Part shown: positions 1 to 64,000 of the stretch, piece by piece
Layout: every line of letters starts with the position of its first letter
Numbering within the stretch: the first letter of the stretch is position 1
Origin: Globomyces pollinis-pini
Lineage: Eukaryota > Chytridiomycota > Chytridiomycetes > Rhizophydiales > Globomycetaceae
Assembly (NCBI GenBank): GCA_025399215.1
Contig: MU621156.1
Coordinates: 1 to 64,000, forward strand
Direction: 5' to 3'
DNA length: 64,000 bases
Notes under the pieces: generated by a model
Databases searched by the model: none
The model's input: only the letters and a program-made list of their open reading frames with translations
What the model was told of the DNA's origin: nothing
Made by a program: the position numbers and the translations under genes

Positions 1-246
1 GATTCTGCTGTAATTCCGAGACCAGACGAACGTGCTGGTGAAATCCCAAAGGCATACGTTGTTTTAAAACCAAACATGAAGGCAACTGAACAAGAAATCT
101 ATGAATTTATGAAATCAAAGACTTCTGAGATCAAATGGTTACGTGGAGGAGTTGAAATCATTGATGCTATTCCAAAAAGTGCTTCAGGAAAGATTTTAAG
201 AAGAATCTTGAGAGACTTGGACAAGAAAAATCTTGCTAAATTGTGA
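1..246 (+). CDS. Acyl-CoA synthetase / 4-coumarate-CoA ligase family, C-terminal end
   Basis: The window opens inside this gene. Frame 1 reads about 81 codons to a TGA at 244-246. The visible part is the C-terminal AMP-binding subdomain: D-E-R-A-G-E-I-P-K-A-Y-V near the start, then PKSASGKILRR, the family's A10 motif with the catalytic lysine that acts in adenylation. Enzymes of this family activate a carboxylic acid with ATP and pass it to CoA. The substrate (fatty acid, aromatic acid or other) cannot be told from this fragment. It ends with KNLAKL, which resembles neither the SKL peroxisome signal nor another clear sorting signal. It converges with the nucleoporin gene, 85 nt between the stops. 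Confidence 0.9.
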   Translation, partial: DSAVIPRPDERAGEIPKAYVVLKPNMKATEQEIYEFMKSKTSEIKWLRGGVEIIDAIPKSASGKILRRILRDLDKKNLAKL

Positions 247-331
247 TTTGAATGTACCAATAAATCCATGAACCTTTAATTTTATTTTGTTAAACTGCTA
301 AATACTTAAAGTACTATTTTATTTTAGGATA

Positions 332-3300
332 CTAACGTCGTTGTGGACCACCTCTTCGACTCTTTGGTGTAATGATAGCTCTACCAGCAGGCGGCCGAAT
401 TTGTGGAGCTGCTCCGGCATTAAATGCAGGTGGTGTAGGAGCATTGAAGGTAGGAGCAGTGGGACCAGCTGAAAAGTTGAAACTACTTCCAGAAGAACCA
501 AATGCGGGTGGAGCAGGTTGAGCAAAGGCATTGGACTGTGGAGTCTGACCAAAGGTACCAGGTTGAGAAGACTGTCCAAAGGTATTTGGTTGCGAAGATT
601 GACCAAAAGCAGGTGGTTGTGAAGGCTGTCCAAAGGAAAATCCTTGTGAAGGTTGTGCTGTTGCAGGAGCTTGTGATGTTTGGCCAAAGGCATTTGTTTG
701 TGGTGTTTGGCCAAATGGAGGCGGCTGTGTCGATTGTCCAAACCCTGTTTGTGATGATTGTCCGAAAGCATTCGCTTGTGTTGGTTGAGCATTGGTAGAT
801 GGTGCAGGCTGGCCGAATCCAGTTGGCTGAGATGGCTGTCCGAAGGCTCCAGTTGATGCTGGTGCGGATTGGCCAAAAGCAGGGGGTTGCGTAGATTGGC
901 CAAATGCAAAACTTTGAGGCTGTTGGCCAAATGAGGAAGCTTGAGATGGCTGACCAAAGGTGTTAGTTTGTGGGGGCTGACCAAAAGCACCAGCTGCTGG
1001 TTGTTGTGATTGTGCTGGCTGTTGACCAAATGCAGCCGTTGGTTGAGAAGGTGTCGCAGTAGATCCAAAACTAAAGCCAGTTGTGGTTGATGGTGTAGTT
1101 GATGGTGCTGTTGTACCAGGCTGGCCAAAAGCAGGTTGTGTAGGCTGTCCAAATGTAAATGATGTTGACTGAATCCCATTGGTACTCGACGGTTGGCTAG
1201 CTGTTGCTGTAGGTGCAGGTGCAGGGGTTGTGGAAGCACCAAACGCTGGAACACTCGAGAAAGGTGTGGCTGTGGATGAAACTGCTGGTGCTATCGAACT
1301 AGTGGCAGCAAGTGGTTGAGCATTAGTTGTTGGAGTAGAACTAGGCGCACCAAATGAAAATGGCTGTTGTCCATTTGAACTAGGTGCAGAAGAAGCCTGT
1401 CCAAAAGGTGCTGCTGGAGTCTGATTTGGCTGACCAAAATTGAACCCTCCTGTAGCGTTTCCACCAGTACCACTTGTAGCATTTGTATCCTTTGTTCCTC
1501 CAGTACTTGTTGCTAACCCCGACCCAAAAGAAAATGATGGTGCTGCCGTATTGGTAACTGGTGCAGGAGTTGGTGTTGCAGTGTTAGACAAAGTCCCAAA
1601 TTTAAAACCTGATGACGGAGTCTCCTTAGCATCAACACTTTGCGTCTCTGGTTTCGAAGCAGATCCAAATTGAAAGTTAGTGGATACTGAACCTGTACTG
1701 GAAACTGGATTGGCACCGAATGTAAACCCTTTCGTGGAATCTGTGTCCTTATTATTTAAATCTTTGCCATCTGTTGCTACTGCTCCAGCACCGAAAGCCA
1801 ATCCTTTTGGTGTATCTGGTTTTTTAAATGATGGCTCTATAGAAGTTGACGCAGGTATGCTAAATGATAAAGATGCTGTAGTTCCTATGGTATTATTCCC
1901 AACGGTTTCGGGTTTAGAATCTGTGGCTGTTGTAGAGTTTCCAAATGAAAAGGTATTCGTTTGTACTTGGCCTGCTGTAGCGCCAAAAGAAATTGGTGCC
2001 TTGGCATCTGCATTCTTTGAACTATCAGCAGCTGTACTGCCAAATGAAAAGGTTGGTTTATTATCTGTTTTTTGAGTATTTGAATCAGTGGATCCAAACG
2101 AAAATGCTGGTTTAGAGTCCGACTTTGAAATAGTATTCGTTTCAGTGTTTTCGACAGTATTTGCTTTTGGTTTGAAAAAATCAACTACTGTAGCTTGACT
2201 TTTATCAGAGCTTAAAGTAGCTGGACTTTCTTTCGTTGCAGTGCTACCAGTGGCATTTGGAATTGTGAAGGAGAATGGTTTAGCTGGGGATGCTTGCTTG
2301 ATGTCTACTGTGCTATCGCTTGATTCCTTTGCCTTTCCGAAGCCGGCTGAGAAAAGTGGTGGCTTTTCTTTGTCAGTTTCTGGTTTAAAACTGAAATTTG
2401 GTGTTGGTGTCTGTGATAAACCACTGGACGAATCAGGTAAATTAAAAGTGACAGTTTTGCTGATTTCCTTTAAACTTGGAGAAACAGTCGCCAATGGTTT
2501 TGGTGCAGTAAAGACAAAGTCTTTTGCAGTTGGAGCTACACGATGAGTTCATTATCTTCAAACCTTTCTCAGTCTCGTTTTTATCAGATTTTCCATTCAT
2601 TTGATCCAAAACAATTTTTTCTAATTCTTTATCATCCATAGATTCCCATAAAGGCATTCTACCATCTGATTTGATAGCTGTTGTTCCCGCCAAGGACAAT
2701 CGACCAGCCCAAGGACTACTACCATCTGTGTCTCTCTGCCTGAGTATAGGTTTTGGTCTTTGAGGAGTAAAACTGCGACGAAATCGGGGGGTTACTGATG
2801 CTGTACCAGGGACATCCATTCCTAGTTTCTAAAAGATAAATAATTGCTTGTTTACTGCATAGTATTCTTTCCGGCGCTGTTTAATTGCTTCTACATCAAT
2901 CTCCTCTAATCGAACTCTTTTTCCGTGATCCTTAGATGACAAGAAATTTTTTCCATCCTTAGGACGAACTGTTTCTTCCACATCCGCCTTACGCTTTTCG
3001 GGACCTTCATTTCCAGTCATTGATACGTCATTCATTGTCGGTCTCTCTCGATGAGCATTTTCAATATCGTCATGAATTTTTGATTTGCTACTGAAATCTG
3101 CACCGGACATACTTTCAATAGCAAGAACTCTAGCTTTGACAGGTATATTGCTCTTGCGGACCTATATTGTTATCATAGATTGGATTACAGAACCAGGCGT
3201 CTTGAGTGCTGCTTTCGACAGCCTAGCTGTCTTTTTCTTTCCTATACTTGTTGGTGTTTGTGTGTCCTTCTGACGATTAATATGAAGTGTGCTTACAATT

Positions 3301-4184
3301 CGATCTTGCTTGGAAGATTTTTTCTTTCTTCGTGGAGTTTCTAGAACTGCTGTTTGGTTTTGGGATTGTATCGTTGCATTTAAAGAGATTGACTATAAAA
3401 TAAGATTCCGAACACCTTACCTCTTCCCGAACTTCAGATTGAGAATAAATTTGACCCAGTGGACTAGGTGTTACTGGCATATGATTTGCTCTATATCCAG
3501 TTGAAACATTTTTCTCTGAAGAAGTGGACAGTAAACTGCTAGAAGTTGGTTGGTCTTGCCGTAATTCATTCTTTGATTCGAATAATGAATATTCAGGTTC
3601 AAGGTCTAACGATAAATTGACCTTAAATTACCATCTGGCACGTTTAGTTGTAACCGTGGTGAGTGTTGCCTTGCTGAAGGAGAATCAATTTGGTCTAAAG
3701 CTGAAAAATTGTTTGAATGAGTTTTAGATTGAAATGGTGAAGTAATTCCTAGTCCTGGGTATGAAGATGGTCGATTTGTGTTTTCTAATATTAATACAAT
3801 GAAGTTACTTGAAAAAGGAGATGGACGAGCAGCGTTAACAGGGACTGCGAATGGGTTTTCAGAAGTGGAGTTATTGTTTAAGCGATTGGATCTCAATCGT
3901 AATTGACTCATTGGTACAGCAGGAGTAGTTTTGAATGGAGTAGGTACTGGATCCACTTTAAATTAGTAAATTTGATAAGGTTACAAGTAGGTTTAAATCT
4001 TTGTTCGTAACTAATAAAGTTAGTGAAGATAAGAATACAGTTTTAATTGTTTTTCCTTTTGTTTTCTAATTCTGAACTGATTCAATTCATATATAATATA
4101 TAAACTTGATAGTAAAGTCAATACAAATATTAGTTTATAGTATTGTAACCAATAGTAATCTATCAAATCACTAACAGTCTTCAT
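332..4184 (-). CDS. FG-repeat nucleoporin with N-terminal transmembrane segment (POM121-like architecture)
   Basis: Ten exons and nine introns of 24 to 29 nt give about 1,202 residues in one frame. Exon 1 starts at 4184 with MKTVSDLIDYYW and holds a hydrophobic stretch at about residues 15-33, followed by a basic run (RIRKQKEKQLK). The middle is basic and probably disordered, with NLS-like clusters (TPRRKKKSSKQ, GKKKTARLSK) and PSPLGQIYS. The last two thirds are FSFG and then FGQ repeats, with an almost perfect FGQ spacing around residues 950-1130. The end is basic (ITPKSRRGGPQRR). FG repeats line the nuclear pore and bind transport receptors. I infer anchoring in the pore membrane by the N-terminal helix. 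The alternative is a Nup1/Nup153/Nup124-type basket protein whose first exon I have mis-joined. Introns include 3785-3808 (24 nt) and 3393-3420 (28 nt). Confidence 0.85.
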
Positions 4185-4235
4185 TAAAAAAATAAACAAA
4201 AAAAATTCACCTTTCACCTGATTGACATTACTTTA

Positions 4236-5173
4236 TTAATAAATTGTTTGTAGTTTTTTGCATTGTTTGATCAGTATAGATGCATTGAAAGATTGTCCAA
4301 TAAAAATCTTACCAATACTCTGGCGATTACTTAGTACTTGATAAAGTAACTCAAGCTCTTGTATATCAAATCGATTAGGTTGTTGATAACTTTTCATCAT
4401 ATGTAGACTAATTTCAATTGGAATACCTATTCTTTCAAGTTCAGGTACCAATATTCGACAAAATAATAACATAAATTGACATGATCGATTTCGTAATTCA
4501 TTAACCATTGCCTGTTCCGCGAGGTAGGTTCGAATTGTTACTGTTTTCGCATTATACAAAGGTCCTTGTCCATGAACGTTTGTTGTCTGTAATTCACACC
4601 CTTCAGATACTAAATACTGAATTATATCTACAAATCCTTTGATAGCTGCGACATGAACTGCTGTATAATTCTCGTGGTTTTTTGCATCAATATCAGCACC
4701 AGCTTCAACCAGTAACTTTACAACATCCAGCCGTTTAGTAAGAACAGCAACTGTCAGTGGGGGATTTCCCCCAATATGACTACCAAGTCGTGCACCAGCA
4801 CTTATCAGAAACTCAATTACATCTAGGCGTCCAGAACCAGGTGCTGCAATCGCAATTTCCAATGGTGTTAGTCCAGTACGTGAGTGTTTCTCCAGTTCCG
4901 CTCCTGCTTCTGTTAGTATTTTAACACAAGCAAGATTTCCCGCAGCAGCAGCATAATGAAGAGGAGTCTCGCCTGTAATGTTAAAGTACTTCGCTAAGCA
5001 ATACCTGTAACAGATACTCCAAAAATAACCTTAGGGTCTTGCCTGATTAACTCTAACAAATCATCTGGTTTCCCAACTTTACAAGCATCATAAACACTCA
5101 TGACACTCTGAGGTGAATTCAGGTTTTTTAATGGGTTTTTGGCAATAGTTGGCCCAAGAGAATAAAATCGCAT
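4236..5173 (-). CDS. Ankyrin-repeat protein
   Basis: Two exons with a 32-nt intron (4973-5004) encode about 301 residues. The N-terminus is short and hydrophilic (MRFYSLGPTIAKNP). Ankyrin repeats then follow: GETPLHYAAAAGNLACVKIL, RLDVIEFLISAGARL, RLDVVKLLVEAGADI, HENYTAVHVAAIKGFVDI. The last 100 residues carry no recognisable motif and may form helices. Ankyrin repeats bind other proteins; the partner is unknown. The start was chosen because it gives an exon that joins in frame to the first repeat, and no earlier ATG lies in that frame. It lies 51 nt upstream of the nucleoporin start, on the same strand. Confidence 0.8.
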
Positions 5174-5286
5174 TTAAGAGAACTACAAAGTGGTAGTGTT
5201 TAAATATACAATTATGAAACTGAATCTGCCACGTAAAAACGTGAGCCACATGTTGATTTGCAGTCATTAATGGTAAGATTAATTTA

Positions 5287-6991
5287 TTAAGCTTCTGCTA
5301 ACGTGTCCCAATAGTTGACGAATGAGCCGGACATGCTGGCAAGAGTTCTCAGGTCAGGTTTATCATTCAATTCCAAATCGTCAACTCCAATTGATGGAAT
5401 CTGTAAATCCTTCATCCAAGAATCCCAGATACTTCGAGCGATTTTCTGTGCTGCAATTCGTCCACCAAAGAGATTTCCAGCAGATGGACCAACTGACAAT
5501 GCACTATAACCGCTCATCATGAAAAGGTCCAGTCCTGGCCATTTTAAATCAGAGCTTAGCTCTGGTAGTCCTCCGTACACAGGGGCAGGATAAAGCTTTT
5601 GCAGTTCTTGAAAACAAAGATCTTTTTGAATATCCATTACTGCTCCTGTACCTAACCAAATCATGTCAAAGGATTCCATATCTTCGTTTGAGAATCGAAC
5701 TTTCCATTCATGATCTTGCCATTCTGCCGAAGCAACAGTGCTGCATTGCCGCATTTCAAGGACATTTTTGCTTTTCAGCTGTTCAAGTAAAGCCATGTAT
5801 TCAGGAGTAATACTTCCACCATCTTTGGCATTTGCAATTGCTTTGCGACGGTCACTTCCACTCTTTTGCCAAAATTTACAGTGAAGTCGGTTACTATTTC
5901 GTCCAACCCATTCTAGTCCTAAATCAAATTGTTTGGTTTTCAATTTTGAACGCGAAGCCAGGACAATTCTGGTGAATCCATACTTGTCACCTAATTTAAC
6001 CAATTGAGCACTAGTAAGGCCTCCTCCTACAACAAGTAACTTTTTTGGAATCAAATGGGGAGGAACAGGGACTTTTTTCTTGTTGGCAAGTTCTATAGAA
6101 TGTACAATACGATCTTGTGGATACGTATCAAGAGGGATTTTTTGAACAAATTCAGGAATTAAAGGAATGTTTGCGTTTCCCAAGGCACATACTACTTTAC
6201 GGCTATAAACTACTTTCTTGAACTCATGTTCAACAACATCATGACCTCCCAAACAACAATCTCTATCTTCGGATTTTTTAGTTACAGAGACTTTGTAAGT
6301 AATTTTGAAAATATCGCCATTTGGACCTTTGATTGGTAGAATTTCAGTAACCATGCCTTGAGTAACAAGATCGTGGATGAAATAACGATCAACTAAGCTA
6401 CCACAGAAATCACTGAATAAGGATGAGCTGGGAGTACAAAACTGGTTTCGATCATTTTCAGTAAAATTTCGAGTACCCTTTTTTCGTTTAGCTTTTTTAT
6501 CACCATCAACAACACTGGTAATATCTTGTAGTTCACAAGTTCGTTCTTGGGTTTCTGCAAAGGCAAGTAGAGCATTGGGATCAAGGGGGTCAGGATGGAA
6601 ATAGATTGGTGATCTTAAATGTTTGATGTTATAGGCATGAAAACTGTTGTTCCACTTTTCCATCCATCCACCAGCTCCATCGATGACTAGCATACGCTTT
6701 CTGCACGAGTTCAAATCCAAGGTTGGACAGCAAGGATAGAACGGGGGAGCAAATTGACCACCAGATTTCCCAATATGGTGGAGTCGCTGGTGATCAGCAT
6801 CAGACAGAACATCAAATGGAGACTTTTCAAGTAATCGACAGACCAAACTGAGAGCATGGGGACCAGCTCCAACTATGACAAGATCCAAAATGTCTTCTTT
6901 ACAGAGTTCTGATGTTAAGGACTATAAACAAACCTTCTCTATCCATTTTGCTTTTATCAGCATCGGCAGTACATGGTTGATTAAGCATCAT
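5287..6991 (-). CDS. FAD/NAD-binding oxidoreductase (FAD-NAD(P) binding, lysine/ornithine monooxygenase-like)
   Basis: About 559 residues in two exons; a 25-nt intron (6909-6933) joins MMLNQPCTADADKS... to the flavin domain. The main exon begins with the dinucleotide-binding motif DLVIVGAGPHALSL and has a second one further in (LLVVGGGLTSAQLVKL). IWLGTGAVMDIQ and the late GPSAGNLFGGR fit the FAD-contacting C-terminal part of fungal FAD/NAD(P)-binding proteins distantly related to L-lysine N6-hydroxylases. The substrate is unknown. The adjacent genes give no pathway hint. Without the intron the frame would have to start at a TTG, so the spliced ATG start is preferred; a second in-frame ATG (MDREE) lies just downstream. 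Confidence 0.8.
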
Positions 6992-7182
6992 AAATTACTT
7001 TGATATGTTGAAATCAATGAGTACCTTTCTAGTTATAAATAGCCACAAGTGGCTTGCTTAACTTTGGGTTGAAATCGATCTGAAACGTGAACCACTCTTT
7101 AGGAGAAAAGGAATGTAAAAATACAGATCATATACATTAAAATAGTGACTTTTGACCGATATATATTGAAGAAATGCAATTC

Positions 7183-8034
7183 TTAATTACCACACCATTT
7201 TAAAACTTCATGACGAATGTTTGGGATTTCTAAGCAACGAGCTTTCAAGTCAGTACCACAAAGGGCTCGGCATTGATGAGGTTGGGTTTTTATACACTGA
7301 TTTAGTGCCTTCGAACATGCGCGTAGGTGAGGAGATACTTGTTGCTGGCTTTTACAATGTTGAGCAAAAACAGGATGATCAAGACATTTGCCAGGACATT
7401 GGTTTTGAAGAACCCATTTACCTACAAGTTAGATGTATGACAACTTACCTCCATTACACTGTAAGAATAATGATCCGCTACAGTAAAATTGATTTGCTTG
7501 GGCTGGAGAACAATGTGCGCCAATAGTAGGTCCATGAGGTTTGCCGCCAGATTGATCATCACCATTTGAGCAACTACCACTGGTATAATATGGCTTTATT
7601 CTACCCCCAATCAAAATAGGTCGGCAATGTGGGCCAGTACCAACGTTAACTGTAGCAAATGGCTGATTGGCATTATTTCCACAAGTCTCCAATGAAGAAT
7701 ATAATTTTGCGGTAACGGCATTGTTGACACATGAAAATGCAATGTTTTGCCAGTTGATGCGAAGACATTTTCCAAATTCGACATTCGATGGGGTACCAGA
7801 ACATTGAGCATTATCAAAAATTTTCAAAGTTTTAGCAGATCCAAGGGAATTCTCTTCTACTTTGCTCACTTCAAAAGTGTGATGATTTTGACCAGTGGAC
7901 TCTTTTGGCACGCCAGATAATTCAAGTAAATCAGGTAGGGCAGGTAAGTCAGGTAATTGTTTGGCTGACACGTTAGTCAATACGAAACTGATTGCAAGTA
8001 GTCCGATAGGATTGATCATTGAAGTTGAAATCAT
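7183..8034 (-). CDS. Secreted cysteine-rich protein with CBM19-like chitin-binding region
   Basis: About 274 residues in two exons. The N-terminus (MISTSMINPIGLLAISF..., then SAK) is a signal peptide. The middle region has scattered cysteines and no family I know. Near residues 175-225, CSPAQANQFYCSG followed by LFLQCNGGKWVLQNQCPGKC has the cysteine and aromatic spacing of carbohydrate-binding module family 19, which binds chitin. A 27-nt intron at about 7424-7450 splits this module, so the intact module is seen only after splicing. The last 60 residues add ten more cysteine/histidine-rich positions. Likely extracellular or wall-bound. I chose the second ATG region because it gives a proper signal peptide; the frame extends further upstream with no such signal. 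Confidence 0.7.
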
Positions 8035-8525
8035 ATCTAAATGTTTTTTTCGATTTATAGCATTGGCGAAGTAGTCGGCGGAGTGATTTGTGAGCTCCGC
8101 AACCATCAAGTGACAATTAAGGCTGACAACAAGGTCGCATAATTGACATTCGTTCAGTCTGGGCAATCAAAGTATATGTCCTGTAAGATACAATATTGAT
8201 TCAGATGATACATCACGTTAAGTAAAATATTACAGCAAAGCTAAGTAGACAAAAAATTCATTATGATCATAAATCAAATGAATAATAAATATTCTTGATT
8301 TGTTGATCTTGGATGGTATTAGTTTTGTAAATTTAGGGATTCACGCCGAGCGATCCAAACCACTTGTTCCAATACCCATGATGTTCACATCATCTGAAAT
8401 AGTTTCCTGATGATTTAAAAATTAAATTAGTAAAAGTGACGAACAAATCTTCAAGGCTTTTCTAGAATCATTGTTTCGTTTTTCAAAAAAACGTATTGTC
8501 ATTGTGTACTATTTTAACCAAGAAA
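8035..8525. promoter_or_regulatory. Divergent intergenic region
   Basis: 490 nt between the starts of two divergent genes (secreted CBM19-like to the left, S(V/I)FDRLG protein to the right). It must hold both promoters. It is AT-rich. I see no ORF, repeat or RNA gene in it and no clear operator. Confidence 0.4.
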
Positions 8526-9226
8526 ATGCCAAACAATTCCAATCAATCTGGAAATGCAAAAGAAGAGTTGTTACCAAATGGTATGTAAACAGTAGTTGAT
8601 AGAACTTAGTGGATAAGAGTTTCTTTGAGACACCACATGCTTGGGAAACTACTCCTGTAGAGGAATCTAATAATCAACCTCAATCTAAACGAAGAGAAAA
8701 GGAAGTTCGGAATTTATCACCATCAAGAGTCAAGGGAAAAGGATCCCCAAAGAAAAACAAGTCAAGAGCAGGTTCTCCCCCAAAGCATAGCAGTGTGTTT
8801 GATAGACTGGGTGCTCCAAATGCAAATGAGCGAACTACATCTAACTCACCTCCTAAAAAATCGGTTTTTGACCGGTTAGGATCAAAGGGAAACTCCACAG
8901 ATGATTCATATGAAACTCACAGTAATTCCAAATCGTCAATTTTTGATAGATTGGGTCCTAAAGATAACACAACACATTCAAGGAATAGTACCAATGAACG
9001 TATACATAAGAAAGAGGTTGTGAAATCAGAAACAAACAGCAAGACAAAAGACAAACGAGAGGTTTTGACACCAAACCTAAAAAAGCGTAATACTCAACAT
9101 GAAAATAAAAGCAAAACCTTGGACGAAAAACCTGCCAGAATCATAGAGAAAGTTCCCGACAAATATGAAGGTGATTGGGCAGAGATTGATGATGAGTTTG
9201 ATTACTCTGTACCAAAATGGGATTGA
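8526..9226 (+). CDS. Disordered basic protein with three S(V/I)FDRLG motifs
   Basis: About 223 residues; a 29-nt intron (8581-8609) joins MPNNSNQSGN... to the body. The protein is rich in S, K, N and R and probably disordered. The motif S(V/I)FDRLG occurs three times at roughly 33 to 37-residue spacing (near residues 72, 105 and 138), each flanked by P, G or S. A conserved-looking acidic/aromatic tail follows: WAEIDDEFDYSVPKWD. I do not recognise the family. Similar short FDRLG-type linear motifs occur in RNA-processing proteins, so an mRNP role is possible but is only an inference. The repeated motif suggests multivalent docking to one partner. Confidence 0.65.
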
Positions 9227-9451
9227 GAATAGTTTGGAATGAAACCACCCAATATTTGTAATTTATATCGAAATAAAACAACAGATGGTAAAAGTTCGAT
9301 TGGAATATTGATCCAAATCAAAAATTCAATGTTTTGAGCAAAAAATGGAAATTTATAAACTTAAGAATTCTAATCCTTCAGAAGTGGGTGTCAGTCCAGA
9401 GTTTGCTATATATGTATCACTCCTAGTATTGATTAGTTTCTATAGATCAAA

Positions 9452-10662
9452 TTACCAGAACTTTGTAAAATGTCTAGACCCATGATCACAAAGAATCGTG
9501 ACGATGGTATGGCCTGGTCCGAGTTGCTTAGCTAATCTTACTGCTGCAACACAGTTAACCGCTGATGAACTTCCGACAAAAATACCGTCTTCTCGAACTA
9601 AGTATCTGGACATTTCGACTGCTTCTATATCAGTGACGCGAATTGCATCATCAATCCACCCACCCAACAACTTTTTGAAATTGGCTGTTAATCGATTGAT
9701 TCCAACACCTAACAATGAGATAATCTGATATCACCTTCAACAATTGTGTCTACTTGGTGACGTTTTCTAGTTCCCTCGGCCTCCTGCTTGGCGTACATAA
9801 CATTAAATTTCACTTTGTTATATAAACCACTACCTTCTGGATCAGCCAATACCACCTTCAAGTGGGGAATCTTAGGTTTTAGATAGTGAGTAATTCCAGC
9901 AAGAGTCCCACCAGTTCCTGCGCCCATAACAATTGCGTCGATTTCGCCGCCAGTCTGTTGAAATATCTCTGGTCCTGTAGTTGTGAAATGTGCCTAATCC
10001 ATTATAAAATATTTTACCATGAACTCACATCAAAATTAGCCTAATCATTTAGCTTTTAAAAGAGCACTAACCAAATTCTCAAACTGATTACAAAAGAACC
10101 CCCGCTCTTTTGAACTCAGATTGTCTGCTGTAACATTCATATCATTAGCTCTCTTTTTGGCCAGATTTACAAAGTGATTAGGATCAACAATTGAGCATGG
10201 TTTAACTAATTCTACTGTTGCTCCCAGTTTCATCAACAATTCTGATTTTTCAACTGCTACATCATCTACATATTAATACAAACAAATTTAAAAAAGACCT
10301 GGCATTACAATATGGCATTTGTATCCCTTTGCCTTAGCTATGGTAGCTAGAGAAATTCCAGTTGATCCTACAGTTCCCTCAAATATGCAACAATTTGTGT
10401 TTGGTGAGATTAATCCATCCTTCTCAGCTTGATTAATAATTGATAAAGCGACTCTATCCTTTGGACTTCCAGCAACGTTTAAAAACTCTGCTTTTGCAAG
10501 GATTGTACAACCAGTTGCCTTTGACAGTGATTTTATTTTTACCATTGGAGTGTTACCAATCAGGTCCTCTACACCATTTGCTACAACTGATTTTTTCTTT
10601 TTAAAGTAGAAATATCCTAGTAACAATAATCCTATTCCAATTGCGACTCGTTTTGTAGTCAT
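9452..10662 (-). CDS. Membrane-anchored cysteine synthase (Mcy1-like PLP enzyme)
   Basis: Five exons, introns of 26, 35, 31 and 33 nt, about 361 residues. The N-terminus MTTKRVAIGIGLLLLGYFYF followed by KKKKS is a membrane anchor with a basic stop. The catalytic body follows the cysteine synthase/cystathionine beta-synthase fold type II: LIGNTPMVKI, the PLP-lysine context (AGSPKDRVAL), GSTGISLA, VMGAGTGGTLAGI for phosphate binding, EGVGINRLTANF and GSSSAVNCVAA. Family enzymes make cysteine from O-acetylserine or act on homocysteine. The anchor resembles the yeast outer-mitochondrial-membrane enzyme Mcy1. The PLP lysine lies in SPKDR, and the usual TSGNTG loop reads GTVGSTGIS, with the asparagine replaced by a serine, so activity should be tested. 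An in-frame upstream ATG exists, but the chosen start leaves the anchor at the N-terminus. Confidence 0.85.
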
Positions 10663-11557
10663 CACTTTTAGTGAGAAAATGTTTTTCCTGATGAATACAT
10701 TTGTAGTGACAATAGTGGACTTTAACCCAAAATCATTCATCAGATTAACCTGTTCAAAGTGTCGAATGGTGACCAAGATTAATCCAAGTGAGGTGAACCA
10801 GTTTTCAAATCTCAGCGATTGTTCAAACTGCCTTCATAGTAACTTATCCCTTTCTTATTTTACCATTGTAAGCTGGTCTACACTAACTTAAAGCTATCGG
10901 TTATATGTGATTCCAAAGCCTTTCAATTGTTAGCATTCGATGAAGCTATCCAGTCTTTTTTCGGTAGATTAACTCGTCACTTATGATATAGGATGTACAG
11001 CATTCGAGTATTTGTCAGTTCGTTGGATCTTAAATTGATGTTAGTCTTGTAAAAATAACGCCCATTTGAACTTGTTGTTCACAAGAAGTATAATTTCAAC
11101 ACTATGTTACGTTTCAGTCAAACCAGTGGGGAAAAGTAGCACTGATATGATATTGGAATCAATATGGCCTGTATTTGGGCAAGTATCATTCAAACAACTG
11201 CAAGTATGTCACACTTATTAGTTTTAACCTCAGACTTCATTTGAGAAACATGAAATGCAGAGCAATGTCCGATCGACTATACCCAGTTATGATATGGTTA
11301 CTCCGGAAAATTCGACACGCAAACGAAAAGCAATTACATGAACATTCGGATCATCAGTAATGATTGAAATAGAATAGACTCTAATAATAAATGTCGATAG
11401 ATGTAAGTAATTGACTGACTACAACCATATATTTAAAAACGGATACCTTATCTGTTTTGTATCCTCGGAAAAATTACCAAGCACATAAAACACCATAATA
11501 TGAGTCATTTTGTCCACCAACTATAAATTGAACAAGAAATTTTGGTTTCATACCAAA
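10663..11557. promoter_or_regulatory. Divergent intergenic region
   Basis: About 895 nt between the cysteine synthase gene (left) and the first NmrA gene (right). No ORF above about 70 codons with an ATG, no tRNA and no clear repeat. It is one of the largest gaps in the window and probably carries the promoters of both genes. Confidence 0.4.
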
Positions 11558-12442
11558 ATGACTGAAACATTGCTTAATTCTGTGTTGATTGTGGGAGGAA
11601 CTGGGGGAGTTGGAAAGTACATTGTTGCTGCATTATTACAGGACCCTTTCTTTACTAATGTTGGAATCACTACTCGAAAGGCAAAAATGAACGAAAAAAA
11701 GGAAAGTCTTTTAAAATCATATGAAGAACAGGGTGTCCATGTATACATTCTTGACTATGAAGATGAAGCGTCCCTCACATCCGTTCTGAAAGAGTACACC
11801 ACTGTGGTTTCTTTCACCGACGGAGACGCATTTGGATTCAACTTGATTGATTTGGCTGGACAGGCTGGAGTCCAACGATTTGTCCCGAATGTATGGGGTG
11901 TGGACTACGTTGTAAACAACCATTTACCTTGGTTGGCACCGCGAGAGAAAATTAGAGAACGTGTAGTCTCATCTGGAATGGAATACACTGAGTTTATTGT
12001 TGGATTCTTTTTGGAGAATATATCGGTCGGCGGTGCCGTTTGGAATGGAATCAACTTGCAAGAAGGCAAAGCAACATTTTATGGAGATGATGATGCACCA
12101 ATTTCATGGACACATCGTCGAGATGCAGTAAAGTACTTTGTTGCAGCTCTCAAAAATCCATCACAATCTCGCAATCGAACTTATCGCGTTGAAGGAAGTA
12201 GGGTATCAATGAAGGCGTTGGCCGATATGTTTGACGCACGTTCTGAGAAGAAGCTGGAAAGGACATTAGTTAGTCAAGAAGAAATCATAGAAAAGAATCT
12301 GAAAATGAAACAGCCATTCGCAGTAATGGGAGGAAGTGGGACAGCGGTTGTCAATCCTAATGGAGAACCAATTGATAATGTATTGTTTGCAGATATTATT
12401 CCTACATCTGTGTCAGAGTGGTTAGTTGAAATACACCAGTGA
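11558..12442 (+). CDS. NmrA-like / isoflavone-reductase-like NAD(P)-binding protein, copy 1
   Basis: Intronless, 294 residues. The N-terminal motif VLIVGGTGGVGKYIV is the GxxGxxG Rossmann loop of NmrA/atypical SDR proteins. A cofactor-selecting region follows (GITTRKAKMNEKK). There is no YxxxK pair at the classic position, as expected for atypical SDRs that sense NAD(P) or reduce phenylpropanoid-like substrates. The ATG at 11558 aligns with the start of the tandem copy; an upstream TTG extension does not. The next gene is a close paralogue (about three quarters identical by eye), so this is a recent tandem duplication. Function unknown; a redox sensor or reductase is likely. Confidence 0.85.
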   Translation: MTETLLNSVLIVGGTGGVGKYIVAALLQDPFFTNVGITTRKAKMNEKKESLLKSYEEQGVHVYILDYEDEASLTSVLKEYTTVVSFTDGDAFGFNLIDLAGQAGVQRFVPNVWGVDYVVNNHLPWLAPREKIRERVVSSGMEYTEFIVGFFLENISVGGAVWNGINLQEGKATFYGDDDAPISWTHRRDAVKYFVAALKNPSQSRNRTYRVEGSRVSMKALADMFDARSEKKLERTLVSQEEIIEKNLKMKQPFAVMGGSGTAVVNPNGEPIDNVLFADIIPTSVSEWLVEIHQ

Positions 12443-13246
12443 TTAGTACAATTTGAAATAAACATTATCATTGCTGTTTAAATGAAAAGTATTTGCTATT
12501 TTATAAGCTTTTGTGTACATTTATGGAATGGTGATCTGGCTTAATCTCTATAAAAAGAAAGGTTAGAAGAGTTTAACTCTTACCATAATCTGACAACCAC
12601 TCCATTCTCGAATTCAAGTGCATGTAAACATTACCAATCATTAATGCTTCTGAAGTATCCTCAAATCTGATAGAAATAAAACGCTGACTATTTGTCTGAG
12701 ATCTTACACAGACTCGTAATTTAATCAAGTAACTTACTTTCTTTTATCATTTAACATGCAACAACAATCGAAATACGAAATTATGATCATTTGAGAAGTA
12801 CACATATCGACTGCTACGTAAAATATTGCCAGATAGATACAACGTACATACATCTATTGCCAACAAATTTAACAATAGTCAGAATTGGTACAACCAAAGC
12901 AATCTACCAAGCAGCCTCCTAAAGAATGAAGCAAACAATAGTCAGAATTGGTACAACCAAAGCAATCTACCAAGCAGCCTCCTAAAGAATGAAGCAAACA
13001 AGCGAAAATTGAAATCCAATTCATTTGCCCTTGGTTGTAAGTTAAGTTTATCGTGATATGTATTAAACCAAATACATTTCAACCAATGTCTATACTATTT
13101 GAATAATACTCAAAGCTTGATTTATTTTTATATTTATCTGTTAACATTCTGAACACAAAGAACATGAACTCCCAAAAAGCAACACAACGCATTTTGTTCC
13201 CAAAGTTTAAAAGGACGGAATATTATAACAATTTACATATCAAAAA
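12443..13246. promoter_or_regulatory. Intergenic region between tandem NmrA genes
   Basis: About 800 nt holding the 3' end of copy 1, the 63-bp duplication and the upstream region of copy 2. No supported ORF or RNA gene otherwise. Confidence 0.4.
12871..12996. repeat. Exact tandem duplication, 2 x 63 bp
   Basis: Two head-to-tail copies of a 63-bp unit (12871-12933 and 12934-12996), identical base for base as far as I can read, starting AACAATAGTCAGAATTGG. They lie in the 804-nt gap between the two NmrA genes. The unit length is a multiple of three and the stretch is open in one frame, but no ATG precedes it, so I do not call a gene. Exact identity implies a very recent duplication. Confidence 0.9.
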
Positions 13247-14137
13247 ATGGTTCAACAAAAGCTCGATTCTGTGTTGATTGTGGGTGGGACTGGTAAAGTC
13301 GCCAAATATATGGTCCCTGAATTGTTAAAGGATCCACACTTTACTCGCGTTGGTATCACTACTAGAGCCAACAGCATGAATGATACGAAGAAAAAGTTAC
13401 TAGATTCTTATGAAGCACAAGGTGTTCATGTTAACATACTTGATTATGAAAATGAAGCATCTCTTACATCGGTACTGGAAGAGTACACCACGGTGGTTTC
13501 TTTTGTTGAAGAGGGTGATTTCGCATTCAAAATAGTTGATTTGGCCAGTCAATCTGGAATCCAAAGGTTTGTCCCGAATGTATGGGGTGTTGACTATGTG
13601 GTAAACAATCACTTATCGTTCTTGGCAGTAAGAGAAAAAGTAAGGGAGCATATAGTCAAATGTGGAATGGAATATACCGAATTTATGGTTGGATTCTTTT
13701 TAGAGAATATATCAGTCAAAGGTGCTGCTTGGATTGGAGTCGATTTGAAAGAAGGTAAAGCAACGTTTTATGGAAACGGTGATGCACCAGTTTCGTGGAC
13801 ACATCGACGAGATGCGGTAAAATTCTTTGTAGCAGCTCTCAAAAATCCATCACAATCTCGCAATCGAACATATCGCGTCGAAGGTAGCAGAGCATCAGTA
13901 AAGGAGTTGGCAGATTTATTTGACGCTCGCTCTGAGCAGAAACTGAAGAGATCGTTGATTAGCTATGATGAAATCAGAGAAAAGAACCTAAAAATGAATG
14001 ATGAAGTTGATTTTGCGGTGATGGGAGGAAGTGGAACAGCCGTTGTCAATCCTAATGGAGAACAGCTTGATAATGCATTGTTTGCAGAAATTGTTCCTAC
14101 AACTGTATCAGAGTGGATAGTTGAATTATATCAGTGA
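13247..14137 (+). CDS. NmrA-like / isoflavone-reductase-like NAD(P)-binding protein, copy 2
   Basis: Intronless, 296 residues, start MVQQKLDSVLIVGGTGKVAK. It aligns end to end with copy 1. The Rossmann loop reads GGTGKVAKY, so the third glycine of GxxGxxG is alanine here, whereas copy 1 keeps the glycine. The substrate-side region (GMEYTEFMVGFFLENISV) and the C-terminal block (FAVMGGSGTAVVNPNGE) are nearly identical between copies. The two may differ in cofactor affinity; that is inference. A transcript start is likely in the AT-rich region around 13200. Confidence 0.85.
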   Translation: MVQQKLDSVLIVGGTGKVAKYMVPELLKDPHFTRVGITTRANSMNDTKKKLLDSYEAQGVHVNILDYENEASLTSVLEEYTTVVSFVEEGDFAFKIVDLASQSGIQRFVPNVWGVDYVVNNHLSFLAVREKVREHIVKCGMEYTEFMVGFFLENISVKGAAWIGVDLKEGKATFYGNGDAPVSWTHRRDAVKFFVAALKNPSQSRNRTYRVEGSRASVKELADLFDARSEQKLKRSLISYDEIREKNLKMNDEVDFAVMGGSGTAVVNPNGEQLDNALFAEIVPTTVSEWIVELYQ

Positions 14138-14926
14138 ATGAATGATTAATAAACACCATTCTATACGAGCACAGAGTACTTGAAGTTTGATACAGTGAGA
14201 GTTTTTGATGGACCAGTGATCTATAGCCTACAGTAAATCACAATTTGGATATTGAAAGCTGTTTGATCCGCTCACATAGCATACAAAAAAAGTATTACTG
14301 ATAGACAATCTTAGTAGCATTTTTCGATTTGATTTGTAATTCTGAGAACCTGCGCAGTTACCAAGCCACTCCATCTACGTGGGTACCTTCCAAGTTCTTT
14401 GATCTATTCCTATTTAAAATTCATCAATTTTACTACTTATATTTTAAATGAAGATTCAATCTCAAATTTCCGAACTACTGAAGTATTATTTCTGCTATTG
14501 ATGCGCCTGCGAAAGGTTATGTTGTTGGAAAGATTAGTGAAGGTGATGGAAGGATGTGCCAAAACAATGAAAGGTTTTTCGAAGTTTTATCAAGAGGTAA
14601 TATCTGGGTATCTGGGGTTTCAACTCAAAGTTTTTAGAAATTCTACCAAGATGGTAATTAATCAGCAGTCAATGCTCTCCCAATGTTCTTAAGAGGGCTT
14701 TCGAAATTGATACAGCAATATGTGGCAAGAGGCTAATTGTCTGTAAGTGAATTATCAAACTGTTGTGCCATAAGACCATCTCAAAACAGGTATTCTACAT
14801 TAATTTGACAACTTAGGCCAAGAGAAGAGAAAAGATATTCATGACGTAATGTATTCAAAAAAATAAGTTTAGGCGGTTTTGCTTGTATTTAGACATCCCT
14901 TTTTATTATTATGCAAATTGAAACAC
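14138..14926. other. Intergenic region, convergent
   Basis: About 790 nt between the NmrA copy 2 stop and the MetE stop. It contains an open stretch around 14470-14640 that reads protein-like in one frame (KGYVVGKISEGDGRMCQ) but has no ATG and no convincing splice partner. I see no RNA gene. Confidence 0.4.
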
Positions 14927-17290
14927 TTACGCAACTGGTGAGGCTCTGGCATCTTTGGCAACAGCGCACATGTTACGTAGGGCAGCTTCGGTTTCGACCC
15001 ATCCACGAGTCTTAAGACCACAATCAGGGTTGACCCATAGGAGTCCAGTCTTGATATACTTGTTGATAGCGGAAAGACGTTCTTTCATTTCAGTAGCTGG
15101 TGGGACACGAGGGGAGTGGATATCATATAAACCTGGACCGATACCATTGGTATAACCGTACTTTTCGAAAGCTCTCAAAAGCTTAAGATCAGATTTGGAG
15201 TTTTCGATAGTGATACAATCAGCATCAAGAGCTTGGATAGCTTCGAAGATATCGTTGAAATCAGAGTAACACATGTGTGTGTGGATTTGACATTCATCAG
15301 GGACATCAGTGGTTGCCAACAAGAAAGCTTTGACAGCCCAGTCGAGGTAAGCTTCTTGGTCTTCCTTCAATAAAGGTAAACCTTCACGAATAGCAGGCTA
15401 ATTTTGTTAAAAAAGATTTATGTTACCTCATCGATTTGGATAGCTGGGATACCGGCCTTAGCAAGATCAGAGACTTCCTTTCTTAAAGCAAGAGCAATTT
15501 GGTTGGTGGTGACACTTCGAGGTTGATCATCACGGACGAATGACCAACAGAGCATAGTAACTGGACCAGTAAGCATACCCTTCATTGGCAATTTGGTAAG
15601 GGATTGGGCGTAGACGGAAGTTTCAACAGTCATGGCCAAAGGACGGGAAACGTCACCGAAAATAATTGGTGGTTTAACACATCGGGAACCATAAGATTGA
15701 ACCCAACCGTATTGAGAGAAAACATATCCCTTCAAGTTTTCACCGAAGTATTCAACCATATCGTTTCTTTCGAATTCACCGTGGACGAGCATATCAAGAC
15801 CGACTTGTTCTTGGAATCTGACAGTCTTTTCGATTTCCTTGTTGATGAATTCGTTGTATTGAGCCAAAGTAGTTTCACCCTTTTTGAATTTTTGACGGGC
15901 AACACGGACTTCTTTGGTTTGTGGGAAGGAACCGACAGTGGTAGTTGGGTAAAGTGGAAGGTTCAACTTCTTTTGTTGCTTAGCAGCACGAACTTCGAAA
16001 ACGGATTGACGTTTGAACATAGCAGGGGTGACAGCCTTGAGTTCAGCTTGAACTTCAGGGTTGTGGATCAATGGGGAAGTACGACGGGATTCAACACAAG
16101 CGGCGTTTTCAGCAAGAGCGGCACTGACAGATCCAGGAGCATTAATTTCAGCAACGATAGTTGAGATTTCGTTCAACTTTTGTACAGCGAAAGACATCCA
16201 GGATTTGATGTTAACATCCAATTTAACTTCACTTTCAAGAGAATGTGGAGTGTGGAGTAAAGAGCAGGATGGGGAAACGATAACGCGATCAGTTCCAACG
16301 ACAGCAACGGCTTTCTTGACAGTTTCGATAGATTTAGCCAAGTTGTTCTTCCAGACATTACGTCCGTCAACAACACCAACAGATACAATGATGTTGGAGT
16401 TCTTGACTCTATTTACAACGATTTCAACATCAGCTGGGGCACGGACAGCATCGATGTGAAGGGCTTGGATTGGAAGGTCAGCAACGAATTCAAGGTTAGA
16501 TGAGTAGCGACCGAAGTATGAGGCAAGGAAAACCTTCAATCCAGGGACAGCCTTGGTGATAGTGGTGTAAGCCTTTTCGAAGTATCCTTTGTAAGCAGCT
16601 GGTCGGTCAAGGGAAAGGATTGGTTCATCAAGTTGAACCCATTCAGCACCGGCATCACGTAACTTAGTTAAAAGTTCAATGTAAACTGGTAAAAGAGAAT
16701 CCAAAAGAGTCAATTGATCAAAGTCTTGTGAAGTAGTGCTTGATGGTTTACCAAGGGCAAGGAATGAGACAGGTCCAAGGACAACAGGTCTGGTTTGAAT
16801 TCCAAGAGCCTTAGCTTCATTGTATTGATCAATTGGTTTAGTATCTTGAAGGAAGAATTTGGATTCTGGGGAGAATTCACCAACAATGTAATGGTAGTTG
16901 GTATCGAACCATTTCTTCATTTCCATAGCAGGAACATCAATACCTTCTTCAGGGCGTTGTAAACCACGACCCATAGCGAAGTACTTATCAGTCTTGGAAG
17001 GGATAGATTGGTATCTTTGTGGAATGGCACCAAAAACGAAAAGGTGGTCCAAAACGTGATCATAGAGGGAAGCATCATTGGATGGAATAAATTGAGTTCC
17101 AGCATTCTTTTGGATGTTCCAGTGAAGGGCACGAATTTCCTAAAGATTAGATGTGATTAAATCGATTTACCTTAGCACCATTCAAGAGAGCTGATTCATC
17201 GATCTTCTTTGACCAGAAGCTTTCGACAAGTTTCTTCAATTCACGGTTACCTCCCATTCTTGGGAATCCTAAGTTTGATGATGAGACCAT
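14927..17290 (-). CDS. MET6: Cobalamin-independent methionine synthase
   Basis: Three exons, introns of 29 and 31 nt, about 767 residues, the normal length for fungal Met6/bacterial MetE. It transfers a methyl group from 5-methyltetrahydropteroyl-triglutamate to homocysteine, giving methionine in the cytosol. Visible motifs: [13 protein letters not shown] at the N-terminus; [10 protein letters not shown]; the C-terminal barrel with IQIDEPAIREG; the zinc ligands in [12 protein letters not shown] and in [12 protein letters not shown]. The splice after IDE restores the very conserved IDEPA motif across the intron, which confirms the model. Codon choice here is cleaner (GGT, AAG, CCA) than in its neighbours, as expected for a highly expressed gene. 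Confidence 0.97.
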
Positions 17291-17789
17291 TATTTGCAAT
17301 TGTTTAGATCTACCATAAGATTGATTAGTTTATATGTAAAAAGTTGAGCCAAGCCACAGAGTCTGGGTGGCTTTTACATAGTGGATTTGTAAGCAAGATC
17401 TTACATTTTTCAAGCCACTGAATGATGATTTATAATCCACCACTCATGCTGATGTAATCAATGGTATTCATGTCAGTCGCGTTCAATGTTAAAAAACTAT
17501 TTAAATAAACAATCATTGGTTCATACATCAATGCATGCATGAATGAATGCATGGTTATACCATTATGTTCTTAACACGAATTGATTATGCATTCATCCCT
17601 TACTGCATTGAAAAGTTTATTGTTCAATCGTATGTCTGTTATGGCACTATCATAAAAGTTCAAGCGTGTATTCAAAATTATATTACAATCATTAGCCTTC
17701 AATAGTCGAATAATCATATCTCAAGATACTATTTCTTTAAACTACACGATATAGAAAATTGAAATGAGAATCTTTTTCCATCAGATTTC
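17291..17789. promoter_or_regulatory. Divergent intergenic region
   Basis: About 500 nt between the MetE start and the acid phosphatase start. It contains a palindromic ATGCATGCAT/GAATGAATGCAT cluster near 17532-17552. No ORF of note. Confidence 0.4.
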
Positions 17790-19151
17790 ATGACATTTGT
17801 AAACGAAACGACAACCAGTTACCCGTCAAATCTGGCTTTGAAAGGATTGGTATTTATTCATCGACATGGTGCTCGATCTCCTATATTCACAAACAAACAT
17901 TTCCCTTCGATTGCATCTTGGAGTCATTGTCATTCATTACCAGGATTTTACAAAGCATTTCACACAATCAAAAGTAATTGTCAAATTCTTATCTTTAGAT
18001 GATCATGTAGAATTAGACATGGACTTTCATGGGGATAATGCTTTGAAGGAATTGGAAGCCCAACTTGAAAAAGTCAAGGGAATAGATTGCTTCCCTGGTC
18101 AATTGACAGATGAAGGAAAAAAGGGTATGGAATCAATAGGAAAAGAATTCAGAACTAAATATGTGGAGCAACTGGGTTTCTTACCTAAGAACTGGAATGT
18201 CGAATCCAGTGATATTTCACTACGATCAACTAATTATTTACGAACAATAGAATCTCTACAGTTTTTATTAAACGGAATTTATCCAAATATTAAATCAAAT
18301 GGAATCCCAAAAGTCATCGTTAAGGAAAGTAAAGATGAATCAATGTATCCAAACCCAACGTGTGATTCAATGACAGCAGTAATTTAATTAGATTATGAAT
18401 GTTAGGATACAAAAGTATTGCGAGATGCGTATAATGAAAAGCACCAACATCGTTTGATATCCGTACTCAACCCATTATCATCGTGGCATACAATGGAGAA
18501 TACTTCGAATGCAAACAAATCATATCGGTTATATGACATGTTATCATGTTTAATGGGGAACTCAGTTGACTTTCCTGAAGGTGTAACTGAAAACCATTAT
18601 GGTGAATTAGAATCCCTCACAGTTGATGTAAAGATGGTTATAATAACGCTAGTTATGGGCTAGATTGTATGAAAAAGATGATCATTTTACTAGACGAGCT
18701 ATTGGAAGATTTCTTCCAGAGATGGTGAAATCCTTTCAAGACTTGTATCAATCAAAGCCAAACACACCTAAACTATCCATATTTTCTGGTCATGATTCGT
18801 AATTAAATCTATAATGTGATACATAGAACATTAATTCCCATTCTGATTTCAATGAAGGCGTTTCAAGGTTCTTACCCCAGATTTGGTGCCAATATCACAC
18901 TCGAATACTTTGAAAACATATCACCTATTTCAAAACTATTTTCCCCAAAAGAATCGTACATACGTATGTTGTATAATGGAACCCCATTGAAGATCCCTGC
19001 TTGTCAAGCTAAAGGTTCACATTACAAAAAAGATGAGAGTTTATGTACGTTCCAAGCGTTTATGAAGCAAGTAGAGAACATGAGTTTGACTGAAAGTGAA
19101 TATCAAGCTGCGTGTCATTCGGATGTTAAAGTTGTTCCTGATTGGGATTAA
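17790..19151 (+). CDS. Histidine acid phosphatase (lysophosphatidic acid phosphatase-like)
   Basis: Five exons, introns of 25, 27, 25 and 28 nt (first at 17974-17998), about 418 residues. The catalytic motif RHGARSP occurs near residue 28 (VFIHRHGARSP), and the proton-donor motif HD appears near residue 300 (FSGHDSTLIP) only after the last intron is removed. GQLTDEGKKGMESIG and RSTNYLRTIESL are typical of branch-2 histidine acid phosphatases such as ACP6. They hydrolyse phosphomonoesters. No clear signal peptide is visible at this start, so it may act inside the cell, as lysophosphatidic acid phosphatases do. An ATG at 17764 is out of frame. Confidence 0.9.
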
Positions 19152-19311
19152 TGAATTAAAAATTACCATTACACCATACTATATTTTTTGAATTCTTATA
19201 GTCTATAGAGGGATATAGCATCGATAAGACACTTCTAATCGTGTTATTTTTCTTGATCAACAAATTGAGAGAGATGAAGATGATGAATTTAAACTCTTTT
19301 CATTTCTTTCC

Positions 19312-19966
19312 ATGACCACCAATGATGAATCCAATACTGTAGTTGCAACTGGATTCTGGCCAGCTTATCTAGCATCTCTAGAAACCAGACCAGTAGCTAC
19401 TAAAGCAGCAACTTCTGGATGTCTTTATGGACTACAAGAGATCATAGCACTTTTAGTCACTCGAACAATCAATCAACAAAGTGCATTGAAAACATTGAAA
19501 ATGATTCTTTATGGTAATTCTAATATACTAACCTATCCAGGATTCTTTGTTAGTGGTCCATTAGGTCATTACCTATTTACGATCTTGGAAAAAACATTCA
19601 ATGGAAAGACTGGTGCTTTATTTGGAATCTTGAAATTACTATCGTCAAATTTATTGATCTCTCCTACATTGAATGCATGTTACCTCTATGCCATAGCCAA
19701 TTTTTCCGGCGCAAACCATCGTCAAGCAATTCAAATAGTTAAACAACGATTATTCGGAATGGTATGCTGATTAGTTTAATCATTGTTAGATGAAAATTAG
19801 TTGGGTTGTCTTTCCATTGGTTCAAACTTATGCATTCAAGAATTTACAACCTTCTCAATGGTTACCGTTTTTCAATTTTGTAGCCTTTTTATTCGGGACG
19901 TTTATCAATATTCAAGCTAAATTGGAAGCAAAGCGTAAAGCAGTGAATGATTCCAAGAAGAAATAG
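19312..19966 (+). CDS. Mpv17/PMP22 family membrane protein
   Basis: Two exons joined by a 28-nt intron give 208 residues. It has several moderately hydrophobic helices, a conserved early P and G pattern (WPAYLASLETRPVATKA), GPLGHYLF in the middle, and the family's C-terminal signature WVVFPLVQTYAFKNL followed by another helix. Members (Mpv17, Sym1, PXMP2) sit in the inner mitochondrial or peroxisomal membrane and form small-solute channels. The C-terminus is basic (AKRKAVNDSKKK). Organelle cannot be decided from sequence. Confidence 0.85.
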
Positions 19967-20101
19967 TAGAGTTAAAGTGGTTATTTATCCAATAAACTTT
20001 ATCCAATCATCCCTTCCACATTACAGTTTCCTATAGGTATGTTAGTTTCTGAATACCATGAAGAAATAGAAATTGCAGATTGTGTAATAGATATATTAAG
20101 A

Positions 20102-21289
20102 TTAGTACGTGTTATCTTCCGAATAACGAATATTAATAGGATTGTTTGACCAACGATTTTCTTTAGCTTTTCCGAATTGCAGCATTCTAGTTCTTCCTTT
20201 GAGCGGTGCAGCCAAATCTCCAGATGCAGGAGAATACAGACGATGGGAAGTTGATATGGTGGACCTTTTACCTTGAATAGAACTAAGATCACTGACTCTA
20301 TAGCTGGTGTTCGATGTAACATCACTGGAAGGAGATGGTGGGGAAGCGAAATTAGGTAAGTTAGCAGTAGAATAAACGCTCAATAGATATGGATGAGTTT
20401 TAACCATTTCACTAACATTTATCGCAGTGTCTGTTCCTGTGACTTGGGATACAAGACTGATATTGTCGGAATCATGATCTGATTGAATAGAACCAGCATA
20501 AGATTGAAGTTCTACACCAGAAACAATTGACATGGTTTTTGCAATACGTCCACTCTGAGATACTGTTCCAACATTTCCTTCCACTTGAGTTACATCAACC
20601 TTTGTGTTGTTTACAGAGAGTCGTGAAAATCTATTCATCATTCCAGCCAAAGATGTCGATTGTCGTTCTGTATCTTCAAGATCTTCTCTTGGTTTTCGTC
20701 TTAAACAACAACACATGTAGAGTAAGATCAACAGGATGATTGCACCAATAATTATCACCCATATCAATGGACTTTTAGCTAATTGCAAAATGTCAGATTC
20801 ATTGCTTGTGCTGGAGGAAGCTGTTGTGGTACTAGTACTGACTGCACCTTCAGCTCCTACCAAAGTCGGATAGTTTGATAGAGCAGGTAAAATAGATGTT
20901 ACAGACATGGTAACAGTAACAGTACGAGTGTCAATTGATGGTGTTGCACTGGAAGCAAATGTACTTGTACGATCTAAAGAGGTATTTAATGTTTTAGTGA
21001 TGTCTATTGAGGTGATGGTATTGGCAGGTTTATTATCATTGTTTGGGGGTTGATCCGGGATTTTAGTTGGAGGTTGATCCGGGATTTTAGTTGGGGGTTG
21101 ATTTTGATTTTGGTTATTTGATGGACTTAGAGTTTGTGATACAGGAGGATTAGGAGGACCAGGAAAAGGCCCAGGTAGAGGGAGTGGGGGTTTTTGATTT
21201 GGTGTGGGTATTTTGTAAGGATGCTGATGGGGTTGTTTGTAGCTAGGAGTCTGTACGGGTCGCAAACCATTCTCGAATTGATTTGACAT
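20102..21289 (-). CDS. Single-pass membrane protein with proline-rich N-terminal region
   Basis: 395 residues, intronless as modelled. Residues 1-90 are rich in P, Q and N, with a short duplicated PPTKIPDQ unit. Residues 90-165 are rich in S and T and probably O-glycosylated. One transmembrane helix follows at about 173-193 (SPLIWVIIIGAIILLILLYM), then CCCLRRKPRED, likely palmitoylated. The cytosolic tail is about 200 residues, Ser-rich. The layout is that of a wall or surface sensor (Wsc/Mid2-like), but I see no WSC domain. No signal peptide at this ATG. An upstream exon at 21328-21366 could join in frame through a 35-nt intron and add MRHSSLGSFWLLF. Confidence 0.7.
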   Translation of the reverse strand: MSNQFENGLRPVQTPSYKQPHQHPYKIPTPNQKPPLPLPGPFPGPPNPPVSQTLSPSNNQNQNQPPTKIPDQPPTKIPDQPPNNDNKPANTITSIDITKTLNTSLDRTSTFASSATPSIDTRTVTVTMSVTSILPALSNYPTLVGAEGAVSTSTTTASSSTSNESDILQLAKSPLIWVIIIGAIILLILLYMCCCLRRKPREDLEDTERQSTSLAGMMNRFSRLSVNNTKVDVTQVEGNVGTVSQSGRIAKTMSIVSGVELQSYAGSIQSDHDSDNISLVSQVTGTDTAINVSEMVKTHPYLLSVYSTANLPNFASPPSPSSDVTSNTSYRVSDLSSIQGKRSTISTSHRLYSPASGDLAAPLKGRTRMLQFGKAKENRWSNNPINIRYSEDNTY

Positions 21290-21503
21290 TTTCTAAAAAT
21301 CAAAGTTATCCATAGAATTTGGCAGACGAATAAGAGCCAGAAGGAGCCTAATGATGAATGTCTCATTCAAGTGTGTGAGCCATGAAGCCCCACTTTAGAA
21401 ACACGCATCTGTGACGTGTTTTACAATTCAATAAAATTTTGAAGTCTGTTTTTAAATCCAATTTGAATCTAATCTTTATCGTCAATTTTTATTTAACCAT
21501 TTT

Positions 21504-22313
21504 CTATACGAGTTTGAGTGCCAATAGGTAGGTGGAATAAGCTCCCAATAACGCCAATAACACTAAAAATGCTAAAAACCATGGCATTTGATACATGTAT
21601 AAATCATATAAATGACCTAAATAATTCAAAATCACTTTGGATGTTAATTTAGATTCTCCTGCCGTTCTGACTCCAAATACTATAGGTACTTCTGCATGGT
21701 TACGTACTCCAGACTTCACATATGTTTCTAAACAGATCTTGAATCCAATAGGGTTGATGTTTCTTGCTCTCAAGAAAGCACCTTTTTGAATCCCAAAGAA
21801 ACCAGTCATTGGGTCAGATAACGGAGTTAAAGGTCTAGCAAGCAACCTAGCACCACTGGAAATAATTCTTCTGTATAATGGCCAATCCTTATCAATCGAA
21901 TGTCCTCCAGCGTATCGTGTTCCAATAGCAAATTCCTCTTCCCTCAAAGCTTGAATGAGAGCTGGGACCTTTTCTGGAGGATGTTGTAAATCAGCATCCA
22001 TACAAATAAGTATATCTGTAGCTCTAGCATCATTGAATCCGGCCAACACGGCAGAAGACAACCCACGCTCTTTAGTTCGAACAATGATCTTGACATTATA
22101 CTTTGGAGATAAAGCATCAATAGTTTCTTTAGACCCATCGTTTGAGTTATCGTCTACAATAATTAATTCAGTAGATTTATCCAAATGTTCTTTTTCCAGT
22201 GCAGCAAATAGTCGTTCAGTAAGTGGTTTTAGGTTCGACTGTTCCTTGTAGGTGGGAACGATGATGGATGTTTGGATAGGCGACCCTTTGGTAGCAGCTC
22301 TTGTTTGGACCAT
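21504..22313 (-). CDS. DPM1: Dolichol-phosphate mannosyltransferase, yeast type with C-terminal anchor
   Basis: 269 residues, intronless. It makes dolichyl-phosphate-mannose from GDP-mannose at the ER, the donor for N-glycans, O-mannosylation and GPI anchors. GT2 motifs are clear: TSIIVPTYKEQSNL, IIVDDNSNDGS, ICMDADLQHPPE, RYAGG, and LSDPMTGFFG. A hydrophobic C-terminus (WFLAFLVLLALLGAYSTYLL) anchors the protein, as in Saccharomyces Dpm1; human-type and fission-yeast-type Dpm1 lack it and need Dpm3. The start MVQTRAATKG was preferred over an in-frame upstream extension beginning MNHNHMS, since the family starts near here. It fits with the GPI proteins nearby. Confidence 0.95.
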   Translation of the reverse strand: MVQTRAATKGSPIQTSIIVPTYKEQSNLKPLTERLFAALEKEHLDKSTELIIVDDNSNDGSKETIDALSPKYNVKIIVRTKERGLSSAVLAGFNDARATDILICMDADLQHPPEKVPALIQALREEEFAIGTRYAGGHSIDKDWPLYRRIISSGARLLARPLTPLSDPMTGFFGIQKGAFLRARNINPIGFKICLETYVKSGVRNHAEVPIVFGVRTAGESKLTSKVILNYLGHLYDLYMYQMPWFLAFLVLLALLGAYSTYLLALKLV

Positions 22314-22554
22314 CTGATAGTAAATCACAAAAGAAAAAAAGCATTTCGCGGTTGTTTTTTTAAGGTGCCACAACATGTAATAATCACATATTGACATATG
22401 ATTGTGATTCAATCTAATATCTGATGCATACAGAAATTATAGATTGATCCATATACTGAAATATTATCTTATCATTAGATTTGGGTACGTATTTTCAATC
22501 ATCACAAATTAGATTTGATAAAGGTGTATATTATTATCACTATAACAATATATC

Positions 22555-24162
22555 TTACAATTTACTAACTGGAATCACTTGCATTCGTTCATAAACAGAT
22601 TCAGATAACCCATCTCGTATCACAGTGGACCGATTACTTAAATTCTCATCCAGGATATGTTTTCTGTTGATTTGATCAATACTGGTCACACCCATTAACC
22701 GCATGGTCATTTCTAATTCTTCTTTCAAAATATCAATTGCCTGTTCAACCCCTGCTTGCCCATAACTTGACATGGCGTAGAGGAATGGTCGACCAAGTCC
22801 TACTGCTGTCGCACCCAAGGCAAGTGCCTTAAATATATCAGATCCTCTTCGAATACCACCTTAGAATAAATATCAAGACAATAGTTTACCATCAATATAA
22901 ATCTCCATCTTACCGTCCAAATTGGCAGTTCGTAAGTCGTCCATCACCTCTTTCAGGCACTCAATCGCAGATCTACATGTATCAAGTTGCCTTCCACCAT
23001 GGTTACTAATAACTATACCTTGCACACCTGCCTTAGCCGCCAATACAGCATCTTCTCCACATTGAATACCCTTCAAGATAATAGGTACTTTTGAAACAGA
23101 TTTTAGCCATGGAATATCATCCCATGATAATGACGGATCGATAAATCCAGAGATGGCACGGGCAGCTCCTTGGTTTCGATTCATATCTCTGTTCCCTTGA
23201 ACCTAGTTTTACCATTAATTAAACTATTTACATCTGGGGCATCGTTTTCAAACTTCACTCTCATATCTTTCTCTCTTCGTCCCAACTGTGGTGCATCCAC
23301 TGTTATGCATAACGCTTTTACCCCTTTACTTTGTGCCCTCTCAATTAGATTCCTCGTGATTTTCTTATCAGCATTGACATATAATTGGAACCATTGGGTC
23401 TGAGATGCTACAGCTGCATTGATCATTTCATCTAGAGAACATGATGCCAACGTGGGGATCATTTGGATAATTCCTTTCGTACCTATAAAAAAATCAACAT
23501 TAACAACTTTAAACCTGCTGCTTTTGTTAAAACAACCTCTCCCTCGGGATGGCCTAATTTTCCTAAAGCAGTGGCAGTTATATACAATGGGAGAGATGAT
23601 TTGGTACCCATGATGGTGGTAGATGTGGACACCTCTTTCACATTCACTAGTACTCTAGGTTTAAACCAAATTCTTTTGAATGCTGCTTGATTTTCTTGAA
23701 GAGTTAATTCATTTTCTCCACCAGAACTGTAGTATGCCCATGCATCTGGTGTAAGAACAACTCTGGCGACATTCTAAAATCATTAAAAAATTCTTGTTCA
23801 TACTTCAAAATCATAAAGATTCAAGATTGAGGATAGTGGAGGTAATTGATAAGTTGCTTTGGTTTGAATTGAGTCTGTGGTAGTATCGGCAGTAATGGTA
23901 GCTGGATCAATTCTACCCAAATGATACTCCTTCTTTAAGAACCGATCCATCATATCTTTAGGGTGGAATTTTTCAAACTATTTGATTAGGCATTATATAA
24001 ATGTACTTCTGTAGTTGCATCCAATCCTTTAAATTTGAGTATCACTTTGGATCCACCAGGATGTTCATTCAAAAATTCTGTTAGATTGTATACTTGGCCG
24101 TGAATGATGACCCAACAATCATCTCGCTTGTTGTGTAATGATACCTCTTTGAACGAAATCAT
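22555..24162 (-). CDS. CYB2: L-lactate dehydrogenase (cytochrome b2 type, FMN-dependent)
   Basis: Six exons, introns of 29, 30, 32, 26 and 30 nt, about 486 residues. N-terminal cytochrome b5 domain at residues 1-75, with haem histidines in NEHPGG and FEKFHPKD. The FMN barrel follows: YYSSGGENE, LPLYITATALGKLGHPEGE, the active-site His in SNHGGRQLD, and GLGRPFLYAMSSYGQAG. It oxidises L-lactate to pyruvate and passes electrons to cytochrome c. The saccharomycete enzyme is imported to the intermembrane space by a presequence. This model begins directly at the b5 domain (MISFKEVSLHNKRDDCW), so a presequence is either missing or in an exon I could not join. Some related 2-hydroxy acid oxidases share this layout. 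Confidence 0.92.
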
Positions 24163-24397
24163 AAGGGCAAAAATTATAAGTGGACTTTGAAAATGTACCA
24201 CCAAATTTGCTAGCCAACTGTACTCTTTCGTACATTATCTTCTTGAAATTGATATGTTAAAGGATGTTAAAATACTTAAGTGGTATGTTAAGTGTTTGGG
24301 ACTACTTAGCACAGAAGCTCAACATCCATCTTTGGAAGAACATACTGTTTAAATTGATAAAACACATAAGGTTAAATCTAAACTGCAATTTATTTCA

Positions 24398-24909
24398 TTA
24401 AAGGAGGAAGCCAGCAGCAACAGCACACAATAGAAAAGTACTACTTTGGAAGAAGTCCAATTTTCTGATAGCACTATTGCTAGATTTGGTTGGAGATGGT
24501 AATGATCCAGGTGCAACACCTGTTGGGCCTGTAGTTGAACCAGTGTTTAGCATATCAGTTTGCCATGGTGCAACTTTTGGAAGTGCTACAGAATTAACTT
24601 TACAAATATCATACCATTAGGGTCTAATTTGGCAGCATTACACGTAGCAGCAGTTAATGGTTTGTTACCATTGTATTCAGCAATGGTTGTAGCGTTATTA
24701 GGACACTGTTTAAAGCATAATTCTCTGTTGACATTTTGATAACATAGACATTGATTGTAACCAGTTGGATTTGTAGTTTTCATAGGGTTACAAGTAAGTT
24801 CCATAAACTGTTTAGCTTGGTCCATACAAGGAGTATAATTAGTCAATTCACAGTCTTGTTGTGCACGGACAACTACTAATGCAGCAGCGATTGAAAGGTA
24901 TTTCATCAT
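24398..24909 (-). CDS. GPI-anchored cysteine-rich secreted protein, copy 1
   Basis: Two exons with a 29-nt intron, 160 residues. Signal peptide MMKYLSIAAALVVVRAQQ. About ten cysteines in a pattern shared with the two genes downstream: C-x2-NYTPC, LTCNPM, YNQCLCYQNVN, C-x3-CPNN, ATC. A Ser/Thr/Pro-rich stretch follows, and the C-terminus (STFLLCAVAAGFLL) is a GPI-attachment signal, preceded by likely omega sites in SSNSAIR. The family resembles cysteine-rich GPI proteins of early-diverging fungi, but I cannot name it. Expected at the plasma membrane or wall. Only the last intron is present here, while the paralogues have more. Confidence 0.8.
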
Positions 24910-25298
24910 TGAATCTAACTGTAATTTGAAGATTTGGTCTTTTTATTGGAATGGGTTATTTGTGGCTCAGCCTTGTATCACGGAGGAACCCAAAAAGCCC
25001 CAACAGTTACTTGGTATACAAACGGCAGAAACTGACCAGTAAATAAGCGAGTCCTTTTTGGTTTAGGAATTGAATTATTGAATTAATGGATTCAAAGTGG
25101 AGTACTTGATATCTTAGCATACATACGTCTGATTGACTTTGGAGGCTTGCTCCAAAACTTGCGGTCTGTAAGTGATTGAATTATCCAATTTCATCCGATG
25201 GGAATTAGAATGGAAGGTGACAACATGTAGTTGCATCATATGAATCATCCAGATCTCTATTTGATTTTGACAAAGAAAAAAGTTTGTCTTAAGTATTC
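24910..25298. promoter_or_regulatory. Divergent intergenic region
   Basis: About 390 nt between the GPI protein copy 1 (left) and the F-box/ankyrin gene (right). No ORF or repeat recognised. Confidence 0.35.
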
Positions 25299-25931
25299 AT
25301 GACTGGCCTTCATGATTTACCTGTCGAGTTGACGATGGAAATAATCAAACACTTGAATATAAAGGAATATCATAATTTGAATTTATCAAATCGACAATTA
25401 ACGTTACCAAAACCACCAACGTTGTTGTTTTCTCAATATGAAGAGTCAACCATGTTTTCTAAGAAAGAAATTCCAATGAAATTATGTATGAAAAACATTA
25501 ATGTCGATCAGTTGCTTTTTCTTGCTAAACAGAAACAACAGAATGAATTTATCAGGGGTTTTAAAAAGTTATCTCCATTTTTAACTCAGAGAGATAAACA
25601 AACTTGTTTTGAATATGCCATTCCAAAAGGATTATTTCGTTCAGATTTTTGTATCGAAATGGTGAAATGCTTACTGTTGGATGGAATGATCCGTCCTTGT
25701 AAAAAGGCCAATCTACTGTTCAACCAAGCAGCATCTATAGGAGATTTAGAGTTGCTTGAATTGTTATTAGAGCAAAATTTAGTGGATCCTTTTAATAGTG
25801 ATAATATTGGTCTGCGTTTAGCGACTAGCAACGGTCACGACCACATTGTTGCTAAAATATTAAAACACACCAATACAAAAATTAACGATGACAAAGATAA
25901 AAAGAAAAAGAAACGATCCTCAATAAACTAA
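25299..25931 (+). CDS. F-box-like protein with ankyrin-type repeats
   Basis: 210 residues, intronless. The N-terminus LHDLPVELTMEIIKHLNIKE is an F-box-like helix start, the Skp1-binding element of SCF ubiquitin ligases. Later residues 140-190 form ankyrin-like helices (AASIGDLELLELLLEQN, LATSNGHDHIVAKIL). The C-terminus is a lysine tract (DKDKKKKKRSS). No unrelated domains. It sits in the middle of the three GPI-protein paralogues on the opposite strand and converges with copy 2, with only 51 nt between stops. A substrate receptor role is an inference from the F-box. Confidence 0.65.
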   Translation: MTGLHDLPVELTMEIIKHLNIKEYHNLNLSNRQLTLPKPPTLLFSQYEESTMFSKKEIPMKLCMKNINVDQLLFLAKQKQQNEFIRGFKKLSPFLTQRDKQTCFEYAIPKGLFRSDFCIEMVKCLLLDGMIRPCKKANLLFNQAASIGDLELLELLLEQNLVDPFNSDNIGLRLATSNGHDHIVAKILKHTNTKINDDKDKKKKKRSSIN

Positions 25932-25982
25932 TAATTTCCTCTTTTTAATTTTATTTGCTTAAAAAATCGTACACAATCACAT

Positions 25983-26619
25983 TTAATAACCACTGATTGA
26001 CCAGTATGCCATCAACAAACCATTCACAACCGATCCTGAAAGAGTATGTGCGCTGCTTTTGGCCTCTGGTGCTTTTGCTGCATTGCTAGGTTGTGCACCG
26101 GATGGATTTAAAGGTGGAAGAGTTGCCGGTTGTTTTGGTGCATCAGTTGGTTTTGGTGCAACCCAAGTTTCCCAAATTGGAGGATAAGTAAGTTCTAAAT
26201 AAGTTAGAATTTAACAAGTACTTTTTGGATCCAAGTTTGCTAATCCACAAGTATTGTCGATTTGTGGTTGAACAAGACTAGATTTTTCCTTTGTTAAATC
26301 GGCATCCCCTGGGCATTGATTGTAACAGTATCTAATAATGAGAACCTTTGATCAAATACCCATAGTTGACATTTTGATAACACAAACATTGTTGATAGTA
26401 AGATTCATTGCGATAAGCTAATGGCATACAAGTTCTAAAGATTAGCTTTGAATTTGATCAAATTTACGTCAATTTATACTATAGAGTTAGATCAGTTTTT
26501 TGAATTACATCATTGGAGATTGTTTTACATGCTTCAAAGTTTGTGTAGGAACAGATGGAGGTGTCTTCTTTGGTTTGGGCATGGACTAACATTGACAATA
26601 AGGCAAGGTATTGAATCAT
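25983..26619 (-). CDS. GPI-anchored cysteine-rich secreted protein, copy 2 (11-nt microexon)
   Basis: Five exons, introns of 30, 33, 28 and 27 nt, about 172 residues. Exon 2 is only 11 nt (26468-26478, TATAAATTGAC), flanked by a 30-nt and a 33-nt intron. Skipping it breaks the frame; including it restores YKLTTCMPL, matching the paralogues. Signal peptide MIQYLALLSMLVHAQ. The cysteine core matches copies 1 and 3 (CLCYQNVNYGYCYNQCPG). A Pro-rich stretch and a hydrophobic C-terminus (SGSVVNGLLMAYWSISGY) fit GPI attachment. Extracellular, function unknown. Confidence 0.75.
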
Positions 26620-27035
26620 TTTTAAAAGTTAAAAAGATTCAAATTGATTATCTTTGTCTTTATACTTCAGTTTGTTATTGACAATAGGAAGCCATGGTAA
26701 ATATTAGACTTCTAGGTAAATAAACCTTGATTAGCGGCTGTAAAAGTCAACCTAAGTAAGAATATATGAGAAAGAGTACATCAAATGTGTTTGTAGAGAC
26801 ATTCAGAGTTTTCGGTTCTGATTGGACGCGTTTTAAGGAGTCAATATTGGCACTAAAGTATCGATAAGCATATACTTATTGAGGGAAAAGGGTTGTATAA
26901 GATGAATGATATACGATTTATAATTTTTAGCTAATAATAGTTTTGGAAATGGAGTCACGTAAATGTCTAACACACCTGTAAGCATAACTAGGTCAAAGTA
27001 ACCATCAAAAATTTAGTTTATTATCAACATTCAGT
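26620..27035. promoter_or_regulatory. Intergenic region between GPI paralogues 2 and 3
   Basis: About 415 nt upstream of copy 2 and downstream of copy 3. No ORF, RNA gene or repeat seen. Confidence 0.35.
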
Positions 27036-27662
27036 CTACATCATCCAAATGAACGCGGCTGCTATATTCACCAAAGCTGAACCAACACTGATAAATCCAG
27101 CGTTTTGAACTTGAGCCGGTTGTTTGACAGTAGTATCTTGATTCTTGACAGGAGTTGGCAATTCCGACATTTGTTTTGGAGCTGGTTCAGTATTTGGAAT
27201 CACAACAACAGGTTTTGGAGCAGGAATGTATTTATCCCATGGTGCAGGTGTAGGTAAAGCTAACGAATTATTTTTGGATTTCAGTCAAACCTGTTGGAGT
27301 CATATTTGCTACTTGACACGCTTGATTGATTATTGGTACAATCACATTTTTTAATTCGTTTTGGACGGTTACATTATTTGGACATTGTTGATAGCAATAT
27401 CTAAATATAGATTAGAATTGAAATTCAAAAAATATACCCGTAATTGACCTGTTGATAACAAATACATTGTACATAATATTGAGGATTGGTAATCTTCATT
27501 GGCGCGCAAGTTCTAATAAATAATGAGTATTGAAACATCAAATTACTTTAATTTATAATCTTCAGATAATTGTTTACATGCATCATAGTTGGTTTCAGTA
27601 CAATCTTGTTGTGCAAGCACAATAGTGGACAATATAAATGGGGTGATCATTTGAAGTTGCAT
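27036..27662 (-). CDS. GPI-anchored cysteine-rich secreted protein, copy 3
   Basis: Four exons, introns of 34, 37 and 31 nt, about 174 residues. Signal peptide MQLQMITPFILSTIVLAQQ (a second in-frame ATG, MITPF, would also do). The cysteine pattern matches copies 1 and 2 (DYKLKTCAPMKI, CICYQQVNYGYCYQQCPNN). A Pro-rich spacer follows, and a hydrophobic end (VGSALVNIAAAFIWMM) consistent with GPI attachment. The intron before ACT-TGC sits at the same place as in copy 2, but copy 2 has an additional intron 11 nt upstream that is absent here. Extracellular, function unknown. Confidence 0.75.
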
Positions 27663-27944
27663 TTGATTTATAATTAGAAAGGGAAATCAACAAGAGTTTA
27701 ATTAATACATTGATTGTTTGCGTGTAGACAATGACTTTTCAGATCTATTGTTTGATACACTAAACAGATAAGAATTACATAGCAATAGTTCAGCTTACAA
27801 TATTGATTTGAGATACTCAGTTTCATTTGAAGTTATGGTATTTCGTTCATTTATAAATTTTTTGGGTTAAGAGTTTGAAACATGGCAAAATTAGAGTATA
27901 ACAAACTAGGAATGATTTATTGTTTGAATATCACGTAGTATAGT

Positions 27945-28718
27945 TTATGCCAATGAAATTGAATTCCATTCAATATATTGCCCACTTAAATCAAGTCGAG
28001 GGCGAAGTGCTAATTCTGCAATAGCAAATCCAGGTTGATCTGGATGTAATATATCGTTAGATTCTTTAATTGTCTTCAATTTATCAACGATTGTTGGGTC
28101 AATTGAACCCGAGAGTGTTCCTCGTATTTGCTCTTGCATTGGAGTATCCACCACTATTGATCAATCTAAAAATCTGTTACCACCAGGTCTAACTGCAATC
28201 ACTGCCACTTTAGGTTCCTCCAATGCTAAAATAGATGCAGCTGTGTTAAGACTGACTTTAGAGACACAATATGGCATCCATGTTGGATAAGGTTTCGTTG
28301 AAGCACCAGATGATACTAAAATAGCAGTTCCATTATTTTCTCGTAGACTATTAATTCCAGCTTGAATCATTTCCATTCCTGCAAAAAAGTTGATTTGCAT
28401 CAACTTTCTCCATTCATTCAAGTCGATTTCTGAAAACGTTCCAACAGGAGCCAAAACACCAGCATTATGAACAATGGCATCTACCTTTCCATACTTGGCA
28501 ATGCATTGCTGAACTGCAGATGCGCCTGATCCTTCTTGAGCTAAATCAGTGGAAATATAAGTAAAGGTTGGATAATTTTGAAGTAGATTGTCAATGGATG
28601 GTGTAGTTGGAGCTGAGGTTCCGAATCCAAATACAATTGCACCTTCCATCAAACATTTTTTGGCAATTGAAAGTCCTATTCCTTTGGATGCTCCAGATAT
28701 AACTATCACTTTGCTCAT
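27945..28718 (-). CDS. Short-chain dehydrogenase/reductase (benzil reductase-like)
   Basis: Two exons, one 30-nt intron, 247 residues. Classical SDR motifs: GASKGIG near the N-terminus for NAD(P), HNAGV, the catalytic serine in LVSSGAS and YCVSK with the YxxxK pair. The spliced C-terminal half gives VVDTPMQEQIR, close to the fungal Irc24/YIR035C benzil reductase-like group (inference from motif). Cytosolic. Substrate in vivo unknown. Starts at MSKVIVISGASKG, right at the Rossmann fold, so the start is firm. Confidence 0.88.
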
Positions 28719-29441
28719 CTTGGGAAAAAATAGATTTACAAATGAGACTCAGTATATAATGCAAGACAATTGTATTTACATGGGATTTATTATAATGACA
28801 GCATGCTAACTACAATCTAATAAAGTTAGTAAAGTCCAACCAAATGATATAATAGAATCAATTTGAAATCAGAACTTCTTAGAGATTTCGCAGGTCATTG
28901 AGAAACACACGGTGCTTCCCTGCAAGTTAAATTGTTCATCATATTTCATGATAAAGTTACCAAAAGCTAGAAGCTAGAGAAAACATACCTTTAAAAACAG
29001 TTTCAGATTCGCCTTGTTCTCATCCAAATCCAGATCCGACACTTCCTTATCAGTTGACAAGGTGGCCAGAGTCTCCTGGGATCATGATTACATAAGATAT
29101 CATCATCAACTTTAGTAAAGAAAAAAAAAATTGAATGAAAATGAACACCATCAACGAACGTTACACATTCCATTTCAATACTTCTGAACCTGATTGAAAA
29201 TAGACAAAAGGAAGAAAAGTCTTTAGATGAATTCCTTATTATTTTTACCCTCTTTGTAACTCAAAACTTCATTTCCAGAAGTTTGTCTTATGGAATGTTT
29301 CCAAACGTGCATTAATTCAGTTATTCAAACCATCATTATCATCAAACAATCATGCAAGTTGGTGTTCTGTTGATCTTTCGTTTTTTTCATTTGAATAATT
29401 TTCAACCAACCAAATTGCTGTAAAATCAACCAATCAAAATC
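28719..29441. promoter_or_regulatory. Divergent intergenic region with a doubtful small ORF
   Basis: 723 nt between the SDR gene (left) and the NF-YB gene (right). On the minus strand, exons at 28869-28919, 28989-29075 and upstream of 29110 could encode a short acidic peptide (LSTDKEVSDLDLDENKANL), separated by 69 and 35-nt gaps. The 69-nt gap is longer than other introns, and exon 1 is poorly defined, so I list it only here. Confidence 0.3.
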
Positions 29442-30316
29442 ATGCCCCAGGAAGAACAATTCAATGAACAAGATAGACTTTTACCAATAGCAAATGTAGG
29501 TCGCATTATGAAAGTGGTGCTACCATGTATGGTTTCTTAACTAACAATAGCAAATGCTAAAGTCGCTAAAGATGCGAAAGAAACTATGCAGGAATGTGTC
29601 TCGGAATTTATCTCTTTTGTGACTTCCGAAGGTATAACTTTTGATTTCCCTGATTTGATAGCATCTGATAGATGCTCAATTGAAAAGAGAAAGACTATCA
29701 CAGCTGATGATATTTTATGGGCATTACAATCTTTAGGATTCGACAATTATCATGATACACTAACTATATATTTAGAAAAACTTCGTATAGTAATTTTAAA
29801 CGTAATTCATCCTAGCAAAATAAAAGTTCGGTTATAGCACCAAGGAAAGAAAAGCTTATTCAACCTAATCAAAATTTAACAGAATTGGATCATATAAATC
29901 GAATGGTACAACATCAACATATGTTTCAGCAAGCATTAAATCAACAAGAACAATTACAAAATCAATTAGATAATGAATTACAGAGTCAAATACATGGCCA
30001 ATCACTCAATAATCAATTAAAGAATCAGAATTTAAAACATCAATTAGAAGCACATCATCTGAATAATCAATTAGTTGCTCAAAATCTACAAAATGATCTG
30101 GAAGGACAACTTCATGACCAATTACATGTCCGAAACCTACAAGCACAGATAGAAGCTAGTTTGAAGAAGCATTTAGATGTACACAAGTTACAAGACCAAT
30201 TCCAATCACAATTAAAAGATCATTCCAATTTTATGATCAACAATGAAGAAAATAGTGGTTCTAATACCAGTGAACTTGTTTCAAGCCAGCAGATGTTTGA
30301 TGAATCGAATTCGTGA
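29442..30316 (+). CDS. CCAAT-binding factor subunit NF-YB / Hap3
   Basis: Four exons, introns of 24 (29527-29550), 30 and 26 nt, 264 residues. The N-terminal 95 residues form the histone-fold: [42 protein letters not shown] and [19 protein letters not shown]. With NF-YC it dimerises, and the trimer with NF-YA binds CCAAT boxes and controls respiration and carbon genes. The rest, about 165 residues, is an unusual Q/N/L/H-rich tail with repeated (N/H)QL and HLNNQL-type units, likely a helical or prion-like activation region. All three tiny introns fall in the histone fold. The next gene starts 53 nt downstream. Confidence 0.93.
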
Positions 30317-30368
30317 AACTATTGGTGTTTAAATATAATTTTGTTAGTTTCTAATAATTTTTTTTTTC

Positions 30369-31567
30369 ATGTCTAGTTGTCAAGTCTGTGATAAACCTGC
30401 AACATTAAGGTGTCCTACATGTATTAAGAAATCACTTCCCGACAGTCATTTTTGTTCACAACAGTGTTTTAAATCATCATGGGGAATCCATAAATTGGTT
30501 CATAATCGAAACCCTTTATTTACTGGAAAATACAATCCTTGGCCAGATTATAATTATACTGGACCTTTACGACCAGTTTATCCACTTACTCAAAAGCGAA
30601 TGGTTCCATCGCATATTGTGAAAACTGATTATGCTGATGACCCAAAAGGTATTTTTTTTTGTAATGATTTAACTCTTCAAGGTTTTCCTCGAAGTGAAAT
30701 GTCAGTTAAAGGAAGTACCAAGATTCAAGTATTGAACGCGGAAGAAATTGAAAAAATGAGAGTTGTGTGTAGAATTGGAAGAGAAGTTTTAGAGGAAGGT
30801 GCAAAGGTTATTAAAGTAGGAGCAACTACAGATGAAATCGATCGTGTTATTCATGATGCTTGTATGGGTAACTATTGGAATTTATGTGAATTTATATTTT
30901 TCTAGAACGTGATTCTTACCCATCTCCATTAAACTATTTCAATTTCCCAAAGTCTTGTTGTACATCTGTTAATGAGGTTATCTGTCATGGTATTTCAAAT
31001 GTTGAATTGAATCTAATGTACAGGTATCCCTGATCAGTATGAATTGCAAGATGGTGATATTTGTAACATTGACGTATCTTGTTACCATGATGGATTTCAT
31101 TCGGATTTAAATGAGACCTATTGTGTTGGGAATGTGGATGCTAATGGAGTCAAATTGGTGAAAAATGCTCGTCGTTGTTTGGATGAAGCAATTAAACTAG
31201 GTATGATATTTATGTTAATGATCAAGTCCAACCTGGTGCTTTATATAGAGATTTAGGAAATACTATTTCCAAAATTGCAGAAGAAGATGGATTTTCTGTA
31301 GTCAGATCTTATTGTGGTCATGGAATCAATTCACTCTTCCACGCTGCTCCAAACGTTCCACATTATGCAAGGAATAAAGCAGTCGGAGTTATGAAACCTG
31401 GACAATGCTTTACTATTGAACCAATGATTAACGAAGGTAAATGGCAAGATACACAATGGAATGATGGATGGACAGCTGTAACTGTTGATGGAAAACGCTC
31501 AGCACAATTTGAAGAAACTCTTTTGGTTACAGAAACTGGTGTTGAAATATTAACAGCAAAGTTTTAG
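30369..31567 (+). CDS. MAP1: Methionine aminopeptidase 1
   Basis: Five exons, introns of 33, 38, 34 and 26 nt, 355 residues. It removes the initiator methionine from nascent cytosolic proteins. N-terminal zinc-finger pair ([15 protein letters not shown] and [17 protein letters not shown]), typical of eukaryotic type 1 enzymes and needed for ribosome docking. The pita-bread catalytic domain has metal ligands in [13 protein letters not shown] (two Asp), [10 protein letters not shown] (His), FTIEPMI (Glu) and AQFEETLL (Glu). [11 protein letters not shown] is typical of type 1. Each splice restores a known conserved block, such as [11 protein letters not shown] and VICHGIPD. Confidence 0.95.
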
Positions 31568-31649
31568 GAAATCTTTTTTTAATATAACAATTGTTAATTA
31601 TAAATGACAATTGAGTTTTAATAATTAAACAATGAAATTATATTCATAA

Positions 31650-32301
31650 TCATTTCTTTTTATCAAATTGAGATTTCATGAATCCGAATCCAGTAATTCC
31701 CAATGCTAACAAGCTACCAGTCTTTACTGCAGTTCTTAATCCTTGAGTTGATTTGAAAATCAATCCAGTGGTGAATCCAGCAGCAATATGATTTGCATAA
31801 TCATCAGTACCTCTAATAGACCAAAATAAATTATCTAATGTAGCCCAACCCAATGCTAAAGAGTTGAATTTAAAAAAGTTCAATACCTAGAACACCCATT
31901 GTATTGGCATACCATGGACCATATCTAGTTGTTTGATTGATAATACTATTGAATTGTACTTTAAAAAGTCTATTTGGAGACCTTTTGAAACCTTCATAGA
32001 CACCCACAACACCACCAGAAATTAAACCTAAAGAAAAATCAATTTATTTCATTTCAAACCTGAATGATGAATGATTTCCACTTGACTTACCAGAAGCATA
32101 AGTGAAACCTGTTCCATAAAAAACCTTGTCATAACCAGTTCTCATTGGAATGAACCAAAAAGAACCAGTTCTTCTATCTGAATCTTTAATTCTTTCCATA
32201 GGATCGTCTTGAATATAAACGTATTCGATATCATCAATAGGAGTGTTGTGTGAAGGGAATTGTAAAGTATCCGCTTGATTATCTGTTAGGAATTCACTCA
32301 T
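31650..32301 (-). CDS. TIM23: Mitochondrial import inner membrane translocase subunit Tim23
   Basis: 185 residues. An acidic N-terminal part (DDIEYVYIQDDPMERI) faces the intermembrane space. GSFWFIPMRTGYDKVFYGTGF is the conserved lead-in to four helices with G-rich packing (ASGLISGGVVGVYEGF, MGVLALGWATLDNLFW, AAGFTTGLIFKST, TGSLLALGITGFGF). It is the channel core of the presequence translocase. The second intron is 31 nt (31856-31886). The first is 63 nt (32028-32090), twice the usual size, and splits precisely into 31 + 32 nt at an internal AG|GT. Without removal of the whole 63 nt the frame fails. An upstream in-frame extension exists, but MSEFLTDNQ is preferred. Confidence 0.92.
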
Positions 32302-32379
32302 TGATAAAAATAAAAAAAATTTGAGAGATGAAAAATTTAAACCACTTACCATTAGATACGAATGAAATTATAGGAAGGG

Positions 32380-32460
32380 AACTATAGGGATGGTAACTAT
32401 ACATAGGATTGATATGTATAGGGATAGTAACTATACAATATGTATAGGGATAGTAAATTA
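32380..32460. repeat. Short repeats with palindromic ends in a bidirectional promoter
   Basis: Three spaced copies of TATAGGGAT(A/G)GTAA, two of which continue to CTATA so that TATAG and CTATA form an inverted pair (copies begin near 32383, 32417 and 32443). They lie between divergent TIM23 and the GPATCH11-like gene (starts 279 nt apart). The pattern could be a factor-binding cluster or a young tandem duplication. Confidence 0.6.
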
Positions 32461-32579
32461 CATACACTAGTAGTAACAAGTGATAAAGTATTAATACTTG
32501 ACATCATTACTTGAATTAACCATCATCTGATAATCATCATTACTTTAGCAAGTGTTTTGTTTCCATTTTCATTTTTTTG

Positions 32580-33429
32580 ATGTCATCAGATGAAGATGAT
32601 TACATGAACTTTGACTTCTCAAATGATCTTTCTCAACCAGAATCTTATCAGAAAAAGAGACAGAGAATATTAAATGAACAAATGCAAAAATCTTATATAA
32701 AACCAAAAAAAGTTAAACTACAAGAAGATTTAAATGAATCATTAGCTCTACCTTTACCTCCTGAAAATAAAGGTTTTAAATTACTATCAAAAATGGGTTA
32801 CAAGTATTCTTACTAATTTAATCATTAGACCTGGAATGTCTTTAGGAAAACAATCAGATGCTATTGTAGAACCAATTGGATTCACATTAAAATCAGATAA
32901 ACAAGGAATCGGGCTTATTGATAACACTGTTACAGAAAGAGTAGAATCCATTGAATCGAAACGATTAAAAGAAAAGTTATTGAAAGAAAAGCAATCAAAG
33001 TTTGTCTCAACAATGTCAAATCGTTATGAAGAGAGGCAATTAATAGAGGATCTGGAAAAATTAAGAAATGCTGCAATGGACAGTAAATTAATTTTCATTG
33101 ATCTTTTATTAGTGGATGAAAAACATGATGTAAAGAGGAACGATTTTTGGCCACCATTACCAGTTGTAAAGAAAGATTTTGGAGATGATGATTATTCACC
33201 TTATGTTGTTGAAGAAGAAGAAAATGAATTTGAAAACAAATCGGTAAATCCACTAATTGATACTCATTCATTTTGAATATAGATATATGAACAATTCGAG
33301 TTGGTGAATGATTATATACGCAGTAAATACTATTACTGTATATGGTGTGGGATAGTGTACAATGACAATCGTGATCTAAAAGACAATTGTCCAGGAGATA
33401 GTAGGGACGATCATGATGAAGAAGATTGA
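32580..33429 (+). CDS. G-patch domain protein, GPATCH11-like (DUF4187)
   Basis: Four exons, introns of 25, 30 and 39 nt, about 251 residues. Acidic N-terminus (SSDEDDYMNFDF), a G-patch at about residues 58-110 (LLSKMGYKPGMSLGK ... EPIGFTLKSDKQGIG), then a coiled coil rich in K and E. The last exon encodes YYYCIWCGIVYND and DNCPGDSRDDHD, the zinc-binding end of the DUF4187 domain. This combination is characteristic of GPATCH11 (CCDC75). G-patch proteins stimulate DEAH helicases, so a splicing or kinetochore/spliceosome role is likely. The second intron is 30 nt, in frame, so retention would still give a protein; its removal is my best model. Confidence 0.85.
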
Positions 33430-33524
33430 GTTCTTTGGTCATCATTCATCCTCTTCATGGAGTGTAAATCTGGTCCCTTAATAAAAAGTCGTGGCTTGTT
33501 GACTTTTTTATCATTGAGTTATAA

Positions 33525-36104
33525 ATGGATAATCAACAGTTCTTTAATCAATCGCAGAATAGACCAAATAGCTTCGTATCAAATGCATCCTTTCAGAGAC
33601 CAACCAGCTTTGTTGCTGATGACCAAAAAGGTCCTTATCACGTTGGTCAAATATTATCTATAAAAGGATATGAAGTTATCATAGAACGATTTCTTGCTGA
33701 AGGTAATTCTGTAGCATTGGTTGACCATTTCAATCAGGTGGATATGCCCATGTTTACGTTTGTACGTTAGGAGACGTTCGATTAGTACTCAAAAGAGTAT
33801 CATGCCCTGATCAACAATCTTTGACTTTATTGATTCAAGAAGCAGAAACTCATAAAAAACTTTCTGGACATCCTTCAATTGTACAGTTTTTTGAATATTC
33901 TTACAATGCTTTACCAAACGGCCAAGGCTTTGAATTGCAAATCTTAATGGAATTCTGTCAAGGTTTGGGATTTAATGAATTTAGTGTAGGGGGACATTTA
34001 GTTGATTATTTGAATTCAAGATTACAAAATAGACCAAATGAGTCGGAAGTTTTGAACATGTTTTCTCAGATCTGTGAAGGTGTAGCGCACATGCATTCTT
34101 TCAATCCTCCAATTATACATAGGGATCTTAAAATTGAAAATGTCTTACTACAAGGAAAGCAGTTCAAACTTTGTGATTTTGGATCTTGTACATCAACAAT
34201 AATACCCGCCAATTATAATTTAAACATTCAGGAGTTGAGGAAGCTTGAAGAAGAGATATCAAGTAAAATCAAATAATCTAATGTGGTGTAGAGTATACAA
34301 CTTTACAGTATCGGGCACCAGAAATGTGCGATCTCTATCAAAAGAGGTATATACAATTTACCTGATATTTAGTGGGATGAATGAGCAAGTTGATATTTGG
34401 GTACATGATTTGTATATATTTATTTTTAGGCATTAGGTGTTCTCCTTTATAAGCTCTGTTATTACGTTTGGTTCCCAATTAAATTTATTTTTTTCTAGAC
34501 AACTCCATTCGAAGAGTCTGGCAAGATGTCGATCATGAACGGAACATTTACTTTTCCATCATTCCCTGTATACTCTGATAACATCAAATCTTTGATATGT
34601 AATTGTGTTCACATCTTTGACATGTAGCTATTTGTCTGCAATGTAATATCGGTGCACGTCCTACTATCTATCAATTGTTTGAAAGAGTTTGTAACATTCG
34701 AGGGTTGAATTATTCACTGAAAATCGTAATTCATCTAACTTTAATGTTAGAAACCTCAACCTTTCGCTTTTGGCGATCCACAAAATTCAGTCAATAAGAC
34801 ATTACTAATGAATGAAAGTCCATTCCGCGAAGTGTTGAAACCTCAAAAGAGTATGGAAGTTATAGATGTGAAGATAGCACCCATGAGACGTGGTCGACCT
34901 CAGAAAGGTGGAACTGAATCAACTGCTGATTTGACAAAAAGTCAAACCAATTTGGCATTTGTAAATATAGATTCTAGTATGGCAACAGCTGTTGATGATT
35001 TTCAGAACATGACTGTTCGAAATAATGCGAGTATAGCATTTGTAGTTCTAACAATCAGAGTCACCAAATCTTGTTAGCCAAACTTCTCACGGCAATCTAC
35101 GTCATTTCAATTCAAACAGCAATTTGAAAGCTACTATGAACCCTTCCCAATTGTATGGCTCCCAGCAACAAATGTTACAAGCAAATCAGTGGGTAATTAG
35201 ATAAAAATCTTAAATATAGTCTACATCCAGTCAAAATATTAATCATCCTTTCAATCACGATCCGTTCACAAATGTAGCTGTTGCAGCAAACCCTGTTAAC
35301 ACAACACCGTCTGCGCATGGATTTAACATTAATGGTTCAATGAATTTGATCAATCCGTCAAATTTAACGACTCAGTTGTCAACATCTAGAATCAATGCCC
35401 CACCAAATAATACCGTGCAACAGTACGTCAATATGCAGTCAACAAATCAATTACCAGTGCCTCTTATAAATCAAAGTCAGAGTCAACATAGTCTAACTGA
35501 TGTGCAACGTAATGATGTGTTTTTAAAACACAAACCATCATTTGACTCTAGCCAACTGGTAAACAAAATATCAACACAGCCGGTTCAGTACAACTCTGTT
35601 ACTCCCATACCTCAACACGCAATTCCATCAAATCCAATCCCACCTGAGATTCTTTCTTCCATACACAATCCATTTACCAATACAACCTCAACAACTCCCA
35701 ATTTAAACACTGTCAATCAAAGTGCCAATACTAGGAGATTAGAGCCAAATAGCAACGCTGTCACTTCTACGACAAGTTTACCACCTACTGCACCGCCTCC
35801 AAAACCACCTAGAAATCGCACATCTATGGTCGGGGACAGTGGAATTATTGGTAAGCCAGCTGAGCCGACAACAGTTCCTCACCAACATGATCCATTTACC
35901 AGTATAAGCATGAGAAATATCTCATCCAACCAAGAACCTTCCCTAGCATCTAAACGATCAATAGGCAATTTTCAAATGTTAACGCAGGATGTTACTTCCA
36001 ATTCAAAACAGGAAACAACCAAAATCCAAACAGATTCAAAAAGAAATTCAAAAGGAATTGCTGATCGATATCTCGAGCAGATAGCCAATCAACGCGCATC
36101 ATAA
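33525..36104 (+). CDS. Ark/Prk (Numb-associated kinase family) Ser/Thr kinase
   Basis: Eleven exons, introns of 25 to 35 nt, about 763 residues. Kinase domain at residues 40-330: FLAEGGYAHVYV (glycine loop), VLKRV (lysine), IIHRDLKIENVLL, CDFGSCT, and YRAPEMCDLYQKR. The activation segment and ending ([21 protein letters not shown]) are typical of the AAK1/Ark1/Prk1 group, which phosphorylates clathrin adaptors and Pan1 and drives actin-patch turnover. The tail is long and disordered and holds NPF (HNPFTN) and DPF (DPFTN, DPFTS) motifs plus PPPKPPRNRTS, matching EH, AP-2 and SH3 ligands. The final exon ends at YLEQIANQRAS. It starts 96 nt after the preceding stop. Confidence 0.92.
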
Positions 36105-36169
36105 TACATAAACATTAGAAACTATATTCTTTTGAGTTGCTTAAAAAAACTTTTTCCCAATAGAATTCA

Positions 36170-38743
36170 ATGTTTAAGGTACCTGTTTGTTATCGGTATC
36201 ATTTATCTCGACTTTACAGTACTCCACTACCCAATTGGAAAATCAAAGTTTCCCGGAAGCGAGAGAAGGCAAGGTTGAGTAAAAACACCACCATTGATGG
36301 TTTGAAGATTGAAGTTTGACTCTAGGACATTTTCCTGATCCAAACATAAAGTTAGATAAGAGTCCAATAACATTAAATCCAATACCAATGAACCTTACCG
36401 ATACCTCTCCACCAATGCGATTTCAAGAAAAATATCAAGATTATCCTCCCAAACAAAAGAAATTAAACAGGATTGAGAAATTCAAATGGATCTTATCTCA
36501 AAACCCATCCAATTTCAATCATTTTATTGCATTCAATTACTTTCTAGAGGTTGAAAAACTTGATGACTTTGATACCACATTATCAGAATTACAAGTACTT
36601 TTGGAAGGTTTGTTTATCTGTTTTCAATTGCTAACTCTTTGTAACAGAAATATCTTTATCAACTATTTTATCTCCAGAGGTAAAAGAATATCGAGCTCAA
36701 TGTCTTCATAATTACATTATGAGTAAAGGTATTCAACCAACATTGATGTGGATGACACTCTTGGCAAACGCTAAAAGACATACCTTTCAAGATTTCTCTT
36801 GCATTAAAGTATTTTTAAATTCGATGATGGCTTTGAATATAAATTCAGATACAGCTTTAGATACAATATTTGTAAAGGGATTGATTCAAAATGGAAATGT
36901 TAAAGATGCACTTGTATTATTCAAAAGTACTACCTATATTTCAGATACTCAGAAATCAATTATGGGATATACCATATTAAATGAACAGTTGAGAATCAAT
37001 GATTTAACTGGAGCAATGAGTACTACCCTTTATTTATTCAAGTCTGGGTTTCCAATTGGAGTATGGACGGCACATCGATTGATCAAAGCTCACATTAATC
37101 AACCATCAGTGGATTATGAAGCTATTGATTTTATTTTAATGATGTTGAAAAAACAAAATATGGTCATCACCAATGGTATTTATCAAACTCTTTTATTGTA
37201 TTATCAGAAAACAGACAATTTAGAAAAATTAAAAGAGATTGAAGCATCCATTATTGCCGATAAATCGCGGGTTGTATTAAACAGATTAACTGAACGAATC
37301 AAATATCAATCACTTTATAATGATGAATTATGCGATCAAATGGATACATATTTCACAAAACAGTATACAACTAACCCAAATTTCATTGCAGATGGACCAA
37401 CACTCAGTTTATTTGTAAAATTGTATTGTAAATTGTCTTCAAGAGAGATTAAAGGATCTAGTCTATACACTCAATATTTAGCAAAGGCAAATCTGTACCA
37501 GATGCGTCTAGCTCATTCAAAGATGTATAATCCATTGGAAAGTTTAAGGATTCTAATGGAAGCATTTGCAAAAGCAGAAAATGATACTCGATGTCGTTCT
37601 TTAATGAAAATCATCAATAGGAAAGGTCATCGTAGTACTGCAAATGAATACTACCATCTTATTGACTGTTATTGTTCTAGGGGTTCTGTCATTCTATCCA
37701 AGGAAATCTTGGATGAAATGTATAGCCTAAGAATTAAACCGTCTACTGAAATATATAATAGAATCATTCAAGCTTATTTATCGCAGACTGTCCCGAATTA
37801 CGTAAAAGCTTTCGATTGTTTACAACAAATGTCAAATGCCAATGTATCAATCAATGATGACACTTTAAACCTCTTTACTGATTCTTTATGGGACTCGAAT
37901 GATTTGGAATCATCCCTTCAATGGTTAACTTATTTATCAAAACCGTATCTGACTTCCATGAATCACATGATTCGAATGTATTCTGTTAGAAAGGATGGGA
38001 TTGATAATGTATTATTTTATTATGGGGTACTACAAGATGCTGGATTACTACCGAATGTATTTACCTACGAGTATCTTATTCATGCATACTTTGAACGCAA
38101 ATGTTATGATAAGTGCATTCAATTATATGAAGAATTGATTGAAAAATCGATGGTACCAACCAAGCAACTTGTAACCGATGTAGTATCATGTTTACAAAAA
38201 TTAAAAGATATTGATGGATTAAAAAAGATTAAAAGTCATTTGATATCAAACCTTGATTTTGATTTATCAAATGATTATTTGATGATATTATTAGAATTAA
38301 AATTACATCAAGACGCTTTACAATGGATTCAAAATGAAATGATGTCAAATAGCATCACACCAAAACTGGATCTATTAAATATTTTACTTTCTGCACCAAT
38401 TGAATCATCATTGAAAGAAAAATTAATGAAATCAATTCAATATCAATACCCATACCACGCGAAATCCATTATGAAATTACCCATCCCAAAAATCGGATTG
38501 AATCCTCGTCAACTTCATGATCTTCAAACTAGAAAATTAGAAAGTATAGCCATAAATAAGAGGTTGACTCGAAAACGGATACGAATGACTGATGGTAAAA
38601 TTAGACCGAAACGAAAACCGTCATTACAACCTATCAAGGTATCCCAACTTGATCCAGCCGCTTTTACTTTGGACTTAAATGTGTTGGATGAAAAAGTCTA
38701 TGAAGATACATTGAAGAAAGGATTTGAGAGACATCACTCTTAG
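36170..38743 (+). CDS. Pentatricopeptide-repeat protein, probably mitochondrial
   Basis: Three exons, introns of 26 and 40 nt, about 835 residues. The N-terminus MFKVPVCYRYHLSRLYSTPL is an amphipathic, Arg-rich mitochondrial targeting sequence. The body has long helical repeats of about 35 residues; several PPR units can be read (IYNRIIQAYLSQ, TYEYLIHAYFERKCYDKCIQ, STANEYYHLIDCYCSRGSV). PPR proteins bind organellar RNA for processing, stability or translation. The C-terminus is basic (RLTRKRIRMTDGKIRPKRK). Starts 66 nt after the kinase stop. Exact orthologue unknown. Confidence 0.85.
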
Positions 38744-38866
38744 ATAATATTGGATAATATATATTATATATCTTTTTAAACACACACATAACTGGTTACA
38801 TTCAATAGCAACCCATAGAGTCGAATAAAACATTAGTCAAATACATAAACCCAAATATACAATAAC

Positions 38867-41082
38867 TTAGTACGGCTCCAATTCCTGTTGAACCAATTTC
38901 AAAGCTTCTTCCAAAGACAATTCTGGTTTTCGATTTTTTCGAATAAATTCTCTAGTATTCTCTAACGTTACTGATGGTTGACGATGTACCACATGAGAAT
39001 CCAACAGATTACGATTCATATCAACGAATTCAGCCAATAATTTCATATGCTGTTGAATGAAGTTATCGATGATGATGGTGTTCATGTTGGAATATTCTAT
39101 GGTTAGTGTGGATAACAATTACTGGTGAAATTAGGGTCAACTGGTGGAGTAGGTAATGAGGATTCGGTATCTGATTGATTTGATTTTTCTTTTGGTTTGA
39201 GATTGGTTGATTTTTTAGATTCATTATCATCATTGGATTGAAGATCTTGATCAGAGGTGGTGGAATGACGTTTTGGTTTCCGACCTCGACTGGTAGGTCG
39301 TTTCTCATGTTTCGATTTGCAACATTGGCAGTGTGGTTGTGGTTGTGGGGTTGGGACGGGAGAGAATGGCAAGTAGAAACCATAGGGTATCATTGGTGGG
39401 GGTGCATACATTTGTGTCATACCATGAGGAGTATACGCAGCTTGTGGTGTCATACTTGGAATATACCCATTCATACCATTTGTAGAAACAAAGGGCTGTG
39501 GTGCATTTACACCAGAGGGTGTATAAGAATGTGGAGTAGTTCCGTTCAAACCATAAGTCGAAGAATGTTGAGGTTGTGATGCCAAATTCTGTGATCCACT
39601 CAACAAAGGTTTACCATTTCTCATGCCATCCTCAGCATTCAATCCCATTGGCCCAATATCATTCAAATTCATCTGACTTTGATGAAATTTCAAAATCTGT
39701 TCTGTTTTGTTTAAGACGGGATTTGATTTCATGTTTTCAGTTGATCGTTTCGTTAAATCCAATCTCGAATTGAGTTTAGTATCAATTGACGTTAGATTGT
39801 TTTTAGATAGTTTGGTATTTAAGTTATCAATCTTGTCATTTTGCTGCATACGATTATTAGCAATTTGGGTTAATAAATTGGTAGAGTTTGATTTTGGCTT
39901 TGATATTAAATTAGGATTTGAAAATGTAGAGGTTGATTTGGTTAAACTGGATTTAGTTAGTGAAGATGTGGAAGAATGGTGGTTTTGTTTGATATGTGTA
40001 AGATTGTTAAATGATGATGATTTGAGTTTGGTTTGGATTGTTTCGGGGATACTTTCTATGGATTCATCATCAGTGGTATGATCAATTTCACTGAAATCTT
40101 TAATTTTGCCAAACGAAGGACGATGGGGGATTAGGGATGACAGATGCGACGCATTTTCTGTTATGGATATTCTCGAAGACGTTCCAATTGATGCCCTAGG
40201 TATGGATGTGTTTAAGTTGGTTTCTTTAACTGTTGATTTGTTACCAACGGCATTTTTGGTTAAAAATCCTTCAAAATCGCTTCCAATGCTTGAATTGCTA
40301 TCAGAAATTGTCGCGTTGCGATCGTCTGGAGCTGGATTGGATGAAGAGTAGGCTAGGGGACTAGTTGGTTTCAATTTTTTAATCTCTTTGGGTATCTGTA
40401 ATGATAATGCATTTTGAAATTCATTCACATTTCGCGATTGTGTAGAATGAGATGGTACTGGTGGTTTTGAATCTTTACCCTGATTCTCTTTATTTGATAA
40501 TTGTTTGTCTTTGAGGGTTTCTAGATTTATACCTTGCTTGGACAAATAATCACCTGCAGGATTGTTAATTTTTACAGAGTCTTTTGAGGAAATAACAAAA
40601 CGTTTATCGACATCCGATGATTTTTCTAATGGAATAGTATTTTTGCCAGTTGCATTTAATTCTGATGGTGACTTTGTATCCAATACTTCCTTTTTCTTTA
40701 GGTACGGATTTGTAACTGACGTGACTGGTTGTGATTTCATATATGGGTTCATTTTGTTTGGATTAGTAGGAATATCCATTTGTATTGGATTTTTCAGATA
40801 ATCATTATTATTACTCTTTGTTGATTTTATGTTTGTTGGTTTTAGATCATCATCAGATGAGATTGATAAATCGGATTGAAGATCTACTTTCTTCTTTATA
40901 TCTGTAGATTTTTGTAAAGATTTCAAATATATTTTCAATTCATCCTCTTCTTCATCAGACGAAGAATCGTTTAGAGGTTGTTTTTGGGTAATTTTTGTAG
41001 AAGGTTTTTTTATAGGATTATTAGTATTCTGATTCGTTCGTTTTGATAGTAGTGACTTTGCTTTATCTAATATCGATGTCAT
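38867..41082 (-). CDS. Disordered protein with C-terminal helix, C19orf44-like (DUF4614)
   Basis: Two exons, one 26-nt intron, about 729 residues. It begins MTSILDKAKSLLSKRTN and is highly disordered (S, N, K, T). There is an acidic serine block (DSSSDEEEDELKIYLKSL). The last 75 residues are a helix with a family-like pattern: FIQQHMKLLAEFVDMNRNLL, TLENTREFIRKNRKPELSLE and LVQQELEPY. These fit the C-terminal block of the DUF4614/C19orf44 family, as far as I remember it. That family is poorly studied and found patchily in eukaryotes. Without the splice the last block would be lost. Assignment is moderate. Confidence 0.55.
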
Positions 41083-41192
41083 TTTTTCACTAAGATTTTT
41101 TGTTTACGTTTATTCAAAATTAAAATGAATTTGTTTTTTATTTCAATCATACCAGAGTTCCATTAAATCCAAAATCAATAAAAGAAGGTAAT

Positions 41193-41429
41193 TTATAACT
41201 TTTCAGTTGCTTTCCCGGATTTCTTGATAATTTCGAATAAATCATCTTGAGAAAGAGTATCGGATTCAACCTGAACTGTTTGATTTTCTAAACTAATATC
41301 AAATTTGGAAACTCCTTCAGTCTATTACAATCAATCAGATGAATAAATTATTACCTTTTTCAAGATTCTTTCCACTGCTCCAGTGCATCCACTGCAAGTC
41401 ATTGCTACCTTGAAATTGTATGAAGGCAT
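41193..41429 (-). CDS. ATX1: Copper chaperone Atx1
   Basis: 67 residues in two exons joined through a 33-nt intron. N-terminus MPSYNFKVAMTCSGCTGAVE carries the metal-binding motif MTCxGC. The second exon gives FDISLENQTVQVES, the ferredoxin-like beta strand, and a lysine-rich end (IIKKSGKATEKL), matching the Atx1 loops that dock to the P-type ATPase Ccc2. It delivers Cu(I) to the secretory pathway. Neither exon alone passes a usual length cut-off, so the gene is easily missed. It lies 111 nt upstream of the preceding minus-strand gene's start. Confidence 0.93.
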
Positions 41430-41861
41430 TATTTGAAGTAAGATTTTTCTCAACCAAAATCAAGGGAATACAATAATACAAGCCACAAATCGGAAACTCC
41501 TCTCAAAGAGCAACGGTATACCTAGAAATGAACGAATTGGATCAATTGATTGTTGAATAAAGCATCGAACCATACAAATTGGGTTTGGGAAATAGAGGTG
41601 TTAGTAATCTAGTGGTGAGTAAAAGTAAAAGGATGCCTTAATCAGCTTCTTTAACAATCAAAATCTTTCATTTACATATTTCTAGTTTAATAGGCGACTC
41701 TTGTCAATAGACAAAGGAAAATTCTTCACTATTAAAGATTATCAGTTATATAAGGTCATATATAAAATCAAAATGTAGATGACATGACACTTGTATCACC
41801 TGCTAGTTCAATGGACTGGTGTGTGAGTCAGGGTGGTCGGAGTTAGTGAATAGTATTTCAA
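41430..41861. other. Intergenic region before the tRNA cluster
   Basis: About 430 nt. No protein gene found. Just before tRNA-Lys, at 41802-41855, a stretch with an A-box-like core (TAGTTCAATGG) occurs but lacks a B box and a foldable cloverleaf, so I do not call a tRNA. Confidence 0.35.
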
Positions 41862-41934
41862 GCCCGGCTAGCTCAATCGGTAGAGCGTGCGACTTTTAAT
41901 CGCAAGGTTGGGGGTTCAAGTCCCCCGTCGGGCT
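41862..41934 (+). tRNA. tRNA-Lys (UUU)
   Basis: 73 nt, no intron. Acceptor stem GCCCGGC/GTCGGGC (one G-U), D arm with GCTC...GAGC, anticodon stem TGCGA/TCGCA with loop CTTTTAA (anticodon TTT), T arm GGGGG-TTCAAGT-CCCCC. First of three tandem tRNA genes. Confidence 0.97.
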
Positions 41935-41938
41935 GTTT

Positions 41939-42011
41939 GGGGGTCTAGCTCAAATGGTAGAGCGCTCGCTTAGCATGCGAGAGGTACTGGGATCAATGCC
42001 CAGGTCCTCCA
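41939..42011 (+). tRNA. tRNA-Ala (AGC)
   Basis: 73 nt, no intron. Anticodon loop TTAGCAT with AGC, on a stem CTCGC/GCGAG. T arm CTGGG-ATCAATG-CCCAG. Acceptor stem GGGGGTC/GTCCTCC has a G-U pair and one U-U mismatch at the sixth pair, unusual but tolerated in many alanine tRNAs. Starts 4 nt after tRNA-Lys. Confidence 0.93.
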
Positions 42012-42013
42012 AA

Positions 42014-42086
42014 GCTTCCTTAGCTCAGTTGGGAGAGCGTAGCACTGAAGATGCTAAGGTCGTGTGTTCAATCCACACAGGGAGCA
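42014..42086 (+). tRNA. tRNA-Phe (GAA)
   Basis: 73 nt, no intron. Acceptor stem GCTTCCT/AGGGAGC, anticodon stem TAGCA/TGCTA with loop CTGAAGA (anticodon GAA), T arm GTGTG-TTCAATC-CACAC, discriminator A. Starts 2 nt after tRNA-Ala. Confidence 0.97.
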
Positions 42087-42104
42087 TATTTTTGTCGCTT
42101 TTTA
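42087..42104 (+). terminator. RNA polymerase III T-tract
   Basis: A T5 run (ATTTTTG) at 42089-42095 follows tRNA-Phe, and a second (GCTTTTTACC) comes shortly after. No run of four or more T lies between the three tRNAs, which fits a single polymerase III transcript for all three. Confidence 0.7.
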
Positions 42105-42459
42105 CCATACCATTCTTCCCCTTTGATATTTGATAGTCATTCTCAAATGCTGAACAGTGACTCCCGTTTTTTACCAACTAATTTGTCCTCTATCAAGAAA
42201 ATGAGTTGAAATGGGATTGTAATGAATTATAACTCACGCCAATTGCCGATCTATCTATATATTATTGGTTTTGTTAATTTTACAATCTATAATAGTAAAT
42301 GCTGTAATTTACCGTGACCAATCATAAACATCATAATAATAGGGTTTAATCTATTTAGTAATGTAAGACCGTGTCTATGACATGATTGGTCGAAATATAT
42401 GTTATTTAATTGTTATTTAATACATAATAGGTAATAGAAGGGTTGTAAATTCATTTTCT
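42105..42459. other. Intergenic region downstream of tRNAs
   Basis: About 355 nt, very AT-rich. No gene, repeat or RNA seen. Confidence 0.4.
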
Positions 42460-42697
42460 TTAATTCACATCTGGTGCAACATTAAAAATAATTTGGCCAA
42501 CACGCACGTCCCAACCAGGCCATAAAATTTTAAGCTAGATGATAATTTAAAATTTCCTTCTAATTTATCACCAGTTAACTAACCTCAGGAATATCAAGAT
42601 TCAGTCTCTCAATACTTGAATGCAATCCGAGACGCAATCCGTACAGACGTAGAGCTACTACTAAATATGCCTCCAGGCTGATTAATGACAGCAACAT
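42460..42697 (-). pseudogene. Doubtful small gene or gene remnant
   Basis: Two minus-strand blocks join through a 49-nt putative intron (42535-42583) to a 62-residue protein starting MLLSLISLEAYLVVALRL and ending with WPGWDVRVGQIIF and NVAPDVN. The same DNA in another frame reads GGFGGTYVAVINQPGG. Two protein-like frames in one short stretch and a longer-than-usual intron suggest a decayed gene with a frameshift. It overlaps the upstream region of the secreted protein gene on the other strand. Family unknown. Confidence 0.3.
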
Positions 42698-42832
42698 AAG
42701 TTCCCCCAAACCCACCCGTTTTTCCTGTGTATGAAATATCGCTTTTGTAATTTCAACACAGCGTTACACAGTTTACCCTATATAAATTGAAAGGGGACAT
42801 GGAAATTTCATTAAACATTAAACAATCAAGCA

Positions 42833-43264
42833 ATGTTATTTCAATCAATCCTTCTTTTCGCTTCTGCGCTATGTGCTGCAGTAAATCAACCACAGTCTGA
42901 CAACTTTATCACGGGTAGCCTTTATTTTGGCAAAGACTGTTATTCACCATTGGAGCCTGGAAATTATCGTAAAATAGTGTTAGGAGAAGATTATAGACCA
43001 CAGGATTCAACTGAACTAAAGAAACTCTGGTGGAATTACCCGTCCAAAGAAATCAAATTGGAATTCTTTGCTGATAAATCTGCCAAGAATCCTTATGCTA
43101 CCATCACACCAACTGGAAATTATTTTGTAGCAAGCGTTTGTGGATTAGATGGTGCACAGTGGGCTGAAGAATCATTTACAGTGTCTAAACGAGGATTCTT
43201 GAAAGGGGATGTTTATTTTTTGAACGAGAACTCATTTGTTCGTGCATCCAGATCTGGTTTATAA
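42833..43264 (+). CDS. Secreted protein of unknown family, tandem copy A
   Basis: 143 residues, intronless. Signal peptide MLFQSILLFASALCAAV. The mature part is a small beta-rich domain with two cysteines (FGKDCYS and VCGLDG), probably a disulfide, and an aromatic motif LWWNYPSKEIKLEFFADK. Its C-terminus is GDVYFLNENSFVRASRSGL. Copy B is about two thirds identical. No known domain recognised. TATAAATTG at 42780 is a candidate TATA box about 50 nt upstream of the ATG. Extracellular. Confidence 0.85.
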   Translation: MLFQSILLFASALCAAVNQPQSDNFITGSLYFGKDCYSPLEPGNYRKIVLGEDYRPQDSTELKKLWWNYPSKEIKLEFFADKSAKNPYATITPTGNYFVASVCGLDGAQWAEESFTVSKRGFLKGDVYFLNENSFVRASRSGL

Positions 43265-44174
43265 ACTTTAGAACAATAAATATACTTGATTAAGTAGTAC
43301 AAACTTTCAAGTCTTCCTTCTTGACCTATACATCTATCTACACAGCCAAATGCTCCATGTTACGGCCACTTCACATGTAAATCCTTTTAGGAGTCTTATT
43401 ATACTAATCGGAAAGTGAAACTATGGGTTCAAGTCATGGTGTAGGTACACTCTTTATTGGTACGTTTACTGATTTATATATATGTTATTGTATCAGCATT
43501 GCACTTCGTAGGAAATGATTTCTTTTGACAGAATCATTTATCCTTTATAAAGTTGACGACTATGAACTACAAACTTGGGATGTCTAGCACGTCATGTTTC
43601 ACCATCAAATGCAGAATTGAAAGAAAACGAAAAGAATAACCATGCGGATTGTATGATCACAAACTGCCAATCAAAAAAGGAATATTCTTTTGATTGGCAC
43701 AGAGTCTATCATCCTCCAGAGAATGTGTTTTCAAACGTCATCGTCAACTTAATTTGTAAAAATAGCGCGTTTCTGAAACGAATTTAGAGCATCACTGCAG
43801 CTCAAAAGCATGTCAAAAAGGACGATATATTTATCGATCCAATAAATTTGTTTCAAAGAAGCCATGCCCGTCCATGCACATGCAAAGAAGAACTGGGTGA
43901 TTGCGTGATTGCGTGTTTCACATTTATGAGGTCTGGAACTCAAATATGCAGTTATAAGAGATCGTAAGCATTAAAAACAAGTTTAAAAGAACCGGAATGA
44001 TCAGGTTTGGATTTGATAAATCACCAGTCATGAATAATGTTGTCAGAAACTGCAGTCAGGCCAATTATGGAACAGTTGTGTGACAATTCAATTCAGAATC
44101 TGCCATATTTCAGTGTTACACCAATGCTTCACGGAAATTTAAATAGAACAATTTTTTTGTTAATCGACCTAAAT
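43265..44174. other. Intergenic region between tandem secreted genes
   Basis: About 910 nt. Short open frames on both strands without homology or good starts. It must contain the promoter of copy B. No RNA gene seen. Confidence 0.35.
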
Positions 44175-44606
44175 ATGCTTTTCCAATTACTTACTCTTGC
44201 TACCTCTGTACTTGCTGTCGCTGTTGAACAACCAAAAGCAGATAACTTCATCGTTGGTGATATTTACTTTGCCAATGACTGTACTTCAGATTTAGATGTT
44301 GCTGAATACCATCCAATCAAGTTCGGTGAAGTTTACAAACCAAAAAATCCAACTACCGCTAGAAAGTTATGGTGGAATTACCCATCCAAGGAAATCAAGT
44401 TGGAATTCTTTGCTGATAAACAGGCCAAGACTCCTTACGCTACCATTACCCCTACTGGAAACTACTACATCTCAAGCATTTGTGGGTTAGATGGTGACCA
44501 ATGGAACGATAAAGCATTTACTGTCACCAAGAAGGCTTTTGTCAAAGGGGATGTTTATTTCTTGAACGAAAACTCATTCGTTCGTGCAACCAGATCTGGC
44601 TTATAA
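44175..44606 (+). CDS. Secreted protein of unknown family, tandem copy B
   Basis: 143 residues, intronless. Signal peptide MLFQLLTLATSVLAVAV. Same fold as copy A: FANDCTSD, LWWNYPSKEIKLEFFADK, PYATITPTGNYY, ICGLDGDQW and the ending VYFLNENSFVRATRSGL. An in-frame upstream extension to 44037 exists, but it lacks a signal peptide and has no counterpart in copy A, so the inner ATG is preferred. The C-terminal 20 codons and the WWNYPSKEIK block are the most conserved, which suggests that they carry the function. Confidence 0.85.
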   Translation: MLFQLLTLATSVLAVAVEQPKADNFIVGDIYFANDCTSDLDVAEYHPIKFGEVYKPKNPTTARKLWWNYPSKEIKLEFFADKQAKTPYATITPTGNYYISSICGLDGDQWNDKAFTVTKKAFVKGDVYFLNENSFVRATRSGL

Positions 44607-44906
44607 ATAATAAAGATATTTACATTGAAAATATTTCACTGTCTTTTGTATTGGGAAGCCTCCAACATTTAAATCCGAAATGCCAGTTGGATTTACATTG
44701 TAAATCAGTAAGCGATGGTTAAAATTTGCACATTATAAAATCTTATCTGTATGATCGAAGACAAATAAACAGAAACTAGAACTTTGACATTTTCACACGC
44801 TCATGTAGTGATACGAACGAGATGACCAGAGTAACCATAGTTTTGAACTGTCAAATGTCTAGAAAGATCTTAAAAAGCCCCATATTCGATGGAATAAGAA
44901 CAAATT
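44607..44906. promoter_or_regulatory. Upstream region of GRDP-like gene
   Basis: 300 nt between tandem same-strand genes. Nothing recognised apart from AT-rich promoter-like sequence. Confidence 0.3.
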
Positions 44907-45491
44907 ATGTCACACACAGACCCAAAATTTAAAGATGAAAGGGAGAGTTACGAGAAATTCTTATCAAAGAGTCTGGTAATCCCTGCAGACAAAGCGAAAG
45001 ATTTGGCCACGGAAGTCATTGAAAAGTTTCTTCCGATCAAACGTTTCTTGAATGATTACAATCCAGAGTACAAATGCTCTCCTTCACCAATTATTGACGA
45101 AGCTTGGCATGCACTACTGTTATTTACTGAGTTCTATCAGAACTTGTGTGGAAGCAGATTTATTCACTATAACCCAATGTGTGAATTTGATGCTATTGAA
45201 GAAAAGGCTGGAAGATACAACGCGACATTACATGCGTACAGAAATCTCTTTGAACAAATACCTGATTCCGACTTTTGGCCAGAACAATACCCAGGTTATG
45301 GAGAGATCAAGTTTGCGCCAATCAAAATTAAATTTCAAATGTTTATCAATATGTTGACTGGAAAAACTGTTCCAATGTCAGTACTTGACTCAAACACTAT
45401 TGGTAAATTAAAGACTCGTATTAGAAACGTTGAAATTCCAAAAGAAAAACAAACACTTATGCTTGTAGATACGGAAATGTTGTTAAAATAA
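44907..45491 (+). CDS. Glycine-rich-domain-protein-like (GRDP/DUF1399-like) small protein
   Basis: 194 residues, intronless. Core motif IIDEAWHALLLFTEFYQNLC followed by RFIHYNP. The pattern (I/V)DexWHxxxLfTxxYxxfC then G-x-(F/I)IHxxP is typical of a small family related to plant GRDPs and found in bacteria and eukaryotes. The conserved W-H and the IHxxP may bind a ligand or metal. Function unknown. No signal peptide. The C-terminal half (DFWPEQYPGYGEIKFAP) is also family-like. Confidence 0.7.
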   Translation: MSHTDPKFKDERESYEKFLSKSLVIPADKAKDLATEVIEKFLPIKRFLNDYNPEYKCSPSPIIDEAWHALLLFTEFYQNLCGSRFIHYNPMCEFDAIEEKAGRYNATLHAYRNLFEQIPDSDFWPEQYPGYGEIKFAPIKIKFQMFINMLTGKTVPMSVLDSNTIGKLKTRIRNVEIPKEKQTLMLVDTEMLLK

Positions 45492-45628
45492 ACATGATTT
45501 GGAATACAAAAATTTATCTTAATCCAGACTTCAAACTGAGTTACAGCAATTCGAATCCTGCAAGTCGTTACCTTTGGTATTGTATTAGACTGTGATTAAA
45601 ATGCCACTTTGCACTTGAAGATGGAAAA

Positions 45629-46554
45629 ATGAAATGCAATCCTTCACCCCAAAATTCAATGGGAAAACGAAAAAATCAAGATGAATCAGATGAAGAAAAC
45701 TCAGAAACACATTATGGAAGTGATGATTCAGATGTGTTGGAGCGAATTCCGTTACCAAAGAAACCAAAACCATCGAAGGAAGGCCCTGCTGGGACAGTCT
45801 ATGACTTTACCATGAGTTTTCTATCTGAATTAAAGTTGAACAATAACCGAGAATGGTTTAACATTAATCGAGTAAGTTTCTGATTCCAATTTGACATTAT
45901 AGCCCAGATACGAGGCATCAAAGGAGAATTTTATCAGTCTCTTGACAATCTTATTGAAATCACTTTCAGAAACAGATCCAGATTTGGCCAATATTAACGT
46001 CAAAGATACATTATATCGTATTAACAAAGATATTCGATTTTCAAAAGATAAATCTCCATACAAACCGTATCTGTCTGCACATTTTCAACGTGATGGGAAA
46101 AAGAGTGGATTTGCAGGATATTATTTTCAGATAATGCCAAATGGTCAAACAACTGTTGGTGCAGGGGTATTTCAACCACCTACATCTATCCTTTCCAAAA
46201 TTAGAAGTGGAATAGACACAAATCCAAGTCTACTGGAAGAAAGTCTAAAGGGTGATGAAGTTCAAAAAATGTAAAGCAAACTGCAGTACATCTAAACCAT
46301 TTAGATTTGATTTATCAGGATTTGATGTTTTACATTCACCGATCCCTTGGCAGTTACCAAAATTGAAACGAATGCCAAAAGGTTATCCAATCACACATGC
46401 AAATATTAAAGAATTGTGCTTAAAGTCTTTCGTGATTGGTAAACGGTTTACTGATGATGAAGTCATGCAACCAGAATTTTCAAAACAAGTGATTGATGTT
46501 ATGCTGGCTACAGTTCCTTTTGTGCATGCCTTAAATGAATATATTGAAGAGTAA
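45629..46554 (+). CDS. DUF2461 (TIGR02453) family protein
   Basis: Three exons, introns of 31 and 34 nt, about 286 residues. A disordered acidic N-terminus of 60 residues (DESDEENSETHYGSDD) precedes the domain. Family signature: LKLNNNREWFNINRPRYEAS, then YRINKDIRFSKDKSPYKPYL and GYYFQIMPNGQ, PKGYPITHANIKEL. In the 34-nt intron the branch site reads CTAAAC. A 16-nt alternative also keeps frame but I reject it. Enzymatic function is unknown; the RFSKDKSPYK block and the NNREWF block are universal. Confidence 0.85.
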
Positions 46555-46657
46555 GTAATATAAGAATGACATATATCAATTATACGATACAAAAATTTAT
46601 ACTAGTGAATACAGGTTATGAGTATGAAATTGGTCTTTTATTCTAATTGCAAAAAGA

Positions 46658-49600
46658 TTATTTTGCTCCAGGTGTAGAAGGAGACTCAATAGAGGCCGAC
46701 AACACAGCTTGGATGTAAGGTAAATCAATCCAAGCTGGAATGAACTTTTCAACAGCTTTGACATTTCGAGGTTCAGGGTAAATGAATTCTGGTGCAGAGT
46801 CCAAATCAAGCAACAAAGTATCAGATTTCTCGTTTCCTGCAGCTCGGTTTGCAACAATTTTGAGTAATTCAGATGATAACTATAACATTTAATTAATTAA
46901 TCACTTACTGGTGAATCGAAATCGGCAGCGTAGTATAAGGATAATAGTTTCTTGATTTGGGTTGGGTTTAATAAGAAACAAACATCGAAAATGATTTCAA
47001 TGTCGGACGCAGAGGTTTTGTTCAAAGTCAACAATTTAGCAGCTTGTAACAATTGTTGTAAATGTAAGGTGGCTTCAGCAATACCATGTCCAGTGCACCA
47101 TTCTTCTAATCTAGAAACGTTGTACTGGATTTGTACACCTGGTAATCAGCAAGACTAAAAAAATACCTCGTTTCCAAGTACAGAAGTTTTTACGCATCAA
47201 AAGATGGTTGAATGCCGAAACACCAATCACACGGAGCAATTCAGTAAGAATTTGTCTGGACATAGATTCCTCCATGTAATAACATCGCATAGTTTTGCTC
47301 AATTTGCTTAAGAAATTCAATAGTTGATCAATAGAGAATTGAGAGGTAGTAGAAGACTTAACAGCCCATTGACTCCAAATACCACCGCTTTGTTTACAGA
47401 TATATCCAGGAAGACTTTGGTTTTCAATAACGGCTGGGACAATCATATTAGCCAAACGTTTCTTGAATTCCTTGACCCAACCTTGGTAAATATCCAACAT
47501 CACTCGTTTGAGATCAGCATTGACACTATGAAGGACGGCAGAGGCAGATTGTTTGTCTTCTTGGTAAGCAATTGAAGGTCGAGGTAATCTAAGACGAGCA
47601 GATTTGATGACACTCATTAATTCATAAGTGTTAGAAAACCAGAAAGCAGAAACATAATCATCCTCGAACTTCATAGTGGATAATTGAATAGCTAGGTATC
47701 AGTTTGTAATAATTATACCTCGAAGGATATGGTTCAATAATTCACGCATTCTTTCAGTTAATTTATGAGCCAACAGTTCAGAGAGCAAGTATCCAATCAA
47801 ATGGGCAGGGAAAAAGATTTCCTTTCGAGTGGCAATGGTTTGGGTACTTGGAAGTGGAATACGCAAATTGGTGATCAACGATTCGATAACTTCGTCTTCC
47901 AATTCTCGTGCTTCCAACATACGAACTGGTCTCTGATAAAAGAATTAATAATAATAGCAACTTACATCTTTTGGTTCAGAATCATCTTCAATGATAACAT
48001 GCTGTGGTTTAGGTTTTACTTCTGTTTCAGAGGCACGGCCCAGGGACTCCGCAACTCGAGCAGTGACTTGGGCAGCAGATTCAAAGAATGACATGGACAT
48101 ACGAGCGGCTGCTGAAGTGTGAACTGGACCAGGAGCTGGAAGTGGATTGGCAGCAGCATAGTCGTTGTTCAAAAACTTTTCAGTAATACGGTCGGTACGG
48201 TACTTTCCAGCAACCAAACGACCCATTTGTTCTCGGAGAGATGCAACTTCCTTCTTGAGAGCGTTGACTGTGGCAGTATCTTCTGCTTTTGGAGCATTCC
48301 TGAGATCGTCCTTGTATTTTTTGATTTCTTCCAAACGAGCTTGGTTCTCGGTTTGTAAGTGAGTAATGTTGTCATCACGTTTACGAATCATACCATGGAG
48401 TTTTTCGGTTTCCTTGACAAGAGTTTCTTTAGATTCAACAAGAGAAATAATTTGCTTTCTCAACTCTGCAGTTTCTTCTTGTGATTCTGATCCCTTTGAT
48501 TTTTGTAAAGCATCCATTTTGGTAAACTTTTCTTTCCAAGAAGCAAGTTGTTCTTCCAGAGTTTGCACAGTCTTGATAAGCTCATTACATTCTTTCTTCT
48601 TGGAATCAAGAGATTGTGATAATTCAAATACTTTGGCATCAAGTTTATAGTTGGTTTCTTTAAGTTTACCAACAGATCGAGATTCAATCTTGAGTTGTTT
48701 GTACTCTTTACGGGCAACACGACGACGCCATAAGGATTGAATAATAATAATTTGTCGTCTCTTTCTCTGGTATTCTTTCTTGGCCTTGTACATTCTCCAG
48801 GTACTTTGGATCTTCAAAGCAGCAGCACGACGGTGAATAATTTCGAAATCACGTCGATAAATGAATTTACGCCAGACACGCTGGATTTTACGTGTAGCAC
48901 GTAGAATACGAACGAATCGTTTACGAGCAATGGCTCCACGAACTTGCTTCTGAATACGGATTGCAGCTGCTTCTTCACGCATAGATTTGTACAATTTGCG
49001 AGCCAAGTGACCACGGACCATACGTTGGATTGTAATAGCTGATTCTCGCATCTTTTGATATCTTCGTTGATGATATCGACGGATACAGTTCTTTTGAATA
49101 AAAGTGACAATTTCGGTAAATTTGGCTGACCTAATCTTTTCAAGGTAAGCCAATTCACCAGCTCGGAAAAAGATTTTAGTTTCACCAAGTTCATATTTGT
49201 TTTCCCCTTTAATTGCAAATTCAACAATTTTCTTTGTAAGTGTTTTAGGATCAGTTTTCCATTCACTTGAATGCACCAAGTAGTAATAATGGTTGGCAAA
49301 TTCAGCATATGTTTGTTTAGATGGATAACCAGCACGAGAAATTTTAATGGTTTCCAAAACACCACAAGCTTCCAATTGTCCAAGAACATTGTGTGCTTCG
49401 AATTCAAATGGCGCTTTGGCTTGATTAGGTTTGATACAACGGATATAATGAGGGTTTGTTTCACGAAGAGTATCCATAAGTTTAACAAGTGATCCCTTGA
49501 AAATAGATCCCAAAGTTGGCTTCTTGTTAGATCCTCCACGAGCCCCAGGACGACCCTAAACGAATGAACAAAAAGTTTTATTACTGGTGGAGGAGAAGCT

Positions 49601-51798
49601 TTAGGAGCTTCAGGTTCAATATGTACAACCTCTCTCAAGAATTCAAAAGATGATTCATTGAGCATTTGAAGCTGTTCATCAGAAACTGTATCCTTATTCT
49701 TTTCAATAAATCCATCAATCTGATAAGTGACTTTACAGGCGTAGTGCTTAATAACAAATTCAGTTTGTCCAAATCGAGGTTTTTCAAAGAATTTGAAGTC
49801 TTGGGTACCAAACCTCTGGTAAAATTTGGTAATGAGGGAATTATCAGCACCGGATGGTAGTCGAGATTCTTCATCTAACAAATCCAAAATACCCAATTTG
49901 TTTTCAATCATATCAATACAAGGTTGATTATCTGCGAAATCAATGAAAGACCAAGCAATCTTTTCTGCAACGTATTCTTCTTGTTCAAGTCGGAAAACGT
50001 GTCTGGTGAATTCTTGTTGTAACTTTTCATTGGCATAATTCTAACTGTAAGTTCCTTTATAATGACTTACAATACAGAATTGTTCAAATGAGTTCTTTTG
50101 GAAGTGTTCGAAACCGTAAATATCTAACACACCAATAAATCGAGAGTCTTTGGTTTTTGATGTAGAATCCAGTTTAATATTAACAATTTTGACAATCCAA
50201 TCGAAAAGCATACTGTAGATGAATTTTGCAACTGAATCTCGAGAAGTGATAGCTTGATATTTGTTTGCATCCTTCACAATCTTTTCAGATCGAGTGACAA
50301 TTTGCTTTTTAATTAACCATTTCTTGAATTCAGCAGCATCAATACCCAACAATTTACTGGCCATCAGTAAGGCAGCATCATTATCATCGATTTCCGCATT
50401 TCCACGTGAATCGGTAATTTTAATATTACCAATGTGCAGTAAAGCAGCACAGATTCTGAAAACATCCCTGAAAGGTAAATTGAAGTTTTGTATACCATTG
50501 AGAAGACACAGAAATACCGACAGTAGACATGCCCTTTTGAGTGATTCCAAATTCTTCCACATCATCCATTCCATTTGCAACTCCAGTTTTACCTTGATTC
50601 AAGTAAAAGAAGTGATCCCAAGACTCAATTCCTAATTCCTTTCGTTCAGCAGCAGGTGCAGCAGCACAAAGTTGATAGAAAATGTGATAGTTACGTTCTA
50701 TGAAAATGAATGATTAATACCATACCAGAGTCAGGTTGGAAAACAAGACGAGATCGTTCCAAAAGGTATGTACGGATATGGGCACCAACAATAGTTACAG
50801 AATTTGGGTCATTTGGTTTCTTTTCAAAAATGATTTCAATGTATTTACCAAAACGAGAAGAATTGTCATTACGAGTGGTTTTAGAGTTACCAAACGCCTA
50901 AGAATTAAATCGACAAAACCGTACTTCCATGATAGGGTTAGTAGATAACACAGCATCTTCGATAGATGTTGAATTTCCATCACTATGGTTTTGTTGTCCA
51001 GGGGAGTTTGATTCATCGACCACAGCAAAGTAACGCATTACGTATCTGGCAGACTGGGTTTTACCAGCACCAGATTCTCCTGATACAATGATGGATTGAT
51101 TAACTTTTTCGTTGATCATTCTTCGATACGCTTCTTCCGCAATAGCAAACTATAGATTAGTTTAAAACGAATGTATACCAAATGAGGTTCCAATTCATGT
51201 CTTGGTCTTCCTGCGTATTGTCTCATAGTGGTTGGTGAGTAAATATCCATTCGTTTGAACGGATTCATTGCGATCAAAACCAATCCAGAATAAGTATAAA
51301 TAACTTCCTGTAAGTAACGAATCTTAACGGAATGCAACACAGCAGGACTATACTAAGTTAGTATACACAGTTGATATAAAGTTTATCAGTTTTCAAACGG
51401 TGCTAATTTACAACATGAATATGATGAGAGTTTAACAAGGGTTGAGAAGAGAACTTACGTATGCAAGTAAGAGAGATTGGTTAAATCATCGTTTCCTTCC
51501 TACAAAGGGATGAATGAACAATAAAATACCAAACGAGGAGGATTTTTCAAAGGAGGTAAATCATCGTCATCGTAATTACCAGCTTCCAATTTTGAAATCA
51601 ACTGTTCGAAAGTTTCTTCCTAGGATGAAATGAGACAGTAGATGAGAATACTTTTTTTGTAGCGTCAACCAAGAACTTCATGACAACCTTCTTATCGTCG
51701 ATAGTTTTATCAAGCATGGAAGCTACGACAAACCCGTCTTCCGGGTCCTTAAACCAGGCCTTTGTTCCCTTCGTATACAAGTCTAATTTTGAAGACAT
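46658..51798 (-). CDS. Class V myosin
   Basis: 14 exons, 13 introns, about 1,559 residues. Order: N-terminal SH3-like domain; motor with GESGAGKT (P-loop), [13 protein letters not shown] (switch I), DIYGFEHF (switch II), IRCIKPN; six IQ motifs (for example [44 protein letters not shown]) that bind light chains; a coiled coil rich in K and E at about 880-1040; a disordered linker; and a C-terminal DIL cargo-binding domain (LSRQ... [19 protein letters not shown] and [16 protein letters not shown]). It carries vesicles along actin, as Myo2/Myo4 do. Twelve introns are 27-33 nt, but one near the 5' end (51348-51458) is 111 nt. No premature stop remains after splicing, so the gene is intact. Confidence 0.96.
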
Positions 51799-52158
51799 TT
51801 AGGAAAGATGAAAGAAAGAGAGAGAAGCAAGACGCCTTTTGTGTGGCTTTGTGAGAAACAAGGCGCTTTGAAGTTGGGACGAAGGACGGGTTGTTGAACT
51901 GTAGTATAGGGTGTGATTGTGATGGCCTTCTGCTGCCGGGTTTGCTGTATTTTACTGCAATTTATTGTGGTCTTTCGCTTGGTTTTCGTAGTTTGCCGTC
52001 GCGATTGAGTCTCCCATTGACCGTATTTTAACTAACTCTCCTAAATTAAACCAAAATATTAAATTTTTAGTATCGATGAGGTTGAAATAAAATTATTAAA
52101 GATTCCAACTCCTTCATTAACTAATCTGTTTTTCTTTATTCAAATTTAACCACTTCTC
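51799..52158. promoter_or_regulatory. Upstream region of myosin V
   Basis: 360 nt between the start of myosin V and the stop of PSF2, both read leftward. GC is higher than in the surroundings near 51830-51990. No ORF of note. Confidence 0.35.
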
Positions 52159-52775
52159 TCACTGCACAGTTATCAATCGCACCTCATTCAATGCTGCCTG
52201 GAAAAATTCACGAATGGACTCTATTTCCATCTTGCTAATGTTGTTCATCTGCAGATAATGTTCATCTATAGACTGCAAACCTTGTCGCATCTTGGAACCT
52301 ATCATTAGAATTTCACATTTTTACCTCGTAACTCTCTTATGTCACTAAGTAGTGTCCGGATCTGATGTGATCCAATGATATCTCCTCCTCCACTAACATC
52401 TGTTAATGTTCTTTGCTTACTCTTTCAATAACATTTGTGCTATTTCTAGGTAGTGGAATGGTAATTCACTGAATGTACTTTGTGTTTGTTCCTGTTGTAA
52501 ATTGTCCTTGAGTTTCTCTATCTGTTATTCCACATATAACATACCCACACTTAACCAGCTGGGTGGAATGATCGTTGCCTTATTCTTCCTCTTCATCATC
52601 AATCCGAACCATAATGGGACTTTCTTTCTCTGTAACGGCTGGAATGGACCAATACTTTTCTAAACAATTAAAAAGGTCTCCATACTCCAATTAAGTTGAT
52701 TTTATTCATCCGAATATTAGGCATAATTTCTATTTCTTCATGTTCTGCTATATATTCTGCTATATTCACTTGCAT
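52159..52775 (-). CDS. PSF2: GINS complex subunit Psf2
   Basis: Five exons, introns of 26, 27, 28 and 26 nt, 169 residues. The GINS tetramer joins Cdc45 and MCM in the replicative helicase. The ordered match is strong: IAEYIAEHEEIEIMPNIRM, MNKINLIG, then IGPFQPLQRKKVPLWFGL, IPPSWLSVEKLK, ELPFHYLEIAQMLL, IRTLLSDIRELRGSKMRQGL and NNISKMEIESIREFF. Each block is a separate exon or spans an intron, so no single reading frame shows the gene; splices at SVE|KLK and LLK|DGGG restore it. Divergent from the next gene, with 610 nt between. Confidence 0.93.
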
Positions 52776-53385
52776 TCAATTGTTTGGTGACTGTAAAAAG
52801 AGGATCTTTCGGACTAACTCCAAACTGGTTTGGAAATTCCTTTTCCCTTGCTTATGCAATTGTATGATCTGCACACTAAATAATTGAACTCATTTACAGC
52901 TTGCATTCTTAGTTTGACGCGCTTGATGTTTCGGTATTTCTATGTATAATTGGCTGTAAAAACCCTCCTTTAAAATATCACAACTTGGGATACAAGTTGT
53001 AGGTAAATGTTTGTAAGAATATAATCATAAAGACACTAGTAGTTTATATTGAATATCACAGCATGTCGCGTTAGTAGACCTCAATCTTACTAACATATTA
53101 AATCGACAATATCAATTATTTCAATAAAATCGATCCATATTTATGCAGCAAGTTAGCCAATTCTATTTACCGTATCAATTCTAGCTTGATGTCTTAGATA
53201 TTAATATCTAACCAAACGTTCCATCATGGACATTTCATTTTTCAAGCTCTATTGGTTCTGGCTAATTTATCGATCGAAATTCACCGAAAACAAAACTAAT
53301 CATATTTTGTTTATATTTACATTAGTGTTTATATTTCCCGTCATATATACTTAGAGACTTTGCCAGTCTAAAACCAAGTTTTGTG
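52776..53385. promoter_or_regulatory. Divergent intergenic region
   Basis: About 610 nt between PSF2 (left) and the disordered repeat protein (right). A weak AT-rich region; no supported ORF, tRNA or repeat. Confidence 0.35.
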
Positions 53386-54414
53386 ATGAGCTCCAGCGAT
53401 AGACTTACTTCGCCACCTAATCATAGTCATATTTCTCGATCCTCCAACTCTCTGATTGACAAAAATCAATTGTTAACACCCAAAGGTTCTGAACAACGAT
53501 TAAGGGGATCTGCTAATTCACTCAAAGGCACCTCAACACATACATTGAACGAAGTATTGGATGATGGTAGTTTAAAGGTTGTTCCAAACCAAAATCGAAG
53601 ACTCAGTAATGCTGCATTCGAATCTGCACAACGTGCCAAAGAAATACATGAAAACAACTGGATTAATAATATGTCAACTACCCCTTTAGATGCAAGTAGT
53701 GACGGCCTACAATTAAAAGTATCAAAAGTCGAACCTGGAGTCGATCTGAAGAAACAAGTTAGTACAAGGAAGGGATCGGCAAGTCGAAAACCATCGACTT
53801 CTAATACAACCAACCATGAAGATTCAGTTCGTAGGGAATCTTCTTTACCCAAACCAATGCAACCCGAGTTGTCACTATCCGATTGTAGCGGAGTTGTTCA
53901 TAAACTTGATATCAATCAAGTTAGTACCCGAAAAGCTTCGGCAAGCAGAAGACCATCAACTGCTAATGCAACCAACCGTGAAGATTCAGTCCATGAAGAA
54001 TGCACTTCCCCCAATCAGATGCAACCTGAATTGTCATTATCCGATTGCAGTGGAGTTGTTCGTAAACTTAGTAGCGCTGCTTACGAAACAGCTGTACAAC
54101 AAAAGCTTACCAAGGAAGCGAATTGGATAAATGCAACAGCTGCACCAGGTAGAGCAAGTGTATTCGAACCACCCACACCAGAGGCTGCTTTAGAGATTCA
54201 ATTACAAGGAATTAAGGTTGATCCAGCAAATTCACCAGGAACGCGCTCCCGATCTCGCACTATTGGAACTGAACCCGGCACAGAAGCTGGTGCGCGTCCT
54301 CGAACCGCTTCCAAGTCCATTAGCGGAAATCGTCCTTCAGTCACCGCTCATTCCAATGGCAATATAACAGTAAATGTTAAGAAAGACACATCAATAACAG
54401 TGAACCAAAAGTAG
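53386..54414 (+). CDS. Intrinsically disordered protein with internal duplications
   Basis: About 342 residues, intronless, starting MSSSDRLTSPPN. Ser-, Asn-, Lys- and Thr-rich. A 54-residue (162-nt) unit is duplicated in tandem from about 53755: each copy starts with QVSTRK(G/A)SASR and ends with QPELSLSDCSGVV. A second repeated element, LS(N/S)AA(F/Y)E(S/T)A followed some 12 residues later by NWIN, occurs near residues 75 and 225 and probably forms the functional short helix. The C-terminus (SKSISGNRPSVTAHSNG, then beta-like INVKKDTSITVNQK) differs. I do not recognise the family. Probably a scaffold or docking protein; purely inference. Confidence 0.65.
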   Translation: MSSSDRLTSPPNHSHISRSSNSLIDKNQLLTPKGSEQRLRGSANSLKGTSTHTLNEVLDDGSLKVVPNQNRRLSNAAFESAQRAKEIHENNWINNMSTTPLDASSDGLQLKVSKVEPGVDLKKQVSTRKGSASRKPSTSNTTNHEDSVRRESSLPKPMQPELSLSDCSGVVHKLDINQVSTRKASASRRPSTANATNREDSVHEECTSPNQMQPELSLSDCSGVVRKLSSAAYETAVQQKLTKEANWINATAAPGRASVFEPPTPEAALEIQLQGIKVDPANSPGTRSRSRTIGTEPGTEAGARPRTASKSISGNRPSVTAHSNGNITVNVKKDTSITVNQK

Positions 54415-54567
54415 ATTGGCCTTCAATTCGTAATAAAAAATACATCTCTGTGAGCAACATTTTCCTTTTATGAATGTAATTTGAACTCAGTGTATATTTC
54501 ATTGCATTCAACTTTAATTTTTTATTCAAAATTCAACAAGGAAAATGTGTGAAGAAATTTTAAAAAG

Positions 54568-54640
54568 GTATCTCAAAAAATGTCTCAGAAAAGTGAGTAA
54601 AAAATGTCTCTGAAAAAGTGTCTCAAAAAAGTGTCTCCAG
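54568..54640. repeat. Degenerate short tandem repeat covering a start codon
   Basis: About five imperfect units of (A/G)TGTCTC(A/T)(G)AAAAA(G), about 14 nt each, from 54568 to 54640. The ATG of the F-box gene (54604) and its first codons (MSLKKCLKKV) are derived from this repeat. Confidence 0.65.
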
Positions 54641-57283
54641 CAACGATTTCTTTCCCAATAAAAATGATTCCACCAGAAATATTCTCTATGATTGCGTCCT
54701 TTTGCGATGGTAAAGCGATGAAGATCCTAATATTAGTATCTACTCTGTGTACATTAGAACGATCGTGTAAGGGTTGGAACCAGATAATTCTGAGATACCT
54801 GTGGAAACAGCTGGTTGATAAATCATTCGAAGAAGTCCCATTTCTGGCCTTCTTGGATGCCAAAGTAAGATTTCTTGTCCTTAAATAGTCAGGTGAAAGT
54901 AAGCGTCCCATTAGTTTATCCCAGTACAAACAACTGTACTTGTTTTATGAGCATCCACATGTTTGTGGTATATGCCTGTCTACAGACACGGCCATTATTC
55001 CAATTGACGAATGGTACCTGAATGCGTGTCCTTGTATTTTAACGTTTGTGACTATTACGAAGTTATTTATCAATTCTATAGGTATTTGGTTGAAAAAGAA
55101 CAAGTCACTGAACGGTATGGAATCACTGACTTGACAGCCATTCCAGTAAGTTTAACATTTCTTATTTCAGAAATGGACGTGTATCTATAATATGTTTGGA
55201 TTAGAACCTTACCATCCCATCACATTTTATTTTTCAACACATTGCGCACAACAAGCCGAAGTTGAAATGGTATTTACCAATGGAGTAGATGATTATTGTA
55301 GGGGGTTGAAAAGTTTACCAATTTTCAAAACCAACATCAATTGATTGTAAAATATTTCCAAATTCAACGTGAACAATGGTTACAAGCCAAACTATATGAA
55401 TTTCAAATTACCAAAGAAGAAGTTTATGATCATAAGTATGCAATGTTCCGTGATAAACTCAACCGATTCCTCTATCAATCTACTGGAATAACCAAAGCAG
55501 AAGAATATAGCGTTGAAACTGAATTGGCTGTTATTAAAAACCAGGCTCTGAAATCGTATCGAACTCAAAAACTTCAAGATGCTCTGTTGGAATTGAATTA
55601 TGTAGTTGAATCCAGATCGATGCCTCCATGTTATTTTCAATACGTTGAGGCTGGTAAAGTTGATATCCATCATATTAAAAAGTTGACTTGTTTTGAGAAT
55701 CAAAAGATAATACGTAACGTAGATTCGTCCTTAAATACTGATATTGGTAATGAAGAACCAAAATTAACCAAAAGATTACTCGAATGATAGTTTATTTAAT
55801 TTATTGGTATATCATCTATCGAAAGAATTGTTTGCAATGAAGAAAGTACAGCACTGGATTGCAACTGCATTTACCGAATTCAATTTACCAAACATTAAAC
55901 TGACTACTCCTGAATTGACCAATATCATCATCCCAATATTAAAACAACAAAATCAGTTAGCTGTGATCGAGTATTCTCATGTTGCCAATATCACTTGTAA
56001 ATATGTAAAGGACGAGCATGAACGTAATCCAACTTTACCACTTATATTAGGGCAATTGAACATAAAAATTCGAAACCAAGAATATATGGAGAAAACGTTT
56101 ATTTACTTACAAAGTCAACTACTACTCAAATGTCCATTGATTGGAAAGAAATTGATTCCACTTGATTATAAGTCTAGTAATCCTTACCAATCGACCATCA
56201 AACAATTTATACATCCGAAACATGAGAAATGTTCTCATCATCGTAATAGTTGTCTAGATAGAACGATATCAGACTTGGCAGCCATCTACCGTTCTAGTCA
56301 ATGTAAATCTCATTTGATCAAAGGTAAAATATCTTTTATCTAATATCAGAAATGGGTAAATATATTACAAATTTTACTCTGGATGATTTGAAAATTCCAA
56401 ATGCAAGCCAAAGATTTCATGATTCAATTCAATTAGGTACCCATTCATCTAAAGATTTATAAATAGGGATGTGGATGCATGTTCCAAAAAATGCATTGCG
56501 TATTTACCGAACAGAAATCATAGGTAGAGAGTTAGGCCATCATCAAATCAATTTGAACCAAATTATCGAATCCTCATTAAACACTGTACAGCAATATATT
56601 AAAACTGAAGACGATGATCCTTTGGGAGGTAATCATTTAAATATTGAAATTAGATTTGAATACTGCGGTACAATTAATAGTTGAAAGTGAAAGAAATCGG
56701 AAAATGATTGTTCAAGAGACAAAACAAATTGTTGAATCTTATGGATTAGAAACCAGCTGGATTGATAAAACCATACGACCGACCATTGACAATGAACTGG
56801 ACTTATCATCTCTCGAATCAATCGTAACAGTGTTTAGTTTTACCTAATCTAATAACAGGTTCAATGCTGGATCTATAACCATCATCATGATATTCACATT
56901 TTAAAGTCACATATCCAATTCTATTTAAATGATAAACAGTTGAATGATAAACAAAAACTAATTGAAACGAAAATCAGTAATGATCCATTTTTTCAGGTAC
57001 GAAACAAGGTCGTTTATTTGATAGGGTTTGTTTTTAAATCAAGAAGATCGTCAATTGTTTCTTGTTAATCCACAATTTGATTACATTCTACAGTAACTTC
57101 CTTTGTATTTAAATTTATAGAGCCACTCCAATCTTTTATCGGTATATGGATCAAAGTATCGACGACCATACTATCGGGGTTGAAGAAGTAGTGAAAGAAG
57201 TGGTGGATATTTGTCGTCAAATCATCTTTCATGAAATATCTCCTAAAGCATTGTGGGTGATCATGTACTATACACGTTCTTGA
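54604..57283 (+). CDS. Large F-box protein of unknown substrate
   Basis: 12 exons, 11 introns of 24-32 nt, about 791 residues; the total codes in frame end to end. The N-terminus MIPPEIFSMIASFCDG (position 20 on) is an F-box helix pair (SLKKCLKKVSP precedes it). HVCGICLSTDTAIIP holds a CxxC pair, and VTERYGITDLTAIP follows at about residue 165, distantly like the zinc-finger-and-helix part of XPA-type proteins. The rest is helical and unlike anything I know, with HPKHEKCSHHRNSC (Cys/His-rich, perhaps zinc-binding) near residue 480. An E3 substrate receptor is likely. The first ATG lies in a low-complexity repeat, so MIPPEI is an alternative start. Confidence 0.7.
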
Positions 57284-57416
57284 ATTGGATTGCTTTATAA
57301 ATTAATATATCATTGCATTCAATAATTATTCGAATTGAATTTACACATTGAATCGATTCTATTATATAGTAATGTTATATACAGATTAGGTTGTACTTGC
57401 AGTTTATTTTCTAAGA

Positions 57417-61903
<4,487 letters not shown>

Positions 61904-62337
61904 GTTATTTCAAAAATTCCTTTGCCAGTTTTATCTATTCGTCTGTGTTACTATGGATAAACTTCAAGGGTTCCATTGGTTCAGTAAAATGCCTGCAACA
62001 ATACCTTCAACTCTCACAATAATTTAATGGATCAATATTACATTATAGTTCCGATATTTCGTCGTTCTTTTATTTTGTTTGTCCATGAAATGAGCGTATT
62101 CTAGTTAAAGGCGGTGCTTTCATTCCAACATTTCCCATCTGATTGAAGGCGATGTAGCATTTCCCCAGACTACTGTTTAATTAATTCTTAACAATCAGTA
62201 CAATGGCAGCCAAAGATGTGGATAGTGTCCAAACTTGCTAATAATGTATCAACCGGTAATACATAATTATCATGATGTAATTCTATCACAATGCCAATCC
62301 TGGATTATTTTATTTAAGAGATAGCATCACAAACGCG
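61904..62337. promoter_or_regulatory. Divergent intergenic region
   Basis: About 430 nt between the ABCC start and the small spliced ORF. No supported gene; an ATG at 62203 gives only 13 codons. Confidence 0.35.
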
Positions 62338-62581
62338 ATGCATTTAAACCACTTGAATTCAAAACATATAACGATATTTGGAATTGACAGTATTTGGTTC
62401 CCTTTAAATCAAAAGAGTGCACTGACAGCTCATATTCAGGTACAAATGCAACGATCGATTATAGTATTCAATAACTCTAATGTTATTAGCTAAACAAATA
62501 TCGTTGGTGGTGGATGTGACCAATTCCAAAAAGTTGGATACCTTTCGATCAACTATCTGTCCAATAACTGGCAATAATTAA
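62338..62581 (+). CDS. Small spliced ORF, function unknown
   Basis: 34 codons, a 25-nt GT-AG intron (62440-62464), then 38 codons: 72 residues. Without splicing the frame stops 18 codons after the junction; splicing switches frame and opens a 39-codon exon (YSITLMLLAKQISLVV..., ending CPITGNN). The start is MHLNHLNSKHITIFGIDSIW. The intron fits the local size rule, which is the main support. The protein is small and mildly hydrophobic in the middle, no domain recognised. It converges with the globin-like gene, 42 nt away. An earlier exon may exist. Confidence 0.45.
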
Positions 62582-62623
62582 AAATGAATTAATGTTTTAT
62601 TATTCCTGTTAGAGTATAAAAGC

Positions 62624-63067
62624 TTAAAAGGAATTTCGATTTTTGAACATTCCCACAACTGTAGCTAACAGAAACACACCCACTACACTTGTAACAAGCG
62701 TATGTTCATTCCAGAGACTTCGAGTAGGATCCCGTTCTAGGATATCATCCCTGTGTTTTTCAATGGCATTCCCAACTTGTCGAATTATAACTCTTCCAAT
62801 TCCCAAGTCTTTTAATGAAATTTCAAGTGTATGTTTGAATAAATCAAACTGTATATCATCTCTTAATACAATTGTGCGTTGATATGGTGTTTTTTCTAGT
62901 ATACAATAGAGGAATGATTTCAATAATGGTTTTCTATTATGAATTCTAATGAATTCAGTATGATTTAGCAAGTTCTTATTTAATGAATCCACTCTAAACA
63001 TAAGCTACTATTTGCCTTACATTGCATCCACAGCTGTTTCTCCTCCTAGCTTATTGTATAAATTCAT
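62624..63067 (-). CDS. Truncated-globin-like protein with C-terminal transmembrane anchor
   Basis: Two exons joined by a 27-nt intron, 138 residues. The N-terminus MNLYNKLGGETAVDAIVDSL is the A/B-helix start of truncated haemoglobins (LY..LGGE.A). Later KPLLKSFLYCIL, FDLFKHTLEISLKDLG and IIRQVGNAIEKHRDDIL match the E, G and H helices. The proximal histidine of the F helix is not where I expect it (around QRTIVLRDDIQ), so haem binding is doubtful. The C-terminus LVTSVVGVFLLATVVGMF with KNRNSF is a tail anchor, unusual in globins. A role as a membrane-bound, haem-free globin relative is possible. The first exon is short and the gene is easily missed. Confidence 0.65.
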
Positions 63068-63279
63068 TTTTGATAAACTTTTTTTTTGAATTTCATTTGG
63101 GTTCCTCAAGGCAATTTAGTTGCTTTTAAAAGGAATGAGGTAGCATGTCTCTTCAATTAGTGTACATAGATGATTTGATTAGTATCACATTTCATATGGG
63201 GTATCAGAACTGTAATAATACTATTAGACTATCAAAAACTTTCTCTACTTAATTATTTTATTGTTCATTGACCAGTTGT

Positions 63280-64000
63280 TCATATTTGCGAAACATCTAC
63301 TTCGGTTTCCATCTCTTTAATTTGACTTTCCAAATTTTCAAAAAATTCAGGTTTAGTACAAAGATACCTTACAACCGATCGAATCCTAACCAGTCCTATA
63401 AAAACTAATATGGTTATCTGTAACCAGAGATTCATTTTCGCGTTTTGATAATCTCGTACTTTACTTTGGTTGGGTATTTTGTCTGAATTGTTTGGAATAT
63501 TTCTCAACAAATCACCAGTAACCACTACCTTCAATATTGCTGTTGCAAATGAACATATTTCTGAAATAATTCTTCTTCGGATCTGTATTGCTTTTTGGTA
63601 TGGATAAAGAAACAAGAATAGGAAATTCACACCAGCTAGTAAGGTACCAGGAATAATTAACCATAACCTTGAATATTCTTCGAATTGTACAATAGTCACA
63701 ATGCACCCAATTAGTCGATCAATGGGGAGTAAACTAATAAACACCCAGAACTCCCAATGTTGAATACCTCCACTATTGTGTAACACTACCAAATCCTTGT
63801 ATGTTAGTGCGATTGAAAACAGCATCACAATTCCTCCAGCAGATAATAAATAATCTAAAAAGTATTGTTGCTTTCCATAGCAACATGGTTGACCATAAAA
63901 TCGATTGACTTTCAGTCCAAAAATGTCTGTCCACCTAGTATCGCTATTGCTATAAATGCTGACGAAATCCCTGACTGATTTAATGGGGATTAGCATGTTT
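63280..64000 (-). CDS. Multi-span membrane protein, partial
   Basis: Frame runs from 63996 (ATG) to 63280 (238 residues), probably the end of a longer gene cut by the window. Five or so hydrophobic helices are visible: DYLLSAGGIVMLFSIAL, FWVFISLLPIDRLIGCIVTI, WLIIPGTLLAGVNFLFLFLY, ILKVVVTGDLL and ITILVFIGLVRI. The C-terminus is acidic with helices (FFENLESQIKEMETEVDV). A cysteine pair in FYGQPCCYG could face outside. No domain name; a receptor- or transporter-like protein. Extent upstream not visible. Confidence 0.55.
   Translation of the reverse strand, partial: NMLIPIKSVRDFVSIYSNSDTRWTDIFGLKVNRFYGQPCCYGKQQYFLDYLLSAGGIVMLFSIALTYKDLVVLHNSGGIQHWEFWVFISLLPIDRLIGCIVTIVQFEEYSRLWLIIPGTLLAGVNFLFLFLYPYQKAIQIRRRIISEICSFATAILKVVVTGDLLRNIPNNSDKIPNQSKVRDYQNAKMNLWLQITILVFIGLVRIRSVVRYLCTKPEFFENLESQIKEMETEVDVSQI

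Follow-up and report, generated by a model that had tools for sequence, protein, structure and literature searches.

Our analysis indicates that a chytrid fungus, Globomyces pollinis-pini, carries a genuine nucleoporin gene on the minus strand of the window (the whole 64,000-nucleotide stretch of DNA that was analysed), and that the encoded protein has a probable transmembrane anchor. The reading that we favour, and regard as probable, is of an FG nucleoporin that crosses the pore membrane once and faces the pore, POM121-like in its working and perhaps of the Nup1/Nup153 type by descent. What can be read directly from the DNA is an open reading frame, a best splice chain leading to a hydrophobic exon, the hydrophobic stretch itself, a basic flank, FG repeats and a basic tail; location and function are matters of interpretation and are worded accordingly.

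The gene model, rebuilt from sequence, extends from 4184 to 332 and comprises 10 exons and nine introns of 24-29 nt (in order 28, 29, 24, 26, 28, 27, 27, 27 and 28 nt; sum 244 nt), with a coding sequence of 3609 nt that specifies 1202 amino acids in a single frame, without internal stop, through to a TAG at 332. The original prediction of nine tiny introns, one frame and 3609 coding nucleotides was thus reproduced exactly. No second copy was found among the best-scoring candidates in the assembly (18.5 Mb, 459 contigs). The features are arranged as follows:

4236..5173, minus strand: ankyrin-repeat gene, the upstream neighbour, with one 32-nt intron in the model and its stop at 4236
4039..4184, minus strand: exon 1, residues 1-48, with the predicted transmembrane helix at ~16-34 and then the basic flank
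4011..4038, minus strand: intron 1, 28 nt, GTATTC...CTAAC...TTAG, ranking at the 34th percentile in the self-trained set of 73
3985..4010, minus strand: microexon 2, 26 nt, YEQRFKPT, required by the sole chain with every intron in the trained length range
3956..3984, minus strand: intron 2, 29 nt, at the 1st percentile, with a weak AAG acceptor that is also implied by the public protein HDV02_005244
3809..3955, minus strand: exon 3, DPVPTPFKTTPAVP and then Met73 at 3911
3784-3632, 3605-3421, 3392-3297 and 3269-3189, minus strand: exons 4-7, linker and first basic (NLS-like) patch
3161-2856 and 2828-2564, minus strand: exons 8-9, mixed-charge region ahead of the FG repeats
332..2535, minus strand: exon 10, in which FxFG repeats with charged spacers give way to an FGQ-rich region without charge, followed by a basic C-terminal tail and TAG

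The N-terminal hydrophobic helix with a basic stop, and the long FSFG/FGQ repeat region, that had been claimed for this protein are both recognisable in its composition. The hydrophobic stretch covers residues ~16-34 and is of moderate hydrophobicity: its best 19-residue Kyte-Doolittle mean of 1.56 falls slightly below the classical transmembrane cut-off of 1.6, and its best 17-mer has an unweighted biological-scale sum of +0.51. The flank behind it, at residues 35-60, is basic (8 K+R vs 3 D+E), while residues 1-15 in front carry 1 K+R vs 2 D+E. Across residues 10-45 the hydrophobic moment in 18-residue windows is 0.06-0.14, and an AlphaFold2 single-sequence model folds residues 1-48 into one helix from 3 to 47 with a mean pLDDT of 94.7; the low moment and the single predicted helix together make a membrane-spanning helix more likely than one lying on the surface. 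A single N-terminal transmembrane helix, as in POM121, is therefore predicted, contingent on the joining of its exon. Beyond the flank come a mixed linker and a basic patch at 239-300 (18 K+R, 4 D+E); charges are mixed from there to ~480, and FxFG repeats with charged spacers follow. The protein contains 34 FG (13 FxFG and 20 FGQ) between residues 534 and 1147, FxFG being the repeat type of Nup1, Nup60 and Nup153; residues 850-1160 contain 22 FG, are FGQ-rich and have no charged residues at all, and a basic tail follows. This composition suggests a long, disordered, pore-facing body without folded domains that ends in FG repeats, which is likewise a feature of POM121.

In proposing how such a protein might operate, we suppose that the helix would span the membrane, leaving the short N-terminus in the lumen of the nuclear envelope and the bulk of the protein facing the pore, as the positive-inside rule would require. 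The basic patch, lying ~200 residues along a linker without recognised domains, may act as a signal for import to the inner nuclear membrane. Once there, the protein would anchor basket or ring nucleoporins and hang its FxFG and FGQ repeats into the channel. POM121 itself is a binding partner of Nup155 and of the Y-complex. With regard to descent, it may be a chytrid protein of the Nup1/Nup153 type in which a transmembrane helix has taken the place of the amphipathic helix of yeast Nup1 and Nup60.

All of this depends on the hydrophobic exon being joined to the remainder of the gene. We assessed the join with an intron model self-trained on 264 kb (the window and 20 stretches of 10 kb, in which 8164 bases were N), from which the nucleoporin introns were excluded. 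The training set consisted of 73 introns of 25-37 nt, commonest at 27-29 nt and mostly of the form GTA...TAG; the upper bound was in part set by the finder, which accepted introns of 20-45 nt and was blind to longer ones. In this genome sample 71 of the 73 measure 25-33 nt, a size that is, to our knowledge, among the shortest in fungi, and gene callers that assume a longer minimum intron would consequently miss exons. Judged against this set, introns 4, 5, 7 and 8 lie at the 47th-81st percentile and introns 3, 6 and 9 at the 8th-10th, with intron 3 (24 nt) falling 1 nt under the training range. The low rank of intron 2 is mainly due to its AAG acceptor, which it has in common with 3 of the 73.

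When introns of up to 45 nt were permitted, four ATG-started chains reached exon 3, all beginning at 4184, and that of the ten-exon model scored highest. Permitting introns of up to 200 nt, with starts below 4235, gave 32 chains, among which only that of the ten-exon model has every intron as far as exon 3 within 25-37 nt. After dinucleotide shuffling of the upstream 278 nt, a chain of at least equal intron score arose in 31 of 3000 sequences and never with at least 56 amino acids. Overlapping slices between called genes yielded 187 such chains in 4092, 28 of them with at least 56 amino acids, and these slices between self-called genes necessarily contain missed exons; a transmembrane-like stretch was present in 4 of the 28, at a threshold of 1.5 that was set after the value of 1.56 was known. 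An ATG followed by at least 48 open codons, taken alone, occurred in 72 of 5000 shuffles, and counts of GT..AG distances over the window produced an excess too broad for use.

Some observations count against the join. The codon log-odds of exon 1 is neutral (-1.07 over 48 codons), and exons 4-8 of the same gene are also below zero. Its GC-content is 0.22, and that of exon 2 is 0.27, compared with 0.26 in introns, 0.31 in short intergenic DNA and mostly 0.35-0.46 in exons 3-10. Third-position GC is 0.23 in exon 1, within the 0.12-0.37 of the other exons, and so its low overall GC can reflect a hydrophobic, Tyr- and Lys-rich make-up. The unaided gene finder called just 3110-332 of the nucleoporin gene. 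Just 51 nt separate the ankyrin stop from the nucleoporin start, whereas the smallest of 28 gaps between called genes on the same strand is 113; the starts in this comparison are imprecise, and one of the gaps is the ankyrin/nucleoporin pair itself, miscalled as 1125. Overall, we regard the joining of the helix exon as well supported, short of proven.

If translation instead began at Met73 (3911), the gene would encode an ordinary soluble FG nucleoporin and the hydrophobic exon would be a product of chance or a separate small open reading frame. The start contexts do not discriminate between these options, that of Met73 being no worse than that of Met1 (32nd vs 28th percentile among 47 called genes), and a start at Met73 would widen the gap to the ankyrin gene to ~325 nt; the neutral codon score and intron-like GC of exon 1, and the frequency with which shuffles produce an open frame of its length, point in the same direction. 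However, the 14 codons before Met73, which such a start would leave untranslated, have a coding-like score of 4.43. Among 15752 overlapping stop-free windows that lie outside called genes, 0.06% score as high, as do 4.2% of 1720 coding windows. The public protein likewise reads through this stretch, and the rarity of comparable chains in the shuffles and slices is a further objection, so we consider a soluble protein quite unlikely as the sole product. A human soluble Pom121 without the membrane anchor has been reported (PMC4888837), and by analogy Met73 could also serve a soluble form. Even with the exon joined, its helix might be peripheral and membrane-binding, or signal-like, and form no stable transmembrane span, after the precedent of yeast Nup1 and Nup60 (PMC8700311). 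Hydropathy just under the usual cut-off is consistent with this, as is the hydrophobic moment of residues 1-18, which reaches 0.45. Yet the moment is low throughout the hydrophobic stretch proper, where an amphipathic helix of the Nup1/Nup60/Nup153 kind is not apparent, and a basic stop lies behind it; this we rate as about as unlikely as the soluble protein.

The public record HDV02_005244, from Globomyces sp. JEL0801 (Rhizophydiales), bears on a further alternative, that ankyrin repeats are spliced directly onto the FG protein. Over the 1085 residues that align, this protein differs from ours by 5 substitutions, and it shares the tiny introns after exons 3, 4, 8 and 9 with the ten-exon model. 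When mapped on the window, it splices the ankyrin gene into nucleoporin exon 3 through a 471-nt intron (4427|3955), thereby skipping nucleoporin exons 1-2, with the transmembrane exon, and an ankyrin tail of 64 open codons. A PDB search with the record returned ankyrin-repeat proteins among the best 60 of 407 matches; for the ankyrin neighbour, every NCBIfam match fell well short of its cut-off and reflects ankyrin repeats only. The fusion stands in the protein database, and its implied donor scores 6.43 vs 3.97 for intron 1 and 2.89 for intron 2. Nevertheless, it demands an intron far outside the 25-37 nt of the 73 self-trained ones (under a finder that allowed 20-45 nt), and the tail that it skips is coding-like (+3.2) and has its own stop. 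The same record omits 59 nucleoporin residues (exons 6-7), and it reads the start of one ankyrin repeat differently from our model and, judged by eye, less typically. We judge the fusion to be mis-spliced, a false join of an ankyrin-repeat protein and a nucleoporin, and think it very improbable that the record is correct.

For the membrane-anchored FG nucleoporin that we prefer, a profile search lent no support to homology with POM121: none of 24736 Pfam models matched at E<=1; this includes the RanBP2-type zinc fingers that characterise Nup153 and the domains of Pom34, Pom152 and Ndc1. Without any such match we describe the protein as built like POM121 and do not assign it to that family, noting that profiles for nucleoporins are reported to have limited sensitivity (PMC10034585). 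Protein searches with residues 1-520, 352-482 and 1-120 recovered only HDV02_005244 and no homologue outside Globomyces, among proteins 0.55-1.75 times the query length that share 5-residue words (in one search, the best 7987 candidates were scored). Scans of viral and genome contigs with a 410-residue piece from Met73 onwards found no relative, and no plasmid record matched positions 1-12000 of the window. In the PDB there was nothing for residues 1-482 at E<=1, and the N-terminal 83 and C-terminal 52 residues gave chance matches only; the FG part weakly resembles Nsp1 chains (E 1.4e-5 for the whole sequence), with no single stretch passing alone.

The structural layout of the protein does have analogues in other organisms. 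Vertebrate POM121 is described as having one N-terminal transmembrane segment, an unstructured pore-facing body and NLS stretches ahead of C-terminal FG repeats (PMC13242641, PMC5450191), and while the chytrid protein shares the order of parts, with a basic patch that is a candidate NLS between the predicted helix and the repeats, it is fungal and has no detectable sequence similarity to POM121 in the Pfam comparison. The original prediction holds for the order of transmembrane, basic and FG segments in a fungus, which the sequence and the exon-join tests support; homology to POM121 finds no support in the Pfam comparison. Its further contention that the layout is confined to animals was too strong, because TtPom121 of Tetrahymena is reported to combine an N-terminal transmembrane segment with C-terminal FG repeats (PMC5450191). 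That protein belongs to a ciliate, is macronucleus-specific, and is likened to ours here by its layout. Yeast Nup1 and Nup60 and metazoan Nup153 are also FG nucleoporins with an N-terminal membrane-binding helix (PMC8700311), although their helix is amphipathic and peripheral, and the chytrid protein has neither zinc fingers nor any other Pfam domain. In yeast, the N-terminal amphipathic helices of Nup1 and Nup60 are reported to become vital without Pom34 (PMC8700311). In trypanosomes, NUP65 is said to carry a transmembrane helix in place of the lipid-packing-sensor motif of related proteins (PMC11825100); it is a member of the Nup53/35 family and its helix is C-terminal, but it sets a precedent for the replacement of a peripheral motif by a transmembrane helix in a nucleoporin. 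In the literature searched, which comprised titles, abstract openings and passages and lay largely outside subscription journals, no transmembrane FG nucleoporin is described in a fungus. The layout is known from vertebrates and a ciliate and, as far as we have searched, not from fungi.

Published accounts differ on whether POM121 is a vertebrate invention or an old protein that has been widely lost. Surveys restrict it to vertebrates or chordates (PMC2951903, PMC6371224), while a review from 2021 places it among the candidates for an origin in LECA (PMC8421043). A chytrid protein with the layout of POM121 makes the age of transmembrane FG nucleoporins testable. One scenario is that the protein is a true relative of both POM121 and Nup153/Nup1, derived from a membrane-anchored FG nucleoporin that predates the split of fungi and animals and was kept by early fungi such as chytrids; Dikarya would then have made the transmembrane helix amphipathic, as in Nup1 and Nup60, with Pom34 covering for the lost anchor in ascomycetes. 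We consider this scenario unlikely, if still a serious possibility. Similar proteins in other chytrids may have been missed, since a 26-nt microexon and 28-nt introns make the helix exon easy to overlook and the public annotation hides it behind a gene fusion.

The genome also encodes nucleoporins of recognised families. Ndc1 is present, as are Pom152-type Ig domains, with three matches on one contig, two of them above the cut-off, so that fungal pore-membrane proteins would coexist with the transmembrane FG nucleoporin. We know of no description of FG repeats in Pom34, Pom152 or Ndc1, which resemble the proposed protein in being integral nucleoporins of the pore membrane. Models of Pom34, the Pom152 transmembrane domain and the first NUP210 Ig domain had no match in this genome, nor any in the control genomes, and so these negatives do not demonstrate absence. 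The Nup98 autopeptidase domain is present, and Ran-binding domains occur at two places. A second FG-repeat stretch, at C308:16414-16917, is 38% identical to the FGQ part of the nucleoporin.

Several other features of the window deserve mention. An open frame ending in 1-246 on the plus strand, which by its motif looks like the C-terminus of an acyl-CoA synthetase/ligase, stops 85 nt from the nucleoporin stop. On the minus strand, the gene at 5287-6991 contains an L-lysine/L-ornithine monooxygenase domain (PF13434, E 5.7e-7) and is possibly a siderophore-type hydroxylase. Finally, three tRNA genes (Lys-TTT, Ala-AGC and Phe-GAA) lie head to tail on the plus strand at 41861-42086, separated by gaps of only 2 and 1 nt in a very tight array.
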